This document shows, one piece after another, positions 1 through 64,000 of a DNA stretch of 64,000 bases. The translations under genes were made by a program, and so were the position numbers. The notes beneath the pieces are model-generated. The model was not told the DNA's origin. It made no database searches and worked only from the letters and a program-made list of their open reading frames with translations. Numbering within the stretch: the stretch's first letter is position 1; every line of letters begins with the position of its first letter. This DNA comes from an uncultured Bacteroidia bacterium (lineage in GTDB: Bacteria; Bacteroidota; Bacteroidia; Bacteroidales; UBA932): the NCBI GenBank assembly GCA_902769525.1, contig CACXPG010000005.1, positions 1-64,000 of the forward strand, read 5' to 3'.

Positions 1-120
1 CATCTTCTAAGATGCGATTATATTGATTGCAGCTGGATAAAGCGGCTATGAAAAGAAAAAGAAGAATTCTACTATATCTATGCATTGTAACGTTAAATCT
101 CGATTTATCTGACTGATAAA
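1..120. other. Window edge, no gene seen
   Basis: AT-rich sequence with no convincing reading frame, RNA gene or repeat. With the neighbouring repeat and promoter region, 1-478 holds no gene I can support. Confidence 0.5.
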
Positions 121-217
121 AATAATCATTATTCTCTGGACATAGCAGAGCTTGATAGATTCTTTCGGTCACTTTCGGTCACCTCTCATCAGATTCGGCC
201 ACTTTCGGTCACCATTT
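121..217. repeat. Degenerate dispersed repeat, copy 1 (doubled core)
   Basis: This stretch carries two cores of the form TTCGGTCACTTTCGGTCACC, one ending near 183 and one ending near 213. The preceding 45 bases (attattctct, then gcagagcttgatag) align with the copy at 1967-2023, giving about 60 aligned bases that match at roughly three quarters of positions by eye. A core-only copy lies at 1231-1257. The copies flank the two orphan genes of the AT-rich left edge. Function is unknown; recombination sites or remnants of insertions are possible. Confidence 0.55.
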
Positions 218-431
218 CCGAGAGTTATTTCAACCCACCGAATCAGAACCTAACATACGGTTTGTCAATACCTTAAATAGAAATTGACAACTCACGATAG
301 CCACCGATGCCTCTGCTCCGGCTCCGGGTACTGAACTGAAGTTCTCTGAATTTTCAGGGAACTTTTCTTTTTTGCACCCTTCTAACTTGTTGGTTTCTTG
401 AAATATCAAATCAAGCACTTTATTGAACTCG

Positions 432-460
432 TTGGTTCGATAATTTTTTCCATACCTTTG
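432..460 (+). promoter_or_regulatory. Candidate Bacteroidota promoter for the DUF4375 gene
   Basis: A TTGG element at 432-435 stands 17 bases before a TACCTTTG box at 453-460, close to the Bacteroidota -33/-7 arrangement. The expected start would be near 464, about 15 bases before the ATG at 479. Its position argues against a minus-strand gene starting at 475. Confidence 0.45.
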
Positions 461-478
461 TTTATAGTTATCCAATAA

Positions 479-1012
479 ATGAATTATATGAGTGAAAAAT
501 CTATCCTATTCGTTGCTATATCAATTCTTTTCACAATTAGCCTGATTTTTTTCGGCCGTTGCAGCAGTTGCAAAAGCGCCTCGTCGAACAATAGCAAAAA
601 TCTAAGTTTCTGGCAGAAAGATGATGAAACTCTATTCTTGTATCTTTTCGATAAATTGCTTGAGAAGAGTAATTACTGTACCGACTTATCTACACTCAAC
701 GACAGTGAAAAGATATTTATCACTATGGCAAAATTGGAACAAGAAGTTAATAATGGCGGATTTGACCAGTTCTTCTTCAACACCAATGATAAAATGAATG
801 ACATTTTGGTTTCCTCTGCTGAAGCCATCAAAGCCTATGACATAGCCAATTTATGCAAGAAAGCATTAGATATTTATTCAGAACACTCCGACCAAGATGA
901 ACCTATCAATGAACTGAATGAATGTGATGAAGCCTTTTATGTTTCCACAGATTATATTACGGCCCTTTGCGTTAAATTCGCCAAGGATAATAAAGAACAG
1001 TTTAACTATTGA
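479..1012 (+). CDS. DUF4375 (DMP19-like) protein with N-terminal membrane anchor
   Basis: 177 residues. An N-terminal hydrophobic segment (about residues 9-26) is followed by Cys and Ser residues (GRCSSC), so the protein is probably membrane-anchored; the cysteine context is a poor lipobox. The C-terminal half contains LEQEVNNGGFDQFFFN, the signature of the DUF4375 family, which includes the DNA-mimic protein DMP19. No catalytic role is known for most members, and an anchored form is unlikely to act as a cytoplasmic DNA mimic. An alternative ATG lies at 488. The gene stands alone in an AT-rich region between copies of a dispersed repeat, which suggests accessory DNA gained by transfer. Confidence 0.65.
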   Translation: MNYMSEKSILFVAISILFTISLIFFGRCSSCKSASSNNSKNLSFWQKDDETLFLYLFDKLLEKSNYCTDLSTLNDSEKIFITMAKLEQEVNNGGFDQFFFNTNDKMNDILVSSAEAIKAYDIANLCKKALDIYSEHSDQDEPINELNECDEAFYVSTDYITALCVKFAKDNKEQFNY

Positions 1013-1166
1013 TAGATTTCTCTATTTTGACAAGATAATACGACTTTATTCTATCAGTTTGAATGTGCATAATGGATCTGTTGGGTCTGGAATATCATCC
1101 CTCAGCGCCCATATCCTATCCAAGTCTTCAAGAAATTGGTTTGAAAAAATATTTTCCGTGGGTACA

Positions 1167-1214
1167 AAAAGACTTTGTACGTTGCTGATTTTCAAGCACC
1201 ATACAAAGTCTTTT
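1167..1214 (+). terminator. Intrinsic terminator-like hairpin after the DUF4375 gene
   Basis: A perfect 13-base inverted repeat (aaaagactttgta at 1167-1179, tacaaagtctttt at 1202-1214) with a further near-perfect inner stem (1181-1186 with 1195-1200), then a T-rich run ccttttta. It lies about 150 bases beyond the stop at 1012. Nothing else is recognisable in 1013-1319 apart from the repeat core at 1231-1257. Confidence 0.6.
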
Positions 1215-1230
1215 CCTTTTTATTCCCCAA

Positions 1231-1257
1231 ATTTGGTCACTTTTTGGTCACCATTTT
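1231..1257. repeat. Degenerate dispersed repeat, copy 2 (core only)
   Basis: Reads tttggtcactttttggtcac then cattt, matching the doubled GGTCAC core of the copy at 121-217. It lies between the two orphan genes, so each gene is separated from the next by one copy. Confidence 0.5.
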
Positions 1258-1319
1258 GAAATTGTAGTGGTCCCAGAAAATAAGACCATTGCACCAAGAG
1301 GCAGATAAATTGGAATTTA

Positions 1320-1931
1320 TCACTTCCGTCCACTAATCCATCTCTCTATATACTCATAATCATAGCCTTTTGGACCCTCGAAGAAATGTCCAACGTGGTT
1401 TGTCTTGGATAATTCAATCTTTTCTTGAACTTGGTCAAAGTTACCTGAGTGTATGTCCATCAATAGATCGTAAATACGGTTAGTTCGTCCTATTGGGCAA
1501 AAACTATCAGGATTGGGATTCTCGCTGATGAAACGAGCAATGTCTGCGTCTATGGTATTGAACGTGTCCTCCCATCGGGAAACCACATCATCTTCTTTGT
1601 AAACAGGAATTTTACCTGTATCAAAGACAACATACTCCTTTAAGTGTACATCCGGAACAGCAAAAGCTCCATTACCCCTTAAACTTTTTGGCCCTTGTTT
1701 GCATTCTGGCAACTCAAATATGTCCCACCATAAATCATCAATAAAATACGGCTTAACAGAAAGCTCAACATGCTCCAAGACCAAATGACACAAGCTGAAA
1801 TAATAGCCAGAATCAACTTTCCAATTGAGATAGTCGTTTTGCTTCCAACCTAATCTCTTTGCTACTTGCTTCCTACACTTATTTGAGATTTTCTTCAATA
1901 AATTACGTGCTTTTGATTCTTCTCTTGTCAT
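1320..1931 (-). CDS. Hypothetical protein, weakly DUF4304-like
   Basis: 203 residues, no signal peptide or membrane segment, Trp- and acid-rich. I do not recognise it firmly. The opening (helix RNLLKKISNKCRKQVAKRLG, then a strand with KVDSGYYFSL and acidic, aromatic-rich segments) recalls DUF4304 proteins, a group often found as orphan genes or near toxin-immunity loci, but this is a weak resemblance. The gene is AT-rich, runs opposite to its left neighbour and is bracketed by two copies of the dispersed repeat. It could also be a stand-alone immunity-type protein; no toxin gene lies beside it in the window. Confidence 0.5.
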   Translation of the reverse strand: MTREESKARNLLKKISNKCRKQVAKRLGWKQNDYLNWKVDSGYYFSLCHLVLEHVELSVKPYFIDDLWWDIFELPECKQGPKSLRGNGAFAVPDVHLKEYVVFDTGKIPVYKEDDVVSRWEDTFNTIDADIARFISENPNPDSFCPIGRTNRIYDLLMDIHSGNFDQVQEKIELSKTNHVGHFFEGPKGYDYEYIERWISGRK

Positions 1932-1966
1932 AATTGGAAAATCAATTATTTAACTCTTAAAGTTAA

Positions 1967-2023
1967 TAATTATTCTCTTGCCTTGCCAGAACTTGATAGT
2001 TTTCTGTCACTTATCGGTTACCT
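1967..2023. repeat. Degenerate dispersed repeat, copy 3, overlapping the end of the S41 gene
   Basis: The copy attattctct...agaacttgatag...gtcacttatcggttacc aligns with 121-183 in the same orientation. Its core contains the last codons and the stop of the minus-strand S41 gene (VTDK-stop), so that gene ends inside the repeat. This is what would be expected if insertions had occurred at, or replaced, the 3' end of that gene. Confidence 0.5.
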
Positions 2024-2948
2024 TTTGGGATGTAGTGGCAATCCAGGCAACAGCGTCCTCAAGTGGGGTCTGGGTCAGGACATCAGGCTCGATTGGATCA
2101 TCGCAGAAGATCTCTCCTGTCCTGGCCATGTCGCAGGAAGTGGTGATCAAGAGAGTGTATCCGTCAGCAAGGGCCTTTACTATGTTTGCACTGGCGTATC
2201 CGGCAGTAGGTGTCCCAAATGTGCGGACATTGTCCAAGCCGCGGAAACACAGAAGTGTGGCTTCTCCGGAACTTCCGGTCATGTCGTCGGTAAGGATGGC
2301 CACCGGTGTCGAAGCAGGTAGTTTTTTGATACTTTTCCCGGACAGGCCGGTCCCCATTAAGATATTCTCAAGAAAGATAGGCTGAGTGCGGGAGCGGCCT
2401 TTAAAACGGAGAATGACGCCATCTGGTAGTAAAGGAGAGACAGCGGAAATCATCGGCCACATATTGCCGCCAGTGTTTCCCCGAAGATCCAGGACAACCC
2501 CTTTGGCATCCAGATGCCCATGCAGGAAGTCCAGAACCCTGTGAATATAGAGAGAATCAGAGACCTTTACACCCGAATGGGCAGGCAGAACGATGTGGAG
2601 AATGCCATTTTCCAGCAAACCAAGTTCGGGAGCTGTTTCAGGATAGGATGTCGTGTCCTTTACAGGAGGCAACAGGACCGAGTGCTTCCCTCCGGCAACT
2701 TTCGCAGCCCGTGATACAGCCTCATGGGCCTGATCCATAGTGGTAAGGGTTTTAGCCTCAGCCAGAATGGAATCCTTCACTTCTTTCCACTCAGGTCTGT
2801 CTGCATACAAGGCCTGCTTATCCAGCAATCTTACACAATGGCGGACATAACCCTCTGGGGTGTTCTGGTTGCCACCGAAAAAGCTGCAAGCCGATACGAT
2901 GAACAATAATGCGAGCAGCGAAATAATCCTGTTGTGTGTTTCTTTCAT
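2007..2948 (-). CDS. S41-family peptidase-like lipoprotein
   Basis: 313 residues with a lipoprotein signal (LFIVSAC, Cys21), so probably anchored in the envelope facing the periplasm or outer membrane. The core follows the S41 (tail-specific protease/IRBP) fold: VVLDLRGNTGGN, then TDDMTGSSGEATLLCF with the likely catalytic Ser, then FGTPTAGYASAN. The Lys of the CtpA-type Ser-Lys dyad is not seen in the usual place; the GTPTAG form belongs to the tricorn/IRBP-like branch, so the exact catalytic group is unclear. There is no PDZ domain. It is divergent from the 1287-residue protein gene with about 95 bases between starts. Its 3' end lies inside a dispersed repeat. Confidence 0.8.
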   Translation of the reverse strand: MKETHNRIISLLALLFIVSACSFFGGNQNTPEGYVRHCVRLLDKQALYADRPEWKEVKDSILAEAKTLTTMDQAHEAVSRAAKVAGGKHSVLLPPVKDTTSYPETAPELGLLENGILHIVLPAHSGVKVSDSLYIHRVLDFLHGHLDAKGVVLDLRGNTGGNMWPMISAVSPLLPDGVILRFKGRSRTQPIFLENILMGTGLSGKSIKKLPASTPVAILTDDMTGSSGEATLLCFRGLDNVRTFGTPTAGYASANIVKALADGYTLLITTSCDMARTGEIFCDDPIEPDVLTQTPLEDAVAWIATTSQKVTDK

Positions 2949-3042
2949 AACTGTCCCTGCAAATTTGATTTGTGTTTAGTTGATACAAATATACCACTAT
3001 TGTTTTAGGGTCATTTGTTTTTTTACTAACTTGCGGATAGTT

Positions 3043-6000
3043 ATGAACGATCTTTATATTAGCCTCTCTAGTCGCATTGCAAGAAGAATGTTCTTTTTGC
3101 TGATCTTTATCGCGACAGCTACCTTTTCTTCAGCGCAGGGAAAGTGGGTCTTTAAGGAAAGAACCCTGGAAAGCAACAACAAATACTGGAAAGCAGACAA
3201 GAACAAGTTCTACTGGCATAACGGAAGTGTTTATTTTCTCTTCGACGATCCCCCTGCAACAATATTATTTGGACAGGAGAATGACATCGTCATCCCGTAC
3301 ACATTGGTTTTTGACAACATAAAAAACCGCAGAGGGAATGACAGGGCCGCAAGCGGAACTTGGGAAATGTATGGCTATATTCACAGGACAGACGGAACAA
3401 GTGCGATTTTCAAAATAGAAATCACAGAGCCATCTCATTTTGAAGGTAACGACCAGGTCATAAGAGGCAAATTGGTGCTTAACGGAGTTTACCCGATAGA
3501 GGAAGATGACTACTATGCCAAGAAATCTGAACTGTTTATCACCATATACGCATACTGGAACAGAACAAGGAGCGACAACAGATATGTGGCATACAAATAC
3601 CGGTATGTCTACCAGGGGGATGACAAGGCTTCAAAAACCAGCGCAGACGAAGATGATGTGGAGGAAAGCAGAACCGGACAGATCATAGAAAAAACCACAG
3701 ATGCCTCTGATACCTGGGGCGAAGATGAAGGTACTGAGATTCCTTGGAAGTGGATTGGAGTGGGAGTGGCAGTTATTGGTGGTGGCGGCGCCGTCATCAT
3801 CGGAACAAGCCGAAAGAAAAAGAAAAATACTAACAAGAAGAAGTCAAAGACCACACAATCCAATAAAAATAAAGAAGAGAAAAAGGATGAAGAGAAGGAA
3901 AAGGACCACAGCCGCTACAGGATGGTTCTATACAAGGATTTCGGAGACACCCTCGTTGCGGGAGATCCACCAAGGATAATAGGAGCAAGGATCGAAGAAA
4001 TAAATGTATATGGAGAAAAGATAGACAGGCCGGACCTTACTGAAAGGATTACCATCAAGGCGGAAGAGAATTGCGCTGTAAGCAAAGCCACAACCAACGG
4101 CAAGTACAAGCTTTGCCACATTGCAGCATCCGAAGCCCCGGAGGAAGGAGAGCTGGGGCAGGCAAAAGTCAAGTTTGTTTTCAGCTCGGAAACCGGAACT
4201 CTCATCAACCACGTTGTGTTCAAAGTTGCGCCAGCCACTGAAATCGTCGTAGACGAAGGCATCACGTTCGAAGCCGGAGGAGGAAAGACCCAGTTTATGG
4301 AGTTCGGTATCAACAACCTGGCATCTGAAGTGCTTGGAATCGATATCTCTCTGGATGGAGGCGGAGACAAGTATTTCCAGACAGAACTCCTCAAAGACAA
4401 GGAAATACCGTCAAAGTTCAGGATAAACATCACCGAATGCGGAGTCCTCACCGAAGATGAAAAGAAGAATGCGGTTCCTGGTGATGCTGACCGCTTCAGA
4501 TGCAACATATCTGTAAAAGTTGACGGAAAGGAAAAACCTCTCGAGGCAGAATTCTATATCTACCGAATGCATCTGGGAGTGATGCTCAATGTCAAAGCCC
4601 TCAAGGCATATCTGGTGGATTACAAAAGCACACTTGAGGAAGAGATCCTGGTCAGCGACCCGAAGGCAAGGAAGAAATGGGGAGAGAGCAAGACTACATT
4701 CAAGCTAATCGCCGAGGACAAGAAAACCGGGGATATCAGAGCCGTACTGCCTGACGCAGATCCCGTTTTCACATTCGAAGACATTCCGGAAGAAAACGTG
4801 CTCTTCAGAGACAAGTTCGGGAATGACGTCCCGTCACCTTGCGCCCTGATGAACTTCAAGTTTGAGCTTCAGGATGTATATAAAGACAACACCGTGATGG
4901 GTGTCATACATTCCGGTGGCGGCGGATTTCTCCCTCCGAACAGGGCCAAGGCAAAGGTTACCCTGAAAGTATCCTACAACGGAAAGACCTATGAGAACAC
5001 CACCAATGTTCTGATAATCTCTCAGCCGTTCAGGGATATAGCAGACAATCAGGAATTTGCGCGTGCGCTCAAAGAGGATGAGAAAAAGCTCGACCAGCTC
5101 ATAAACATGCGTTCCAAGATTGCCTTTGACCCAAGGTTCGCCTACCTGATGCCGTTCTACTACAAGGTGGACGCGATGATTGAAGGATATGACAACAGAT
5201 TCGGGTTCTATGAGCCGGACTACAAGAAGATGATGGACATCTTCGACAAGTACTGCTCGGGACAGATTGGATATTACTTCGTTAACGACGCGGCATGGAC
5301 TCCGGAGTGGACGGAAGCGGATGAAAACTTCAACGCATTCGTGGCGACATTCGCATCAATGGAGAAATCCATACCGGTCATAGGCCTGAGAATCGCCCTG
5401 GCTTACTTCACCGCAGGGGCTTCAGAACTTGTGCTGATGCCGTACAGCGGACTTGTAGCAATGAAAAAGTACGTGGACAAGGGTGGAGACAGCGCATTCA
5501 AGGGATTTGTGGTGGCAAACGTGGAAGTGTTCTTCTGGGAGGGAGTATTCTATGTCGGAGGAAAGGCCTTCAAGTGGGCAAGGGGAACCCAGGTAGGACA
5601 GCAGGTTGAAAAGAAAGTGGTGGAAAAGGCCAAGGCGGGATGGGGAAAGCTCAAGGATGGATACAAAAAGCTCAAGGAATATGTTTCCAAGACCAAGGAG
5701 GGCAAGGATGCATCCAAGAAGTTTGCAGACGGCAATGGCTTTAGTACCAACAAGATAGCGGACAAGGTAAAGGAGGCGGGAAAGAAGACGACAAAGACAA
5801 AGAAGACTTCCGTAAAGAACGCCAACGACGCCATCCGAAAGACAAGGATGAAAGGCGACGCCGTATTTACAAAGGATTCCAAGTTCGCAGAGGAATGTTC
5901 AAAGAGAGCACGGAAGGACGCGCAGGAGATCTACGACAACTTCAAGGAAGTGATGAACAACCCGAACGCCACGCCGGAGGAAGTAAGACGCGCAACACTG

Positions 6001-6906
6001 GCGCTCCAGGGAAACAAGAATGCCCAGAACCTTCTGCGAAACAGCCCGTCTGACCTGCTCAGGGCAAACTACAACGCACAGATGCAGAAGATTTACTCTG
6101 AAGTGGATCCGCCTACGATTAAGAAGCTGGCTGAGAGGCTGGGAGTTCCGGAAAAAGACATAAAGGTATGGAACGGGGCGACCGGTAACGCAGGGGACGA
6201 CCTGTTCAAGGGAAGGAAGATTGCAGCAGACAGGGACGTCACTTTCCAGGTAAAGGGAAAGGACGGCAAATGGGTTGACATCGATGAAGACCTTATGGAA
6301 GAATGCTATGCAGAAGCCTTCAATGAATACCACTACGGATTTGTGCCGGCAAACAAGCAGCATGCTCTCAAGACTTTGAAGAAGTTCGACCAGAGTACAG
6401 TGCACGGAGAGCTCGGAAAAGAGTCGTACGGAAAGGATCTTGAGAACATCATAAAGAAAGAGCTCCAGACAGCAAAGCTCAATGACCCTGAGAGGGTGGC
6501 CAGGACATTCGAGTACAAGTGCAAGGAATGGATCGGACAGGGAAAGGCATGCCAGGACCAGGCAAAGCAGCTCTACGATATGGGACTGATAGACGAGGCA
6601 ATGCACGTAAGGGGTTATGGAGAGGCTCTCATAGAAGAGGGAATACGACAGAACGTAAAGCAGTTCAAACGAATTCTCGACCCGAGGATCACGGCCCTAA
6701 ACGCAAAGGGAGTTGGAAAGGACTACGGCGTCCTGTACGAAAAGATTCGCATACTGGAAGCTGTCGGGAACCCGCCGCCTAAAGATGTCATTCCTATAAC
6801 CCTGGAAGAAGCGAGGCTTGTCCTCAAGGAACAGTACGGCACTACATTAGAAAAAGTTGTGGAAGAATGTGCCGGAGCGATAAAGGAAGTGAACGAATAC
6901 CTGTAA
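3043..6906 (+). CDS. Large envelope protein of unknown function, central membrane segment and helical C-terminal half
   Basis: 1287 residues from the chosen start (upstream in-frame ATG at 2980; a later ATG at 3088 would begin directly at the signal peptide). A signal peptide ends near SSAQG. A beta-rich domain of about 180 residues follows, then an acidic linker, a membrane segment at about 235-256 (WKWIGVGVAVIGGGGAVIIG), a very Lys-rich stretch, then several beta-rich, Ig-like stretches to about residue 660. Two hydrophobic helices at about 777-845 precede a strongly charged helical region of more than 400 residues. The build resembles polymorphic-toxin or scaffold proteins, but I recognise no catalytic motif. 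It heads a same-strand cluster with a two-helix membrane protein and two zinc-ribbon membrane proteins. Confidence 0.75.
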   Translation: MNDLYISLSSRIARRMFFLLIFIATATFSSAQGKWVFKERTLESNNKYWKADKNKFYWHNGSVYFLFDDPPATILFGQENDIVIPYTLVFDNIKNRRGNDRAASGTWEMYGYIHRTDGTSAIFKIEITEPSHFEGNDQVIRGKLVLNGVYPIEEDDYYAKKSELFITIYAYWNRTRSDNRYVAYKYRYVYQGDDKASKTSADEDDVEESRTGQIIEKTTDASDTWGEDEGTEIPWKWIGVGVAVIGGGGAVIIGTSRKKKKNTNKKKSKTTQSNKNKEEKKDEEKEKDHSRYRMVLYKDFGDTLVAGDPPRIIGARIEEINVYGEKIDRPDLTERITIKAEENCAVSKATTNGKYKLCHIAASEAPEEGELGQAKVKFVFSSETGTLINHVVFKVAPATEIVVDEGITFEAGGGKTQFMEFGINNLASEVLGIDISLDGGGDKYFQTELLKDKEIPSKFRINITECGVLTEDEKKNAVPGDADRFRCNISVKVDGKEKPLEAEFYIYRMHLGVMLNVKALKAYLVDYKSTLEEEILVSDPKARKKWGESKTTFKLIAEDKKTGDIRAVLPDADPVFTFEDIPEENVLFRDKFGNDVPSPCALMNFKFELQDVYKDNTVMGVIHSGGGGFLPPNRAKAKVTLKVSYNGKTYENTTNVLIISQPFRDIADNQEFARALKEDEKKLDQLINMRSKIAFDPRFAYLMPFYYKVDAMIEGYDNRFGFYEPDYKKMMDIFDKYCSGQIGYYFVNDAAWTPEWTEADENFNAFVATFASMEKSIPVIGLRIALAYFTAGASELVLMPYSGLVAMKKYVDKGGDSAFKGFVVANVEVFFWEGVFYVGGKAFKWARGTQVGQQVEKKVVEKAKAGWGKLKDGYKKLKEYVSKTKEGKDASKKFADGNGFSTNKIADKVKEAGKKTTKTKKTSVKNANDAIRKTRMKGDAVFTKDSKFAEECSKRARKDAQEIYDNFKEVMNNPNATPEEVRRATLALQGNKNAQNLLRNSPSDLLRANYNAQMQKIYSEVDPPTIKKLAERLGVPEKDIKVWNGATGNAGDDLFKGRKIAADRDVTFQVKGKDGKWVDIDEDLMEECYAEAFNEYHYGFVPANKQHALKTLKKFDQSTVHGELGKESYGKDLENIIKKELQTAKLNDPERVARTFEYKCKEWIGQGKACQDQAKQLYDMGLIDEAMHVRGYGEALIEEGIRQNVKQFKRILDPRITALNAKGVGKDYGVLYEKIRILEAVGNPPPKDVIPITLEEARLVLKEQYGTTLEKVVEECAGAIKEVNEYL

Positions 6907-6930
6907 AAGGCCCTGCCACATTGTGCTGCA

Positions 6931-6964
6931 TTTGGCAGTAAATGGCTTTTTTTCGTAACTTGTG
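6931..6964 (+). promoter_or_regulatory. Candidate promoter for the small membrane/zinc-ribbon genes
   Basis: TTTG at 6931-6934 stands 21 bases before TAACTTGTG at 6956-6964, near the Bacteroidota -33/-7 pattern. It would start a transcript about 25 bases before the ATG at 6991. A similar ACTAACTTGCG lies just before the ATG at 3043. Confidence 0.4.
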
Positions 6965-6990
6965 CTTTGTAACCACAATTGTCACCTGTT

Positions 6991-7197
6991 ATGAAAACGA
7001 TTCTTGCTCTCTGCCAAGCCTACAACTGGATTGCAGTTGCTGTTTTGGTCTTGGCCTTGGTATTCATAGCCAGAATATTATCGCGGAGGAAAGACAGAAA
7101 GAACTGGCTTCTGATGCTCATTACATTTGTCCTTGCCACTGCCCTGCTGATTTTTGTCCTGCTCGGCCTTCGGGGATGCGGAATAGACATTTCCTAG
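6991..7197 (+). CDS. Small two-helix membrane protein
   Basis: 68 residues starting at ATG 6991 (an upstream TTG at 6979 is possible but less likely). Two hydrophobic helices (about 10-28 and 37-58) are joined by a basic loop ARILSRRKDRKN, and a short tail ends GCGIDIS. The family is not recognised. It sits 85 bases after the large envelope protein and 34 bases before the first zinc-ribbon gene, so it belongs to the same cluster. It could be a small subunit of the same envelope complex. Confidence 0.6.
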   Translation: MKTILALCQAYNWIAVAVLVLALVFIARILSRRKDRKNWLLMLITFVLATALLIFVLLGLRGCGIDIS

Positions 7198-7230
7198 AAG
7201 TTTGAATAATCTTAAAAAAACAATAACCGT

Positions 7231-7986
7231 ATGAAATACTGCACAAACTGCGGAGCTCAGTTGCCAGATGATGCACAGTTCTGCACCTCCTGCGGTTCTC
7301 CTCAGGAAGTATCAGCCAGCGAAAACACCCCTGTCGAAAAGCAGGATGCCGTGGAAGAGCAAGCTTTTGACAAGAACTACCAGGGTTCCGAGATAAAACT
7401 CTGCAACGACGGAGTTTACCGCTGGGTTTACAAGCTCAATATGATAACCAACCCTGTTATCATGCTGACAGTCATGAAGATATTTTTCTTTATCCTGGTG
7501 GGAATGATGCTGGTGTTTGGAGTGATTCCCGCTGCCATACACGGAGACTGGAACGATATACTGGGTATGGGAAAGGTCCTGCTGATAGTTTTGGCCATAA
7601 TGTTTGGCCTGATCATAATCAGCGTTATCATCCTGAACTTCATTCACGGAGGCAGCTACTGCGTCCTGTTTGAGATGAGCGAAGACCAGATCAAGCATAT
7701 CCAGGTTCCTAAGCAATACAAGAAAGCCCAGATCCTGGGTATGATAACAGCCATGACAGGTGCAGCAAGGGGAAGTATCACAACCACCGGTATCGGATTG
7801 ATTTCCGCCGGCAAGCAGGCCTCTATATCCACCTACAAGGTAGTGCGCAGGATCAAGCCTCTAAGATGGCTCCACTGCATCAAGGTTCACGAGCCTTTTG
7901 AGCACAACCAGATTTATGTGCCTGATAAAGACTTCGACTTTGTGTACAACTATATCAAGTCCCGCTGCCCTAAAGTCAAGAAGTAG
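7231..7986 (+). CDS. Zinc-ribbon membrane protein with PH-like C-terminal region
   Basis: 251 residues. The N-terminus MKYCTNCGAQLPDDAQFCTSC is a double-CxxC zinc ribbon (Cys4, 7, 18, 21). An acidic linker leads to two membrane helices (about 75-105 and 113-138). The C-terminal 110 residues are a basic, beta-rich cytoplasmic domain that could be PH-like (VLFEMSEDQIKHIQVP ... DFDFVYNYIKSRCP). Such ribbon-plus-membrane proteins are often sensors or adaptors, but the partner is unknown. The following gene starts with almost the same ribbon, 12 bases downstream, so the pair probably arose by duplication of that module. Confidence 0.7.
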   Translation: MKYCTNCGAQLPDDAQFCTSCGSPQEVSASENTPVEKQDAVEEQAFDKNYQGSEIKLCNDGVYRWVYKLNMITNPVIMLTVMKIFFFILVGMMLVFGVIPAAIHGDWNDILGMGKVLLIVLAIMFGLIIISVIILNFIHGGSYCVLFEMSEDQIKHIQVPKQYKKAQILGMITAMTGAARGSITTTGIGLISAGKQASISTYKVVRRIKPLRWLHCIKVHEPFEHNQIYVPDKDFDFVYNYIKSRCPKVKK

Positions 7987-7997
7987 AACAGACTGTT

Positions 7998-8894
7998 ATG
8001 GCCATGAAATACTGTACAAATTGTGGAGCGCAGCTCAGCGATGACGCCAAATTCTGCTCTGTCTGCGGAACAAGACAGGATGCCCCGAAAGCACCTGCAT
8101 CGCCAAAGCCCAAAGCGGCACCTAAAAAACCGGTGAACGACAATCCGGTCTATCAGCAGAACACACAAACCAGAAAGCCTGAAGGCCCTCAGGAAGATTT
8201 CTTTACAGCATCAGACACCGAAGGAGAGGTTGTGCTCTCTTCCTGGGAAAATAACGATGCACGGCCACCGCAACAGCAGGCCCAGACAAGACAACAGCAA
8301 TACGCCGCGCCGCCAAGAACCGCTGCCACCCAGCAGAGAACAACCGTTCCGCCGCCGCAGCAGAGAGCGACCGTTCCGCCACAGCAACAGAGAGCGACCG
8401 TTCCTCCGCCACAGCAACAGAAGAAAAAAAGAGGTTTCTTTGGCTGGCTGGTAATCATCCTATTGATTCTAATTACCCTTTACTTCCTTGGATTTTTACT
8501 GGAAGGATGCAAGAATATCAATCTTCCGCCAGATCCCGGAACTCCTGTGCCACAGCCTCACGAAGGAGTTTTCGTGTGCGGGAACGACACGCTGTTTTTC
8601 AATGGAGACGGGAAAACCGTAAGCTGGCATCTGGCCGAAGACGGCAGCAATGTTCCGGACGGCATAAAAGAACTGGGCACAAAAGGCTCGGGAACCTATG
8701 CCTTTTTGTTCTCACACGGAAAAGTCAGATACGATGTAGCGGAAGACTTGTTCATTCACTTGGATTCATCCCACAACACCACCTTTATCTTAAACAGGCC
8801 AATATCCGACACATTGATTGCATTTATCGCCGAGAAAGGGACTATTGTCCAGTTTATCAAGACTGGCACCCAGCAGCCCGTGCCCGGCAACTAG
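7998..8894 (+). CDS. Zinc-ribbon membrane protein with Pro/Gln-rich linker
   Basis: 298 residues (alternative start at 8004, which gives the same MKYCTNCGAQL opening as its neighbour). A zinc ribbon (two CxxC pairs) is followed by a long linker rich in Pro, Gln, Arg and Thr. The linker includes three tandem copies of a TVPPPQQR-type unit at about 8340-8420, encoded by near-identical DNA repeats. One membrane helix (GWLVIILLILITLYFLGFLL) leads to a C-terminal domain of about 120 residues, probably outside the cytoplasm. It ends the cluster just before a strong bidirectional terminator. The linker repeats are a likely site of length variation between strains. Confidence 0.7.
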   Translation: MAMKYCTNCGAQLSDDAKFCSVCGTRQDAPKAPASPKPKAAPKKPVNDNPVYQQNTQTRKPEGPQEDFFTASDTEGEVVLSSWENNDARPPQQQAQTRQQQYAAPPRTAATQQRTTVPPPQQRATVPPQQQRATVPPPQQQKKKRGFFGWLVIILLILITLYFLGFLLEGCKNINLPPDPGTPVPQPHEGVFVCGNDTLFFNGDGKTVSWHLAEDGSNVPDGIKELGTKGSGTYAFLFSHGKVRYDVAEDLFIHLDSSHNTTFILNRPISDTLIAFIAEKGTIVQFIKTGTQQPVPGN

Positions 8895-8913
8895 CTAGCT
8901 TACAGTATATTAT

Positions 8914-8951
8914 AAAATCTCCTATATGCATTTCTACATATAGGAGATTTT
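8914..8951. terminator. Bidirectional intrinsic terminator
   Basis: A perfect 15-base stem (aaaatctcctatatg at 8914-8928, catataggagatttt at 8937-8951) with an 8-base loop lies between two convergent genes. A/T runs on both sides of the stem allow it to serve both strands. Confidence 0.85.
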
Positions 8952-8992
8952 GTATTTAGCTGCTTGTCAGCAACTTGTAGGTCACGGCCGAA

Positions 8993-10384
8993 CTAGCCCT
9001 TCATTGCCTTTTCAACTTCCTTCACGGTGATTGGAAGTCTCTTGGATCCGAGCAGGCGGTTGCCGGTCTTGGTAATCAGCACATCGTCTTCCAGACGGAT
9101 GCCGCCGAAGTTGTAGTAATCCTTCAGCTTGCCGAAGTTGATGAACTGGGCGTTGATCTTCTCGGCCTTCCACTTCTCTATCAGAGCTGGAATGAAGTAG
9201 ATGCCTGGCTCGTCTGTAATTACGTTGCCTTCAACCAGTTTGCGGGCCATTCGGAGACTGCCGTAGCCGAACTTCTTGCTGCGCTTTGCAGCACTGCCGT
9301 AGCCCACATAGTCTTCTCCGTAATTCTCCATATCGTGGACATCGAGACCCATGTTGTGGCCAAGGCCGTGAGGCATGAACAGTGCAGGAGCGCCGGCTTC
9401 AACAGCCTCGTCGATGTCACCCTTCATAAGTCCGAGAGCTTTAAGTCTCTCTGCAAACAGCCTGTAAACAGCAACGTGAACATCGAAGTAAGCAACGCCA
9501 GGCTTTGCCAGCTGGAGAGCCAGGTTATTGGCGTCGCATACAATCTGGTAGATCTCTTTCTGCTTTGTGGTGAACGTTCCGCTGCAAGGAATCGTGCGGG
9601 TGAAGTCAGAGCAGTAATTGTTGTTGTTCTCGGCACCTGCGTCAACGGTCAGAAGCCTGCCCTTGGTGATGATTCCGCTATGGTCGTGGTTATGGAGTGT
9701 CTCGCCGTGCTGGGAGAGAATGGTGGCAAAGGAAACCCCGGCACCGTTGCTCATCGCGATACCGTCCATCATTCCCGCCAGAGTCTGTTCAGCAACGCCA
9801 GGCTTGCAGTTCTGCATTACAAAGTAGTGCATTGCATAACCTATGTCACAAGCGTGGTCTATCTCGGCGATTTCATATTTATCTTTTACAATTCTCTGGG
9901 AAACTATGGCTTTGATAAGGTTCACAGATTCGTTTTTCTTTAATGCTGCTGCGGGAATACCGAGCATTTCGCTCAGCCAAAGTTTTACCTGATACCTGTA
10001 AGGGTTGATAAAATGAATCTTCCTTCCGGCCTTAAGCGCAGCCTTGATATACTTAGGAAGGTCTGAAAGGCTCTTGGTCTTCTTGACCCCTACTTCAGCC
10101 GCTTTTTCGGCTACGGATTTCTGCGGACCCATCCAGATGATATCGTCTATGGAAACATCATTGCCGAAAATTATCTCTTCGTTCTTATCCACATCAATCA
10201 CGCCGGCAAAGTCCGGATCGTTGATGCCGAAGAAATAAAGGAAAGTGCTGTCCTGACGGAACTTGTAGCAATTGTCCTTATAGTTTGCAGGAGCTTCGCT
10301 GTTACCTGGAATAAGAATGACTCCGCTTTCAACATCCTTTGCAAGAAGCTGTCTTCTTGTCTGATAAACTTTCTTTGGAAACAT
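8993..10384 (-). CDS. pepP: Xaa-Pro aminopeptidase (M24B family)
   Basis: 463 residues. The N-terminal creatinase-like domain opens with QTRRQLLAKDVESGVILIPGN. The C-terminal pita-bread fold carries the dinuclear metal ligands: LLTVDAGAE and SDFTRT (Asp pair), MPHGLGHNMGLDVHD (His), ITDEPGIYFI (Glu) and GGIRLEDDVLIT (Glu). The enzyme would remove N-terminal residues preceding proline in the cytoplasm. All expected ligands are present and the length is normal for the family. It converges on the zinc-ribbon cluster, with a terminator between them. Confidence 0.92.
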   Translation of the reverse strand: MFPKKVYQTRRQLLAKDVESGVILIPGNSEAPANYKDNCYKFRQDSTFLYFFGINDPDFAGVIDVDKNEEIIFGNDVSIDDIIWMGPQKSVAEKAAEVGVKKTKSLSDLPKYIKAALKAGRKIHFINPYRYQVKLWLSEMLGIPAAALKKNESVNLIKAIVSQRIVKDKYEIAEIDHACDIGYAMHYFVMQNCKPGVAEQTLAGMMDGIAMSNGAGVSFATILSQHGETLHNHDHSGIITKGRLLTVDAGAENNNNYCSDFTRTIPCSGTFTTKQKEIYQIVCDANNLALQLAKPGVAYFDVHVAVYRLFAERLKALGLMKGDIDEAVEAGAPALFMPHGLGHNMGLDVHDMENYGEDYVGYGSAAKRSKKFGYGSLRMARKLVEGNVITDEPGIYFIPALIEKWKAEKINAQFINFGKLKDYYNFGGIRLEDDVLITKTGNRLLGSKRLPITVKEVEKAMKG

Positions 10385-10464
10385 AATATGCTATTTTTAA
10401 GAAATTTCTTTTCTCGGCTATCAGGTTATAAAGTTATGCAATCCGCTCTACAAATCAAAAACAG

Positions 10465-10496
10465 AAAGGGATGCCAGATACTGTAGACATCCCTTT
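10465..10496 (-). terminator. Terminator hairpin kept beside the DUF4251 remnant
   Basis: Stem aaagggatg (10465-10473) with catcccttt (10488-10496). The same gggatg/catccc hairpin follows the intact DUF4251 gene at 20247-20276, so the remnant kept its terminator. Confidence 0.6.
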
Positions 10497-10499
10497 TGT

Positions 10500-10578
10500 C
10501 AGATGATTTTCCCTTGCGGGCTCCGGAAGAAGGAGTGTAGATTACACTTACCATATTTCCGTTGTCAACCTTAGGCAT
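10500..10578 (-). pseudogene. C-terminal remnant of a DUF4251 gene
   Basis: The minus strand encodes PKVDNGNMVSVIYTPSSGAR, closely matching PKVDSGNMVDVIFQPSSGSAR near the end of the intact DUF4251 protein at 19699-20211. Upstream of the MPKV residues the similarity stops abruptly and no start or signal peptide remains. It therefore looks like a broken duplicate cut off at about 10578, next to an integrase remnant on the other strand. Confidence 0.6.
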
Positions 10579-10687
10579 CGAGGTTTCTCTGAAAGGCAAG
10601 GCACTCAACCTGGCCAGAGACCTTTTCGTTTTCAGCCTTTCCAGATCAAGGTTCTGCGGCCGGCTGCCGATATACTGCGAAAATACG

Positions 10688-10840
10688 GCAGAAGGAAACG
10701 GAATGAGTCTGGAGAGCGTAAGCCAGATACTGGGCCATTCCAGCATCAAGACCACCCAGATTTACGCCAAAATCACTCTTACAGGGCTGGACAAGGATTA
10801 TTCAGTATTCAAGGATAATGTCAAGGACGCATTTTTTTAG
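10688..10840 (+). pseudogene. C-terminal remnant of a tyrosine recombinase/integrase
   Basis: About 50 codons encode NGMSLESVSQILGHSSIKTTQ followed by IYAKI, the final part of Bacteroidales phage-integrase-type recombinases, including the LGH motif and the nucleophile Tyr. The upstream Arg-containing catalytic boxes and the SAM-like N-terminal domain are absent; the preceding in-frame codons do not resemble an integrase. It is a degraded trace of a former mobile element, ending directly at the lpxK promoter. Confidence 0.75.
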
Positions 10841-10849
10841 TAAATTTGC
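10841..10849 (+). promoter_or_regulatory. lpxK promoter -7 box, near-leaderless
   Basis: TAAATTTGC at 10841-10849 fits the Bacteroidota -7 consensus and lies only six bases before the lpxK ATG. The predicted 5' untranslated region is about four bases. Confidence 0.5.
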
Positions 10850-10855
10850 ATCTAT

Positions 10856-11953
10856 ATGGCATCCATAGGAATCGCAAGCAAAACTCTACTGTTCCCTTAC
10901 TGGTGTGTACTGGCCATAAGGAACAGGTTATACGATAAGGGTATATTCAAGTCGGAGGAATTTGATATACCGGTTGTGTGTGTCGGCAACATCTCTGCCG
11001 GAGGCACAGGCAAAACCCCTCACACGGAAATGATTGTGCAGGCCCTCAAGAGCCGCTACCGTCTGGCAGTGGTTTCCAGAGGATACAAAAGAAAGTCAAA
11101 GGGATTCCATCTGGTAAAGGCCACAGACGACTTTTCTGTGTGCGGAGACGAGCCGCTTCAGATCAAGCGCAAGTTTCCGGATGTCCTGGTTGCAGTGTGC
11201 AAAGACCGCGGACTGGCTATCCGCAAGCTCATTGCCGAGCACGGGGTGAACCTCGTGGTTCTGGACGATGCCTTCCAGTACCGCAAGATCAAGCCTTCCT
11301 GCAGCGTTTTGCTTGTAAACTACAACCGCACTATCGAGAAAGAGAACCTTCTTCCAATAGGCAATCTGCGCGACCTTCCGTCCCAGACAAAAAGGGCTGA
11401 CGTGGTGGTGATTACCAAAGGGCCGGATTTCAGCATCTTCGATGGCAATACAGACGAGGACAAGGGGCTGGAGGCCGTTGCCAGGCAGGAGATGATCTGG
11501 AAAAAGAACCTTGGCCTGAGAGATGACCAGCCGGTGTACTTTTCTACGGCCGTCTTTCAGCAGGCCCTGCCCGTTTTTCCGGGAATATGCAACAAGCGCT
11601 ATATGTATTCCAACTTTGCCGTTGCCTTCACCGGCATCGCCGATGACACTTTGTTCCGCTCCCAGCTGGTGGCCTCACACACTGTCGGGGAAGTGCTCAA
11701 GTTCGCTGACCACAAGAATTTCACCCGTTCCGACATCCGGAAAATCGAGGCCATGGCCCGCAGGCAGAAGGAGGCGGCTGTCATCACCACAGAAAAAGAC
11801 AGCATGCGCCTCAAGAGCAACAAGTACCTGAGTCAGGAACTCAAGGAAAAGCTTTTCGCCCTGCCTGTGGGGGCCCGCATAATACCTTCCGCCAAAAGCA
11901 GGGAGTTTCTGGAAAGGATAGTGTCGCTGAAAAAAGACAAGACAAACCAATAA
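10856..11953 (+). CDS. lpxK: Tetraacyldisaccharide 4'-kinase
   Basis: 365 residues. LpxK phosphorylates the 4' position of the lipid A disaccharide at the inner face of the cytoplasmic membrane. The N-terminal membrane-associated helix has the usual RNRLYDKGIF. The P-loop SAGGTGKTPHTE is at about residues 48-59, followed by VVSRGYKRKSKG, GDEPLQIKRKF and LDDAFQYRKI, all in family order. The C-terminal part includes TTEKDSMRL. Length is typical. It is followed 12 bases later by a sugar permease gene. The promoter box lies almost against the start codon. Confidence 0.95.
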   Translation: MASIGIASKTLLFPYWCVLAIRNRLYDKGIFKSEEFDIPVVCVGNISAGGTGKTPHTEMIVQALKSRYRLAVVSRGYKRKSKGFHLVKATDDFSVCGDEPLQIKRKFPDVLVAVCKDRGLAIRKLIAEHGVNLVVLDDAFQYRKIKPSCSVLLVNYNRTIEKENLLPIGNLRDLPSQTKRADVVVITKGPDFSIFDGNTDEDKGLEAVARQEMIWKKNLGLRDDQPVYFSTAVFQQALPVFPGICNKRYMYSNFAVAFTGIADDTLFRSQLVASHTVGEVLKFADHKNFTRSDIRKIEAMARRQKEAAVITTEKDSMRLKSNKYLSQELKEKLFALPVGARIIPSAKSREFLERIVSLKKDKTNQ

Positions 11954-11965
11954 ACATTTTAAGAT

Positions 11966-13273
11966 ATGACTCAAAGTCAGAAGAAAAATTTTGTAGTGCC
12001 GTTGGCGTGCATTGGCTTCATGTTCTTTGCTGTTGGATTCGCCCTCGGACTCAACGGGTATCTGATTCCTCTGCTCCAGGGTTCTCTGAACGTTTCGGGA
12101 GCGGCTTCCTACCTTATTGTATTCGTAACCTTCTCCGCATTCCTGATCTTCGGTTATCCTGCAGGAAGCATAATCAAGAAGATAGGTTACAAGAAGACCA
12201 TGGCTCTGGCCTTCATGATTTTTACTATAGCGTTTTTGCTCTTTGTATGGCCGGCCAAGATAGCCGTTGCCAACATGGACGGGAGTGCAGTTTCAGCGGG
12301 CGTAAGGACTAAATGCCTGATTCTTTTCCTGGTTGCATCGTTTATAAGCGGACTGGGTAACACCATCCTTCAGGCAGCCATCAACCCATACATCACTATT
12401 CTCGGACCGCTTGAGAGCGGCGCCAAGAGAATAAGCATCATGGGTATCTGCAACAAACTGGCTTATCCTATTGCCACCATCTTCCTGGCTTGGCTTATTG
12501 GAAAGGGCATAAAGGATGTACAGATAGAGGATATCATAAAGCCGTTCTACATAATCGCAGCCATATTCTTCATTCTCGGAATACTGGTTCTGTTTGCCCC
12601 TCTTGAGGAAATCAAGGCAAAGGGAGAGGAGGAAGGTCACGAGGAAGACTGCCCTTATGCAGCAAACAAGACTTCTATATGGCAGTTCCCTCATCTGGTT
12701 TACGGATGCCTTACACTATTCTTATATGTAGGAGTCGAGACTCTGGCTCTGCAGACACCGGTAGATCTGGCCAACACCCTTAACCTTCCGAATCCGGAAC
12801 TTTATCCATGGCTTCCTTCCATCGGCATGACCATAGGATATATAATAGGTATATTGTTTATCCCGAAGGTTCTTTCACAGGCAACGGCCCTGAAGATCTG
12901 TTCCTGGCTGGGAGTCCTGGGTACGGTTTGCGCCTTCCTGATGGCTGTGCTGATGCCGCAGCAGGCCAAATATTCTGTATGGGTGCTCTTCACGATGGCA
13001 CTGGCCTGCTCTCTGATGTGGCCTGCAATCTGGCCGCTGGCAATGGCTGATCTGGGCAAGTTCACAAAGAAGGGTGCGGCTCTCCTGGTTGTAACCATCT
13101 TCGGAGGTGCGGTTATACCGCCACTGTTCGGCCTTCTGAAGGACTATCTGGAGAAATCCGCAGGATTTACCCCGGAAAAGGCCATCCAGTATGCCTACCT
13201 GATTGCCCTGCCGTGCTTCCTGGTTATACTGTGGTATGCCTATAAGGGCCATAAAATCAGGAGAGTATCTTAG
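11966..13273 (+). CDS. Sugar MFS transporter, FHS (fucose/glucose/galactose) type
   Basis: 435 residues with about twelve membrane helices. The opening (PLACIGFMFFAVGFALGLNG then YLIPLLQ) and the central SGLGNTILQAAINPYITILG segment are typical of the fucose/glucose/galactose:H+ symporter group. A cytoplasmic loop of charged residues (KAKGEEEGHEEDCP) separates the two halves. It would import a hexose or deoxyhexose across the inner membrane by proton symport. It follows lpxK closely and lies just upstream of a SusC/SusD locus, so it may take up the sugar that locus releases into the periplasm; that link is inference. Confidence 0.88.
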   Translation: MTQSQKKNFVVPLACIGFMFFAVGFALGLNGYLIPLLQGSLNVSGAASYLIVFVTFSAFLIFGYPAGSIIKKIGYKKTMALAFMIFTIAFLLFVWPAKIAVANMDGSAVSAGVRTKCLILFLVASFISGLGNTILQAAINPYITILGPLESGAKRISIMGICNKLAYPIATIFLAWLIGKGIKDVQIEDIIKPFYIIAAIFFILGILVLFAPLEEIKAKGEEEGHEEDCPYAANKTSIWQFPHLVYGCLTLFLYVGVETLALQTPVDLANTLNLPNPELYPWLPSIGMTIGYIIGILFIPKVLSQATALKICSWLGVLGTVCAFLMAVLMPQQAKYSVWVLFTMALACSLMWPAIWPLAMADLGKFTKKGAALLVVTIFGGAVIPPLFGLLKDYLEKSAGFTPEKAIQYAYLIALPCFLVILWYAYKGHKIRRVS

Positions 13274-13423
13274 TCTTGGTGGTTTTCGGGAGATGTCAGA
13301 CGCACCCAATATGCGTTTTAGTGGTTTTCTTTACAGGGCTTTTTTGACAAGTCCGGGAAGCTGCCTTTGCAACAAAAATTGCGTTTTTTGCATCTTAAAT
13401 TAGGATTTTTAGCAAAAAACAGA

Positions 13424-13432
13424 TATATTTGC
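13424..13432 (+). promoter_or_regulatory. Promoter -7 box for the susCD locus
   Basis: TATATTTGC at 13424-13432 matches the Bacteroidota -7 box. It would give an A-rich leader of about 98 bases before the ATG at 13533. No anti-sigma, ECF sigma or hybrid two-component gene adjoins the locus. The gap 13274-13423 holds nothing else clear. Confidence 0.55.
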
Positions 13433-13532
13433 GTTTGTGCATTTTTGCCCAAAATAAAACGAAAAAGGCAAAAAACAAAAGATTGTTATAGGAAAATCCT
13501 TTAAAACACTATAACCAACTAAAAAATTAACT

Positions 13533-16500
13533 ATGTTCAATCAAACAAAAACTAACAGGCATTTCCGTCTGGGCGTTGCTTTCCTAATGGCAGCCATGCT
13601 GACAATAGGTCAGATTTTCGCACAGAACGTAAATGTCAGCGGAAAGGTTACCGACCAGAACGGTGAACCTGTTGCCGGTGCTGCTGTTTATGTAAAGGGC
13701 AGCCCAAGAACCGGCACAAGCACGGACGTAGACGGAAACTACTCTTTGAAGTGTGCCGGCAACGCAGTGCTTGTATTCCAGTCAGTTGGATACGGAGTCA
13801 TTGAGATTCCCGTAAACAACAAGAGTGTGGTTAATGCAGTCCTTAGAGACGACGCAAACATTCTGGGCGAGGTGACAATCACCGCAGAGTACGGCCAGAA
13901 GCGTGTTCAGCGTTCCGTAGGATCGGCCGTGCAGAACGTCAAGGCTACTGATATCCAGGAGTCAGGACGTGACGCGTTCGTATCCGCTCTTCAGGGCCGT
14001 GTTGCAGGTATGACCGTTACCACCACCGGCGGTGCTCCTGGTGCATCCACCACTGTCGTGCTGCGTAGTGTAACCTCCATTTCCGGTAACAACCAGCCTC
14101 TTTACGTTATCGACGGTGTGCCAATGAACAACACCACCGTAGACTCCCGTAACCTGTTCGCTATCGACGACCAGGAGGGTAACGGCGGTCAGATCCGTTT
14201 CTCCAGTTTGTATGATGACTTCTCCTCAAGAGGAAACGACCTCAACCCTGAGGACATCGAGAGCATGACCATCTTGAAGGGTGCTGCAGCTGCAGTGCTT
14301 TATGGATCAGATGCATCCAACGGTGCTATCGTCATCACTACCAAGAAAGGAAACGCAGGAGCCGGAAAGGTTACCTACAGCAACCACCTGAGTTGGAGCC
14401 AGAGCTATGGCTATCCAAAGCCTCAGACAGAGATTGCCAACGGAGCCTACGGCGTAACCAACTACTACTATCAGGGCTTCTACGGCGGACGCTATCCGCA
14501 GGACGGATCCGTAAAGATCTACGACAACGTAAAGGCTCTTCTTCAGACCGGTTTCTCTCACAACCACAACCTCTCAGTAGAGGGCGGTACCGACAAGGTA
14601 ACCGTTCGTGGAGCTGCTTCCTGGCTGGATCAGAAGGGAACCGTGAAGACTACCGAGTACACCAAACTGAACATAACCCTTTCCGGAAGGGCTCAGGTAA
14701 CCAAGTGGCTGAACTTCGATGCCATGATGGGTTATACTGAGACTACCAACCACAAGGCTCGTAAGGGTGCGTACGGTGTACTGAGAAAGGCATACGGATG
14801 GCCTCTCGTAGACGACATGAGCGACTGGCTGGATCCTGACGGAGTCCAGATGAAGCTCCCTAAGTACTACGAGGACACCGACCTTGTAAACCCTCTGTAC
14901 GACCTGTACAAGAACCGCAACTACGATGAGACCAAGAGATTCCTCACCACCGTGGGCGTGAACATCACTCCTACCAAGAACACCTTCCTCACAGCGAAGA
15001 TGGGTTGGGATAACTCTAAGTCCGTATACGAGAACTTCTACCATCCATACTATGCAGACCGTAATGCTACAACTTACGGCCAGGGCGGTGCAATCAACAT
15101 CTCCAAGTATGACCTGGCAGACAAGTCTCTGAACATCCTCGGCGGTTACAACAACACCTGGGGTGACTTCACCTTCAGGGCTCAGATGGGTTACCACCAG
15201 CAGGAGAACGGTTCCAACAACATTGCAACTTACGGAACCAGATTCCAGGTAATCGACTTCTACTCACTCGCTAACTGCGACCCTGAGACAGTAGTTACCA
15301 GAACCCGTCACGCCAAGAGAAGACTCCAGGGTGTTTCCGGAGCTATCGAGCTCGGCTGGAGGAACATGGCCTTCTTGAACTTCCGTGCACGTAACGACTG
15401 GTCTTCAACCCTTCCAAAGGACAACCGCTCATTCTTCTATCCTGCAATCGAGGCTTCCTTCATTGCAACTGAGCTTCCGTTCCTGAAGAACAACGACATC
15501 CTTTCATATTTGAAACTCCGTGCTTCTTATGCACAGGTAGGTAAGGATGCAACTCCTAACGCTATCTATCCTGCCCTCGAGGCAACTGAGAACATCGGTG
15601 GCGGTTTCAAGTACGGTTACACCGGTCCTAACGAGACCCTGAAACCTGAGATGAACAACGAGACCGAGGTCGGATTCGAGGCAAGACTCTTCAACGACCG
15701 CGTTAACATGGACTTCTCCTACTTCTGGAGAAAGTGCGAAAACCAGTACGTAACAGACTTCCGTCTGTCATATGCAACCGGTTTCGTATTGAATAACATG
15801 AACGTAGGTACATTCAAGACTTGGGGATGGGAATTCCACATCGACGGCGACATCCTACGCACCTCATCAGGTTGGAGATGGAACGTAGGTCTGAACCTCG
15901 ACCACAACGATTCAGAAGTAACCTACCTGCCTGACTGCGTATCTGAGTACTACAACCCTTACACTTGGGTTCTGGACGATGTACGTAACGGTGTGAAGAA
16001 GGGCTACCCTATCTACGCCATGACCGGTTATGACTATGCGCGCAACAAGAACGGCCAGATCCTGATCAACGACGGTACCGGTATTCCTAGGACCAAAGAG
16101 GAGTGGGTTTACATTGGCGACCGTAACCCTAAACTGAAGTATGGTATCACTACCTCTTTAAGCTGGAAGAACTTCCGTCTTAGCATGCTGTTCGCCGGCC
16201 GCTTCGGCGGCGCCATCGTGAACGGTACTGCAAGAGACATGCTCTACAGAGGTATGAGCAAGGGCTCCCTGAAGATGCGCAACCTCGGCAAGTACATCTT
16301 TGACGGTGTGCTCTACGACGGAAAGCAGGATTCAGACAACCCTACTCCTAACAATATAGTAGTTGACTTCGCTCTTCCTGCAAACGGTTCTTATTCTTAC
16401 CTGGCTCCTGGTATCTCCTGGTTCGAGAAGCACGTGAACTACCTCCGTATGCAGGAGGTAAGACTCCAGTACACTCTCCCTAAGACCTGGCTCAAGAGTG

Positions 16501-16697
16501 CAACCCACAACCTGCTTTCAGCAGCCAGCGTATGGGTAAGCGCAAACGACCTGTTCACCCTGACCAACTACTCAGGTATTGACGCTGTCGGCAACTCCAA
16601 CTCCGCAGCCCTCGGTGGAACCGGTGGAGTCGGAATCGACAACTGGAGTATCCCTACTCCTAGGAGCATGTCCGTAGGTATCAACTTAACCTTCTAA
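13533..16697 (+). CDS. SusC/RagA-family TonB-dependent outer-membrane transporter
   Basis: 1054 residues. A signal peptide ends at FAQ (about residue 31). A carboxypeptidase-regulatory-like domain (VSGKVTDQNGEPVAGAAVYV) covers about 35-115. The TonB plug follows from about 128, including NNQPLYVIDGVPMNN and ILKGAAAAVLYGSDASNGAI. The rest is a beta-barrel ending in NLTF with a C-terminal aromatic residue, as expected for BAM-dependent proteins. It imports an oligomer through the outer membrane with its SusD partner, whose gene begins 12 bases later. Codon choice is strongly biased, like that of eno, suggesting high expression. No glycosidase is encoded nearby, so the substrate cannot be named. 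Confidence 0.96.
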   Translation: MFNQTKTNRHFRLGVAFLMAAMLTIGQIFAQNVNVSGKVTDQNGEPVAGAAVYVKGSPRTGTSTDVDGNYSLKCAGNAVLVFQSVGYGVIEIPVNNKSVVNAVLRDDANILGEVTITAEYGQKRVQRSVGSAVQNVKATDIQESGRDAFVSALQGRVAGMTVTTTGGAPGASTTVVLRSVTSISGNNQPLYVIDGVPMNNTTVDSRNLFAIDDQEGNGGQIRFSSLYDDFSSRGNDLNPEDIESMTILKGAAAAVLYGSDASNGAIVITTKKGNAGAGKVTYSNHLSWSQSYGYPKPQTEIANGAYGVTNYYYQGFYGGRYPQDGSVKIYDNVKALLQTGFSHNHNLSVEGGTDKVTVRGAASWLDQKGTVKTTEYTKLNITLSGRAQVTKWLNFDAMMGYTETTNHKARKGAYGVLRKAYGWPLVDDMSDWLDPDGVQMKLPKYYEDTDLVNPLYDLYKNRNYDETKRFLTTVGVNITPTKNTFLTAKMGWDNSKSVYENFYHPYYADRNATTYGQGGAINISKYDLADKSLNILGGYNNTWGDFTFRAQMGYHQQENGSNNIATYGTRFQVIDFYSLANCDPETVVTRTRHAKRRLQGVSGAIELGWRNMAFLNFRARNDWSSTLPKDNRSFFYPAIEASFIATELPFLKNNDILSYLKLRASYAQVGKDATPNAIYPALEATENIGGGFKYGYTGPNETLKPEMNNETEVGFEARLFNDRVNMDFSYFWRKCENQYVTDFRLSYATGFVLNNMNVGTFKTWGWEFHIDGDILRTSSGWRWNVGLNLDHNDSEVTYLPDCVSEYYNPYTWVLDDVRNGVKKGYPIYAMTGYDYARNKNGQILINDGTGIPRTKEEWVYIGDRNPKLKYGITTSLSWKNFRLSMLFAGRFGGAIVNGTARDMLYRGMSKGSLKMRNLGKYIFDGVLYDGKQDSDNPTPNNIVVDFALPANGSYSYLAPGISWFEKHVNYLRMQEVRLQYTLPKTWLKSATHNLLSAASVWVSANDLFTLTNYSGIDAVGNSNSAALGGTGGVGIDNWSIPTPRSMSVGINLTF

Positions 16698-16708
16698 TCG
16701 AAAGGAAT

Positions 16709-18673
16709 ATGAAAAAGATTTTCACTATAATTCTCGTTGCAATGTTGGGTTTCTTCTCAACAGGTTGCGACCACTATCTGGATGTGAACAAGAACATCGA
16801 CGCACCAGATGAGCAGCAGCTCCCTGACTACCTGTATCTCGCAGGTGTCGAGTCTGCTCTGCAGGGTCTGTACTGGGACATCAGGGCTACCGGTCCTATG
16901 ACCCAGATGTTTGGCACCAGTTCCTACACGGGATTCTGCAACTACTACTGGACTCCTTCCGATTCAGGTGGAGAAATGTGGAGGGTTGTTTACTGGCTTC
17001 AGGGAAAGAACCTGGAGAACATGATCAGGGATGCTACAGCTCAGGAACGCTGGACACTGGCCGGTATCGGTTGGGTGCTCAAGGCTCACTCCTGGGATGT
17101 ACTTACCAAAGAGGTTGGCGAAATGCCTTGTCAGCAGGCTTTCGAGCCGGGCAGACTGTCTTTCGACTATGACTACCAGCCTCTCATCTATGATTCAGTA
17201 CGTGCATGGGCTGAAAGAGGTATCGAATACCTCGAGAGGTCAGATGCTAACAATTATGCAAATACCCTCAAGGAAAGTGACGTTATCTATCATGGCGACA
17301 AGGCTAAATGGATCAAGTTCGGACACGGCGTTATCTGCCGTCAGCTGGCTTCCCTTACTAGAAAGAGCGACTTCGTTTCCAAGTATGCCAACGACCTGAT
17401 CGCCCACGGAAAGCTCGCAATGCAGACTCTCGACGACGACTGCGTTCTGCAGACTCCAGGTGGCGGACCACAGGCTAAGTTCAATGCTTACAACAACTTC
17501 TGGAACCCAACCAGAGGAAACATGGCAAACTCATACTGGCAGGGCGAATACATCGTGGACATCATGTGCGGTAAGGTTCCTCTCTATAACCACGAGACTG
17601 GTAACAGAGAAGAGACTCACAAGGCTGACGGCCGTGCGTGGTACTATCCTTACGAGCTGAACCCTAAGCAGATCATCTGCGACACCATGGTAGAGGTTAC
17701 AGGTCACTTTGACCCTCGTTCTGCTGCCAAGCTGTCTACACGTGATGACAGAACTTATGAGGATGTGGCTGATGAGGACTCCGTAAAGATGCTCAAACAT
17801 TTCGGAGCCCGCTTCACTACCCAGAGCGGATACCAGGGATGGAATGCCGGCAACATCTGGGGAAGAAACGGCTATTCCGGAAACTATAACACTGACGGTA
17901 CTGGCCGCTGGCTCTTCCGCGACGACGCTCCTTACATCATCATGACCTCAGCCGAGATCCAGTTCGAGATGGCAGAGGCTTACTGGTGGATGGGCGACAA
18001 GGCCAATGCACTGGCTTGCTGGAAGAAGGGTGTCGAGCTCGACATGAACTTCACCGGCAAGTACCTTTCACCAGGCTCCAAGCTGGCCGGCAAGAACAGC
18101 AAGGGTGAGGACATCTTCGTTGAGAACGGCGCTCGTCCGGGCGGAGACCACATCACCAAGGCTGTTTACGACAAGCTCGCTCAGGAATATCTCAATGGTC
18201 CTTTCGTAGGCGGAATCACTACCTCAACTCTTACCCTCTCCCACATCATGATGCAGAAGTATGTGCACCTGTGGCCTTGGGGAGCTTACGAGGCTTGGGT
18301 GGACCTCAGGAAGTACCACTATGACATCGACTACACCGGCGACTACCCTAGGAAGGGCAACGGCTGGGAGAACACTTACGTGAACCAGAAGTGGGACGAG
18401 GACGATTCCAAGGTATTCAAGGGATTCTATCTGAGACCTGCTCAGGTTGAAGGAAGAAGAAGCGCTTACAACTCTCTGAATGAGGGTGCTCCTGCTTACC
18501 GTATGACTCCTCGCTACAACTCCGAGTACATGTGGAACAAGCAGGCTTTGAGATCTCTGAAGCCAATTCCTGCCCTGATCTACAATCCGGACAACGACAC
18601 TGATACTTACACCAACTATCACTGCTCGATTCCTTGGTTCGCTTATCCTGGCGATATGCCTGAATCACTTTAA
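16709..18673 (+). CDS. SusD/RagB-family outer-membrane lipoprotein
   Basis: 654 residues. A lipoprotein signal has its Cys in LGFFSTGCDHYLDVN (about residue 20), the usual SusD-like opening. The body is rich in Trp and Tyr and helical, matching the SusD-like group with the YWxxxxxLxxMI pattern (WRVVYWLQGKNLENMIRDA). C-terminal TPRxNSEYMWN (TPRYNSEYMWNKQA) is also typical. It acts as the substrate-binding lid over the SusC transporter at the cell surface. It lies between the SusC gene (12-base gap) and a third lipoprotein (3-base gap), so the three genes form one transcript. Length is slightly above the family average. Confidence 0.94.
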   Translation: MKKIFTIILVAMLGFFSTGCDHYLDVNKNIDAPDEQQLPDYLYLAGVESALQGLYWDIRATGPMTQMFGTSSYTGFCNYYWTPSDSGGEMWRVVYWLQGKNLENMIRDATAQERWTLAGIGWVLKAHSWDVLTKEVGEMPCQQAFEPGRLSFDYDYQPLIYDSVRAWAERGIEYLERSDANNYANTLKESDVIYHGDKAKWIKFGHGVICRQLASLTRKSDFVSKYANDLIAHGKLAMQTLDDDCVLQTPGGGPQAKFNAYNNFWNPTRGNMANSYWQGEYIVDIMCGKVPLYNHETGNREETHKADGRAWYYPYELNPKQIICDTMVEVTGHFDPRSAAKLSTRDDRTYEDVADEDSVKMLKHFGARFTTQSGYQGWNAGNIWGRNGYSGNYNTDGTGRWLFRDDAPYIIMTSAEIQFEMAEAYWWMGDKANALACWKKGVELDMNFTGKYLSPGSKLAGKNSKGEDIFVENGARPGGDHITKAVYDKLAQEYLNGPFVGGITTSTLTLSHIMMQKYVHLWPWGAYEAWVDLRKYHYDIDYTGDYPRKGNGWENTYVNQKWDEDDSKVFKGFYLRPAQVEGRRSAYNSLNEGAPAYRMTPRYNSEYMWNKQALRSLKPIPALIYNPDNDTDTYTNYHCSIPWFAYPGDMPESL

Positions 18674-18685
18674 TATATGACAGAT

Positions 18686-19558
18686 ATGAAAAAGTTTAGA
18701 TTTTCTATATTGGCACTTGCCGCTCTGCTTATGCTGGTTGCCTGCAAGAAGCACGACCAGTTCTCTGGCTACCCTATGCACGAGGTTCCAGATGATTGGG
18801 CTGAGATTCAGCTGCACTATTTCGAGCCGGTGAATAACATTGCCGCAAACTACATCGATTCAGTGTTCCTGAACAACCAGCTCTATTCCAGCTCTCGCGG
18901 AAACGGCGTTCTTACTCCTATGAACGGTGTTCCTGGCTATGGCGTAGGAAGATTCTTCGGTGTACAGTCCGGTTCTGTAAACATCAAGCTTTACAGGAAG
19001 GACGAGCTCATCTATGACAAGAACGTGAACCTGGCTCCAGGAAAGCAGGATGTCTGGGTTTACAGACTTGACGTGGAGCCTATCGTTACAGACAACGGTT
19101 ATCCTTACTGGAGCAAGACTCCTCCTGCAACAAGCGCAGGCTGGGGCTCTGACTCAGTGGCTAACGTTATGTTCGTGAACATGCTCTTCGAGGACAATAC
19201 AGATCATCCTACAGTTCCTGCAACCCCTTATCCTGGAAAGCTCAAACTCCAGTATCAGGACAAGAAACTCGATCAGTGGGTTGACGTTGGAGACTATGTA
19301 GGTTTCGGCGAGACCACCGGAAGGTGTGAGGTTAGAGTAAGGAAGCAGGACGGTGTAATCACTGCCGGTTCCGAGACCATTACCTTCAGACTCCTCACCG
19401 AGAGTGGTGACATCATGCAGTATATGGCCGCTTCTGGTTATATGAACTGGCAGTACACTAGAGACCTTGCACTCGGTAGGGCTTACGAGTACATCATCGG
19501 TGGTGTTCGTACAGGACGTTCTCCAAGTACTTCTGTTGTTACCTGGACTTCTCTGTAA
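18686..19558 (+). CDS. Surface lipoprotein of the SusCD locus
   Basis: 290 residues from ATG 18686 (an in-frame ATG at 18677 adds MTD and is less likely). A lipoprotein signal ends at LMLVAC, Cys near residue 20, followed by KKHDQF. The mature part is beta-rich and reads like one or two Ig-type domains resembling DUF4397 (VFLNNQLYSSSRGNGVLTP, YRKDELIYDKNVNLAPGKQ). In Sus-like loci the third gene often encodes a SusE/SusF-like glycan-binding or spacer lipoprotein; this one fits the position but I recognise no binding motif. It ends at a terminator. Confidence 0.7.
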   Translation: MKKFRFSILALAALLMLVACKKHDQFSGYPMHEVPDDWAEIQLHYFEPVNNIAANYIDSVFLNNQLYSSSRGNGVLTPMNGVPGYGVGRFFGVQSGSVNIKLYRKDELIYDKNVNLAPGKQDVWVYRLDVEPIVTDNGYPYWSKTPPATSAGWGSDSVANVMFVNMLFEDNTDHPTVPATPYPGKLKLQYQDKKLDQWVDVGDYVGFGETTGRCEVRVRKQDGVITAGSETITFRLLTESGDIMQYMAASGYMNWQYTRDLALGRAYEYIIGGVRTGRSPSTSVVTWTSL

Positions 19559-19569
19559 AAACGACGATT

Positions 19570-19607
19570 GTTGCTGCAGCATCTGAAAAGGTGCTGTGGC
19601 AACTTTT
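19570..19607 (+). terminator. Terminator after the susCD locus
   Basis: Two stacked stems: gttgc/gcaac outside and cagcatc/ggtgctg inside (one G-U pair), followed by tttta. It lies 12 bases after the stop at 19558. Confidence 0.65.
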
Positions 19608-19698
19608 ATGAACACGGGTTGGAACTGTCTTTGGAACGATATTTGAATCTGTCGTGGAAAGACAGTTCCTTCTGTTTAACTTAAAAACAAATAAGAAG

Positions 19699-20211
19699 AT
19701 GAAAAGATTTTTAATTCTTGCAGTTGCACTCCTTATTGCTCTCCCTAACTTTGCACAGAAGTTGACAAAGGAGGAGAAGGCCGCTCAGCAGAAAGCTCTC
19801 TATGAGACTATGATAAAATCTCTTGAAGAGAAAGATTGGGCTATCGTTCCTACTTCCTATGATAACGAAGGTGTTTCAGAGCAGCTTACCGATAACGGTA
19901 TCTTCATCTCTTATGAGAAGACACATATGTTCATGCAAGGCTGGACTGTATGTGCAAACTCTTATACCAACATCGCAGAGGTAAAGGAGTATGAGGAGAT
20001 AAAGGACAAGAAGGGAATCCTGAAGAAGATTGTTATAGTAGTTCAGGGAAGACACATCCAGGGCAAATATCAGATTACCCTGCCAAAGGTAGACAGTGGC
20101 AATATGGTGGATGTAATATTCCAGCCTTCAAGCGGATCTGCTCGTAAGTTCCAGGGACCTATCGTTCCTTCAAAGGTTGCAGGTTTCTACAAGAAATCCA
20201 ATCCGGAATAA
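19699..20211 (+). CDS. DUF4251 secreted protein
   Basis: 170 residues from ATG 19699 (MKRFLILAVALLIALPNFAQ). The signal peptide ends at FAQ; the in-frame ATG at 19654 gives an implausible extension. The mature region matches DUF4251, a Bacteroidota family of small periplasmic or exported beta-rich proteins of unknown function. A truncated relative survives at 10500-10578. It lies after the terminator of the susCD locus, so it is probably transcribed separately, and its own terminator follows at 20247. Confidence 0.8.
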   Translation: MKRFLILAVALLIALPNFAQKLTKEEKAAQQKALYETMIKSLEEKDWAIVPTSYDNEGVSEQLTDNGIFISYEKTHMFMQGWTVCANSYTNIAEVKEYEEIKDKKGILKKIVIVVQGRHIQGKYQITLPKVDSGNMVDVIFQPSSGSARKFQGPIVPSKVAGFYKKSNPE

Positions 20212-20246
20212 CAGGAAAACTATAAGAGTCCAACTCAAGTTAAATA

Positions 20247-20276
20247 AAAATGGGATGCCGTTTGACATCCCATTTT
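20247..20276. terminator. Bidirectional intrinsic terminator
   Basis: Perfect stem aaaatgggatg (20247-20257) with catcccatttt (20266-20276) and an 8-base loop, between convergent genes. Confidence 0.85.
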
Positions 20277-20296
20277 TACATGCTCTTAAATATCTG

Positions 20297-21826
20297 CTAG
20301 TATAACAGATTGACCCTCTGCATAACTGCATCAAGAGCAACATACAATGCAGTATCGAAACCATCATTGCCGTTTCTTGAATTACAGAGCAATACTCCGT
20401 TAACACCATTGTTGCCTCTTACAATGATTGTTGCCGTACCATTTATGTTTCCGCCATGGTAACTAGCCCAGTTCAAAGTATTGTGGCCTATTCTCCAGCC
20501 GTAGCCGTAACCTCCCTTTCCTGAAGAGGTGTAGTTGGTGTAAACCTTGTCCAGAGTTTCCTTTGAAAGAATATCAGGAACAACGGTTCCGTAATCGATG
20601 GCATTGACAAGTTTCATAAGGCCAACAGGAGAGTTGATTACTGCTCCGCAGGCCGCAACCACATTCATATCGTTACCGTAAGCAGTTCCGCCATACTGAG
20701 CATAGTAAGCACACTCATTAGATCTTCTGCCGCTCTTGTCGCTCTTGGCAATCCATACATCGGTAACACCAGCCTTTGCCTCAACTTTTCTCAAGTAATC
20801 TTCGTAAGTTCCTCCTGTAATTTGTTCAATGATCTGGCCGAGAATACAGTAGCCGAGGTTATAATAAGAGTATGTTTTGCTCCCCGGAGAAATCGAAAGC
20901 ATATACTCTACTCTGGCATTCAAATTCTTGCCTGCAAATCGGCTGTCACTTCCCGGAAAGATAGGATCTGTACCTCCTGTCAAATTGTAGTTCCAGCCAG
21001 TTGTATGGGTAAGCAACTGATGAATGGTTATATCATCCACACCTGACGCATGAGGTCCAGGATATTTGCTGTAGAGAACTCCTTCTGGACGGCCCCTATC
21101 TGGGTCTGCCGGAGCAAATACTTTATCTTCCATAGAAAGCTTGCCTTCTTCATACAGGGTCATTATGCAAAGTGCACACTGGAATTTAGAAACGCTCGCA
21201 AGTCTGAACAGGGTTGTAGGAGTTGTTCTTGTCCAAGGAGAATTGTCGAGAACAGCATATCCGTAACCAGCTTCATATGCAGGCTTTTCGTTCTTGGTAG
21301 TAGCAACGCCTATGCCTGGAATGTTATATTTCTTCATTATGGCATATACTTGAGCATCAGCATTTGCATCTCCATGTCTGACCAGAGCAAAATACTTCTT
21401 GCTGTGTTTGCCGTCTTCAGCAGTTACGGTAACGTCAGTATCTTTTGTATAGTTGGCAGCCGTAACTCCTGAAGTGGCCGCAGAGCCATTAATCTTGACA
21501 GTAGCACCGTTGCTGACTGAAACTGTGGCAACAAGTTTGGTAAGATCTGTTCCTTCTGGAACCGTAATGAGTATGAGATTACGTTCCTGTATTGTTGCTA
21601 TTGTTGCAGACGCATCGGTCTTTATACTAGGATTGCTGATGGCCTTGAACTGGAATGTCTGCAAATCACACTCAGTCGAAGCCGATGGTGTCGGTTTCGG
21701 ATCAGGAGCGATAGGATCGGTTCCGCCACCTTTGCCGCCGCAACTGGAAAGCAAAATCGTTGATGAAGCCAAAAGAACTGACAGAAACAGTACTCTTCCC
21801 TTTTGATAGAATTCTGAAAATTTCAT
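20297..21826 (-). CDS. Serine hydrolase (beta-lactamase/DD-peptidase fold) lipoprotein
   Basis: 509 residues from ATG 21826; an upstream in-frame ATG gives an unlikely N-terminal extension. The lipoprotein signal ends at TILLSSCGGKGGG. A beta-rich N-terminal domain (about 40-140, QTFQFKAISNPSIKTDAS ... VTAEDGKHSKKYFALV) resembles the cadherin-like/DUF5018 domains of Bacteroidota surface proteins. The class C beta-lactamase-like domain has SVSK (Ser nucleophile and Lys), YYNLGY for the Tyr-x-Asn motif and a C-terminal HGGN. It may be an esterase, peptidase or PBP-related enzyme rather than an antibiotic-resistance enzyme. It lies 50 bases after the MG/plug protein gene, in the same AT-rich unit. 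Confidence 0.82.
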   Translation of the reverse strand: MKFSEFYQKGRVLFLSVLLASSTILLSSCGGKGGGTDPIAPDPKPTPSASTECDLQTFQFKAISNPSIKTDASATIATIQERNLILITVPEGTDLTKLVATVSVSNGATVKINGSAATSGVTAANYTKDTDVTVTAEDGKHSKKYFALVRHGDANADAQVYAIMKKYNIPGIGVATTKNEKPAYEAGYGYAVLDNSPWTRTTPTTLFRLASVSKFQCALCIMTLYEEGKLSMEDKVFAPADPDRGRPEGVLYSKYPGPHASGVDDITIHQLLTHTTGWNYNLTGGTDPIFPGSDSRFAGKNLNARVEYMLSISPGSKTYSYYNLGYCILGQIIEQITGGTYEDYLRKVEAKAGVTDVWIAKSDKSGRRSNECAYYAQYGGTAYGNDMNVVAACGAVINSPVGLMKLVNAIDYGTVVPDILSKETLDKVYTNYTSSGKGGYGYGWRIGHNTLNWASYHGGNINGTATIIVRGNNGVNGVLLCNSRNGNDGFDTALYVALDAVMQRVNLLY

Positions 21827-21876
21827 AACTCTTTTATTATTAAAACTATATCTTCCTGTTATTAAAATCCGAACAA

Positions 21877-24423
21877 TCAATATGTGCTCTTACGGTTGAT
21901 CTCCTGCTTGGAGAAAACATATTCTCCATCATTGGTAATACCTTCTATTACGACAGTGTATCTAGAGGTTCCGTCTGATGTATTGAAGTGGAATTTTCCT
22001 TCTCCGCCCTCAATTTTAACATCTGGATTCCAGTAAACCGTAGATCTTCTATCCGTTCCTGATCGGCTGATAGTCTTACCGTTAACATCATATGCCGGAG
22101 AGTAGAAATGCTTAGGCCTCTGCCAGCCCAAAGGATAGCCTTTGGTTACGTTCTTAGGCATACCGGTTCCTGCTGCCGGCTTGGTCTTGATCATTATGAC
22201 AGGGACAATAGTACCGCTACCTCCTTGCATAGGAGAGAATGGAGCAGCATCAGCACCCCTGAGAAAAACGAAGGCTTCAAGCTCATCTACATTATAATGA
22301 TCAAGTTCTGATGAAGAAGTGGCCTGGAAACCATTTACGTAAACTATGATCTCAGTATATTCAGACAAATCCCAATTAGAGGCCTGTGCTGGTATACGGC
22401 AAACAAGCTTCCTCTCTCCGGTAACTGTATCCGTACTGAATCTTATACCCGTACAAGTCTCTATTATATATGTCATTACATCATATCCGATAAATGGCTG
22501 GAGATCTTTTTCTGTCTTCAACTGCCCTTCTTTGAAATACTGGATCGGGAATGGAGACACATTATCCTTGGCCTTGACCATCCTCTGTCCGGTAACATAA
22601 ATTGCATCAAGCTGATAAACTTTTTCTCCTCCTGAATCATAATAATTCTGCAACATATACTTAGCCGTCTGGTCTGAGTAGTTTATCTTCTCTTTTCTTC
22701 TTTGGTAGTTAATGATAGGAGCAAAAGAATCTTCTGTAATTGATGGAATAAAGGATTTCCTTCCACCAGGACTTACTGCGTTTACAATGAACAAGGTAGA
22801 ATCAGGGAAATTCACATCTTTCAATTCAAAGTAACCAGAAGAATCCAACTGACCCATTGCAGTGAATCCGATTGAAGGAGCAACAAAAGAAACAATTGAG
22901 GTGTTGCCCTTTCTCAGCGATGACTTCTTGACTCTTCCGGATACAGTCTGTATATACTCCTTTCCGTAAAGAGGCATCTCATATTGTCCTTTGAAAATCT
23001 TTGAAAGGTCATAGTACTGCCATCCCTGAGTCATCATCAGAAGGTCTACCTCAGCTTCTCTTTCATGTATATCTCGTGAGTCATCAAAATAGCTTTGAGG
23101 ATTTTCTATATAGCCTTTGAGTTCAGAAGAAAGAAGCATATAGGAAACAATATTGTCTTCAGATCCCAAATAAGGAGCATGGCTATCATCGGTAACTGAC
23201 ACAGAGAAATCTCCGTTGACAGAACGCCCAAGGTTGATTGTACATGTTACCGGATCTCTCTGTCCATAAGAAGGTTTGTCTGTCGTCATCTTAACTCCGC
23301 CTTCAGAAATAGGAAGGACAAAGAACGGTCTCTTAGCAAAGATATTACCGCTATTATCAGCGATTGTAGCAACATTCACCCCTTCGCCGAGCTTACTGAT
23401 AGGCAAAGCAAGCTTTTGAGCTGCTGAGAGAGATTTGTGGTAAAATATTTCTGTTCCATCTGACAGGATGAAAAACAAGGAATCTTTGTTCAATCCTTCA
23501 GTAGCATATAGCTCTGCTATAATATTGTCTCCCTGAAAATCAAGGTTAATGATAGCACCAACATTTTCTGCGGCAGGTATTTCAACTTTTTTCTCTACAT
23601 CTCTGTTGTCTTTGATGCGGGCAAAATATTTCATTCCAGGAACTGGCATGAAGACAAACTTACCCATACCTAGATTATTGGTCTTGAACTCAGCCACCTT
23701 GTTACCATGGGCATCTTCTACGATTCCTTCCACATAAGAACCGAAACCAGTCTCATCTACATTCTTGACCCCTATAACCGCCTTTCTGCCGGCAAAATAA
23801 CGACCACTCTCCGGAAGGAACTGGCAATCCAAGTCTTCACGCACCTTCTTTTCTTTCTTGAATGGATTCTGAACCCCCACCTTGGTATAGTCTTCAGTAT
23901 TATCTACTTTATGCTCCACAAGCTCTTTCACATAATTGTCCTTGATAGGGTTGATTACCGTCAACCTCTTACTGTAGATATATTCAGCCGGAAAATTTAG
24001 AGCCCAGTATGGATAAGCCCTCAAAATGGCGCTTCCGGTATTCATGTCGCTGTCAAGAACCACATATCCCTGAAGGATTCCGTCCCTTCTTTTTATCTTG
24101 ACCCTCTGTACCGTCCTGAAAGTCTCATCTACCTTATTGGAATACACGTTCTTGGCATAGTAATAATCCAATAGTTCCACATAGATATAATTGCTCTCCG
24201 GAAATTCGGACATAAGGGAATTGTTGACCAGATAACCCTTGAACCATACCGTATCCCCGACACAGTAAGTCTCCCTGTCTGTCTGGAGATACAGTTTCTC
24301 TGGAGAAAGCAGTTGAGAGAACGCCTTGAAGCGCTCTTCAAGCTTACCTTGGGCAGACATTGTATTGCCACAGAAAATGGCCGCGATGGCTGCAATGACT
24401 GAAATTCTGAAATAATTCTTCAT
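21877..24423 (-). CDS. Large exported protein with MG2-like and TonB-plug-like domains
   Basis: 848 residues from ATG 24423 (MKNYFRISVIAAIAAIFCGN), signal peptide ending at SAQ. The early segment SPEKLYLQTDRETYCVGDTVWFKGYLVN is typical of the alpha-2-macroglobulin MG2-like domains found in many Bacteroidota exported proteins. A carboxypeptidase-regulatory-like part and a plug-like domain follow (YFKEGQLKTEKDLQPFIGYD ... VYVNGFQATSSSELDHYNVDELEAFVFLRGADAAPFSPMQG), where the residues recall the end of a TonB plug, but there is no barrel. The role is unknown; such proteins usually accompany surface or transport loci. A serine hydrolase follows in the same direction. Confidence 0.78.
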   Translation of the reverse strand: MKNYFRISVIAAIAAIFCGNTMSAQGKLEERFKAFSQLLSPEKLYLQTDRETYCVGDTVWFKGYLVNNSLMSEFPESNYIYVELLDYYYAKNVYSNKVDETFRTVQRVKIKRRDGILQGYVVLDSDMNTGSAILRAYPYWALNFPAEYIYSKRLTVINPIKDNYVKELVEHKVDNTEDYTKVGVQNPFKKEKKVREDLDCQFLPESGRYFAGRKAVIGVKNVDETGFGSYVEGIVEDAHGNKVAEFKTNNLGMGKFVFMPVPGMKYFARIKDNRDVEKKVEIPAAENVGAIINLDFQGDNIIAELYATEGLNKDSLFFILSDGTEIFYHKSLSAAQKLALPISKLGEGVNVATIADNSGNIFAKRPFFVLPISEGGVKMTTDKPSYGQRDPVTCTINLGRSVNGDFSVSVTDDSHAPYLGSEDNIVSYMLLSSELKGYIENPQSYFDDSRDIHEREAEVDLLMMTQGWQYYDLSKIFKGQYEMPLYGKEYIQTVSGRVKKSSLRKGNTSIVSFVAPSIGFTAMGQLDSSGYFELKDVNFPDSTLFIVNAVSPGGRKSFIPSITEDSFAPIINYQRRKEKINYSDQTAKYMLQNYYDSGGEKVYQLDAIYVTGQRMVKAKDNVSPFPIQYFKEGQLKTEKDLQPFIGYDVMTYIIETCTGIRFSTDTVTGERKLVCRIPAQASNWDLSEYTEIIVYVNGFQATSSSELDHYNVDELEAFVFLRGADAAPFSPMQGGSGTIVPVIMIKTKPAAGTGMPKNVTKGYPLGWQRPKHFYSPAYDVNGKTISRSGTDRRSTVYWNPDVKIEGGEGKFHFNTSDGTSRYTVVIEGITNDGEYVFSKQEINRKSTY

Positions 24424-24461
24424 AAAAAAATTAACACTATTTGGGTGCAATGTACAAAAAA

Positions 24462-24488
24462 AACGGGGTTGTTGTAATCAACCCCGTT
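24462..24488. terminator. Intrinsic terminator after tsf
   Basis: Perfect 10-base stem aacggggttg (24462-24471) with caaccccgtt (24479-24488). On the minus strand it is followed by a run of eight T. Confidence 0.85.
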
Positions 24489-24508
24489 CAAATAATAGGC
24501 CAAACGGC

Positions 24509-25507
24509 TTAGTCAGAGAGTGAGAATCTGCGGAAGGAAACAACCTTAACCTCAGGGTCCATCCTCTTAAGATACTGTGCAACGGTCTCCTTGCCATCGC
24601 CCAGAGCCAGAACCTGCTCAACAAGGGTCTTTTCCTTGAAGAACTTCTGGAGACGTCCGTTGGCGATGTTCTGGATCATTGCCTCAGGAAGGTTGGCAGC
24701 CTTCTGCTCGGCGGCTTCCTTCATGATCTTGCGGCCCTGCTCAGCCTGCTCAGGAGTGATCCATCCCTTTGCAGTGTTGCTCTCGATGTGCTCTTCGCTG
24801 TCAAAGTGGTTAGGATTCAGACCGGCCTTGCTCAAAGCGGCGTCAACAGCCTTCTTGATGAGCTCTTCCTTGGTCTTGGTTATCGCGATATTCAATTCCT
24901 CGTTCTTTCTCTCCTGAGGAATCTCGTCTGCTGTTACGGCTACAGGATTCATAGCGGTAACCTGCATTGCGATTTCCTTAGCAACATCGTCAGAAACCTT
25001 CTTGCTCATTCCAACGATAGTGGCAACCTTCTGGTTTGAGTGGATGTAGTATCCTACGAAAGGAGCCTCGATCTTCTCATAGCAAGCAACCACGTGCTTC
25101 TCGCCGCTCTTTCCGGTCTGGTCCATAACTGCATCCTCGATAGAGTTGTACTCGCCGATTTTGCAAGCCTTCAGGCCGGCCAGGTCTGCAGGAGTGTTAG
25201 CGATAGCTGCATCTGCAATGCCGTTTGCAAGAGCCTGGAAGCCCTCTGTCTTGGCTACGAAGTCTGTCTCGCAGCCCAGGCAAACCAGTGTGGCAACGGT
25301 CTTGTCTGCGTTAACTCTTGCCAGAACTGCACCCTCGGTGGTCTCTCTGTCAGAACGCTTTGCGGCAATGACCTTGCCCTTTTCCCTAAGAATTTCCTTT
25401 GCTCTGTCGAAGTCGCCCTCAGCCTCGATCAAGGCCTTCTTGCAGTCCATCATGCCGGCCTGCGTCATCTGGCGAAGCTTCATTACATCTGATGCTTTGA
25501 TTTCCAT
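24509..25507 (-). CDS. tsf: Translation elongation factor Ts
   Basis: 332 residues. The UBA-like N-terminus KLRQMTQAGMMDCKKAL and the guanine-exchange core (TLVCLGCETDFVAKTEGFQALA) are diagnostic. EF-Ts reloads EF-Tu with GTP during elongation. It is longer than the E. coli protein (283) because of the C-terminal region. It is the last gene of rplM-rpsI-rpsB-tsf, 21 bases after rpsB, and ends at a strong terminator. Confidence 0.97.
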   Translation of the reverse strand: MEIKASDVMKLRQMTQAGMMDCKKALIEAEGDFDRAKEILREKGKVIAAKRSDRETTEGAVLARVNADKTVATLVCLGCETDFVAKTEGFQALANGIADAAIANTPADLAGLKACKIGEYNSIEDAVMDQTGKSGEKHVVACYEKIEAPFVGYYIHSNQKVATIVGMSKKVSDDVAKEIAMQVTAMNPVAVTADEIPQERKNEELNIAITKTKEELIKKAVDAALSKAGLNPNHFDSEEHIESNTAKGWITPEQAEQGRKIMKEAAEQKAANLPEAMIQNIANGRLQKFFKEKTLVEQVLALGDGKETVAQYLKRMDPEVKVVSFRRFSLSD

Positions 25508-25528
25508 AATAAAATCTCCCCTGTTTAA

Positions 25529-26398
25529 TTATTCAGCTTTTGGCTCAGCCTTCTTTGCAGGCTTGGCATCGTCTGTATTAACTTTTCTTCTTGGGCGGAT
25601 TCTCTTTCCCTCAGGCATAGAATCGGAAGCCTTCTTCTCGTTCTCAGCCTTTGCGAGATCCTTTTCCTTTGCTCTCTTCTCTTCTTCAGCGGCCATCTTC
25701 TCCTTCTCGAGCTTTCTCTCCTCGAGACCTTCAGCGATAGCGCCGCAGAGCGCGCTTACAACAACTGCAACACTCTTTGCTGCATCGTCGTTAGCAGGAA
25801 TTACATAATCAATTGGAGTTGGGTCGCAGCAAGTGTCAACCATCGCGATAACAGGAATATTCAGTCTCTTGGCCTCCTTTACGGCATTGGCCTCTTTCTG
25901 AACATCAACAACAAACAGTGCTGACGGGAGACGGCTCATGTCTGCTATGGAACCTAAGTTCTTCTCCAATTTTGCTCTCTGACGGTCGATCTGGAGTTTC
26001 TCTCTCTTTGCAAGAGTCTCGTAGGTACCGTCTGTCTTCATCTTGTCAATGGTATTCATCTTCTTGACAGCCTTGCGGATTGTCGGGAAGTTTGTAAGCA
26101 TACCACCTGGCCATCTTTCAGTTACATATGGCATATTCACGGCTTTGGCCTGCTCCGCGATAATGTCTTTGGCCTGCTTCTTTGTTGCGACAAAAAGAAC
26201 TCTGCGTCCGCTGCGGGCCAGGTTCTTCATCATAGCTGCCGCGTCATCAATCATAAGCACGGTCTTGTGCAGGTCGATAATATGGATTCCGTTCTTCTCC
26301 ATGAAGATATAAGGAGCCATCTTAGGATTCCATTTCCTCTTCAGGTGTCCGAAGTGTGCGCCTGCCTCTAATAATTCTTGGAAATTTGTTCTTGGCAT
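25529..26398 (-). CDS. rpsB: 30S ribosomal protein S2
   Basis: 289 residues. The opening LLEAGAHFGHLKRKWNPKMAPYIF and the central VTERWPGGMLTNFPTIRK are invariant S2 landmarks. After the globular part (about residue 230) comes an unusually long Lys/Glu/Ala-rich tail with RIRPRRKVNTDD, as in other Bacteroidota. It lies 191 bases after rpsI, the only large gap in this operon, and that gap holds a hairpin that could be a leader. Confidence 0.97.
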   Translation of the reverse strand: MPRTNFQELLEAGAHFGHLKRKWNPKMAPYIFMEKNGIHIIDLHKTVLMIDDAAAMMKNLARSGRRVLFVATKKQAKDIIAEQAKAVNMPYVTERWPGGMLTNFPTIRKAVKKMNTIDKMKTDGTYETLAKREKLQIDRQRAKLEKNLGSIADMSRLPSALFVVDVQKEANAVKEAKRLNIPVIAMVDTCCDPTPIDYVIPANDDAAKSVAVVVSALCGAIAEGLEERKLEKEKMAAEEEKRAKEKDLAKAENEKKASDSMPEGKRIRPRRKVNTDDAKPAKKAEPKAE

Positions 26399-26471
26399 TT
26401 TAATAACCTTTAATGCTTTTTGTTAATCTTTTTCTTTTGCCCGACTTTCAACCGTCAGGCCTCTTTTCATC

Positions 26472-26504
26472 AATCCCCGGGTAGTGTCTTCAATCCCTGG
26501 GATT
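26472..26504 (-). promoter_or_regulatory. Hairpin in the rpsI-rpsB spacer, possible rpsB leader
   Basis: A 10-base stem with one mismatch (aatccccggg at 26472-26481, ccctgggatt at 26495-26504) lies about 75 bases before rpsB in a 191-base spacer. It may be an attenuating or autoregulatory structure or a processing site; the spacer has no strong -7 box on the minus strand. Confidence 0.35.
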
Positions 26505-26589
26505 TTCCGCAGAAGGGCAAAGAGCGGTAATCAACAAGAGTCCGTATCTTTTCTCCTCTTCTGTGCAGAATGTCTTTACAACGCAAATA

Positions 26590-26979
26590 TTAACGCTTGC
26601 TGAACTGGAAGCGTCTGCGTGCACCAGGCTGGCCAGGTTTCTTTCTCTCGACCTCTCTTGCGTCTCTTGAAAGGAAGCCTTCCTTCTTGAGGACTGAGCG
26701 GTAGGCCTCTGCGTCTATCTTGCAGAGAGCGCGTGAGATAGCGAGGCGGAGAGCCTCAGCCTGTCCTTTGATTCCGCCACCGTCCAGATTGACAGTAATG
26801 TCAAAGTTTCCAGCGGTGTTGGTAACGTTCAGAGGCTGCATTACGATGTACTTGAGGGAATCGTCAGGGAAATATACTGCCAGTTCTTTTCCGTTGATCG
26901 TGATGTTGCCTTTGCCTGAATTCACATAAACGCGAGCAACAGCTGATTTACGTCTTCCAAGGGCGTTTACTTTCTCCAT
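26590..26979 (-). CDS. rpsI: 30S ribosomal protein S9
   Basis: 129 residues. The opening VNALGRRKSAVARVYVNSGKG, the GGGIKGQAEALRLAISRAL segment and the basic tail ending RRRFQFSKR are characteristic; the C-terminal Arg reaches the P-site tRNA. It follows rplM with only four bases between them, as in most bacteria. Confidence 0.97.
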   Translation of the reverse strand: MEKVNALGRRKSAVARVYVNSGKGNITINGKELAVYFPDDSLKYIVMQPLNVTNTAGNFDITVNLDGGGIKGQAEALRLAISRALCKIDAEAYRSVLKKEGFLSRDAREVERKKPGQPGARRRFQFSKR

Positions 26980-26983
26980 GCTC

Positions 26984-27436
26984 TTAAATCTCGTTTAAAG
27001 TGATTGTTCTTGGTTTCTGTGCCTCGTGAGGATGCTCGCTGCCTGCATATACGTGCAGATTGCGGAACATCTGGGCTCCGAGTCTTGATTTAGGAAGCAT
27101 TCCTCTTACAGCTTCCTCTAAAACTGCTACCGGCTTGCGCTTCAAAAGCTCTGCTGGAGTTGTGAAACGCTGGCCGCCAGGATAACCGGTGTGCCTTACG
27201 TACACCTTGTCAGTCAACTTCTTGCCTGTCAGACGGATCTTCTCGGCGTTGATAACGATAACGTTGTCGCCACAGTCTGTGTGAGGTGTGAAGTTGGCTT
27301 TGTTCTTGCCCCTGAGGATCAGTGCCAATCGGGAAGCAAGACGGCCTAAAATCTGGTCTGTTGCATCGATTACCAGCCACTCCTTGGTAGCTGTAGCATC
27401 GTTTACAAAGGCCGATTTGTAACTTCTGTAATCCAC
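26984..27436 (-). CDS. rplM: 50S ribosomal protein L13
   Basis: 150 residues. [19 protein letters not shown] and [22 protein letters not shown], then [10 protein letters not shown] and [12 protein letters not shown], are standard L13 motifs. It is the first gene of rplM-rpsI-rpsB-tsf. Its promoter and a structured 5' leader lie at 27437-27509, back to back with the dusB promoter. Confidence 0.97.
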
Positions 27437-27509
27437 TGTTTGTTGTTTTAAATTACTAAAAATACCCGCGAAAAACGGGACCCCTCATTTTTAAGGGGGT
27501 GCAAAGATA
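27437..27509 (-). promoter_or_regulatory. rplM promoter and two-hairpin leader
   Basis: On the minus strand the -7 box TATCTTTGC (27509-27501) should start a leader of about 60 bases before the rplM ATG. The leader contains two hairpins: acccct/agggggt (27480-27500) and cccg/cggg (27465-27479). L13 leaders have been described from Bacteroidia, and this is a plausible member, but I could not compare it with the published model. Confidence 0.5.
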
Positions 27510-27531
27510 GGTAAAATTTCTTTATTTGCAA

Positions 27532-27539
27532 TATCTTTG
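27532..27539 (+). promoter_or_regulatory. dusB promoter -7 box, near-leaderless
   Basis: TATCTTTG at 27532-27539, eight bases before the dusB ATG, implies a 5' leader of about five bases. Confidence 0.5.
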
Positions 27540-27547
27540 TCATCGCG

Positions 27548-28537
27548 ATGGGATTCAAGATAGGAGACATAGAATTCAGGGACAAGGCGCTTTTTCTTGC
27601 GCCGATGGAGGATGTGACAGACCCTTCCTTCAGATATATATGCAAGGAATACGGGGCGGACATGATGTACACGGAGTTCGTGTCTTCAGACGGGCTGACT
27701 CATAACGCGGAGAAGTCTTTCAAGAAGATGGAGGTCTTTGACTATGAAAGACCTATCGGAATCCAGATATACGGGCACATTCCCGATGCAATGGTGGAAG
27801 CTGCCAAGTTCGCTGAGCAGTATCATCCGGATTTGATAGACATAAATTTTGGATGTCCGGTAAACAAGATCGCCAAGAGAGGGGCAGGGAGCGGAATGAT
27901 GAGGTTCCCCGACCTTATGGTGGAGATAACGGAGAAGGTGGTGAAGGCCGTGAACCTGCCGGTAACGGTGAAGACAAGACTGGGCTGGGACGAGAACTCA
28001 TTGATTATAGTTGAACTGGCGGAAAGGCTCCAGGATGCCGGAATAAAGGCTTTGACCATACACGGCAGGACCCGCTGCCAGATGTACAAGGGGCAGGCGG
28101 ACTGGACACTAATCGGAAAGGTGAAGGAGAATCCGAGGATGAAGATTCCGATTATAGGTAATGGAGACATCACGGACGGGCCTTCCTGCAAAGAGGCCTT
28201 TGACAGATACGGAGTGGATGCGGTAATGATAGGAAGAGCCACTTATGGCCACCCGTGGATATTCAAGGAGATAAGGCACTATCTGGACACGGGAGAAGAG
28301 ATGCCGCCTATGAGCGTCAACGAAAGGGTGGCGCTGGCAAAGAGACATTTTCTGAAATCCATCGAGATAAAAGGAGAAAGGCGCGGCCTGCTGGAAATGA
28401 GAAGGCATCTTAGCTGCTACTTCAAGAATCTGTTTGCCTTCAAGGAAACCAGGATGAAACTGGTTACGGAGAACGACCCGCAAAAAGTCCTGGAACTCCT
28501 GGACTATGTGGCCGCTACTTGGGGCGAGAAGGAGTAA
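27548..28537 (+). CDS. dusB: tRNA-dihydrouridine synthase
   Basis: 329 residues, FMN-dependent TIM barrel that reduces uridines in the D-loop of tRNA. Visible landmarks are LAPMEDVTDPSFRYICKEYG, the INFGCPVNKIAKRGAGSGMM segment with the catalytic Cys, VKTRLGWDE, TIHGRTRCQMYKG and IIGNGDITDG followed by MIGRATYGHPWIF. The size matches DusB. The gene ends at 28537, with the minus-strand DAHP synthase gene ending at the next base. Confidence 0.94.
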   Translation: MGFKIGDIEFRDKALFLAPMEDVTDPSFRYICKEYGADMMYTEFVSSDGLTHNAEKSFKKMEVFDYERPIGIQIYGHIPDAMVEAAKFAEQYHPDLIDINFGCPVNKIAKRGAGSGMMRFPDLMVEITEKVVKAVNLPVTVKTRLGWDENSLIIVELAERLQDAGIKALTIHGRTRCQMYKGQADWTLIGKVKENPRMKIPIIGNGDITDGPSCKEAFDRYGVDAVMIGRATYGHPWIFKEIRHYLDTGEEMPPMSVNERVALAKRHFLKSIEIKGERRGLLEMRRHLSCYFKNLFAFKETRMKLVTENDPQKVLELLDYVAATWGEKE

Positions 28538-29581
28538 TCACTCTTCGTTCCTCTGCTTTAGCTGGACCTTGACGCTTTCTTTATGGATGATTTCCATCAG
28601 CGATTTGGCGAAATCCCTGTCCAGACCCAAGGATTCTGCAAGGTCTGACCTGTTTTCCACGATTTCGCTGTAGCGCTTGCTCTGGAGGACAGGCATATTG
28701 TTTCTCTGCTTGAAATCCCCTATCTGCCGGGAAACATCCATTCTCTTTGAAATAATCTGAAGAAGGCTTTCGTCCAGGGAATCGATCTGGGAACGGAAAG
28801 ACTCCAGACTCTGCTGGTTCCGGGAGTTTTCCCTGACTTTCAGGTGGGAGAGGATTTTCTCCAGCTGGATCGGGGTGATCTGCTGGGCTTTGTCGCTCAG
28901 GGCCTGGTCGGGATTGATGTGGCACTCTATCATAAGGCCGTCGTACATCAGGTCCAGGGCCTGCTGGGAAATCGGGGCGATAAGCTGCGGCTTGCCGCCC
29001 ATGTGGCTAGGGTCGCAGAGCATCTGGATGTCCGGGAACCTTCTTTTCATCTCGATAGGGATGTGCCACAGGGGAATGTTGCGGTAAATCTGGTTGCCGT
29101 AAGAGCTGAAGCCGCGGTGGACAAGTATTATCTGCCTGATCCCGGCATTCAGGAAACGCTCCAGGGCGCCGGCCCAGAGCTCGACATCGGGATTGACAGG
29201 ATTCTTGATCAGAAGAGCCTCCGGAGTCTTGTCCATATCCTTGACGGCATCCGCCAGAGCCTGGACCGCAAACGGGTCTGCAGTGGTGCGGGCTCCTATC
29301 CAGAGGATGTCCACCCCGGCTTCAAGGGCTTGTCTGAGATGCTCGGGGGTTGCCACTTCGCAGCAGGTTTTCAGCCCCGTCTCCTTTTTGACGTCGCTGA
29401 GCCACTGAAGGCCTTTGGCCCCTACTCCCTCAAACATTCCCGGCCTGGTCCTGGGCTTCCACAATCCGGCCCTGAAGGCGTAAATACCTGTATTGGCCAA
29501 GGCCTTTGCCGTTTCAATAACCTGCTCCCTGCTTTCTGCGCTGCAAGGGCCGGCTATAATCTTTATTTTGCTGCTCTTCAT
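28538..29581 (-). CDS. aroF: Bifunctional DAHP synthase / chorismate mutase
   Basis: 347 residues from ATG 29581 (a TTG at 29596 is in frame but not needed). The N-terminal 260 residues are a DAHP synthase of the KDO8PS-like class (IIAGPCSAESREQ, FRAGLWKPRTRPGMFEG, KNPVNPDVELWAGALE, LCDPSHMGGK). The C-terminal 85 residues are an AroQ-type chorismate mutase (FRSQIDSLDESLLQIISKRM then DVSRQIGDFK). One protein thus catalyses the first step of the shikimate pathway and the branch to prephenate, as known in Bacteroidota. A transcription attenuator with an aromatic-rich leader peptide precedes it at 29705-29854. It is divergent from aroB. Confidence 0.95.
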   Translation of the reverse strand: MKSSKIKIIAGPCSAESREQVIETAKALANTGIYAFRAGLWKPRTRPGMFEGVGAKGLQWLSDVKKETGLKTCCEVATPEHLRQALEAGVDILWIGARTTADPFAVQALADAVKDMDKTPEALLIKNPVNPDVELWAGALERFLNAGIRQIILVHRGFSSYGNQIYRNIPLWHIPIEMKRRFPDIQMLCDPSHMGGKPQLIAPISQQALDLMYDGLMIECHINPDQALSDKAQQITPIQLEKILSHLKVRENSRNQQSLESFRSQIDSLDESLLQIISKRMDVSRQIGDFKQRNNMPVLQSKRYSEIVENRSDLAESLGLDRDFAKSLMEIIHKESVKVQLKQRNEE

Positions 29582-29651
29582 AAAAAATTTGCTCAAGGGT
29601 GATCTGCAATCCTATATCAGGGGCATTATCCTAACCTATTTACTTTCCCCT

Positions 29652-29660
29652 GCAAATATA
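29652..29660 (-). promoter_or_regulatory. Possible internal promoter for the DAHP synthase gene
   Basis: TATATTTGC on the minus strand lies downstream of the attenuator and about 70 bases before the ATG. If active it would bypass attenuation and give basal expression. No matching -33 element stands at the usual spacing. Confidence 0.3.
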
Positions 29661-29704
29661 GCGATTGCAGTCCTCAAGAGCATCAACATACGCCACTTTG
29701 GCGC

Positions 29705-29734
29705 AAAAAAAATCCCGCTTCAATCAAAGCAGGA
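29705..29734 (-). terminator. Attenuator terminator upstream of the DAHP synthase gene
   Basis: On the minus strand TCCTGCTT pairs with AAGCGGGA (8 pairs, one G-U) across a 6-base loop, followed by eight T (29712-29705). The first arm overlaps the sequence that pairs in the alternative antiterminator, so the two structures exclude each other. Confidence 0.75.
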
Positions 29735-29778
29735 GAACACACACTATAACCAAAAACTGCAAATGCACGGTCTCCTGC
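29729..29778 (-). promoter_or_regulatory. Antiterminator stem of the aromatic attenuator
   Basis: On the minus strand GCAGGAGA (29778-29771) pairs perfectly with TCTCCTGC (29736-29729), taking up the first arm of the terminator. A shorter stem, TCCTG in the leader-peptide codons with CAGGA (start of the second arm), gives the third alternative. The layout matches the classic 1:2, 2:3, 3:4 scheme of trp and phe attenuators. Confidence 0.7.
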
Positions 29779-29779
29779 C

Positions 29780-29839
29780 TTACTCCTTATGCCAGGAATA
29801 AGACATATAAAGACCGTTATATCTGCTACTGATAAACAT
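29780..29839 (-). CDS. Aromatic leader peptide of the attenuator
   Basis: A 19-codon reading frame encodes MFISSRYNGLYMSYSWHKE, with one Phe, three Tyr and one Trp, a strong excess of aromatic codons for its length. The stop codon lies one base before the second arm of the antiterminator. Shortage of charged tRNA would stall the ribosome over the Tyr-Ser-Trp codons, free the second arm, allow the antiterminator and so switch on DAHP synthase/chorismate mutase. With plentiful aromatic amino acids the ribosome reaches the stop and the terminator forms. The mechanism is inferred from sequence alone. Confidence 0.7.
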   Translation of the reverse strand: MFISSRYNGLYMSYSWHKE

Positions 29840-29845
29840 CACGAT

Positions 29846-29882
29846 GCAAATATATGATATTTATTCTTTATGTTGATACAAA
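29846..29882 (-). promoter_or_regulatory. Promoter of the attenuator transcript
   Basis: TATATTTGC (minus strand, 29854-29846) is a full match to the -7 box. A TTTG lies at 29882-29879, 24 bases upstream, somewhat farther than usual. The start would fall about four bases before the leader-peptide ATG. Confidence 0.55.
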
Positions 29883-29930
29883 TCGTAATTATTTTTTAAC
29901 ATAATTTTCTCAAAGTGCCCAAAATTCATA

Positions 29931-29961
29931 TTGCAAATTGGATTAAAAAAGACTATATTTG
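29931..29961 (+). promoter_or_regulatory. aroB-aroDA-aroC promoter
   Basis: TTGC at 29931-29934, 19 bases, then TATATTTG at 29954-29961, a near-ideal Bacteroidota promoter. The leader would be about 24 bases. No attenuator is visible on this side. Confidence 0.65.
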
Positions 29962-29987
29962 CAAAGAAATAGAAGAACACACCTAAG

Positions 29988-31007
29988 ATGAAACTTTATA
30001 CACATAAGAATATCAATCAGTTGCAAAAATACATACCAAAAGAGTGTAATGTTTTTGCAATTATTGATAACAAAGTGAAAGATTATTTCAAGGCATTTAA
30101 AAACTGGAACTTTATAGGTATAGATGCCTTAGAAAATGCAAAGACTCTGGAAAAGGCCGGGGAAATCTGTTCCCGTCTGATGGAGATGAAGGCTGGAAGA
30201 GACTGCTTCATCATAGGTGCTGGCGGAGGAGTTACCACAGACCTGGCCGGTTTTGTGGCATCCATTTACAAGAGAGGAGTAAGGTTCGGGCTTGTCCCGA
30301 CAACCCTTCTGGCCGCTGCGGATGCCGCCATAGGAGGCAAAAACGGAGTCAATCACCTCGGTATAAAGAATATGATGGGAACTATCACCCAGCCCGAGTG
30401 GACATTCCAGAGCACGGAGTTTTTCAGGACACTGGATGAAAGGGTGTTCAAAGAAGGCATCGCCGAGATTCTGAAAACTTTTCTTCTTATGGACGAGGAA
30501 GGTTTCTATGAGAGCGCGGACTTCTTCAGGAACTATAACCACAGGTCCCCTTCCCAAAGGCAGGAACAGAATCTCCGCTCTCTTGTCAGGCGATGCGCCC
30601 TGAGGAAAATGCAGATCGTGGAAAAAGACGAGTTTGACCACCAGGCCAGAAGATTCCTCAACCTGGGCCACACATTTGGCCACGCCCTGGAGAGCTACTA
30701 TGGCGGAGAGATTCTTCACGGAGAGGCCGTGGCGGCCGGAACATTGGCCGCAGCCAGGCTGAGTGTAAAGCTGTCGCTGATGAAAGAAAGGACATTTGAC
30801 TTGATATCAGACTGTTATTCTGCCTGCGGAATATCGTTCCGCTTTGGCGTGAAGGCGGCAGACCTGCTGAAATACATTGTAAACGACAAGAAAATATCAG
30901 GTGGAGAAATCGTCTTCATCCTGCCTGTAGAAACTGGAACAAAAACCGAGGCCTGGAGTATTCCGCTGCCTGAATTCAAAAAACTCTGCAAAGGAGTTGT
31001 ACTTTAA
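29988..31007 (+). CDS. aroB: 3-dehydroquinate synthase
   Basis: 339 residues. It converts DAHP to 3-dehydroquinate with NAD and a divalent metal. The glycine-rich GAGGGVTTDLAGFVASIYKRG and the following VPTTLLAAADAAIGGKNGVN segment form the NAD/substrate site. NLGHTFGHALE and LHGEAVAAG give the metal and substrate ligands. First gene of a three-gene aromatic operon; the fused aroDA begins 12 bases later. Confidence 0.95.
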   Translation: MKLYTHKNINQLQKYIPKECNVFAIIDNKVKDYFKAFKNWNFIGIDALENAKTLEKAGEICSRLMEMKAGRDCFIIGAGGGVTTDLAGFVASIYKRGVRFGLVPTTLLAAADAAIGGKNGVNHLGIKNMMGTITQPEWTFQSTEFFRTLDERVFKEGIAEILKTFLLMDEEGFYESADFFRNYNHRSPSQRQEQNLRSLVRRCALRKMQIVEKDEFDHQARRFLNLGHTFGHALESYYGGEILHGEAVAAGTLAAARLSVKLSLMKERTFDLISDCYSACGISFRFGVKAADLLKYIVNDKKISGGEIVFILPVETGTKTEAWSIPLPEFKKLCKGVVL

Positions 31008-31019
31008 ACAGAGAAAACC

Positions 31020-33194
31020 ATGAAAGGCCCTGCCACACAAAAACTCTGCACCTGCATTGCCACACCTGACTTCGGGCAATGCCTGGACGAATTGAGAAGA
31101 TACCCGTTCGCCGAACTGAGAGCGGATTTGTGCGGCCTTTCGCTAGAGCAGACCGAAAAGGCAACTGCGGCCTGTCCCGGCATCATATTCACTCTCAGGT
31201 TTCCGGAAAAGGACGCGGATACTGCTTTAGGACAGTATCTTGCTGCCATAAACAACGGAGTGGCTTTCGTGGATGTGGATATCTGCGCCCCAAAAGCTTT
31301 CATAAAGGAAGTCAAGGACGCCATTTCCGCATCTGGAGGGAAGACCGGGCTCATCCTTAGCACCCATCCGGAAAACACGCCTTCCATGGAAGAGATGGAA
31401 AAAACCGTAGCTCTATGCCAAAAGACTGGAGCGGATATAGTAAAGATTGCCCCTCTGGCCAGTAATCTTGAAGAGGCCTCCAGGGTTCTCAGGCTCTACC
31501 ACCGGAATTTTGCCCCGGAGTCCCTTTTGGCCTTTGCCAGGGGAGAAGCCGGAACTTTCACCAGAGTTTCCTGCATTGGGCTAGGCGCTCCGTTCACTTA
31601 CTGCTGCGCTGACAAACCGGTTGCCCAGGGGCAGCTCACCCATAAACAAATGTCAAGACTTCTGGGAGACGGTCAGCAGCCTGTCAGAATTCCGGATATG
31701 AGAGACAGTCTTCTCTTTTCCAGGTTCTGCGAACCGGCCGTTTCACAAAAGGGCAACAGGAAAGAAAAGTCTGTAAGCGTCCCTTGCTCAAAGAGCATCG
31801 TTCAAAGAGCTTTGCTTGCCGCCGCAATCTGCCGTGGCGAGACTATTCTCAGAAACTTTGAGCCTTGCCAAGACACCAAGGCGGCTATCGGTTTCATCCG
31901 CAAATGCGGCTGCGTGGTCAAGTCAACTCGCGACGGACTTTCTGCAAGAGGAGAAAAGATGCTGATTGTCAGAAGCGCCGGAATAGCCAAGTGGAAGAGT
32001 TTCAAGTTCGCCGATATGGGAGAATCTGCTCTTCTGGCCAGAATGGCGCTGCCGCTTGCGGCCCTGGCCTCCACCCTGAGAAACCGCACCGCCATAGCCG
32101 TTCAGGCGGAGATAACCGGAGAGGGATCTCTCCTGGAAAGAGATTTTTCCTCAGCTATAGAATCTCTCAAGGCCGCCGGAGTCAAATGCACGGGAACCAA
32201 AAAAGCCGCCCGTGTCACTCTGCCGGTGGTCATTAGCGGAGCGTCTTTCAAAAAAGAATTCACCGTTTCCGGAAAAGACTCGTCGCAGATAATATCGGGA
32301 CTGCTGCTGGTACTCCCTCTTCTTTCCCACAATACAAAAATGACGGTCAACGATGCCGTGAGCATTCCTTTCATCGAGTTGACAATAAAGGTGCTGGAAG
32401 CCTTCGGGATAAAGGTCAAGATGAAAAGAGAAGACCGCACCCTGCATTTTGAAATCGAGGGCAAGCAGATCTACTACCCGGTGGACATGTTCCTGGAAGC
32501 AGACTGGAGCAGCGCCTCCAACTTTGCGGTGGCTGGAACTGTCGCCTCCTTCATATCTTCACAAAAGGGGCATACGGAGAGTTTCACCATCAAGAGAATG
32601 AGCGTTCCTACAACCCAGGCAGACGAGAGGATTCTGGAAGTGCTCAGACAATGCGGATCCAGCATCACCTTTTCAAATGTGCAAAAGCAAGATTTTGCTG
32701 TGGTGACAGACAACAAGTACAACACAAGACGCAGCTTCTACCACAATCTGTGCAATATGACTGTGCGCGCGGAAAAGCTTTCCGCATTCTGCTTTGACGC
32801 CACCGACTGTCCTGACCTCTTCCCGATCCTGACCACACTTGCCGTATGCTGCAACGGGCAGAGCCGCATAAAGGGAGCGCACAGGCTGGTAAACAAAGAA
32901 AGCAACCGGTCCCTGTCCATCCTTCAGGAATTCAGCCGGATGGGATATGAAGTCTATATAGAAAACGACGATCTGGTCATCCAGGGAAGAGGCGGAAGGG
33001 CTTCTTTCACCCAAAAGCAGATATTCTGCTCGTCCCACAACGACCACAGGATGGCGATGGCCATAATCGTCTGCGCCCTTACCAGAAGCCATCTGGAAAA
33101 CCCTCCTGCAGAAATATTCATCGACGATATTTCCTGCACGGAAAAATCTTTCCCTACTTTTGCGGAAAGGTTGAAACTGAACATACAAGCATAA
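31020..33194 (+). CDS. aroDA: Fused type I 3-dehydroquinate dehydratase and EPSP synthase
   Basis: 724 residues carrying two shikimate enzymes. Residues 1 to about 225 are a type I dehydroquinase: AELRADL, His116 in LSTHPENTPS, and Schiff-base Lys142 in DIVKIAPL, spaced as in E. coli AroD. A linker leads at about residue 250 to EPSP synthase: VPCSKSIVQRALLAAA (substrate-binding Lys-Ser), KDSSQIISGLLLVLP, LEADWSSASNFAVAG, DATDCPDLFPIL (catalytic Asp), NKESNRS and SHNDHRMAMA. The usual GNAGTALR glyphosate-loop motif is replaced by ADMGESALLAR. Shikimate dehydrogenase and kinase are not in this window. Confidence 0.92.
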   Translation: MKGPATQKLCTCIATPDFGQCLDELRRYPFAELRADLCGLSLEQTEKATAACPGIIFTLRFPEKDADTALGQYLAAINNGVAFVDVDICAPKAFIKEVKDAISASGGKTGLILSTHPENTPSMEEMEKTVALCQKTGADIVKIAPLASNLEEASRVLRLYHRNFAPESLLAFARGEAGTFTRVSCIGLGAPFTYCCADKPVAQGQLTHKQMSRLLGDGQQPVRIPDMRDSLLFSRFCEPAVSQKGNRKEKSVSVPCSKSIVQRALLAAAICRGETILRNFEPCQDTKAAIGFIRKCGCVVKSTRDGLSARGEKMLIVRSAGIAKWKSFKFADMGESALLARMALPLAALASTLRNRTAIAVQAEITGEGSLLERDFSSAIESLKAAGVKCTGTKKAARVTLPVVISGASFKKEFTVSGKDSSQIISGLLLVLPLLSHNTKMTVNDAVSIPFIELTIKVLEAFGIKVKMKREDRTLHFEIEGKQIYYPVDMFLEADWSSASNFAVAGTVASFISSQKGHTESFTIKRMSVPTTQADERILEVLRQCGSSITFSNVQKQDFAVVTDNKYNTRRSFYHNLCNMTVRAEKLSAFCFDATDCPDLFPILTTLAVCCNGQSRIKGAHRLVNKESNRSLSILQEFSRMGYEVYIENDDLVIQGRGGRASFTQKQIFCSSHNDHRMAMAIIVCALTRSHLENPPAEIFIDDISCTEKSFPTFAERLKLNIQA

Positions 33195-33198
33195 GATT

Positions 33199-34218
33199 AT
33201 GAACACTTACGGAAAGAATTTCACGATAACCATATTCGGAGAATCCCACGGAAAATGTACAGGAGCGGTCATTGACGGAGTGCCTGCAGGAACAGCCATC
33301 TGCGAGAGCGACTTTGCAGGGGCTCTGGAAAGAAGACGGAATGGAGACATTCCCGGACTCTCACAGGGAACAACCGCAAGAAAGGAAGAGGACCTTCCCG
33401 TAATACTTTCCGGCGTTCTGGACGGCAAGGCTACGGGAAGCCCTATAGCCGTCATCTTTGAAAACAAGGACTGCCGCTCTTCGGACTATGGGCAGTTCAG
33501 GGACCAGCCGAGGCCTTCCCACGCAGACTTTGCGGCAAATGCCAAGTTCAGCGGATTCAACGATATCAGGGGAGGCGGACAGTTCTCCGGAAGGATGACT
33601 CTTCCACTGGCGGCTGCCGGAGTTTTAGCCTTCAAGGCTCTGGAACAAAAAGGATTCAGCCTCAGCATCAAATCCCGGATCAAAGCCATCCAGGGCGAGG
33701 TTGACGAAAAGAAGTGGAACGGACTGATCCAGCAGGCCAAAGCGGATGGAGACTCTCTTGGCGGAGAAGTCGAATGCCGGATAGACGGCCTGGCGGCGGG
33801 TGTCGGGGAGCCTTTCTTCAATTCTCTGGAATCTGCGATTTCTCACCTTGCCTTTTCAGTTCCGGGAGTCAAGGGCATCCAGTTCGGAGACTTTTCCGAC
33901 TCTCCTGAAGGAAAGAACAAGGCATCGCTGATGAAAGGGTCAGAGTTCAACGACCCGATAATAGATTCCCAAGGCCATACCTCCACCAACCACAGCGGAG
34001 GAATCAACGGAGGGCTATCAAATGGCAATCCGGTGGTGTTCACTCTGGATATCAGGCCTGCGGCAAGCATAGCCAAAGCTCAGCAGACCTTCAATTTTAA
34101 AAGCGGCAAGACAGAAAAACTGAGCATCGGAGGCCGTCACGACGCGTGCATAGCTCTCCGATGCCCTGTAATTGCCGAATCCGTTGCCGCCATTGCTCTG
34201 GCGGACATCCTGTTATAG
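33199..34218 (+). CDS. aroC: Chorismate synthase
   Basis: 339 residues. It converts EPSP to chorismate using reduced FMN. ITIFGESHGKCTGAVIDGVP, then RRRNGDIPGLSQ, and later SHADFAANAKFSGFNDIRGGGQFSGR and GGRHDACIALR are the family signatures, including the two conserved His. It starts four bases after aroDA and closes the operon. Its last six bases overlap the convergent serine hydrolase gene. Confidence 0.96.
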   Translation: MNTYGKNFTITIFGESHGKCTGAVIDGVPAGTAICESDFAGALERRRNGDIPGLSQGTTARKEEDLPVILSGVLDGKATGSPIAVIFENKDCRSSDYGQFRDQPRPSHADFAANAKFSGFNDIRGGGQFSGRMTLPLAAAGVLAFKALEQKGFSLSIKSRIKAIQGEVDEKKWNGLIQQAKADGDSLGGEVECRIDGLAAGVGEPFFNSLESAISHLAFSVPGVKGIQFGDFSDSPEGKNKASLMKGSEFNDPIIDSQGHTSTNHSGGINGGLSNGNPVVFTLDIRPAASIAKAQQTFNFKSGKTEKLSIGGRHDACIALRCPVIAESVAAIALADILL

Positions 34219-35427
34219 GCTCGGCATAAGGATAGAACCAGCCACTACGGTAGAAACCTTGGCCCTTACAGGAGCCATGTTTCCGGTATCGTAAGGATGA
34301 ACCCTGTTAGCCAGGATGATAACTGCGGTCTTGGTTGCAGGATCAATCACTATGGAAGGTCCGGTGTAGCCAGTATGCCCGAAAGCTTCCTCGGAGAAGA
34401 GATCTCCTGCCGTGTAGTAATGGACATCGTTGTCCCAGCCCAGGGTACGGCCGAATCGGCGAACCTCTCTTGGAACGGTTCTCATCGCCTTTACGGTAAG
34501 AGGGCCGAGAATTCTCTTTCCGTCATACTCGCCGCCGTTAAGAAGAGCCGCGCAGATAACTGCAAGGTCCTCGGCGTTGGAGAATACTCCCGCATTACCT
34601 GAATTGCCGTTTCCGCAAACCCTTGCCAGAGGATCGTGAACCTCGCCAATAAGGCACTTTCCGTCAGGCTGCTTCTCTGTCGGGGCGACCAGTTTCATTA
34701 TATGTTTTTTCTTCAGAAGTTTCGGGTTATAGGTAGTGCACTCCAGGCCGAGGCGGTCGAACACGTTCTCCTGGGCATAATCCTGGAGCTTCATTCCGGT
34801 TACATTCTGGAGCACGTTCTGAAGAGTTATGAAGTTCAGGCAGCTGTAAACGTGGCCGTTTGCAGGCTTGTAAACCCTCTTGCAGTGGCTGATCCAGTCT
34901 ATAAGATTGGCGGCGTCTGCCTTTCCGTATTTCTCCTCAATAACTGAAGGGTTCACGTATGCCGGCAGACCACTGGTATGTGTCAGAAGGTCTATGATCC
35001 TGATATGTACCTTCTTGCCGTCTTCATCCACATAAGGCTCAAAGTCCGGGATATACATGTCGACCCTGTCTATCAGACGGACTTTCCCCTGCTCTATCAG
35101 CTGCATGAAACTCAGGGTTGTTCCCACGCACTTGCTGCAGGAAGCAAGGTCAAAAACGGTATTCTCCGTCATCTTCTCCTTCTTGGGATAGATTGTCTTG
35201 TTGCCGTAGGCCTTCAGGAAGACAACCTTGTCTTTTCTCACGACACAAACCACGGCGCCAGGCATCAGGGTATCCTTGATGGCCTGCTCTATGATATTGT
35301 CAATTCCGGAAAGCCTCTGAGAAGACATGCCCATCATCTCAGGAGTAGATTTCTCGAGCCTGGTTCCCTGCGCAGCCACTATAAGGCACGAGAGAACGGC
35401 CACTGTCAAACAGAATAATTTCTTCAT
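34213..35427 (-). CDS. Exported serine hydrolase (beta-lactamase/DD-peptidase fold)
   Basis: 404 residues with signal peptide ending at AAQG. The class C beta-lactamase-like fold has Ser-x-x-Lys in DLASCSKCVG, a Tyr-x-x-Asn variant in VYSCLNF, and LLTHTSGLP before it; HTGYTG near the end supplies the third motif. Likely a periplasmic esterase, D-amino-acid peptidase or muropeptide-trimming enzyme; the substrate is not evident. It converges on aroC with a 6-base overlap and is divergent from the CapA-like gene, 56 bases away. Confidence 0.85.
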   Translation of the reverse strand: MKKLFCLTVAVLSCLIVAAQGTRLEKSTPEMMGMSSQRLSGIDNIIEQAIKDTLMPGAVVCVVRKDKVVFLKAYGNKTIYPKKEKMTENTVFDLASCSKCVGTTLSFMQLIEQGKVRLIDRVDMYIPDFEPYVDEDGKKVHIRIIDLLTHTSGLPAYVNPSVIEEKYGKADAANLIDWISHCKRVYKPANGHVYSCLNFITLQNVLQNVTGMKLQDYAQENVFDRLGLECTTYNPKLLKKKHIMKLVAPTEKQPDGKCLIGEVHDPLARVCGNGNSGNAGVFSNAEDLAVICAALLNGGEYDGKRILGPLTVKAMRTVPREVRRFGRTLGWDNDVHYYTAGDLFSEEAFGHTGYTGPSIVIDPATKTAVIILANRVHPYDTGNMAPVRAKVSTVVAGSILMPSL

Positions 35428-35483
35428 AACTGTAAATTATTATCGCGATATTTGCAATATCAAATATAACAAAAAAACAAACT

Positions 35484-36632
35484 ATGGAAAAACAACTGAA
35501 ACTGCTGATGATCTGCTCAGCAGTTCTCGTAATGGTATCCGGCACGTCCTGCCAGGGCCGGCAAGGCAAATCCCGGGACAATCTCCAGACCATAGACACA
35601 GTTTCCGTCCCTGGACAGAATCACATTGACACCCTGACAGTTGCAGTAGTGGGAGACATCATGATGGGTAACACTTTCCCTCACGACAGGCTCCCGGCCG
35701 AGGACGGAAAGAGACTGTTTGACGACGTGAAAGACCTGCTCAAGAGCGCGGATATCACCTGCGGAAACCTGGAAGGGACAATCGCAACCAGCGGAAAGCC
35801 GAGGAAAAACCTGGGAAGCCCGATGGCGTTCATGTTCATGATGCCTCCGCGATATACCCAGCATCTTCTGGATGCCGGCTTCGACTTTGTGGGCCTTGCC
35901 AACAACCACATCTACGACTTCTTTGACGAGGCAATGACACAGACCGAACAGAATCTTCAAAAGGCCGGACTGGGATATGCAGGAGCAAAGGACCCTACCG
36001 GAAAGAACCCTCATCAGGAATACTGCACCAAGACTTTCACCCTCCCTTCCGGGGACAGCATTAAGGTGGGATTCAGTGCATTCGGGCACGAAGACTACAG
36101 CCTCAGGACAAGGGATACAGCAACCGTCAACAGAATTGTAAAGACCCTCAAGGAAGAACTTCTCTGCGACATTGTCATCCTCAGTTTCCACGGCGGAAAG
36201 GAAGGTTCCGGAGCCAGGCACCTGCCTTACGGGTCCGAGAACTTCTACGGAGACGAACGCGGATTCCTGAGGGACTTCGCGCATTTTGCCATAGACTGCG
36301 GAGCGGATGTCATCTACGGTCACGGGCCACACGTTGTAAGGGCCGTAGAACTCTATAAAGACCGCTTCATCGCCTACAGCCTGGGCAACTTCTGCACAGC
36401 GGGTATGGGAACTTCCGGCCTGGTCGGCTATGCTCCCCTCGTAAGAATAAGGATAGACAGCAAAGGCAATTTCATAGACGGCAAAATCCACTCTTTCCTC
36501 CAGCTGCCGATGAAAGGCCCGAAGACAGACGCCAGGAATACAGTGGCAAAGGAAATCGCCTCCCTTACAAAGGAAGATATCAAAGATTCCGCCCTGGACA
36601 TCGCAGAGGACGGGACAATAACCAGAAAATAA
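35484..36632 (+). CDS. CapA-family lipoprotein (poly-gamma-glutamate synthesis protein type)
   Basis: 382 residues. A lipoprotein signal ends at SGTSC (about residue 23). The calcineurin-like fold of CapA/PgsA proteins is visible in VAVVGDIMMG, TCGNLEGTI, FVGLANNHIYDFFDEA, ILSFHGG and VIYGHGPHVVRAVELY, with HSLGNF-like YSLGNF. In Firmicutes the family acts in poly-gamma-glutamate capsule synthesis. Here no capB/capC genes are near and the activity is unknown; phosphatase-type hydrolysis is possible. A separate promoter follows before the next gene. Confidence 0.88.
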   Translation: MEKQLKLLMICSAVLVMVSGTSCQGRQGKSRDNLQTIDTVSVPGQNHIDTLTVAVVGDIMMGNTFPHDRLPAEDGKRLFDDVKDLLKSADITCGNLEGTIATSGKPRKNLGSPMAFMFMMPPRYTQHLLDAGFDFVGLANNHIYDFFDEAMTQTEQNLQKAGLGYAGAKDPTGKNPHQEYCTKTFTLPSGDSIKVGFSAFGHEDYSLRTRDTATVNRIVKTLKEELLCDIVILSFHGGKEGSGARHLPYGSENFYGDERGFLRDFAHFAIDCGADVIYGHGPHVVRAVELYKDRFIAYSLGNFCTAGMGTSGLVGYAPLVRIRIDSKGNFIDGKIHSFLQLPMKGPKTDARNTVAKEIASLTKEDIKDSALDIAEDGTITRK

Positions 36633-36642
36633 TAACTTTGAC

Positions 36643-36650
36643 TATATTTG
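36643..36650 (+). promoter_or_regulatory. Promoter -7 box before the lipoprotein-GH3 operon
   Basis: TATATTTG at 36643-36650, about 28 bases before the ATG at 36679. Confidence 0.5.
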
Positions 36651-36678
36651 TATAGAATAATCCAAACGCTAAGCTTCA

Positions 36679-37422
36679 ATGAAAACTTTTAAGACTATCT
36701 CGCTTTGCCTGATCCTTTCTTCAGTGGTTCTATCCAGCTGCAAGAATTCAGGCGAGGCCCAGAAGAAGGATGATGCTCCGAAGGCCGAGGTCTCTGAAGT
36801 TCAGGTTCCTGAGCATTACTCCCTTCCGGCAGAACTCCAGTATGCCGAGAGCGAGACCTATCAGGTAGAAGACAAGACCTATCCTCTTTACCTTTTTGAC
36901 AAAATCTATCCGATAGGATGGAGCAAGGACGGAAAGCTGGCCTATATGGAAGAGCCGGCGGACGAAGCCGTAGGAGCATATTTCTTCCAGTTCCACATCT
37001 ATGACCTGAACACCGGGAAAGACGTCTTTACCTGGAAGCCGGAAGAAGACCCGATGGATGGCAGCCTGGCCCAGATGTTTGAAGACAACAAGCCTCTGTT
37101 TGAGAGCAAGCTCAAGGAGAACAGCATTGTCCCTCAGCAGTTCAAGCTAGAAGAAACTGATGCCAAGATGGACAAGACCATGGCTGAAAGTTCCTTCTTG
37201 GGCTGCGATGTCGTCAAGGCGGTGAAGATAACCAGAGGCGGAGAGATCATCTACAATAACGAGAACAACGAGGAGTACAACGGCAATCTTTCCCAGGATA
37301 TCGCCGGAGTTCTCAAATGTCCTTACAACGATATCTCTGCCATAATGGTCAAGACCGTCCAGAGAGGATATGAAGGTCCGCCTCACGTATATTCCTTCTA
37401 CTTTGTAAAGGACGGCAAATAA
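36679..37422 (+). CDS. Lipoprotein of unknown function
   Basis: 247 residues. The signal sequence ends with a clear lipobox VVLSSC (Cys21), followed by an acidic linker. The mature region is mixed alpha/beta with ADEAVGAYFFQFHIYDLNTG and a late PPHVYSFYFVKDGK; I do not recognise the family. It begins a three-gene unit: its stop codon is followed directly by the first GH3 start (37423), so translation is probably coupled. That association suggests a role in cell-wall or glycan turnover, which is inference. Confidence 0.7.
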   Translation: MKTFKTISLCLILSSVVLSSCKNSGEAQKKDDAPKAEVSEVQVPEHYSLPAELQYAESETYQVEDKTYPLYLFDKIYPIGWSKDGKLAYMEEPADEAVGAYFFQFHIYDLNTGKDVFTWKPEEDPMDGSLAQMFEDNKPLFESKLKENSIVPQQFKLEETDAKMDKTMAESSFLGCDVVKAVKITRGGEIIYNNENNEEYNGNLSQDIAGVLKCPYNDISAIMVKTVQRGYEGPPHVYSFYFVKDGK

Positions 37423-38721
37423 ATGGTCTTCAGACAAATAGGAACAGTTCTTCTGGCCGCGCTTGTTTGTGCGGCCAGTTGTACTGGTTCCCCTGGCGAA
37501 ACCGTCGCTGAGCCAAAACCGGTAAACGAGGATTCCCTCAGACACGTCTCCCAGGTGGATTCGCTCATGCAGCGGCTTTCTGTAAAGGAGAAGGTTGCCC
37601 AGCTTTTCATCATCGAGATAAGCCGGTTCCCCGACAAGAACACCAAGGAATTCCAGAAGATGCTGGTGGAAAACTACGGCATCGGAAGCCTTATTTTGAT
37701 GAAAGGCCCTGTAAAGCAGTTCATCGACCACGTCAACCAGCTTCAGGCCGCATCAGACATCCCGCTTCTGGTTGCAGTGGATGCTGAATGGGGAGCCGCG
37801 ATGAGGTTTCCAGAATACTGCCCCTATCCGAGGCAGGCGCTTCTGGGCAGGATGGAAAACCGCGCTGACCTTATGTACCAGATGGGAAGGAATGTAGGCC
37901 GGGAACTAAAGGACCTGAACATTCTCGTAAATCTTGCGCCTGTGGCCGATGTCTGCGCAGACCCTTACAACAAGGCCGAGAGCCAGAGGTCCTTTGGCGG
38001 AGACCCTGACCTGGTGGCTGAATATGCCGCGGCCTATATGAAAGGAATGCAGGACGAGGGAATCTATGCCTGCGGAAAGCATTACCCTGGCATCGGCGAC
38101 TCTTATGTGGACTCCCACTATGCCCTTCCGGTGATAAAGCACAGCAGAGAGCATCTGGACACGGTTGACCTCTACCCTTACCGCCGCCTGATCGAGGAAG
38201 GGATGGAGATGGTGATGATAGGCCATTTCTGCATACCGGATATAGACTCCACCGGAGTCCCGATGTCCATTTCCAGAGAGTGTATAGACCAGGTACTCAA
38301 AAAAGACCAGGAATTCAAGGGAGTGGTGATCACCGACGCCCTTCCGATGAAAGGCATAGCCAGAGGAAAAACAGCCCTCAAGGCAAATCTGGCCGTCTAC
38401 CGTGGCGGAGCGGATATGATACTTATGCCTTCTGACGTTATCAAGACAATAGACGCCATAGCCGATTCTGTTTCCACCGGAGCTTTCCCTATAGAGGAAC
38501 TGGACGCGAAAGTCCGCAAGGTCCTTGACCTGAAAGCCAGGGCCGGATACTTTGACGAGGGATTCAGCGCCCAGGTTACAGACCTTGACCGGAAAATCAG
38601 TGAAGCCCTGACCAGAGACACCGCCCTTGTATTCAAGATGGAAAAGGCAATGGCAGAATCATCCAAACCAAAAATAAGGGCCTGGGGCAGAGACCGCACC
38701 CTTCTGCTCGACCGGAAATAA
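37423..38721 (+). CDS. Glycoside hydrolase family 3 lipoprotein (NagZ-like), copy 1
   Basis: 432 residues. A lipoprotein signal ends at CAASC (about residue 20). The GH3 TIM-barrel domain shows VDAEWGAAMRF, NLAPVADVC, the loop KHYPGIGDSYVDSH with the catalytic Asp-Ser-His, MIGHFCIPDID and the nucleophile Asp in VVITDALPM. The usual KH(F/Y)PGHG has Ile in place of the second His. There is no second GH3 domain, as in NagZ enzymes that remove beta-N-acetylglucosamine from muropeptides. It is in tandem with a close paralogue that starts 12 bases later. Confidence 0.87.
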   Translation: MVFRQIGTVLLAALVCAASCTGSPGETVAEPKPVNEDSLRHVSQVDSLMQRLSVKEKVAQLFIIEISRFPDKNTKEFQKMLVENYGIGSLILMKGPVKQFIDHVNQLQAASDIPLLVAVDAEWGAAMRFPEYCPYPRQALLGRMENRADLMYQMGRNVGRELKDLNILVNLAPVADVCADPYNKAESQRSFGGDPDLVAEYAAAYMKGMQDEGIYACGKHYPGIGDSYVDSHYALPVIKHSREHLDTVDLYPYRRLIEEGMEMVMIGHFCIPDIDSTGVPMSISRECIDQVLKKDQEFKGVVITDALPMKGIARGKTALKANLAVYRGGADMILMPSDVIKTIDAIADSVSTGAFPIEELDAKVRKVLDLKARAGYFDEGFSAQVTDLDRKISEALTRDTALVFKMEKAMAESSKPKIRAWGRDRTLLLDRK

Positions 38722-38733
38722 AAAGACAGAAAA

Positions 38734-40023
38734 ATGAAAAGAAAGACAATGTTCATTTCCTTAGCGATTTTAACGGCGTTTGCTGCTTTGTTTTCCGTTT
38801 CCACAGCTTTCGGCCAAGACAAGGATTCTCTCAGGCACAAGGCGCAGGTAGAGTCTGCCCTTGAAACAATGTCTGTAAGGCAGAAGGTTGCCCAGCTGTT
38901 CATAGTTTCCATAAGCCGACAGCCTTCAGAAAAGACCAAAGCCTTGCAAGAATCTCTTGTAAGGGATTATGGTATCGGGAATCTGATAATAATGAGGGGC
39001 CCTATCCACGAATTCATGCCAAGGGTCAACTATCTTCAGACACTGGCCAAAATCCCTCTGATGATAGCCACCGACGCCGAATGGGGAGCCGCGATGAGGT
39101 TTTCCGAATATCTTTCATATCCGAGACAGGCCCAGCTGGGAAGAATAGAAAAAGGCGCAGAAAAGCTCCTCTACAAGATGGGCAGAAATGTGGGCAAGGA
39201 ACTCAAAGACCTTAACATCTATGTCAATTACGCTCCTGTTGCCGATGTCTCCGATGACGATGTGGCTTCTCTTTCACAACGCTCTTTCGGAAACGATCCA
39301 AAGCAAGTGTCCGCTCTTGCAACCGCCTATATGAAAGGCATGCAGGACGTGGGGATCTATGCCTGCGGAAAGCACTATCCGGGGCATGCCGGAACCAAGG
39401 TCGACGCCCATATTGCAATGCCGGTGCTGAACAAGTCCAGAGCCGAAATGGAAGAGGTTGACATGTACCCGTACTACAGCCTGTTTGCCAATGGCCTGGA
39501 AATGGTGATGATAGGACATTACTCCATTCCTGCCATAGATCCAAGCGGAGTACCTATGTCCATTTCCCCGATACTTATGAACCAGGTGCTCAGGAAAGAC
39601 CATGGTTTCAAGGGAGTGGTAATCACGGACGCCGTGGCTATGGGCGGCCTGACAAACGAAGGCAGAGGCCCGGTTGAAGCGTCTATGTCTGTCTATAAGG
39701 CAGGAGCCGACATGATACTGATGACATACCAGCCAATCGACTGCATCGAGGCCATCACCGAGAAAATAGAAAAGGGCGAGTGGCCGATGGAAGAACTTGA
39801 CGCCAAGGTCAGGAAGGTGCTGATGCTCAAGGCCAGGGCAGGATTCCTGGAGAGCGGTTTCAATCCCGAGGTCAAGAATCTGGACCGCAAGATCGCCTCT
39901 GCCAGAAAAAGAGACTACCGCCTGATAAAAAAGATGCAGCGCAAGATGCTCAAGTCAACAAAGCCGTACATCCCTCCAACCGGAGAAGACCGCACTCTAA
40001 TCCTGGACAGGGCAGGAAAATAA
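38734..40023 (+). CDS. Glycoside hydrolase family 3 exported protein (NagZ-like), copy 2
   Basis: 429 residues, with a cleavable signal peptide (ending FGQ) in place of the lipid anchor of copy 1. The same GH3 landmarks occur: TDAEWGAAMRF, NYAPVADVS, KHYPGHAGTKVDAH, MIGHYSIPAID and VVITDAVAMGGL with the nucleophile Asp. The loop keeps the His that copy 1 lacks but reads AGTKVDAH instead of GDTxxDSH. The two proteins align over their full length, so they arose by tandem duplication and may have split substrate or location. A terminator follows directly. Confidence 0.87.
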   Translation: MKRKTMFISLAILTAFAALFSVSTAFGQDKDSLRHKAQVESALETMSVRQKVAQLFIVSISRQPSEKTKALQESLVRDYGIGNLIIMRGPIHEFMPRVNYLQTLAKIPLMIATDAEWGAAMRFSEYLSYPRQAQLGRIEKGAEKLLYKMGRNVGKELKDLNIYVNYAPVADVSDDDVASLSQRSFGNDPKQVSALATAYMKGMQDVGIYACGKHYPGHAGTKVDAHIAMPVLNKSRAEMEEVDMYPYYSLFANGLEMVMIGHYSIPAIDPSGVPMSISPILMNQVLRKDHGFKGVVITDAVAMGGLTNEGRGPVEASMSVYKAGADMILMTYQPIDCIEAITEKIEKGEWPMEELDAKVRKVLMLKARAGFLESGFNPEVKNLDRKIASARKRDYRLIKKMQRKMLKSTKPYIPPTGEDRTLILDRAGK

Positions 40024-40024
40024 A

Positions 40025-40052
40025 AAAGAGAGGGCCACACGGTCCTCTCTTT
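40025..40052. terminator. Bidirectional intrinsic terminator
   Basis: Twelve-pair stem aaagagagggcc (40025-40036) with ggtcctctcttt (40041-40052), loop acac, between convergent genes. Confidence 0.85.
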
Positions 40053-40073
40053 CTTTCTTGAAGTTGCAGGCAA

Positions 40074-40493
40074 TTATTCAGCAACTTTCTCGGCAGCTTC
40101 CTCTACTGCTTCGCCAACAGCTTCTGCAGCCTCTTCTACCTTCTCTTCCTTGTCAGAGAACCATCCCTCTACTTTCTTTCCGAATTCCTCAAGATTCTGC
40201 TGAGTGAAAGTATTGACGCACTCGTCAAATTTAGCCTTGAGTTCCGGCTTGCCCTCATAGAACTTGGTGAAAGCCTCGGCAACCTTCTTTGCATCCTCGC
40301 TAATCTGGCTGGCCTTGCTGAGTTTAAGGCTCATAAGAGCGTCAGCAGCATCCTTGGTAGCCTTTGCCTGATAGTCAACCAAAGCTTTTGCGTCCTTCTC
40401 AGGATCACCGGTCGGCTTCAAGCCGGAGCTTGAACATGAAACCAGGAACAGTCCTACGGCAACAACAGCTGCCAAATACATTAATCTTTTCAT
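40074..40493 (-). CDS. Small helical lipoprotein
   Basis: 139 residues with a lipoprotein signal (FLVSCSSS, Cys20). The mature part is strongly helical with Lys, Glu and Ala, ending in an Ala/Glu repeat of about 25 residues (VEEAAEAVGEAVEEAAEKVA) that should form an amphipathic helix or coiled coil. No family recognised. It follows the YARHG-domain gene by 18 bases in the same direction, so the two are probably one transcript. Confidence 0.7.
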   Translation of the reverse strand: MKRLMYLAAVVAVGLFLVSCSSSGLKPTGDPEKDAKALVDYQAKATKDAADALMSLKLSKASQISEDAKKVAEAFTKFYEGKPELKAKFDECVNTFTQQNLEEFGKKVEGWFSDKEEKVEEAAEAVGEAVEEAAEKVAE

Positions 40494-40511
40494 AGTGATA
40501 AATTTTATTGG

Positions 40512-41453
40512 TTAGTAATTATTCTCTCGTTTTTCCGCGCTTCTTATAATGTCAACAGATATCTGCTCGTCTATGGTGAGCGCTATCTTGCTGTTGTCTT
40601 CTACAGGCTTATACCAGCTCTTTGATCCGAAATAGTCCTTCAGGTCCTTGGAGGAAAACGCATAACCCTTGCGGGCCAGAATCTCGTTGCGCATCAGCCT
40701 GAGGTCTTTCTTGCTGTAATCATTAAGGATATCGGAGTTTATGATCCGGTACTTTGTGAAAGGCCACCTGCCGTCTCCCTTGTCGACGTATTTCAACTTC
40801 TTGAACAGGCCGCCCTTCTCGTAATAGTCAGATTCCTCGTCATATTTTGCATCATACAGATTCACCCCGTCCGTGGTCAGATCATAGTAGAAGTTTTTGC
40901 CGGCAACCTTTATGACATTGACAGGAGTATCGTATTCTTCACCGAAAGTGTAATGTGTCTCCTTAGGAACAATCTTTCCGAGCTTGCAGCTTGAGTAATC
41001 GAAAACATAAGACTCTCCCTCATCGTCCACATACTCTCCATTGAGCTGGCTTTGCATATCGAGGCAGATATTATCGTACAGGTTTTCATCCACAAACGGG
41101 AAGAGAATGTCAAGAGCTATTCCATCGTGATAAAAGACCAGAAAACGGCGGGAATTCTTGCTGTCTGTCACAAACACAGCCTTGTCTCCGATTTTGCCGA
41201 TCGGCACATATTCGGATTCCCCGTCTTCTTTAACACAGTCTACAACAAAATCTGTGGCAACGTCTGTCTTTTTGAGAATGAACCTGTAGCCTCCCTCGTG
41301 GCAGCTGCCGCCATTAAAGAGAATATGGTCACCCTGATCCTTCGCGGAGAAAACAAGAGAACCGTTCATCCATTGGTATTTGTCCCACTTGACCTGGGCG
41401 AACAAAGAAGAAAAGACAAGTAGCGAAATTGTCAGTAAAGAAAAGCGTTTCAT
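40512..41453 (-). CDS. Exported YARHG-domain protein
   Basis: 313 residues, signal peptide ending at LFAQ. The first 240 residues are beta-rich and unrecognised. The last 60 hold a YARHG domain: LRLMRNEILARKGYAFSSKD then YFGSKSWYKP, a small extracellular domain found in many bacterial envelope proteins, thought to bind wall components or peptides. It lies downstream of rpsC, beyond that operon's terminator, and is therefore an independent unit placed where rplP would normally be. Confidence 0.8.
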   Translation of the reverse strand: MKRFSLLTISLLVFSSLFAQVKWDKYQWMNGSLVFSAKDQGDHILFNGGSCHEGGYRFILKKTDVATDFVVDCVKEDGESEYVPIGKIGDKAVFVTDSKNSRRFLVFYHDGIALDILFPFVDENLYDNICLDMQSQLNGEYVDDEGESYVFDYSSCKLGKIVPKETHYTFGEEYDTPVNVIKVAGKNFYYDLTTDGVNLYDAKYDEESDYYEKGGLFKKLKYVDKGDGRWPFTKYRIINSDILNDYSKKDLRLMRNEILARKGYAFSSKDLKDYFGSKSWYKPVEDNSKIALTIDEQISVDIIRSAEKRENNY

Positions 41454-41552
41454 AATTCAAGTGTTTTTTAGCATCTGCAATATAACTATTTTCCCATAAA
41501 TACCCTAGAGGTCTGCAAACTATCAGCCTCCCGACAACATAAACGTAACAAA

Positions 41553-41580
41553 AAAGGGACTGGCTTTCGTCAGTCCCTTT
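41553..41580. terminator. Terminator directly after rpsC
   Basis: Perfect 10-base stem aaagggactg (41553-41562) with cagtcccttt (41571-41580), with T/A runs on both sides, 25 bases after the rpsC stop. It shows that the ribosomal operon really ends here. Confidence 0.85.
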
Positions 41581-41605
41581 CAATTTGAGCGTGAATGCTG
41601 CAGGA

Positions 41606-42355
41606 TTAGTTCTGAGCGTTTCTTGGCCTGCGGCCACCTCTTGAACCACCTCTTCTGCGGTCTGGACGACCGTTTTCAGAGCGTGCCCTGTCGTTAGCGT
41701 TTACGCCTGCGTTAGGAGTAAGGTCTCTCTTGCCGTAAACCTCACCGTTGCAAACCCATACCTTGATTCCGAGAACGCCCACCTTGGTGTTTGCCTCAGC
41801 AAGTGCATAGTCGATGTTTGCACGGAAAGTGTGCAGAGGAGTTCTTCCCTCCTTGATCATCTCGTTGCGAGCCATTTCGGCGCCGCCGAGACGTCCGCTG
41901 ATCTGAACCTTGATACCCTCGGCGCCTGCTCTCATTGCAGAAGCGATGGCCATCTTGATAGCCCTTCTGTAAGATACACGGCCTTCGATCTGGCGTGCAA
42001 GGCTGTTGGCGATGATGTTTGCGTCAACCTCAGGTCTCTTTACCTCAAAGATGTTGATCTGAACATCCTTGTTGGAGATCTTGTTGAGCTCAACCTTCAG
42101 CTTGTCAACCTCAGCTCCGCCCTTACCGATGATAAGGCCCGGCTTTGCGGTATGGATAGTAACGGTGATGAGCTTAAGGGTTCTCTCGATGACGATCTTT
42201 GAGATGTTAGCCTTAGAAAGTCTAGCATTCAGATACTTGCGAATCTTGTCGTCTTCGAGGATCTTTGCTGCGTAATCATTTCCGCCGTACCAGTTGGAAT
42301 CCCATCCACGGATAATTCCAAGTCTGTTGCTGATTGGATTAGTTTTCTGTCCCAT
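41606..42355 (-). CDS. rpsC: 30S ribosomal protein S3
   Basis: 249 residues. [20 protein letters not shown] at the start, the KH domain with [15 protein letters not shown], and [16 protein letters not shown] are diagnostic. The C-terminal tail is an Arg/Gly-rich extension ([17 protein letters not shown]). In most Bacteroidota rplP, rpmC and rpsQ follow; here a terminator and an unrelated gene follow instead. Confidence 0.97.
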
Positions 42356-42356
42356 A

Positions 42357-42800
42357 TTACTTTTCCTCCGCCTTTACTGCCGGTTTTTCAGCGGCTTTGT
42401 TTTCCTTCTTGTCAAGAATGATGGTAACGTGGTTTGAACGCTTGCGGATTCTTGCAGCCCTGCCCTGAGGAGCAGTTCTGATTCTCTTGAGCGTACGTCC
42501 TTCGCCAACCATGATGGTCTTCACGATCACATTACCGTTATCCAGCTCTTTGCGGTCTGCCTCGTTCTTGCTCTCCCAGTTTGCAATGGCGCTCTTAAGG
42601 AGCTTGTAGAGCTTGTTGGAAGCTTCCTTCTTGGAATACTTGAGAATATCAAGAGCCTTGTTTACCTCTACCCCTCTGATAGTGTCTGCGCTGTAACGCA
42701 TTTTCCGCGGAGAAGTAGGAACGTCATTCAGCTTTGCTACAGCTGTCTGCTTCTTTATCTCTTTCTGGCGCTCGGCCATTTCTCTTTTTCTTTTTCCCAT
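42357..42800 (-). CDS. rplV: 50S ribosomal protein L22
   Basis: 147 residues. [20 protein letters not shown] and the beta-hairpin region with [20 protein letters not shown] (the loop lining the peptide tunnel) are standard. The N-terminus has a basic extension ([17 protein letters not shown]), and the C-terminus a Lys/Glu-rich tail. One base separates it from rpsC. Confidence 0.96.
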
Positions 42801-42833
42801 TTCTGTAAATCTTTAATCGTTAACTCTTAAAGC

Positions 42834-43109
42834 CTATTTGTTCTCCTTGCGGTTACCAGAGTGGCCTTTGAATGTACGGGTAGGAGCAAACTCGCCGAGC
42901 TTGTGGCCTACCATGTTTTCTGTTACGTAAACGGGAATAAACTTGTTTCCGTTGTGTACGGCTACGGTGTGGCCTACAAAGTCAGGGGAAATGACACTTG
43001 CCCTAGACCAAGTCTTCACAACGTCCTTCTTGCCAGTCTCGTTCATGGCAAGAATCCTCTTTTCCAGAGATGCCTCGATATACGGGCCTTTTTTAATTGA
43101 ACGACTCAT
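42834..43109 (-). CDS. rpsS: 30S ribosomal protein S19
   Basis: 91 residues. [38 protein letters not shown] and the closing [14 protein letters not shown] are invariant S19 motifs. It lies between rplB and rplV in the normal order. Confidence 0.97.
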
Positions 43110-43127
43110 AATCTTAAATTTATTCCG

Positions 43128-43952
43128 TTACTTCTTTCTTCTTTCAATAATGAACTTCTTGGAAGTCTTCTTAGGGTTCCTAGTCTTGTAACCCTTTGCC
43201 GGAAGACCCTTTCTGCTTCTAGGATGACCTCCTGAGGCACGTCCTTCACCACCACCCATAGGATGGTCAACTGGATTCATTACGACGCCTCTGTTGCGTG
43301 GTCTGATACCCATCCAACGCTTGCGGCCAGCCTTTCCGTGTGATTCAAGATTATGATCCGGGTTGGAAACGATGCCCACGGTTGCGCGGCAGGTTGTCAG
43401 CACCATTCTTGTCTCGCCTGAAGGGAGCTTAAGAACTGCGTGACGGCCTTCTCTTGCAACAAGCTGAGCGTAGCATCCTGCGCTGCGTGCCATAGCGGCA
43501 CCCTGGCCAGGAATGAGCTCGATGTTGTGAACATTGGTTCCGAGCGGAATCTCTGCAAGAGGGAGAGTGTTTCCGAGCTCAGGGGCAACTCCGCTGCCGG
43601 AAGCGATAACCTGTCCGACCTGAATGCCCTTAGGAGCTATGATATAACGCTTTTCTCCGTCCTGATATACTACAAGTGCGATTCTTGCACTGCGGTTAGG
43701 ATCGTATTCGATTGTCTTAACGGTGGCTGTGTACTCGTCCTTGTTCCTGAGGAAGTCGATGATACGGTACATCTTCTTGTGGCCGCCGCCAATATAGCGC
43801 ATGGTCATGTGACCTTCGTTGTTTCTTCCTCCACTGCTCTTGCGAGGCTCCAGAAGGCTCTTCTCAGGAACGGTGCAGGTAATATCGTCGAATGCGCTGA
43901 TTACTTTATTTCTCTGACCCGGTGTTACCGGTTTGAATTTACGTACTCCCAT
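43128..43952 (-). CDS. rplB: 50S ribosomal protein L2
   Basis: 274 residues. It contains the peptidyl-transferase-proximal segment [36 protein letters not shown] and the C-terminal [17 protein letters not shown]. Length and motifs are typical. The gap to rplW is two bases. Confidence 0.97.
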
Positions 43953-43954
43953 CT

Positions 43955-44254
43955 CTAAATGTTGCTATAGAAATCAATCTTGTCTTCTCCGGCAAGAGTA
44001 ATGTAAGCCTTCTTGAACCTGTTGGTTCTGCCCTTGAGCAGACCAGCCTTGGTGTAGCGGCTCTTTGCCTTGCCATTATAACTAACTGTATTGACGTCCT
44101 TAACGGTAACGTTATACATCTCCTCTACAGCCTTGCGAATTTCCAGTTTGTTGGCGCTGTAGTCAACGATGAATCCGTAGCGGTTTCTCTTGTCGCCCTC
44201 TGCGGTCATCTTCTCTGTTACTATCGGCTTAATCAAAATTCCCATAATTGACAA
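43955..44254 (-). CDS. rplW: 50S ribosomal protein L23
   Basis: 99 residues. [12 protein letters not shown] at the start, and [20 protein letters not shown] in the middle, identify L23, which binds at the tunnel exit near trigger factor and SRP. It overlaps nothing and sits four bases after rplD. Confidence 0.95.
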
Positions 44255-44258
44255 AGTT

Positions 44259-44888
44259 TTAACGTTTGTACTCTACTTTAAGAGAATTCTGGGCGCCGTC
44301 CACAAATACAACTGAATATGCGCGCATAATGTCGTATGTGTTGAGATTGTTAGGAGTAGCCACCTTTACGTTCTCCAGATTGCGAGAAGACAAACTGATG
44401 TTCTCATTTCTCTCAGGAACCACGAAAAGAACCATACGGTCGTTGACCTTGATGTTCTTGATGATATTCACGAATTCCTTTGTCTTAGGAGCTTCCATTT
44501 CAAACGGCTCAACTACTGCGATGGCGTTGTCCTTAGCCTTGTAAGAAAGGGCTGAGAAACGTGCCAGCTGCTTTACCTTCTTGTTGAGTTTGAAATCATA
44601 GTTGCGAGGACGAGGACCGTGAGCCCTGCCGCCACCTACGTAGATATTGGCCTTGATGGAACCGTGGCGTGCACCGCCGCTGCCCTTCTGGCGAATGATC
44701 TTCTTGGTAGAATAAGCTACTTCGCTTCTGTCCTTAGTCTTGCTTGTTCCCTGTCTATGGGCTGCAAGATACTGCTTAACGTCCAGATAAATAGCGTGGT
44801 CGTTAGGCTCGATTCCGAATACTGCATCGTCCAGAACGGCTTTCTTTCCGGTCTGTGTGCCGTCGATCTTCAATACTGCAATTTCCAT
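44259..44888 (-). CDS. rplD: 50S ribosomal protein L4
   Basis: 209 residues. RQGTSKTKDRSEVAYSTKKI and RQKGSGGARHGSIKANIYVG GGRAHGPRPR mark the tunnel loop of L4. In other bacteria L4 represses its own S10 operon through the leader RNA; here the operon starts at rplC, whose leader at 45519-45644 is the candidate target. Confidence 0.96.
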   Translation of the reverse strand: MEIAVLKIDGTQTGKKAVLDDAVFGIEPNDHAIYLDVKQYLAAHRQGTSKTKDRSEVAYSTKKIIRQKGSGGARHGSIKANIYVGGGRAHGPRPRNYDFKLNKKVKQLARFSALSYKAKDNAIAVVEPFEMEAPKTKEFVNIIKNIKVNDRMVLFVVPERNENISLSSRNLENVKVATPNNLNTYDIMRAYSVVFVDGAQNSLKVEYKR

Positions 44889-44891
44889 AAA

Positions 44892-45518
44892 CTATTCCTC
44901 CACAATTACATAAGAACCAGTGGCTCCAGGAATGGAACCCTTCACAAGCAGAAGATTGCTTTCAGGAATAACCTTGATGACCTTAAGATTCAGGATCTTA
45001 ACGCGGTCACCACCCATTCTTCCTGCAAGTCTCTTGCCCTTGAAAACTCTTGAAGGCCAAGATGATGCACCCATAGAACCAGGAGCACGAAGTCTGTCGT
45101 CCTGACCGTGGGTCTGACCACCTACGCCGCCGAATCCGTGGCGCTTTACAACGCCCTGGAAGCCTTTACCTTTAGAAATACCGGTAACGTCAACCCAAGT
45201 GTCCTCGTTTTTGAAAACGTCTGCGACACTGAGAGAATCACCCAACTTAAGCTCGCCCTCGAAGTCGTTCTTGAACTCTACGAGCTTACGTTTAGGAGTG
45301 GTGTTTGCCTTTTTGAAATGTCCCATCAGAGACGCGCTGGTGTGTTTCTCTTTCTGTTCGTCATAGGCAAGTTGTACAGCGGCATAACCATCTTTTTCTT
45401 CTGTACGAATCTGCGTAACAACACACGGACCAGCCTCAATTACGGTGCAAGGGATGTTCTTTCCATCAGCACCGAACACGGAAGTCATTCCGATTTTTTT
45501 GCCGATTAATCCAGGCAT
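44892..45518 (-). CDS. rplC: 50S ribosomal protein L3
   Basis: 208 residues from ATG 45518 ([20 protein letters not shown]), the normal L3 start. The frame stays open upstream, but an earlier start would add residues unlike any L3. [10 protein letters not shown]-like [20 protein letters not shown] and [20 protein letters not shown] are diagnostic. This gene opens the operon; rpsJ, which normally precedes it, is absent, and an LRR lipoprotein gene stands upstream. Confidence 0.96.
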
Positions 45519-45656
45519 TTTACTATTTGTGTTTTGATTAAACATCAGCTGCATAGCCATTTGCGGAGGCATTGCATTATCCTCAGCGATGAGGGAAAGA
45601 GGCATTGCGCGCACCTGGGTACAGCTCCCTGCATTTTTTGCGGGGGTGCAAAGATA
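45519..45656 (-). promoter_or_regulatory. rplC promoter and 126-base leader with a Cys-rich upstream reading frame
   Basis: The -7 box TATCTTTGC (minus strand, 45656-45648) predicts a leader of about 126 bases. The leader has a small hairpin (CCTCA-TCGC-TGAGG), a 10-base direct repeat gaggcattgc (45566-45575 and 45599-45608), and a 29-codon upstream frame at 45545-45634 encoding five Cys residues. It is a plausible site for L4 autoregulation or leader-peptide control. Confidence 0.5.
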
Positions 45657-45715
45657 TAAACATTTTTTGAACACGCAAACAAAAAATGCTTTTTCCGCCC
45701 CCTGCCAACAAAAAA

Positions 45716-45739
45716 CTCCTGCCGGGTGGCCGGCAGGAG
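45716..45739 (-). terminator. Terminator between the LRR gene and rplC
   Basis: Perfect 10-base stem ctcctgccgg (45716-45725) with ccggcaggag (45730-45739), loop gtgg, followed on the minus strand by six T. It ends transcription of the LRR gene before the rplC promoter. Confidence 0.85.
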
Positions 45740-45773
45740 CTTTATATAATATGGAGTATTGTCGCAATTAATT

Positions 45774-48341
45774 TTAGTTCATATTAAAAGCCGTATGATA
45801 CAACTGCCAAATCTGCTCTTCGGTCACTTCGCCGTTAATATCATATAATTTCAGGGTTCCATCGTCGATTTTATTAGACTGGGCCTGAGTGAGATCTACC
45901 CTATGGAGGCTGAAGCCATCATTCTGAGGCCAGGCCTTCAATGCTTTGAGAAGCGAGCAGTAGTGAATGTCCAGCGTCCCTATCTTGTTCAGGGAGCAGT
46001 CCAATTCTTGGAGAGAGGTGCATGGTTGGAGATCCAGCGTCTCAATATTGTTCTGGGCACAGTACAGATTAAAGAGCGCCGAGCATCCGGTCAGGTTCAG
46101 CGTGGAGATACTGCACTCCCTGCAGTCCAATGCCTTCAGTCTGGCCAGGCCGGAAAGGTTAAGAGAGGTCAGGCCGCTGTTCTTTGAGCAGTTGATGAAT
46201 ACCAGTTCAGGCAGGCCGCTGACATTGATTGAGGAAATCCCGGCTTTCTCGCACTCCAAAGACTTGAGGCCTCCGTTGCAGGACATATCGAGAGCATAGT
46301 CATAGTTGGTATAGGAAATATTCAGGTCCTCCAGAGCAGGGAAGACGTTGAAATCTCCGGCCGGCCAGGAGATAATTTCCGTGCCGTAAAGATTCAGAGT
46401 TTTCAGCTCATCGCACCCTGTCCAGGCAACAGAATTGCTGATTTTACAGTTCTTGACAGTAAGAGATTCCAAATCCTCACAGTTGGCACAATTGAAATTA
46501 TTAAGAAGTGAAAGCCTTTCAATATCCAGAGACGTAACGCCGGAATTGGCGCACGCGAAATCTTCGATTGGAGCTCTCTGAGCCACTGTGATTCCGGTCA
46601 ATAACTGATTGTTGCCAGCATCCAGTTTCTTCAGATGTCCCTTGTCGCTCAAATCAAGTGTTCCTGCATAATTGCTGCCGTTAAGATCAACCTCCTCAAG
46701 GTAAGAGAAACCAGCAAAGTCCTCTGCGGGCCAGGTTGCCAACCACGTGTTGCCGAACAGGAATTTCTTTATGGCAGGACAGTTTGCCCAGGTTATCGTA
46801 TTGGAAACTTTAGACTCGCTGAGGTCCAGTTCTTCAAGCTCTGAACAGTTGGAGCAGTTCACGTATGAAAGATTTGGCTGATATGACAGGTTCAGCGCTG
46901 TTAACTTGGTGTTGGCACACTCAAAATGCTCAAGATTGAGAGTGTTTTCAATGTCAAGTGTTGTGAAGCTGGTGCACTGGCTGAGGTTGATCTTCTCCAG
47001 AAGCGTGTTGTTGGTGGCATTAAGATCCTTTAGGCTAGAAAGACCGTAAGCGTCTATCTCAGACAGTTTGGTGTAGCAGCATTCAAGTCCTTTCAATTGA
47101 GTAAGCCCTTCGATATTGAGACTTTCAATATCGTTGAAATTCACGATAAGCAGCGTCAGGGCTGTATTCTGTCTCAGGTCCAGACTGGCGAGAGGACCCT
47201 GTACGGAAGTTGAACCGGAAACATTCAGAATCTGCAGGTTCTTGAACTCTTCTATTCCCTTCAGCGATGAGGCATAGATGAAGTCGTATCTATAGCCTCC
47301 AGAATAGTAATACGTGTACTCATGAGTAGGAGAAGCGTTGAAGCAGTTCATCCCGGTAACGGCCAGAGCCTCGTCTATGCTGATTTCTCCGTCACCGTCA
47401 GTGTCGAAGTTTGCCACGCAGTATGCCTTGAAGGTTTCGTCATCAAACTGGACATACTGAGGAGCGGAAAGCTCAACCTTCATTGCTCCCATGCTCTCCA
47501 TCTTGTTGCGGCTGATGGTCAGGCTCCTTGTAGATGATTTCTCGAAAGTGCCGCCATTTGAACCGGTAACCTTAACCTTGAATCCGCCGGAGAAAACTGT
47601 AGGTGGAACAACAAATATGAACTCTGTTGCAGTTGCGCTGGTAGTGCCCAAGGTCACGCCTTCTGGACAGTTTATCGCGATTTTGCCAGTTGCACCGCTC
47701 TGCATAGCCACCGTTGGAGCGGCAGATGTGGATGGAGTTATCACTGCGCTGCCGGCTATCTTCTCTCCGTTGTTGCCTTCAAGAGTTATGCTCTTTACCG
47801 TAACATTTTCACCGTAGAAACGGAACCTCAGGTAGCCGCACACGTTCTTGAAGCCGAGGAAATTGTTGTCTGTAACGGCAACCATAGTGTTGGCTCCCAC
47901 TCCGAATGAATGCTCCCTGTAAAGCTGATCGGCAGGAAGGTCAACAGCTATTGTTTCCTGGCTCTCTCCACCAAAAGCCTGCGTGCTGGCGGAATACGGG
48001 TACACGGCATAAATGTGTTCCAGGTCAACTGGAACAGAAGGATCCGGGCCTTCTTCCTCAAAAGAGAAGCTTCCGCTGTTGTCTCCGTCTTCCCCGTCAA
48101 AAACATATTTGTCGTTTACGTTGGCGTAGTTGAAGATGGAAATGTAGTCGTTCTCATTCCACAGAACCCTTAGATCTTCGTCCGCATAGATTTTGGTGCC
48201 AGGGGCAGTGCCTTCAGTTGAGGCATAGAACTTGGCTATTTTACCATCCTGCCTTGAGGACTTGACGGCTGAAACCTGGTCTTCCTTGGCGCAGGCAAGC
48301 AGCATCAGAGCCGCCGCTGCAAATAACAATATCTTTTTCAT
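45774..48341 (-). CDS. Surface lipoprotein with fimbrillin-like N-terminal region and leucine-rich repeats
   Basis: 855 residues from ATG 48341 (MKKILLFAAAALMLLAC). After the lipobox Cys17 comes a region of about 270 residues resembling fimbrillin-family (Mfa-like) proteins: NDYISIFNY, VYPYSASTQAFGGESQ, FVVPPTVFSGGFKVKV. A short EF-hand-like loop follows (FDTDGDGEISIDEAL). The remaining 500 residues are irregular leucine-rich repeats of 20-22 residues (NLSGLARLKALDCRECSIST then LNLTGCSAL). Such proteins are usually surface adhesins or ligand binders. The combination of a fimbrillin-like head and a long LRR is uncommon. It stands where rpsJ/fusA would be expected upstream of rplC. Confidence 0.8.
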   Translation of the reverse strand: MKKILLFAAAALMLLACAKEDQVSAVKSSRQDGKIAKFYASTEGTAPGTKIYADEDLRVLWNENDYISIFNYANVNDKYVFDGEDGDNSGSFSFEEEGPDPSVPVDLEHIYAVYPYSASTQAFGGESQETIAVDLPADQLYREHSFGVGANTMVAVTDNNFLGFKNVCGYLRFRFYGENVTVKSITLEGNNGEKIAGSAVITPSTSAAPTVAMQSGATGKIAINCPEGVTLGTTSATATEFIFVVPPTVFSGGFKVKVTGSNGGTFEKSSTRSLTISRNKMESMGAMKVELSAPQYVQFDDETFKAYCVANFDTDGDGEISIDEALAVTGMNCFNASPTHEYTYYYSGGYRYDFIYASSLKGIEEFKNLQILNVSGSTSVQGPLASLDLRQNTALTLLIVNFNDIESLNIEGLTQLKGLECCYTKLSEIDAYGLSSLKDLNATNNTLLEKINLSQCTSFTTLDIENTLNLEHFECANTKLTALNLSYQPNLSYVNCSNCSELEELDLSESKVSNTITWANCPAIKKFLFGNTWLATWPAEDFAGFSYLEEVDLNGSNYAGTLDLSDKGHLKKLDAGNNQLLTGITVAQRAPIEDFACANSGVTSLDIERLSLLNNFNCANCEDLESLTVKNCKISNSVAWTGCDELKTLNLYGTEIISWPAGDFNVFPALEDLNISYTNYDYALDMSCNGGLKSLECEKAGISSINVSGLPELVFINCSKNSGLTSLNLSGLARLKALDCRECSISTLNLTGCSALFNLYCAQNNIETLDLQPCTSLQELDCSLNKIGTLDIHYCSLLKALKAWPQNDGFSLHRVDLTQAQSNKIDDGTLKLYDINGEVTEEQIWQLYHTAFNMN

Positions 48342-48393
48342 AGTTGAAATTTTAATTTCAAAAGAAGCTATACTTTGCAAATATAAACAAAAA

Positions 48394-48426
48394 AACTCCC
48401 GCCTTCACTGTTTCAGAGAAAGCGGG
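48394..48426. terminator. Terminator after the SIMPL gene
   Basis: Stem ctcccgc (48394-48400) with gcgggag (48420-48426), preceded by AAAAAA on the plus strand (T run on the minus strand). Confidence 0.65.
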
Positions 48427-48455
48427 AGCAAGTCTTCTGGCTGAATCGCTGAGGA

Positions 48456-49163
48456 TTACTTCAGATAGTAGGTAACGGATGTAACAACCCTTACCTTCTT
48501 GATGTAATCTGTTGTCTCGTCAAGATCCTCGATAGAGAACTGGCCCTGGCTGGCAGTCTTTATTTTTCCGAGGCTGCTGCCGCAGTTGTCAGCAAACTGC
48601 TGGGCGGCTTCCCTTGCTTTCGCAGTAGCTTCCTTGATCATTTCTGGTTTAAGGTCGTTAAGGCCGGTGAAATCGTATGAAGCCCAGTCGCTGATGATAA
48701 TGTCCTTCTTCAGCATCTCGGTGGTCAGAGTTTTTACCAGATTCCTGATAGCGTCAACCTTATTTGTGGAAATGGTCATAGACTGGTTGATCTGCCACTT
48801 GTAGGCAGGCTTGTTGTTGGAATACCTGTACTGGTCCTCGAGATTGCTTACAGATGGGGATGCTTCAAAGATTTCTTCGTCCGTGATACCTGCTTGCTTG
48901 ATAAAATCTTTAACTGTCTTGGCGTTGGCGTCAACAGAAGCGTACAGAGAAGAAAGGTCGTTACCCTGTCTTCCAAAAGAAACTCTCCAAATAGCCTTGT
49001 CGGCAGGAACCTGCTTTTCTGAAAGTCCCTTTACGGTAACTACGTTGTCCATAGACTTGAACTTTACGATTCCGCTCCTAAGGCAAAGGCCCAGAGCCAA
49101 AAGGCCTACGGCAATAAGACCAGCCGCAAGAACCTTGTTTCCTTTTTTCTGATTTTCGGTCAT
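48456..49163 (-). CDS. SIMPL-domain (DUF541) protein
   Basis: 235 residues. An uncleaved signal or anchor helix (LAAGLIAVGLLALGLCL) is followed by the SIMPL/DUF541 fold: VTVKGLSEKQVPADKAIWRV, then YRYSNNKPAYKWQINQSMTI and TAKAREAAQQFADNCGSSLG. The family is periplasmic or membrane-attached and of unclear biochemical role; some members are stress related. It is divergent from eno, sharing a 150-base promoter region. Confidence 0.88.
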   Translation of the reverse strand: MTENQKKGNKVLAAGLIAVGLLALGLCLRSGIVKFKSMDNVVTVKGLSEKQVPADKAIWRVSFGRQGNDLSSLYASVDANAKTVKDFIKQAGITDEEIFEASPSVSNLEDQYRYSNNKPAYKWQINQSMTISTNKVDAIRNLVKTLTTEMLKKDIIISDWASYDFTGLNDLKPEMIKEATAKAREAAQQFADNCGSSLGKIKTASQGQFSIEDLDETTDYIKKVRVVTSVTYYLK

Positions 49164-49203
49164 AGCTTATATAAGTGTTACGATTATGATTTCCGTTTCT
49201 GAT

Positions 49204-49244
49204 GTAAAGATATGCAAAAAGAATGCAGTTTTTGCTAAATTTGC
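49204..49244. promoter_or_regulatory. Divergent promoters for the SIMPL gene and eno
   Basis: On the plus strand TAAATTTGC at 49236-49244 stands about 75 bases before the eno ATG. On the minus strand TATCTTTAC (49212-49204) serves the SIMPL gene. The rest of the 49164-49316 gap shows nothing else. Confidence 0.5.
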
Positions 49245-49304
49245 GGCGGTTTCGGAGAAAAAATTTCTCCCCATAGCCGCAACAGTTTGTAACAAACCAT
49301 TTAA

Positions 49305-50624
<1,320 letters not shown>

Positions 50625-50640
50625 ATCTTCCTCAGCTATT

Positions 50641-50674
50641 AAAAAACTGCGGCCTGCCACGACCGCAGTTTTTT
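50641..50674. terminator. Terminator after eno
   Basis: Perfect stem aaaaaactgcgg (50641-50652) with ccgcagtttttt (50663-50674), 17 bases after the stop. The guaD-like gene then has its own box, TATCTTTGC, at about 50678. Confidence 0.85.
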
Positions 50675-50715
50675 GTTATCTTTGCATTGTGCCGCATTAA
50701 TCGCGGAGAATAATT

Positions 50716-51183
50716 ATGGACAAGAAAGAATTGATGAGAAGAGCAATCCAGCTTTCGGACGAGAGCGTGGAGAAGGGCGGCGGGCCATTTGGAGCCGTGA
50801 TTGCCCGTAATGGAGAAATCGTTGCGGAAGGAAGCAACAGCGTAACCATCAACTGCGACCCTACAGCCCATGCGGAAGTTACAGCTATCCGCAACGCCAC
50901 AAAGAAACTTGGAACTTTTGACCTTTCCGGCTGCGAGATATTCACATCCTGCGAGCCTTGCCCTATGTGCCTTGGAGCAATCTACTGGGCACATCTGGAC
51001 AAAATCTACTATGCCAACAACCGCAAGGATGCCGCAAAAATTGGCTTCGACGACGATTTTATCTATCAGGAGATCGAACTCAAACCCGAAGACCGGCAGA
51101 AGAAATCAGAAAAACTTCTAAGGAAAGAAGCCCTTGAGGTTTTCAAAAAGTGGCAATCTAAAGAAGACAAAACGGAGTACTAG
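50716..51183 (+). CDS. Nucleoside/guanine deaminase (CDA fold)
   Basis: 155 residues. The zinc site HAEVTAIR and EPCPMCLGAIYWA is complete (His, two Cys, catalytic Glu). The GGGPFGAVI opening and the C-terminal FDDDFIYQEI region resemble guanine deaminases of the GuaD type more than the tRNA deaminase TadA. It probably makes xanthine from guanine in purine salvage. Its last codons form one arm of a terminator shared with the convergent DUF6150 gene. Confidence 0.85.
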   Translation: MDKKELMRRAIQLSDESVEKGGGPFGAVIARNGEIVAEGSNSVTINCDPTAHAEVTAIRNATKKLGTFDLSGCEIFTSCEPCPMCLGAIYWAHLDKIYYANNRKDAAKIGFDDDFIYQEIELKPEDRQKKSEKLLRKEALEVFKKWQSKEDKTEY

Positions 51184-51198
51184 AAAGTGCTCCGTTTT
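51169..51198. terminator. Terminator overlapping two stop codons
   Basis: Stem aaaacggagtac (51169-51180) with gtgctccgtttt (51187-51198; one G-U pair). It covers the stop codons of the deaminase and of the convergent DUF6150 gene, whose frames overlap by four bases. Confidence 0.75.
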
Positions 51199-51659
51199 TT
51201 ATTGAGCAATCCTAACACATGCAGAATAGCTACTTTGGCTTCTTTTGATAATTTATTTGGGTCTACGCCTTTAACATAAATCTCTTTTGTAAATGTCGAA
51301 GGATAATTCCATAAACTTATACATATATCAGCGTAAGCAAAGACGTCTGTTATACAAATTGTTTTGTCCGCAAAGGCGGGAGAGCCTGACAGGCAAATAG
51401 AAACATCTGCTAGTGTTTGACTGCTAACCAGTTCCACGTCTATGCTGTTAGACCAAGGTCTATTGACAAAACAAACATCAATATCAGAGTAAACAGATTG
51501 TCCAATCCAAACCTTGACATCGGCATTAATAGAAGTTTTTGTGAAAGCATACGTCACGTCCGCGGAAGCAGGGCTCTCTGTTAAATATATCTTGGTGGGC
51601 TGAGCTTTTACAGCTATCGCTGATAACAATAGACAAAGCGCTAAAACTATTTTTCTCAT
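51180..51659 (-). CDS. DUF6150-like exported protein with short beta repeats
   Basis: 159 residues, signal peptide ending at VKAQ. The mature region is built from about seven repeats of 14-17 residues, each with an Ala-Asp/Ser-Asp followed by a hydrophobic strand (ADVTYAF, ADVKVWI, SDIDVCF, ADVSICL, ADKTICI, ADICISL), the pattern of DUF6150 proteins. Function unknown; a compact repeat fold outside the cytoplasm is likely. The gene is AT-rich compared with its neighbours, which suggests recent gain. It lies 14 bases after cysS in the same direction. Confidence 0.7.
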   Translation of the reverse strand: MRKIVLALCLLLSAIAVKAQPTKIYLTESPASADVTYAFTKTSINADVKVWIGQSVYSDIDVCFVNRPWSNSIDVELVSSQTLADVSICLSGSPAFADKTICITDVFAYADICISLWNYPSTFTKEIYVKGVDPNKLSKEAKVAILHVLGLLNKKRSTF

Positions 51660-51673
51660 TCGTCTGCTATCGT

Positions 51674-53185
51674 TTACATTTCCCAGGAGGTGGTTCCGTC
51701 TTTATTGTCCTTGAGCTGGATGCCTAGGGCTTTGAGAGTGTCTCGGATCTGGTCGCTCTTGCCCCAGTCCTTGGCGGCTCTGGCTGCTTTCCTGTCCTCA
51801 ATAATGTAATTCATAAGGCCGTCAATAACCTTTGAGGAGCTGGACTGACCCTCAGAAGACTGGACAGATTCTTCATCAACAAGGCCGAGTATGTCGGTGA
51901 CAACATCCTTGAAAAGATTGTTGATGGCTTCCTTTTCTGGCTTTGCAACAGAGAGCCTGCCTTCCTTGATATTGTTGACCACCTTCACAAGTTCATAGAT
52001 ATAGGAAATAGCAACAGGAGTGTTCATGTCGTCGCAGAGAGCCTCAAAAATGTTATCTCTTGTCTTCTTTATTTCCTCGGCGATGCCTTCGCTTGACTTG
52101 TCGGATTCCTTGATTGACTCTGCATCCTTGACTGCCTGCATAAGACGCTTGAGGCCTTTCTCGGCAGCCTGGAGAGCGGAGTTGGAGAAATCCAATGTGC
52201 CGCGATAATGGGCCTGGAGGATGAAGAAGCGGACCGTCATAGGAGTGTAGGCCTGCTCAAGGTTAGGATTGTTGCCGGTGAAAAGCTCGTCCAGGGTGAT
52301 GAAATTTCCAAGAGACTTGCCCATCTTCCTTCCCTCGATGGTAATCAGGTTGTTGTGCATCCAGTACCTTACGCCGCCGGTTCCCCTTTCGGCAAAGTTC
52401 TGGGCCATTTCGCACTCGTGATGCGGGAACATAAGGTCCATTCCGCCGCCGTGGATGTCGAACTCCTTGCCAAGGTACTTTTCTCCCATCGCGGAGCACT
52501 CCATATGCCAGCCAGGGAAACCGTCTCCCCAAGGAGAAGGCCAGCGCATTATATGTTCGGGACTGGCTTTTTTCCAGAGAGCGAAGTCGGCTGAAGAATG
52601 CTTGTCCTGCTGACCGTCAAGTTCTCTTGTGTTGTGGAGCATCTCGTCCAGATTACGGCCGCTCAGAGCTCCGTAATTGTACTTCTGGGCATATTTCTGC
52701 ACATCGAAATAAACGGAACCGTTGCTGATGTAGGCATAGCCGTTGTCCAGTATCTTCTTGATGAACTCTATCTGCTCTATGATGTGGCCGGAAGCGTTAG
52801 GCTCGATGCTTGGCGGAAGCACGTTCAGCTTTGCCATAGCCTGGCGGAAATGCACTGTATAGGTTTGGGCAACTTCCATAGGCTCAAGCTGTTCCAGACG
52901 GGCCTTCTTTGCTATCTTGTCCTCTCCTTCGTCTGCGTCGTGTTCCAGATGGCCCACGTCCGTAATGTTGCGCACATAGCGGACCTTGTAACCTATGTTC
53001 CTCAGCAGACGCACCAGAACATCAAAGGTTACGCCTGGCCTGGCATGCCCCAGATGAGGGTCCCCGTAAACCGTAGGACCGCAGACATACAGGCCCACTC
53101 TTCCGGGAGTTATCGTCTGAAGTTTTTCTTTCCTTCTGGAAAGTGTATTGTAGAGATAGAAATCCCTTTTGATATCTTCGCTCAT
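51674..53185 (-). CDS. cysS: Cysteinyl-tRNA synthetase
   Basis: 503 residues, class I synthetase. The HIGH motif appears as HLGH (44-47) after Cys35 of VCGPTVYG. Zinc ligands follow in [14 protein letters not shown] and HHECEMAQ. The KMSKS motif is KMGKS in [11 protein letters not shown]. The C-terminal anticodon-binding part is complete. A GC-rich hairpin and a -7 box lie directly upstream, inside the end of ssb. Confidence 0.97.
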
Positions 53186-53192
53186 AAAACAT

Positions 53193-53227
53193 CCGGCGGC
53201 GTTTTCTTGCCGCCGGGTGCAAAGTTA
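53193..53227 (-). promoter_or_regulatory. cysS promoter and GC-rich 5' hairpin
   Basis: TAACTTTGC (minus strand, 53227-53219) overlaps the ssb stop codon and fits the -7 box. Immediately after it, ccggcggc (53193-53200) and gccgccgg (53209-53216) form an 8-base GC stem ending seven bases before the cysS ATG. It may terminate ssb, control cysS translation, or both. Confidence 0.45.
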
Positions 53228-53560
53228 AGCATTTTCCGGAAGTGACATCTTCAGCGCCACTATTTCACAGGAATATTTCTCCTCTCCGTTCTTGGTGATG
53301 TACTTGTAGTATCTCAGCCTGCCCTTAAGTTCCAGGAAGACTCCCTTGCGGATCTTGGAAAAGTCTATCATCCCCTTGGATGACCAGGCTGCAATGTTGT
53401 GCCAGGTCGTCTCCTCCCGGTACTCCCCCTCCTTTCCCTTGAAGACCTCGTGCGTTGCCAGGGAGAAACGTATGACAGTCACTCCTCCCTCCAGTTCGGT
53501 CACCTTGGGGTCAGCGCCAACGTTGCCCCTCAGTTCCACTTTGTTCAATGTTCTCTCCAT
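53225..53560 (-). CDS. ssb: Single-stranded DNA-binding protein
   Basis: 111 residues forming one OB fold: LNKVELRGNVGADPKVTELE, VIRFSLATHE and ETTWHNIAAWSSKGM. The acidic C-terminal tail that recruits repair partners in E. coli SSB is missing, since the protein stops after EIVALKMSLPENA. It is therefore a short, possibly secondary SSB; a full-length one may lie elsewhere. Confidence 0.9.
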   Translation of the reverse strand: MERTLNKVELRGNVGADPKVTELEGGVTVIRFSLATHEVFKGKEGEYREETTWHNIAAWSSKGMIDFSKIRKGVFLELKGRLRYYKYITKNGEEKYSCEIVALKMSLPENA

Positions 53561-53817
53561 AAATCGTTAAAATGAACCATTTCTGACAGATGCAAAGAAA
53601 GCGGACAGAAAAGGCCTGTACCAAATCTTATCCGGATATAAACGATTATAAACGATTAACAATTTTTGAAACGGATAATGCTGGAAAAGGCAGAATAATC
53701 GCGATAAACGGAAGAAATGCTAATCGCAAGATTGACAGAAAAAAGCAATAATCTTTCTGGCGGCTTGCCATCTGAAAACAGCCCTGATTACCTTTGACAG
53801 TCTGGAGGGATAATGAT
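53561..53817. other. Spacer between ssb and the zinc-ribbon gene
   Basis: 257 AT-rich bases holding the divergent promoters. A tandem 'aaacgattaacg'-like stretch (ataaacgattataaacgattaac) lies at 53638-53660. No gene, RNA or strong -7 box is evident. Confidence 0.4.
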
Positions 53818-54087
53818 ATGAAAGCCAGAAAATGTCCTGCTTGCGGAAAGGATGTGATTGGAAGAACGGACAAAAGATTCTGCAGCGACGAGTGCCGGAT
53901 ATTCTACAACAATGCCCTGCGCAAAAGAAAGCGGAGCCGCAACCGCAAACAGATAAGAGCAATTATCGGCAATATAAGGGAGATGGACGAAGCCGACGCT
54001 AAAAATTTGCTAAGATTGCTGGAGAGGATTAGCAAAGTGTTCAAAATAATGAGTACCTTCGCTAAACCTAGAGAAAAACGGCAATGA
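53818..54087 (+). CDS. Small zinc-ribbon protein
   Basis: 89 residues from ATG 53818 (an upstream in-frame ATG at 53794 adds MTVWRDND). CPACGKDVIGRTDKRFCSDEC is a four-Cys zinc finger like those of DUF2116 and other small ribbons, followed by a basic helix with RKRKRSRNRKQ and a leucine-rich helix. It could bind nucleic acid; the target is unknown. Its end overlaps the start of the Cbp1-like gene by four bases, so the two are translationally coupled. Confidence 0.75.
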   Translation: MKARKCPACGKDVIGRTDKRFCSDECRIFYNNALRKRKRSRNRKQIRAIIGNIREMDEADAKNLLRLLERISKVFKIMSTFAKPREKRQ

Positions 54088-54983
54088 AATCTATAAAAAC
54101 CTATATCAGCATCTGTGCAACGGCTTTAGCCGCCATTGTACTGTCTTCTTGCGTGGAGAATTCATCCAAATACAAACAGCTTCAGGCTCAGCTGGACTCC
54201 CTCCAGGGAACCCACGGCACACAGAAAAATATGCTTGATGAAGTTTTTGCAACTCTTAACGAGGTTGAAGAAGGGCTTGTAGACATTCGGCAGAAGGAAA
54301 ATATCATAACTGCAGAAACCAACAAAGACGGGTTAGATGTTCCTGAAAGCCAGAGAGTGAGGCTGATGGAAGATGTGATTGCCGTAAAAGAAGCCATCAA
54401 CCGCTATAAGGAAAAGATCGAGCAGCTGAAAAAAGACAGCAACCTCAAGAGCGTCGAGTTCAAGAAGAAACTCAACTCCCTCCAGAAAGAGCTGGAGCAA
54501 AAATCCAGGACCATCGAGAGCCTTCAGGGTATGCTTAAAGAAAAAGACCTGATTATAAGCCAGAAAGAGCAGACCATAGACAGTCTTGAACATCACGCTT
54601 CTGACCTTAAGGAAGACATTACCGTTCTTACGGGAGAGAAAGATGAGCTTAAAGACAAGGTCGCATCTCAAGACAGGGCCCTGTTTGCGGCTTATTATAT
54701 CGTAGGCAGCAAGGAAGACCTTATCGAGGCCGGAGTCATTTCCAAGGGTGGGCTTTTCAAGTCTGCAAAGGTCTCATACGAAGCCGAAAAGACTTCATTT
54801 ATCAAAATCGACTACAGAGAGATTTCTACCATAAACACCAATTCCCAGAAAGCCAAGGTACTGTCCAACCACCGCAAGGGAACCTATTCTATAGAGGAGG
54901 TTGACGGCGAGGCCATCATCAACATTTCAGATCCCGCCGGATTCTGGGAGCAGACCAAATATCTCGTAATTCAGACTCAGTAA
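54084..54983 (+). CDS. Coiled-coil lipoprotein of the Cbp1-like family
   Basis: 299 residues. A lipoprotein signal (IVLSSC, Cys23) is followed by about 180 residues of heptad-rich coiled coil (residues 30-210, with QLQAQLDSL, LNEVEEGL, KLNSLQKELEQKSRTIESLQ). A compact C-terminal domain ends FWEQTKYLVIQTQ. This resembles from memory the Bacteroides Cbp1 family described as collagen-binding adhesins. The adhesin role is not shown by the sequence here. It is coupled to the zinc-ribbon gene and followed eight bases later by the M3 peptidase gene. Confidence 0.7.
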   Translation: MKSIKTYISICATALAAIVLSSCVENSSKYKQLQAQLDSLQGTHGTQKNMLDEVFATLNEVEEGLVDIRQKENIITAETNKDGLDVPESQRVRLMEDVIAVKEAINRYKEKIEQLKKDSNLKSVEFKKKLNSLQKELEQKSRTIESLQGMLKEKDLIISQKEQTIDSLEHHASDLKEDITVLTGEKDELKDKVASQDRALFAAYYIVGSKEDLIEAGVISKGGLFKSAKVSYEAEKTSFIKIDYREISTINTNSQKAKVLSNHRKGTYSIEEVDGEAIINISDPAGFWEQTKYLVIQTQ

Positions 54984-54990
54984 GATAGAT

Positions 54991-57048
54991 ATGAGAAACA
55001 ATCCCCTTCTCCGCCCTTCAAAGTTAAGGTACGGAGCGCCGCTTTTTGACAAAATCAGGGAAGACGACTACCTGCCGGCATTCAGGAAAGCCATTGAGCA
55101 GGCATATAAAGACGTTGACGCCATAACCTCCAATCCCGAGCCGCCAACCTTCAGCAACACCATAGAGGCCCTGGAGTTCTCTGGAAAGCTTCTAGATGAG
55201 GTCAGCGGCATTTTCTTCAATCTCAACGAGTGCCTCTCTTCAGACAAGATGCAAGGCATCGCCGAGGAAATTTCTCCCGAACTGACCAGGCTGTCTTTAT
55301 ATACTCTATTCAACGACAAGCTTTTCCAGAGAATCAAGACTGTATATGAGCAGAGAAAGAAACTCCATCTGGACAAGGAGCAGGCAAGGCTCCTGGAAAA
55401 GAGGTTCAGGGCTTTCAAGGAAAACGGAGCCCTGCTGGACGAGGAGGGCAAGAAGCATCTGGCAAAGAATTCTGAAGAAGCCAGCCTTCTTACTCTCAAG
55501 TTCGGAAAGAACGTACTGGACGCCACCAACGATTTCATACTTCACCTGACGGACAAGGAGGATGTCGCCGGATTGCCGGACTATGTGCTTGAAGCAGCGG
55601 AAGAGGAGGCGAAGAACAGGAAACTCAAGGGATGGGTTTTCACCCTCCAGGCCCCGAGCTATTCCGGGTTCATGAAATTCTCTCCGAAAAGGGACCTGAG
55701 AAAGAAAATGTACCTGGCCTACGGCTCCAGATGCCTCGGCGGAAAATATGACAACACAGCCATCATAAAAAGGATTCTGGAACTCCGTATGGATTCTTCC
55801 AACCTTCTGGGATTCAAGACTCCCGCCCAGGGAGCCCTGAAATACAGGATGGCCAAGAACCCTAAGACCGTGAATTCTTTTCTCAAGGACCTTCTGGACA
55901 AGACTCTCCCTTATGCAAAACAGGACGTGAAGCGGATTGAAGATTTTGCCAGAAAGCACGGTTTCAAGGACAAGCTCCAGGGCTGGGATTTCGCCTACTG
56001 GAGCGAAAAACTCAGAAAGAGCCGCTACAGTCTCAGCGACGACCAGGTAAAGCCTTTCTTCCGTCTGGAAAATGTTCAGCGGAGCCTTTTCGACCTTGCC
56101 CGCAAACTCTACGGAATCAGGTTCGTTGAAGCCAAAGACATTCCTGTCTATCACAAGGACGTGAAGGTTTACGATGTTCTGGACAGGGACGGCAGCCACC
56201 TGGCCCTTTTCTACAGCGACTTCTACCCAAGGAAAAGCAAGAGGGGCGGTGCCTGGATGACTTCCTTCCGCGACAGCGGCGGCATACCTGAACAGAGGCC
56301 GCTGATTTCCATCGTGTGCAACTTCACAAAACCGACTCCTACCAAGCCTTCTCTTCTGACTTTCGGGGAAGTGACAACCATCCTCCACGAGTTCGGCCAC
56401 GCTCTCCACGGCATACTGGGCAAGGGGAAATACCCTTCCCTGACCGGCACTTCTGTAACCAGGGACTTTGTGGAACTTCCTTCCCAGATCATGGAAAACT
56501 GGGCTGTGGAAGAAGAGTTCCTGAAGATGGCCGGAAGGCATTACAAGACCGGTAAAGTCATCGGCAAAGACCTGATATCCAAAATCAAGCGTGCCAGAAA
56601 CTACAACAACGGCTATGCCTTTGTCCGTCAGCTTGCCTTCGGCATCACCGACATGGCCCTTCATACTATGCCAAAGGAAAAAATCGCCGGGATAAACTCT
56701 CCGGAAGACCTGGAGAACCTGGAAAACCGACTCAAGAAAAAGTGCGGCTTGATGCCTACGGTAAAAGGTTGCGCCTTCTCCCCTAGCTTCACCCACATCT
56801 TCTCCGGCGGATACGCTGCCGGCTACTACTCCTACAAATGGGCCGAAGTGCTTGAGGCTGACGCTTTCTCCCTGTTCAAGAAAAACGGCGTCTTCGACAA
56901 AAAGACCGCCAGGAGTTTCAGGGAAAACATCCTGGAAAAAGGCAATCTGGAAGACGCCGCTGTCCTCTACCGCAACTTCCGCGGACGGGATCCAAGACCG
57001 GAGGCTCTGCTCAAGAGAGACGGGCTTACCCGGCCTTTACGCAAATGA
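54991..57048 (+). CDS. dcp: M3-family metallopeptidase (peptidyl-dipeptidase Dcp type)
   Basis: 685 residues, no signal peptide, so cytoplasmic. The zinc site HEFGHALHG begins at His466 and the third ligand Glu is in ELPSQIMENWAVEEE. FSPSFTHIFSGGYAAGYYSYKWAEVLEADAF near the end is typical of oligopeptidase A/Dcp. It would degrade short peptides. The last 23 bases overlap the convergent umuC gene. Confidence 0.93.
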   Translation: MRNNPLLRPSKLRYGAPLFDKIREDDYLPAFRKAIEQAYKDVDAITSNPEPPTFSNTIEALEFSGKLLDEVSGIFFNLNECLSSDKMQGIAEEISPELTRLSLYTLFNDKLFQRIKTVYEQRKKLHLDKEQARLLEKRFRAFKENGALLDEEGKKHLAKNSEEASLLTLKFGKNVLDATNDFILHLTDKEDVAGLPDYVLEAAEEEAKNRKLKGWVFTLQAPSYSGFMKFSPKRDLRKKMYLAYGSRCLGGKYDNTAIIKRILELRMDSSNLLGFKTPAQGALKYRMAKNPKTVNSFLKDLLDKTLPYAKQDVKRIEDFARKHGFKDKLQGWDFAYWSEKLRKSRYSLSDDQVKPFFRLENVQRSLFDLARKLYGIRFVEAKDIPVYHKDVKVYDVLDRDGSHLALFYSDFYPRKSKRGGAWMTSFRDSGGIPEQRPLISIVCNFTKPTPTKPSLLTFGEVTTILHEFGHALHGILGKGKYPSLTGTSVTRDFVELPSQIMENWAVEEEFLKMAGRHYKTGKVIGKDLISKIKRARNYNNGYAFVRQLAFGITDMALHTMPKEKIAGINSPEDLENLENRLKKKCGLMPTVKGCAFSPSFTHIFSGGYAAGYYSYKWAEVLEADAFSLFKKNGVFDKKTARSFRENILEKGNLEDAAVLYRNFRGRDPRPEALLKRDGLTRPLRK

Positions 57049-58363
57049 CATCTGCAAGACACGTGGTGTAATTGGGAGAGAGCCTTTCCCTCTTCATCTC
57101 CCATTTTTCTTTCCGCTCGGCGATGCCCCCGCTTGCCTTCCTGTTGAATATGGCGGATTCTCCCTGTACTGCAAGATGCAGAGAGCTTCTTCCATATCTG
57201 CGGTTGACTTCGTCCATAAGCAGGTCCACCTTGCGGTTGCGCTCATAATCAGGCTGGTAATAGAGATTCTGCTGTATGTGGCCGTTGGGCACAATCCCGC
57301 TTACCGTCACTCCTGCCTTCTTGTAGGCTATGCCTGGCAAGTATATCTGGTCCAGGGCCTTCAGGCATCCTTCCACCAGGCCGATTGAACTGTCTTCAGC
57401 TTCCGGAAACTCCACTACGGCCTGCGGATAATACCGCGGCAGATCCTCCCTGAAAAAACTTGTCATCAGAAACACTGTGGCATAGACTGCCGAGCTGTTC
57501 TGGGCCCTGAGCTTCTGGGCGCAGGAAGACGCGAAGTTGGACACCGCGCATCTTAACTGTGTAAGGTCATACACCAGCTCCCCGAAGCTGCGGCTGGTGG
57601 TGATTGTCTGCTTGAGCTGTTTGTGATCCAAGCGGATTACATCTAAGCCCATAAGCTCTTCGTATGTCCTTAGGCCGCACACGCCCATATTCTTCTTTAC
57701 CCAGTACGGCCCTTTAGCCACAAAGTCCGCCGCCGTCAGAATTCTCATCGCCGAGAACTTTCGGACAGACCTGTAGCCTATCCCCCACACATCCTCCACC
57801 GGCAGCAGGGAGAGCGCCTTCCGCCTCTGCTCTTCAGAGCCTATAAGGCAGAATCCCCCATATCCCCTAAACTTCTTTGCAAACCGGGTAGCCGCCTTTG
57901 CAAGTGTCTTTGAACGAGCGCATCCCACAGATACCGGAATGCCCGTTCCCTTGCTCACCCTGGCAACAATCTCCCTCCCGATAGCGACAACTTCTTCCGC
58001 CGCCATTGAACCGAAATCCACAAACGCCTCGTCTATGGAATATACTTCCACGTTCCCCGCAATATCCTTGAGAATCTTCATCGCCCGGCGGCTCATGTCT
58101 CCATAGAGAGTGTAGTTGGAAGAGCACATGGCCACATCCACGCCCTTGCTCAAAAACTCCTCCCGGATCTTGAATGCCGGCATTCCCATCTTGATACCCA
58201 AAGCCTTGGCTTCCTGGCTTCTGGACACGGCGCACCCGTCGTTGTTGGAAAGCACCACCACAGGCCTTCCTTCCAGCGACGGATTGAACACCCTCTCGCA
58301 TGAAACGAAGAAGTTGTTGCAGTCCATAACTCCAAGAAACTTCCCGCTATTTTCCGCGCACAT
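57026..58363 (-). CDS. umuC: Y-family DNA polymerase, UmuC type
   Basis: 445 residues. FLGVMDCNNFFVSCERVFNP carries the first catalytic Asp, and YSIDEAFVDF the second Asp-Glu pair. VSVGCARSKTLAKAATRFAK and WGIGYRSVRKF belong to the thumb/HhH region, and the C-terminal part is a UmuC-type little finger. With UmuD' it would form a polymerase for mutagenic bypass of lesions. It overlaps umuD by 17 bases and dcp (convergent) by 23 bases. Confidence 0.95.
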   Translation of the reverse strand: MCAENSGKFLGVMDCNNFFVSCERVFNPSLEGRPVVVLSNNDGCAVSRSQEAKALGIKMGMPAFKIREEFLSKGVDVAMCSSNYTLYGDMSRRAMKILKDIAGNVEVYSIDEAFVDFGSMAAEEVVAIGREIVARVSKGTGIPVSVGCARSKTLAKAATRFAKKFRGYGGFCLIGSEEQRRKALSLLPVEDVWGIGYRSVRKFSAMRILTAADFVAKGPYWVKKNMGVCGLRTYEELMGLDVIRLDHKQLKQTITTSRSFGELVYDLTQLRCAVSNFASSCAQKLRAQNSSAVYATVFLMTSFFREDLPRYYPQAVVEFPEAEDSSIGLVEGCLKALDQIYLPGIAYKKAGVTVSGIVPNGHIQQNLYYQPDYERNRKVDLLMDEVNRRYGRSSLHLAVQGESAIFNRKASGGIAERKEKWEMKRERLSPNYTTCLADVICVKAG

Positions 58364-58760
58364 CTTTTATAGAATAAGTTACAACGCCCCACACCATAAA
58401 GTTCTGGTCCGGAGTAACTTTTATTCTCCTGTACTTGGGATTTTCCGGCACCAGCCAGACAAAGTCATTTTCAATATGAATCCTCTTGAGCGTAAACTCC
58501 CCGTCCACAAAGCATACCGCAATATCTCCCTCCGAAGCCAGAATGCTTTTGTCTATCACAATCAGGTCTCCGTCCTCTATCCCGGCCCCGGCCATTGAAT
58601 CTCCGCTCACCCGGCCAAAGAAAGTGGAAGAAGGATTCTTCACCAGTTCCCTGTTCAAATCTATCCCGCTCTCCAGATAATCCTGTGCCGGAGAAGGAAA
58701 CCCCGCCCTTATTCCCCCGTCCGCAACCGGCAGCACCAGAGAAACTTTACTACCTGTCAT
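58347..58760 (-). CDS. umuD: UmuD-type S24 self-cleaving protein
   Basis: 137 residues. The S24 fold has the Ser-Lys dyad at Ser55 (GDSMAG) and Lys92 (FTLKRI), and the predicted self-cleavage site Ala19-Gly20 in RAGFPSP. RecA filaments would stimulate cleavage to give UmuD', the partner of UmuC. There is no DNA-binding domain, so it is not a LexA repressor. It starts inside the stop of a 35-codon gene upstream and overlaps umuC downstream. Confidence 0.93.
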   Translation of the reverse strand: MTGSKVSLVLPVADGGIRAGFPSPAQDYLESGIDLNRELVKNPSSTFFGRVSGDSMAGAGIEDGDLIVIDKSILASEGDIAVCFVDGEFTLKRIHIENDFVWLVPENPKYRRIKVTPDQNFMVWGVVTYSIKDVRGK

Positions 58761-58857
58761 CCCTGATGATGGAAATGTTCACTTCATTGCTGTCTCCGAT
58801 AGTCTCCTCTATGAAGGTTGCTATCTCGCTGTTGAAAAGAATGTTGTAGCTGTTCAT
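58750..58857 (-). CDS. 35-residue protein coupled to umuD
   Basis: A short frame starting MNSYNILFNSEIATFIEETI and ending IIRDDR overlaps the umuD start by 11 bases, an arrangement typical of translational coupling. It is acidic and probably helical in the middle. No family is recognised. It is the first frame after the umuDC promoter and may be a small partner of UmuDC or a coupling peptide. Confidence 0.5.
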   Translation of the reverse strand: MNSYNILFNSEIATFIEETIGDSNEVNISIIRDDR

Positions 58858-58918
58858 ATCCTTATGTTTTTATTTGTTTGATCTTATATACTCAGCGTCT
58901 GCTGTTTTATTTCACGAT

Positions 58919-58954
58919 GCAAAGGTATTGCCGCGTTTTGACAGGTTGTGTCAA
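58919..58954 (-). promoter_or_regulatory. umuDC promoter with palindromic candidate operator
   Basis: The -7 box TACCTTTGC (minus strand, 58927-58919) is preceded by a perfect inverted repeat TTGACA-N5-TGTCAA at 58938-58954, centred about 31 bases before the predicted start, over the -33 region. A regulator bound there would block the promoter. No LexA gene lies in the window, so the regulator is unknown. The divergent SGNH gene starts 54 bases away and might share control. Confidence 0.55.
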
Positions 58955-59007
58955 TGAATAAATTATTTGAAAATTCTTATCTTGCATATTGAAAAAACAG
59001 TAATCTG

Positions 59008-59739
59008 ATGAAGAATTTTGCAATAATGCTGGCGCTGCTGCTGGCAACCGTATCGGTTTCTGCCCAAAACACCAAGAAACAAGACTGGGCGCAGTTCTAT
59101 GTATTCCAGAAAGACAATGCAAGAATCGCTGAGATGATTAAAGACACGCCTAAAGGAAAATGCCCGAAATGCGAGTGGAAACTCCGCAAGATCAAGGCAG
59201 TGCTTATGGGAGACTCCATAACCGAACTGTGGTGGGATCTGGATTCAACTTTCTTCCGCGACAACAACTTTGTGGGAAGAGGCATCTCCGGCCAGACCAC
59301 TAGCGAGATGCTGGTCCGCTTCAGAACAGACGTGCTGGATTTGAACCCTCAGTACGTGTTCATAATGGCAGGCACCAACGATGTGGCTGAAAACAACGGG
59401 AAGATAACCCTGGAGAACATACTGGGCAACCTCAAGTCTATGGTGGAACTTGCCAAGGCCCATAACATCAGGCCGATACTCTGCTCCGTTCCGCCTGCAG
59501 CGGGATTTGTCTGGAGGAAAGACCTTTCCCCGGCCAAGGACATCATCAGGCTGAACAAGATGATAAAGGAATATGCAGACAGTATAAATATTCCATACAT
59601 AGACTATCACTCTCTGCTTACCGATGAAAACGGAGGCCTTCCGAAGAAATACGCCAAGGACGGAGTGCATCCGGTTCTGGCCGGTTACAAGCTTATGGAA
59701 GGATTATTGCTAGAGGAATTCAAGAAGATAGACAAATAA
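59008..59739 (+). CDS. Exported SGNH/GDSL hydrolase
   Basis: 243 residues, signal peptide ending at SAQ. GDSITELW (block I with nucleophile Ser), GISGQTT (Gly), MAGTNDV (Asn) and DGVHP (Asp-x-x-His) give all four SGNH blocks. The enzyme is probably a carbohydrate or phospholipid esterase in the periplasm. Two small exported genes follow in the same direction within 13-27 bases, which suggests one operon. Confidence 0.92.
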   Translation: MKNFAIMLALLLATVSVSAQNTKKQDWAQFYVFQKDNARIAEMIKDTPKGKCPKCEWKLRKIKAVLMGDSITELWWDLDSTFFRDNNFVGRGISGQTTSEMLVRFRTDVLDLNPQYVFIMAGTNDVAENNGKITLENILGNLKSMVELAKAHNIRPILCSVPPAAGFVWRKDLSPAKDIIRLNKMIKEYADSINIPYIDYHSLLTDENGGLPKKYAKDGVHPVLAGYKLMEGLLLEEFKKIDK

Positions 59740-59751
59740 AACCTTACGGCT

Positions 59752-60171
59752 ATGAAAAAGATCTTTGCATTACTGGCCTCAGCGATAATACTGCTGGCTC
59801 TGCCGTCAAAGGCAGACGCGCAGACCATTCGCGACAAGTATGGCTCTCAGATAGGCTCCATCCAGAGCGACGGCACTATCCGCGACAAGTACGGCTCGCA
59901 GGTCGGAAAGATTGACAGCAACAATTATGTCCGCGACAAATATGGCTCACAGATCGGGAAGATAGACTCCGACGGCACCATCAGGGACAAATATGGCTCC
60001 CAGGTGGGAAAGGTCAATTCCGACGGGGTTGTACGCGACAAGTACGGCTCACAGATAGGCAAGGTGGACAATGACGGCACCATCAGGGACAAGTACGGAG
60101 CTTCCATCGGCAGCGCCCGCGGAGTTCCGAAGACCTGGGCCGGCCTCTACTTCTTCTTCAGCCTCAACTGA
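59752..60171 (+). CDS. Exported beta-flower repeat protein
   Basis: 139 residues, signal peptide ending at ADAQ. The mature chain is five full 17-residue repeats and a sixth partial one, of the form IRDKYGSQIGKIDSDGT, from about residue 25 to 125. The DNA repeats of 51 bases are closely similar. The C-terminus has a short aromatic tail (TWAGLYFFFSLN). This is the pattern of the small beta-flower proteins of Bacteroidota; each repeat should form two strands around a central axis. Function unknown. The repeats are a likely site for copy-number change. Confidence 0.8.
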   Translation: MKKIFALLASAIILLALPSKADAQTIRDKYGSQIGSIQSDGTIRDKYGSQVGKIDSNNYVRDKYGSQIGKIDSDGTIRDKYGSQVGKVNSDGVVRDKYGSQIGKVDNDGTIRDKYGASIGSARGVPKTWAGLYFFFSLN

Positions 60172-60197
60172 TTTGTTATTTCAACCATCTTTGACTC

Positions 60198-60869
60198 ATG
60201 AAAAACAATCCCCATAAAGTTTCGGTCCTGCGGAACTCCTTTTGTTTTATTTTTCTTCTATTCGCTATTTGTATTTTAAGTGGATGCTCCAAGGAAGAAA
60301 CCGGTAAAAAAGACAAGAGGCCGCCATATTCCATTAAAATCTATCGCGACAATAAACTCATATTTAAAGGAGATAAATACGCTGCCGCTTATGGCTGGCA
60401 TATTAGTAACTCTAAAGCTTTTTGGAGTATTGATCTCATTGTTGTCCCGAAATATCCGGACGATCCCAATTCCACTACAATTGAAGTTTTCAAAGCATTT
60501 GATGACGGAACATCTCTCTATATTAACGTTAAAGTAGCAGGTGGCATGTATGAAGGAGTAGCCGAAGACCGGAAACTCATTTCCGAAAAAACTTATCCTG
60601 TTTATCCGACATCATCAGACGATCCAAACGACTTTTTGGGGATCAAGTTCTTCTATCATGGTACTACAGATGATGTGAGATGGACACATAAGGGAGGTAG
60701 CCACACCATAACTAAAAAATTTGTAGTCACAAATACAATAAAGGATGACAAGGGTGAAATCAACCTGTCATCAGATTATATCAACGGAAAGTTCTCCATT
60801 ACATATATTGATAAATCCGGAGAACATACTCTCACTGGAGAATATAAAAACCTGTATATCCCTTATTAA
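60198..60869 (+). CDS. Lipoprotein of unknown function
   Basis: 223 residues. An N-terminal stretch precedes the signal helix, and the lipobox is ILSGC (Cys30). The mature region is beta-rich, with IYRDNKLIFKGDKYAAAYGW and a terminal YIDKSGEHTLTGEYKNLYIP. No domain recognised. The gene is markedly AT-richer than its neighbours, suggesting recent gain, and ends before a very strong terminator. Confidence 0.7.
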   Translation: MKNNPHKVSVLRNSFCFIFLLFAICILSGCSKEETGKKDKRPPYSIKIYRDNKLIFKGDKYAAAYGWHISNSKAFWSIDLIVVPKYPDDPNSTTIEVFKAFDDGTSLYINVKVAGGMYEGVAEDRKLISEKTYPVYPTSSDDPNDFLGIKFFYHGTTDDVRWTHKGGSHTITKKFVVTNTIKDDKGEINLSSDYINGKFSITYIDKSGEHTLTGEYKNLYIPY

Positions 60870-60883
60870 GGGTCTAAAGAAAA

Positions 60884-60929
60884 AAAGAAAATCAGGCACT
60901 TGCGTTTTTGCAAGTGCCTGATTTTCTTT
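60884..60929. terminator. Long bidirectional terminator before the tRNA genes
   Basis: A 17-base perfect stem (gaaaatcaggcacttgc at 60887-60903 with its complement at 60910-60926), extended by AAA/TTT, with a 6-base loop. It separates the lipoprotein gene from the convergent tRNA genes. Confidence 0.9.
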
Positions 60930-60930
60930 G

Positions 60931-61004
60931 TAGCGCGGGGCGGGATTGAACCGCCGACCTCATGATTATGAATCATGCGCTCTAACCAGCTGAGCTACCG
61001 CGCC
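60931..61004 (-). tRNA. tRNA-Met (CAU)
   Basis: A complete cloverleaf on the minus strand: acceptor GGCGCGG/CCGCGCT (one G-U pair), D arm GCTC/GAGC, anticodon stem CATGA/TCATG with loop TTCATAA (anticodon CAU), T arm GGCGG TTCAATC CCGCC. CCA is not encoded. The features fit the elongator tRNA; a tRNA-Ile2 with modified C34 cannot be excluded. Confidence 0.92.
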
Positions 61005-61042
61005 ATCACTGTGCCCAGCAGCTGGCTGGACTTTCAGATTTG

Positions 61043-61113
61043 TTGAGATACCCGGACTCGAACCAGGACTAAGAGGACCAGAATCTCTTGTGCTGCCATT
61101 ACACCATATCTCA
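61043..61113 (-). tRNA. tRNA-Gln (CUG)
   Basis: Cloverleaf on the minus strand: acceptor TGAGATA/TATCTCA, D arm GTGT/GCAC, anticodon stem AGAGA/CCTCT with loop TTCTGGT (anticodon CUG), T arm CCTGG TTCGAGT CCGGG. The last pair of the anticodon stem is A-C. CCA is not encoded. It lies 38 bases upstream of the tRNA-Met gene, so both are probably one transcript. Confidence 0.88.
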
Positions 61114-61158
61114 ATGTTCCCCATTGGTTTTGGGAGTGCAAAAGTAAGTAAATTTCCG

Positions 61159-61665
61159 TTATTCGCAAATTTTTTCAACAAGTACCGTCGCATAAACCGC
61201 CACACCCTCTTCTCTGCCCACAAATCCGGCACCTTCTGTGGTTGTGGCCTTGACAGAAATGTCTTCTATGCCACAAGGATACTCAGCCTTGACGCCAGAC
61301 AGCGTCTTGGCGAGGGTTTCCCTCATCTGAAGAATGTATGGAGCCACTTTCGGCTTCTGGAGGAGGATCGTGATGTCTGCATTGACCAGACGGTATCCCT
61401 TTTCCAGAACAAGGCTGTAGGTTCTCTGGAGAAGGATTTTGCTGTCTATTCCCTTGAACTCGGCGCTGGTGTCAGGAAAGTGATGTCCTATGTCGCCGAG
61501 AGAAAGGGAACCCATAAGAGCATCGCAGAGAGCGTGGATAGCCACATCTCCGTCTGAATGTGCCACCAGGCCCTTTGTATGGGGGATTTCCACTCCTCCC
61601 AGAACCAGCCTGAGCCCGGGAGAGAGAAGATGCACGTCGTATCCGTTTCCTATTCTCATTTTCAT
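61159..61665 (-). CDS. ispF: 2-C-methyl-D-erythritol 2,4-cyclodiphosphate synthase
   Basis: 168 residues. It catalyses the cyclisation step of the MEP isoprenoid pathway. RIGNGYDVHLL gives the zinc ligands Asp10 and His12, and AHSDGDVAIHALCDALMG the third His and the Ser/Asp loop; GDIGHHFPDT follows. Length is usual. The promoter box TAAATTTGC (61680-61672) lies six bases before the ATG, so the message is nearly leaderless. Confidence 0.96.
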   Translation of the reverse strand: MKMRIGNGYDVHLLSPGLRLVLGGVEIPHTKGLVAHSDGDVAIHALCDALMGSLSLGDIGHHFPDTSAEFKGIDSKILLQRTYSLVLEKGYRLVNADITILLQKPKVAPYILQMRETLAKTLSGVKAEYPCGIEDISVKATTTEGAGFVGREEGVAVYATVLVEKICE

Positions 61666-61671
61666 AACAGT

Positions 61672-61751
61672 GCAAATTTAAGAATCTGTTTTGACATTTG
61701 GTTGCTTTGGGAGCGGTTTTAAGGGCATGTCTCAATTTTTCATTATCTTTG
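61672..61751. promoter_or_regulatory. Divergent promoters of ispF and the mutL operon
   Basis: Minus strand TAAATTTGC (61680-61672) for ispF; plus strand TATCTTTG (61744-61751) for the small membrane gene and mutL. Confidence 0.5.
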
Positions 61752-61779
61752 GAGATTGTAGAAATTAAGTTGAGCAAAT

Positions 61780-62100
61780 ATGGGTTTCAAGTTTTTTCAT
61801 CTTCCCGAGCACAGGGTTTTTAACTACCCTGCCAGATACTACAACAAGGATCTGGAGAAGTTCGACGACATAAACCAAGAGGTGAAAGATAAACAGGAAG
61901 GCAAAGAATATGTGCCGGGCAGCATCGTGAGCAAAGGATTCCGCAGGCCTTACTACAGGGAGCTCAAGAAGAGCGAAGGAGGCTACGGAAAAGGCAAGAG
62001 GTTTATAGTCTACATACTGATTGCCATTATTCTGGTGGCTTTGCTGTATTTTACCAAGGCCCTTCATCTGCTGTTCCAGTCATATCAGATGACCCATTAA
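61780..62100 (+). CDS. Small conserved membrane protein upstream of mutL
   Basis: 106 residues. A basic, Tyr-rich cytoplasmic part starting MGFKFFHLPEHRVFNYPARYY is followed by one membrane helix near the C-terminus (FIVYILIAIILVALLYF). A similar riboflavin-binding or repair role cannot be argued; the family is unknown but the form is common in Bacteroidales. It ends nine bases before mutL and shares its promoter. Confidence 0.75.
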   Translation: MGFKFFHLPEHRVFNYPARYYNKDLEKFDDINQEVKDKQEGKEYVPGSIVSKGFRRPYYRELKKSEGGYGKGKRFIVYILIAIILVALLYFTKALHLLFQSYQMTH

Positions 62101-62109
62101 GGTTTTGTT

Positions 62110-63879
62110 ATGTTAAAAGTCTTACCAGAGAGCATTTATAGTCTGATCGCCGCAGGAGAGGTTATCCAGCGGCCCGCTTCCGTAGTCAAGGAACTGATGG
62201 AGAACTCCGCAGACGCCGGAGCCACTTCCATAATGCTGGTGGTCAGCGATTATGGAAAGACTCTCATCCAGGTCATAGACAACGGCGGCGGAATGGACAA
62301 GGAAGAAGCAGGGCTGTGCTTTCTGTCCCACGCGACTTCCAAGATAGACAGCGTGGAAGACCTGCAGAACCTGTCCACATTCGGGTTCAGGGGAGAGGCC
62401 CTGGCATCCATAGCCGCCTGCGCCGATGTCACGATGAAAACCCGCAAGAGGGGACAGGAAACCGGCACCCAGGTGCACATTTCCGGAGGAAAGACTCTCG
62501 AGACAACTGAAATAGCCTGTCCTGAAGGATGCAACATTGCTGTCCGCAACCTGTTCTTCAACATACCGGCAAGACGCAAGTTCCTCAAGTCGGACAACAG
62601 CGAATACAGGATGATTGTCTCCGAGTTCACCAGAGTGGCGCTTACAAGGCTCGATATCGAGTTCCGCCTGATCTCCAACTCCAAGGAAGTGATCACCCTG
62701 CCGAAGGGGCGCAACCTCAAGCAAAGAATAACCGATCTCTACGGCACCGCAACGGGCAAACAGCTGATTGATGTAGCCGCTGACACGACTGTAGTCAAAG
62801 TTTCGGGAATAACGGGAACACCTCAAAGCGCAAAGAAGACTCAGCAGAACACCTTTCTTTTTGCAAACGGCAGGTTTTTCCGCTCGCCGATGCTCCACAA
62901 GGCTGTTCTCAAGGCATACGGCAACCTGATTCCGGAGGGCAGCACCCCGCACTATTTCCTGTTCCTGGAAGTTCCGCCGCAGGAGATGGACGTTAACATA
63001 AGCCCGTCAAAGACAGAGATAAAACTGGAAAACGAGCAGATAATCTTCCAGATAATAGAAGCGGCGGTAAAGGAAGCAATAGGCAAGAACGCCTTTGCCC
63101 CCGCCATAGACTTTGACACGGAAGGAGTCCCTATCGAGATAAGCAACGGGGACAGCTTTACGCTCACACCGGAAGAAAAGCAGGCGGCCCGCCAGGGAGG
63201 ACTGCGTCAGCCTAAGATAGACTACAATCCGCTCTTCAACCCGTTTGAAGAAGAAAAGCAGGCAAAGAGCTACAGCATTCCAAGCTCCATCAACGGAAAA
63301 CTTTCTGAAGAGCCGGAGCAGAGAAGAATTCTTCAGATTGACAAGAACATCGTGACTCTTTCTGACAGGAAAGGCGGCCTGATGATTGTAAACGTAGCCA
63401 GGGCAAGGCAGAGAATCTTCTACGAACGTTACCTCAAATCCATGCTCGGCCACGAATGCCAGATTCAGGAAGAGCTGTTCCCGAAGACTGTAACTCTCGA
63501 CCACTCCTCCTACACAACCCTGATTGACAATGTGGAGAAAGTCCGCAGCCTCGGCTTTGAAATCCGCCCGTTCGGCAAAGACTGCATAGTGGTAAGCGGC
63601 ACGCCGGCAGACTTCAAGGGAGAAAAGTTTTCTGTTGAGGACAGCATCGAGGAACTGGCCACCTATATCGAAGACGGATCCGAGACAGAACTGTTCCAAA
63701 AAGCTGCAGAACAGATAATAAGACGCTCCAACTTCTCCTACACCGCAGACATCTCCGAAAGGGAGGCCGGTGCAGTGATTGACGAGCTGTTCCTCTGCCA
63801 GGACCCAGCCACGTCCCCTGCCGGAGGATATACTTTCATAAGGATTTCCGCCGAGGAAATAAAACAGAAAATGCTATGA
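62110..63879 (+). CDS. mutL: DNA mismatch repair protein MutL
   Basis: 589 residues. The GHKL ATPase motifs ELMENSADAG, DNGGGM and STFGFRGEALASI are intact in the N-terminal half; the C-terminal dimerisation domain begins near residue 410. The endonuclease motif DQHA(x)2E(x)4E, which many non-MutH bacteria carry at this point, reads instead as VNVARARQRIFYER, so the Asp, Gln and His are replaced. Nicking activity is therefore doubtful. The stop overlaps the rhomboid start (ATGA). Confidence 0.95.
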   Translation: MLKVLPESIYSLIAAGEVIQRPASVVKELMENSADAGATSIMLVVSDYGKTLIQVIDNGGGMDKEEAGLCFLSHATSKIDSVEDLQNLSTFGFRGEALASIAACADVTMKTRKRGQETGTQVHISGGKTLETTEIACPEGCNIAVRNLFFNIPARRKFLKSDNSEYRMIVSEFTRVALTRLDIEFRLISNSKEVITLPKGRNLKQRITDLYGTATGKQLIDVAADTTVVKVSGITGTPQSAKKTQQNTFLFANGRFFRSPMLHKAVLKAYGNLIPEGSTPHYFLFLEVPPQEMDVNISPSKTEIKLENEQIIFQIIEAAVKEAIGKNAFAPAIDFDTEGVPIEISNGDSFTLTPEEKQAARQGGLRQPKIDYNPLFNPFEEEKQAKSYSIPSSINGKLSEEPEQRRILQIDKNIVTLSDRKGGLMIVNVARARQRIFYERYLKSMLGHECQIQEELFPKTVTLDHSSYTTLIDNVEKVRSLGFEIRPFGKDCIVVSGTPADFKGEKFSVEDSIEELATYIEDGSETELFQKAAEQIIRRSNFSYTADISEREAGAVIDELFLCQDPATSPAGGYTFIRISAEEIKQKML

Positions 63880-64000
63880 AATACCTGACCCCCGCAATAA
63901 AGCACATCATAATCATTAACGTGATTATGTTCATCGCCACTCTTCTGAACGAAGAGTTCATGGTGGAGCATTTTGCCCTGTTCCCTGTAGGCACATACTA
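63876..64000 (+). CDS. Rhomboid-family protein, start only
   Basis: The first 41 codons are within the window. They encode a short basic start and a membrane helix (HIIIINVIMFIATLLNEEF) then FALFPVGTY, the usual N-terminus of Bacteroidota rhomboid proteins. The catalytic Ser and His would lie beyond the edge. The start overlaps the mutL stop by four bases. Confidence 0.7.
   Translation, partial: MKYLTPAIKHIIIINVIMFIATLLNEEFMVEHFALFPVGTY

Follow-up and report, generated by a model that had tools for sequence, protein, structure and literature searches.

The 64-kb stretch of DNA analyzed here (the window) is part of contig 5 of a 2.23-Mb, 92% complete Bacteroidales genome of rumen type. Two genes of aromatic amino-acid synthesis stand back to back in it (Table 1). 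The gene on the minus strand encodes a bifunctional DAHP synthase/chorismate mutase (DAHPS/CM), whose domains were recognized as PF00793 and PF01817 by Pfam profile search; it performs the entry step of the pathway and forms a transcription unit of a single gene. On the opposite strand aroB is followed by an ORF that joins type I 3-dehydroquinase and EPSP synthase, and then by aroC. The parts of a predicted attenuator lie in the space between DAHPS/CM and aroB.

Table 1. Genes and predicted RNA elements around the DAHPS/CM gene, in window coordinates
Feature	Position	Strand	Remarks
DAHPS/CM gene	28538..29581	-	Bifunctional, 347 aa; DAHP_synth_1 + CM_2; likely ATG 29581; putative regulated gene
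P2, second -7-like box TATATTTG	29653..29660	-	Between terminator and gene; candidate attenuator-independent promoter
T8 tract of terminator	29712-29705	-	
Intrinsic terminator hairpin (3:4)	29713..29734	-	TCCTGCTT (29734-29727) / AAGCGGGA (29720-29713)
Segment 3, TCTCCTGC	29736-29729	-	Arm common to antiterminator and terminator
Conserved GGTTATAGTGTGTG	29738..29751	-	Between segments 2 and 3
Segment 2, GCAGGAGA	29778-29771	-	Antiterminator 5' arm; pairing extends to 29781
Protector (1:2), inner stem	29776..29805	-	TGTCTTATTCCT (29805-29794) / AGGAGTAAGGCA (29787-29776); within end of leader ORF
Protector (1:2), outer stem	29767..29817	-	ACGGTC (29817-29812) / GACCGT (29772-29767)
Leader ORF MFISSRYNGLYMSYSWHKE	29839-29780	-	19 codons + TAA; start ATG 29839
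P1, -7-like box TATATTTG (TAnnTTTG)	29854-29847	-	End of box 7 bases before leader ATG
aroB	29988..31007	+	Divergent neighbor, heads plus-strand gene row
aroD-aroA fusion	31020-33194	+	After aroB
aroC	33199-34218	+	After aroD-aroA fusion

A scan of both strands finds a short, aromatic-rich ORF with a terminator behind it at only one place in the 64 kb, and this is the 19-codon leader upstream of DAHPS/CM, with one Phe, three Tyr, and one Trp codon. Tyr11, Tyr14, and Trp16 are its presumed control codons. The octamer in front of the leader is one that we take to be a Bacteroidota-type -7 box, with TAnnTTTG as the consensus; its extended form TAnnTTTGC occurs upstream in all 10 group-A loci inspected, including the leader-deleted locus L051, and the transcript probably starts at the leader ATG or a few bases before it. 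The second box is likewise invariant in 10/10 group-A loci, among them L051, which has no leader peptide. This conservation suggests that P2 may be a source of basal transcription, which could make attenuation leaky.

From the end of the leader onward, three stems overlap: the protector and the antiterminator have one arm in common, as do the antiterminator and the terminator, and segment 2 is complementary to segment 3. Most of this had been proposed in a prior sequence-only reading of the window. The -7 box and the leader frame with its aromatic codons are all present on the minus strand, the complementarity and positions of the antiterminator and of the terminator with its eight T are confirmed, and so are the shared arm and the mutually exclusive pairings of the last two stems. 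That reading also had a third stem pairing the Ser-Trp codons with the antiterminator arm. The stem exists, but only the Ser codon and the first base of the Trp codon are paired in it, its 5' arm consisting mostly of Ser13-Tyr14-Ser15. Folding of the leader yields -57.1 kcal/mol, compared with -37.8 (sd 3.5) in 200 shuffles (z -5.46). Pairing of segment 2 with segment 3 is equalled or exceeded in stability in 0/400 shuffles for the window, and lies above shuffled sequence in all 12 leaders of this type.

The predicted structure depends on where the ribosome stands. Taking the 3' edge of a ribosome to lie about 15 bases beyond the P site, we modeled its presence by deleting the RNA up to that edge and folding the remainder to minimum free energy. 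Free RNA gives the terminator in 12/12 window-type leaders, and a stall at codon 7 still does so in 11/12; a stall at codon 11, 14, or 16 gives the antiterminator in 12/12 each, and a ribosome at the stop codon gives the terminator again in 12/12. With the assumed footprint, a stalled ribosome leaves segment 2 free and one at the stop codon covers it. This codon-by-codon folding marks the conserved Tyr14 and Trp16, together with the Tyr-rich codons before them, as structure-switching stall sites in the model.

Taken with their conservation, their exclusive pairings, and the fold predicted for each state, these parts very probably make up a trp/phe-type transcription attenuator, mediated by the ribosome, before DAHPS/CM, with Tyr and/or Trp as the sensed amino acid. 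RNA polymerase would start at P1 and a ribosome would translate the leader behind it. When charged tRNA-Tyr and/or tRNA-Trp is in good supply, the ribosome would reach the stop codon and cover segment 2, leaving segments 3 and 4 to form the terminator, and transcription would end about 125 bases before the gene. A stall at Tyr11, Tyr14, or Trp16 would mask the 5' arm of the protector stem, so that segment 2 could pair with segment 3, no terminator would form, and the polymerase would read through into the gene. If the leader were left untranslated, the protector stem would hold segment 2 and termination would be the default. As to the sensor, we tentatively favor Tyr alone, consider a joint response to Tyr and Trp quite possible, and regard Trp alone as doubtful.

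The distribution of the leader was followed through a sample of 39 genomes of the genus. Protein matches at the level of DAHPS/CM are found in 36/39 (one of them partial), and the remaining three returned only fragments or a related synthase in the protein search. Upstream regions were read for 31 of the 36 (L046-L075 and L077), the other five having no locus; at L066 the upstream sequence, 177 bases, is too short to judge whether a leader is present. The leader stands before 12 of the 31 loci. Nine of these, including the window, form clade A (68-100% protein identity), and three more distant relatives (57-59%) form clade B. Eight clade-A leaders also occur in public contigs (L002, L003, L004, L006, L007, L008, L009, and L023), mostly from rumen or omasum MAGs. 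The first selection of window-type leaders required three or more aromatic codons and a terminator, and later selections used the Tyr-Ser-Trp motif; among the 12, apart from the start, only Tyr14-Ser15-Trp16 is invariant. The length is 19 codons throughout, in ten distinct sequences that end in TAA (7), TAG (2), or TGA (3). Residues are otherwise mostly variable and the N-terminal half differs between the two clades, with Arg6 (AGA) in 11/12 leaders and an extra Tyr at codon 11, 12, or 13 in 11/12. Within the invariant triplet, Tyr is spelled TAT or TAC and Ser is spelled TCC or TCT. The fixed length, the three stop spellings, and the synonymous changes in the invariant triplet point to selection on the reading of the leader and not on the RNA alone.

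The stems are preserved along with the codons, with some unevenness. The inner protector stem keeps 12/12 pairs in seven of the eight rows of alignment A1, the exception being L053 (9/12); the outer stem has all six pairs only in L046, which is the window's own sequence, and three to five of six in the other seven rows. L053 also pairs at only 6/8 antiterminator positions in this alignment and does not stand out from shuffles in its fold (z -0.88); its pairing of segments 2 and 3 is significant in another register. The sequence-only reading had looked to orthologous upstream regions for conserved aromatic codons and covarying stems. Codons and stems are indeed kept in 12 genomes, but the stems of clade A are nearly identical and therefore covary little, which counts against the attenuator.

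One stretch between segments 2 and 3, GGTTATAGTGTGTG, is conserved beyond what the stems require, and its clade-B form is GGTTAAAGTGTAAA. Its pattern occurs in 17/39 genomes of the genus, in 14 of them at the DAHPS/CM locus. We considered whether the GGTTAWAGTGTRWR motif might be a separate element used elsewhere and rejected this; the three of the 17 genomes with off-locus occurrences carry it inside apparently coding, unrelated sequence.

Two loci of the same genus, L051 (G014) and L071 (G018), have the leader peptide deleted close behind the promoter, with the GGTTAWAGTGT motif kept; L051 also retains the terminator and P2. Judged by their upstream regions, both are natural knock-outs of the attenuator. 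At L056 and L057 no leader is seen upstream of DAHPS/CM. These losses and absences show that the leader is dispensable.

The 12 leader-bearing genomes (G000, G003, G009, G012, G015, G016, G022, G023, G024, G028, G030, and G035) retain the shikimate genes and chorismate mutase. Enzymes that would lead from there to the aromatic amino acids were searched for and are missing from all 12. Prephenate dehydratase is detected in 16/39 genomes of the genus and 0/12 of the leader-bearing ones, prephenate dehydrogenase in 18/39 and 0/12, TrpA in 4/39 (three over the cut-off) and 0/12, and chorismate-binding enzymes in 3/39 and 0/12. To the extent that a clade-specific TyrA query can show, TyrA was not overlooked through divergence from its Pfam profile; the query finds 17/39 and again 0/12. 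Assembly gaps are an unlikely cause, because the 12 genomes give a uniform result and five of them reach 90% completeness or more. The physiological logic of control by Tyr or Trp is thereby weakened, since no recognized enzymes leading from chorismate or prephenate to these amino acids are present among those searched.

Related leaders are found before another gene of the pathway. All 16 genomes of the genus that have pheA, the prephenate dehydratase gene, carry before it a leader with a run of Phe and Tyr codons (FYFYFYF type), such as MLNRRFYGSYYFYFYFIR (L119) and MRQHRFTYSYFYYFYFSTR (L120). Thirteen of them pass the scan with a terminator, and the other three (L116, L117, and L118) have a hairpin with a poor T tail. 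In 15 of the 16, a single contig carries pheA, DAHPS/CM, and tyrA in colinear order (the exception is G034, where contigs break), and between pheA and DAHPS/CM lies what is presumably an aminotransferase gene. A covariance model of the window leader weakly matches 12 of the 16 pheA upstream regions (E 0.0005 to 0.42); the same search gives two wrong-strand matches (E 0.29 and 0.75), and the weakest pheA matches are no better than these. Covariance model R1 finds matches in 14 of 398 genomes of the family, all in the window's genus, including G014 with its leader-deleted locus and G025 with a pheA leader; it is mostly a sequence model, with only 13 pairs kept in the RNAalifold structure.

The same kind of leader extends through the order. 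pheA was found in 83 of 197 genomes of the order sample, and 60 of the 83 loci were read: a leader with a terminator is present in 49/60, compared with 0/180 dinucleotide shuffles and 3/70 wrong-strand regions. The scan gives no leader in the other 11, among which L283 and L211 have 235 and 218 bases upstream. Outside the order, 2/10 loci of the class have a leader and 8/10 have none by the scan, and the phylum search, with 30 pheA loci (L175-L204), yields a single weak scan match, L191. Pairing of segments 2 and 3 exceeds that of shuffles in 13/13 genus leaders and 36/49 order leaders scored. Among the 61 loci with a pairing p < 0.05, clades A and B included, there are 51 distinct segment-2 and 51 distinct segment-3 strings, which amounts to strong compensatory variation. 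When the stalled state is folded, the terminator still forms in 8/13 genus and 43/49 order cases. This implies either that antitermination in the pheA leaders is kinetic, depending on the order of synthesis, or that the modeled stall position is wrong.

Two complete Phe/Tyr leader-terminator modules stand in tandem before pheA at 8/60 order loci (L208, L224, L231, L232, L277, L280, L292, and L300); L216, where the second scan match lies inside pheA, is not counted. To our knowledge, tandem leader-peptide attenuators are unusual. Among 40 DAHPS stretches of the family, the seven with a scan match were inspected. Sphingobacteriales MAGs have leaders rich in Tyr as well: L035 (at about 1405) carries MKINFTYYTPAYYYCCHGSKYV one gene upstream of DAHPS/CM, L038 (at about 883) carries MTCSNAYYGYYYPFKKGPVRIC two genes upstream, and both leaders have strong terminators.

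Gene order and codon content connect the two kinds of leader. DAHPS/CM is divergent beside aroB in 12/12 leader-bearing loci and also in L051, L071, L056, L057, and L093, as against 0/14 of the rows with a pheA operon, these counts covering the flanking sequence within the retrieved stretches. In the DAHPS/CM tree, for which a midpoint root was used for drawing, the aroB-divergent rows of the genus group with L066 in one moderately supported fork (85/86), and L093, from another genus, lies just outside it. The simplest account is that DAHPS/CM left the pheA operon once, that its leader either moved with it or was formed anew, and that several losses followed. The codons of the two kinds of leader differ: clade A averages 0.8 Phe codons per leader and clade B has none (mean about 0.6) versus 4.5 in the pheA leaders of the genus; Tyr codons number about 2.9 versus 4.2; and Trp occurs in 12/12 window-type leaders versus 0/13 scanned pheA leaders. 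By this comparison, the switch in the window is most likely a relocated descendant of the pheA Phe/Tyr attenuator that lost the Phe run and gained Trp. The loss of Phe codons fits the absence of prephenate dehydratase from all 12 leader-bearing genomes.

In the trp and pheA attenuators of Escherichia coli, a leader ORF has control codons near its stop, and protector, antiterminator, and terminator overlap in that order. The window follows the same plan, its control codons lying shortly before the stop and its stems overlapping, as the sequence-only reading had held; the persistence of leader codons and exclusive stems in 12 genomes and the similar Phe/Tyr leaders before pheA in relatives bear this out. 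It differs in phylum, in its DAHPS/CM target, in having no Phe or Trp run, and in a leader ATG that stands nearly at the promoter. The Rfam model Phe_leader (RF01859), which represents the pheA attenuator, has no match in the window leader; across 12 further loci scanned it matches two pheA leaders of the order, both below its gathering score of 55 (L232, 34.4 bits, E 0.036; L215, 30 bits, E 0.35).

The mechanism is thus already known, and attenuators of DAHP synthase genes have already been reported or predicted elsewhere. The aroR leader before aroF of Corynebacterium glutamicum, as described in a review, is an attenuator with Phe-Tyr-Phe codons that responds to Phe and not to Tyr (PMC11802643). 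Both systems are leader-peptide attenuators on a DAHP synthase gene, but C. glutamicum is an actinobacterium, and the window leader lacks a Phe run and has Tyr and Trp. The uORFC-13-1 motif is a predicted uORF attenuator found exclusively upstream of aroF, a DAHP synthase gene (PMC8632094); it shares this target with the window but belongs to Acholeplasma and unassigned environmental sequences, has a Phe codon, and is a computational prediction only. Within the phylum, a 2021 study of Flavobacterium psychrophilum gives structured 5' elements before pheA and hisG and reports strong indications that operons for amino acids are under leader-peptide attenuation, the pheA element being conserved in the family and having no Rfam match (PMC9723704). 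This element belongs to another order and precedes another gene. A 2010 survey knew leader-peptide systems, apart from ermC, solely from Proteobacteria and Actinobacteria and itself reported one in Firmicutes, and its main text has no word beginning with Bacteroid; a 2020 paper mentions short ORFs reminiscent of leader peptides in Bacteroides thetaiotaomicron. Our literature search, with subscription journals mostly outside it, found no description of a DAHPS/CM leader or of a pheA leader family in Bacteroidales. The statement of the sequence-only reading that it knew of no described DAHPS/CM example in Bacteroidota stands to that extent, within the limits set by Corynebacterium aroR, the Acholeplasma prediction, and the Flavobacterium pheA 5' element.

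Other explanations of the locus have to be weighed against a Tyr/Trp attenuator. The leader and terminator might be a decayed remnant of the pheA attenuator, with the gene expressed constitutively from P2 and the leader irrelevant. The invariance of the P2 box even where L051 has lost its leader peptide, the leaderless L056 and L057, and the failure to detect terminal aromatic enzymes in leader-bearing genomes all speak for such decay; what makes it improbable is that 19 codons, three stop spellings, a Tyr-Ser-Trp triplet with synonymous changes, and position-dependent folding are kept in 12 genomes. That the attenuator is real and senses a general slowing of translation, or an amino acid other than Tyr and Trp, is scarcely probable either. 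The invariant Ser15, the nearly constant AGA codon for Arg6, and a pathway without a recognized aromatic end product would suit it, but the related leaders are dense runs of Phe and Tyr, not of Ser or Arg. Arg6 lies too early for sensing, as a stall at codon 7 already folds to the terminator in 11/12, and Ser15 is itself flanked by Tyr and Trp.

Two further proposals fare worse. If the short ORF served to make a small protein with a function of its own, the terminator doing no more than ending its mRNA, its conservation would be accounted for, but most of its residues vary, only the Tyr-Ser-Trp triplet and the length being kept and the N-terminal half differing between the clades, and the conservation of the antiterminator would be left unexplained; we regard this as very improbable. 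The conserved GGTTATAGTGTGTG invites comparison with a riboswitch or T-box that binds a metabolite or tRNA directly. Against this, the leader part of the window matches no Rfam family at gathering threshold, the best match over 29600-30000 has E 0.7 with no T-box among the matches, and the T-box covariance model itself finds nothing in the leader region, so that direct binding, too, is most improbable.

Leader-peptide attenuation is a textbook mechanism in Proteobacteria, and in the literature searched it is hardly documented in Bacteroidota, a dominant phylum of gut and rumen. The present evidence points to an order-wide family of Phe/Tyr attenuators before pheA, from which one lineage moved the switch to the first enzyme of the pathway and changed its codons; the series of lineages is a natural example of the retuning of a codon-reading sensor. 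If the switch still answers to tyrosine, then these genomes must hold an unrecognized route from prephenate to tyrosine. That the leader is a record of such a route, its codon change following the rewiring of a pathway, and this in addition to a Phe/Tyr attenuator family that spans the order, is sometimes tandem, and seems not to have been described, is a conjecture that we consider rather unlikely. With their end enzymes missing, these genomes make the leader a pointer to undescribed aromatic metabolism.
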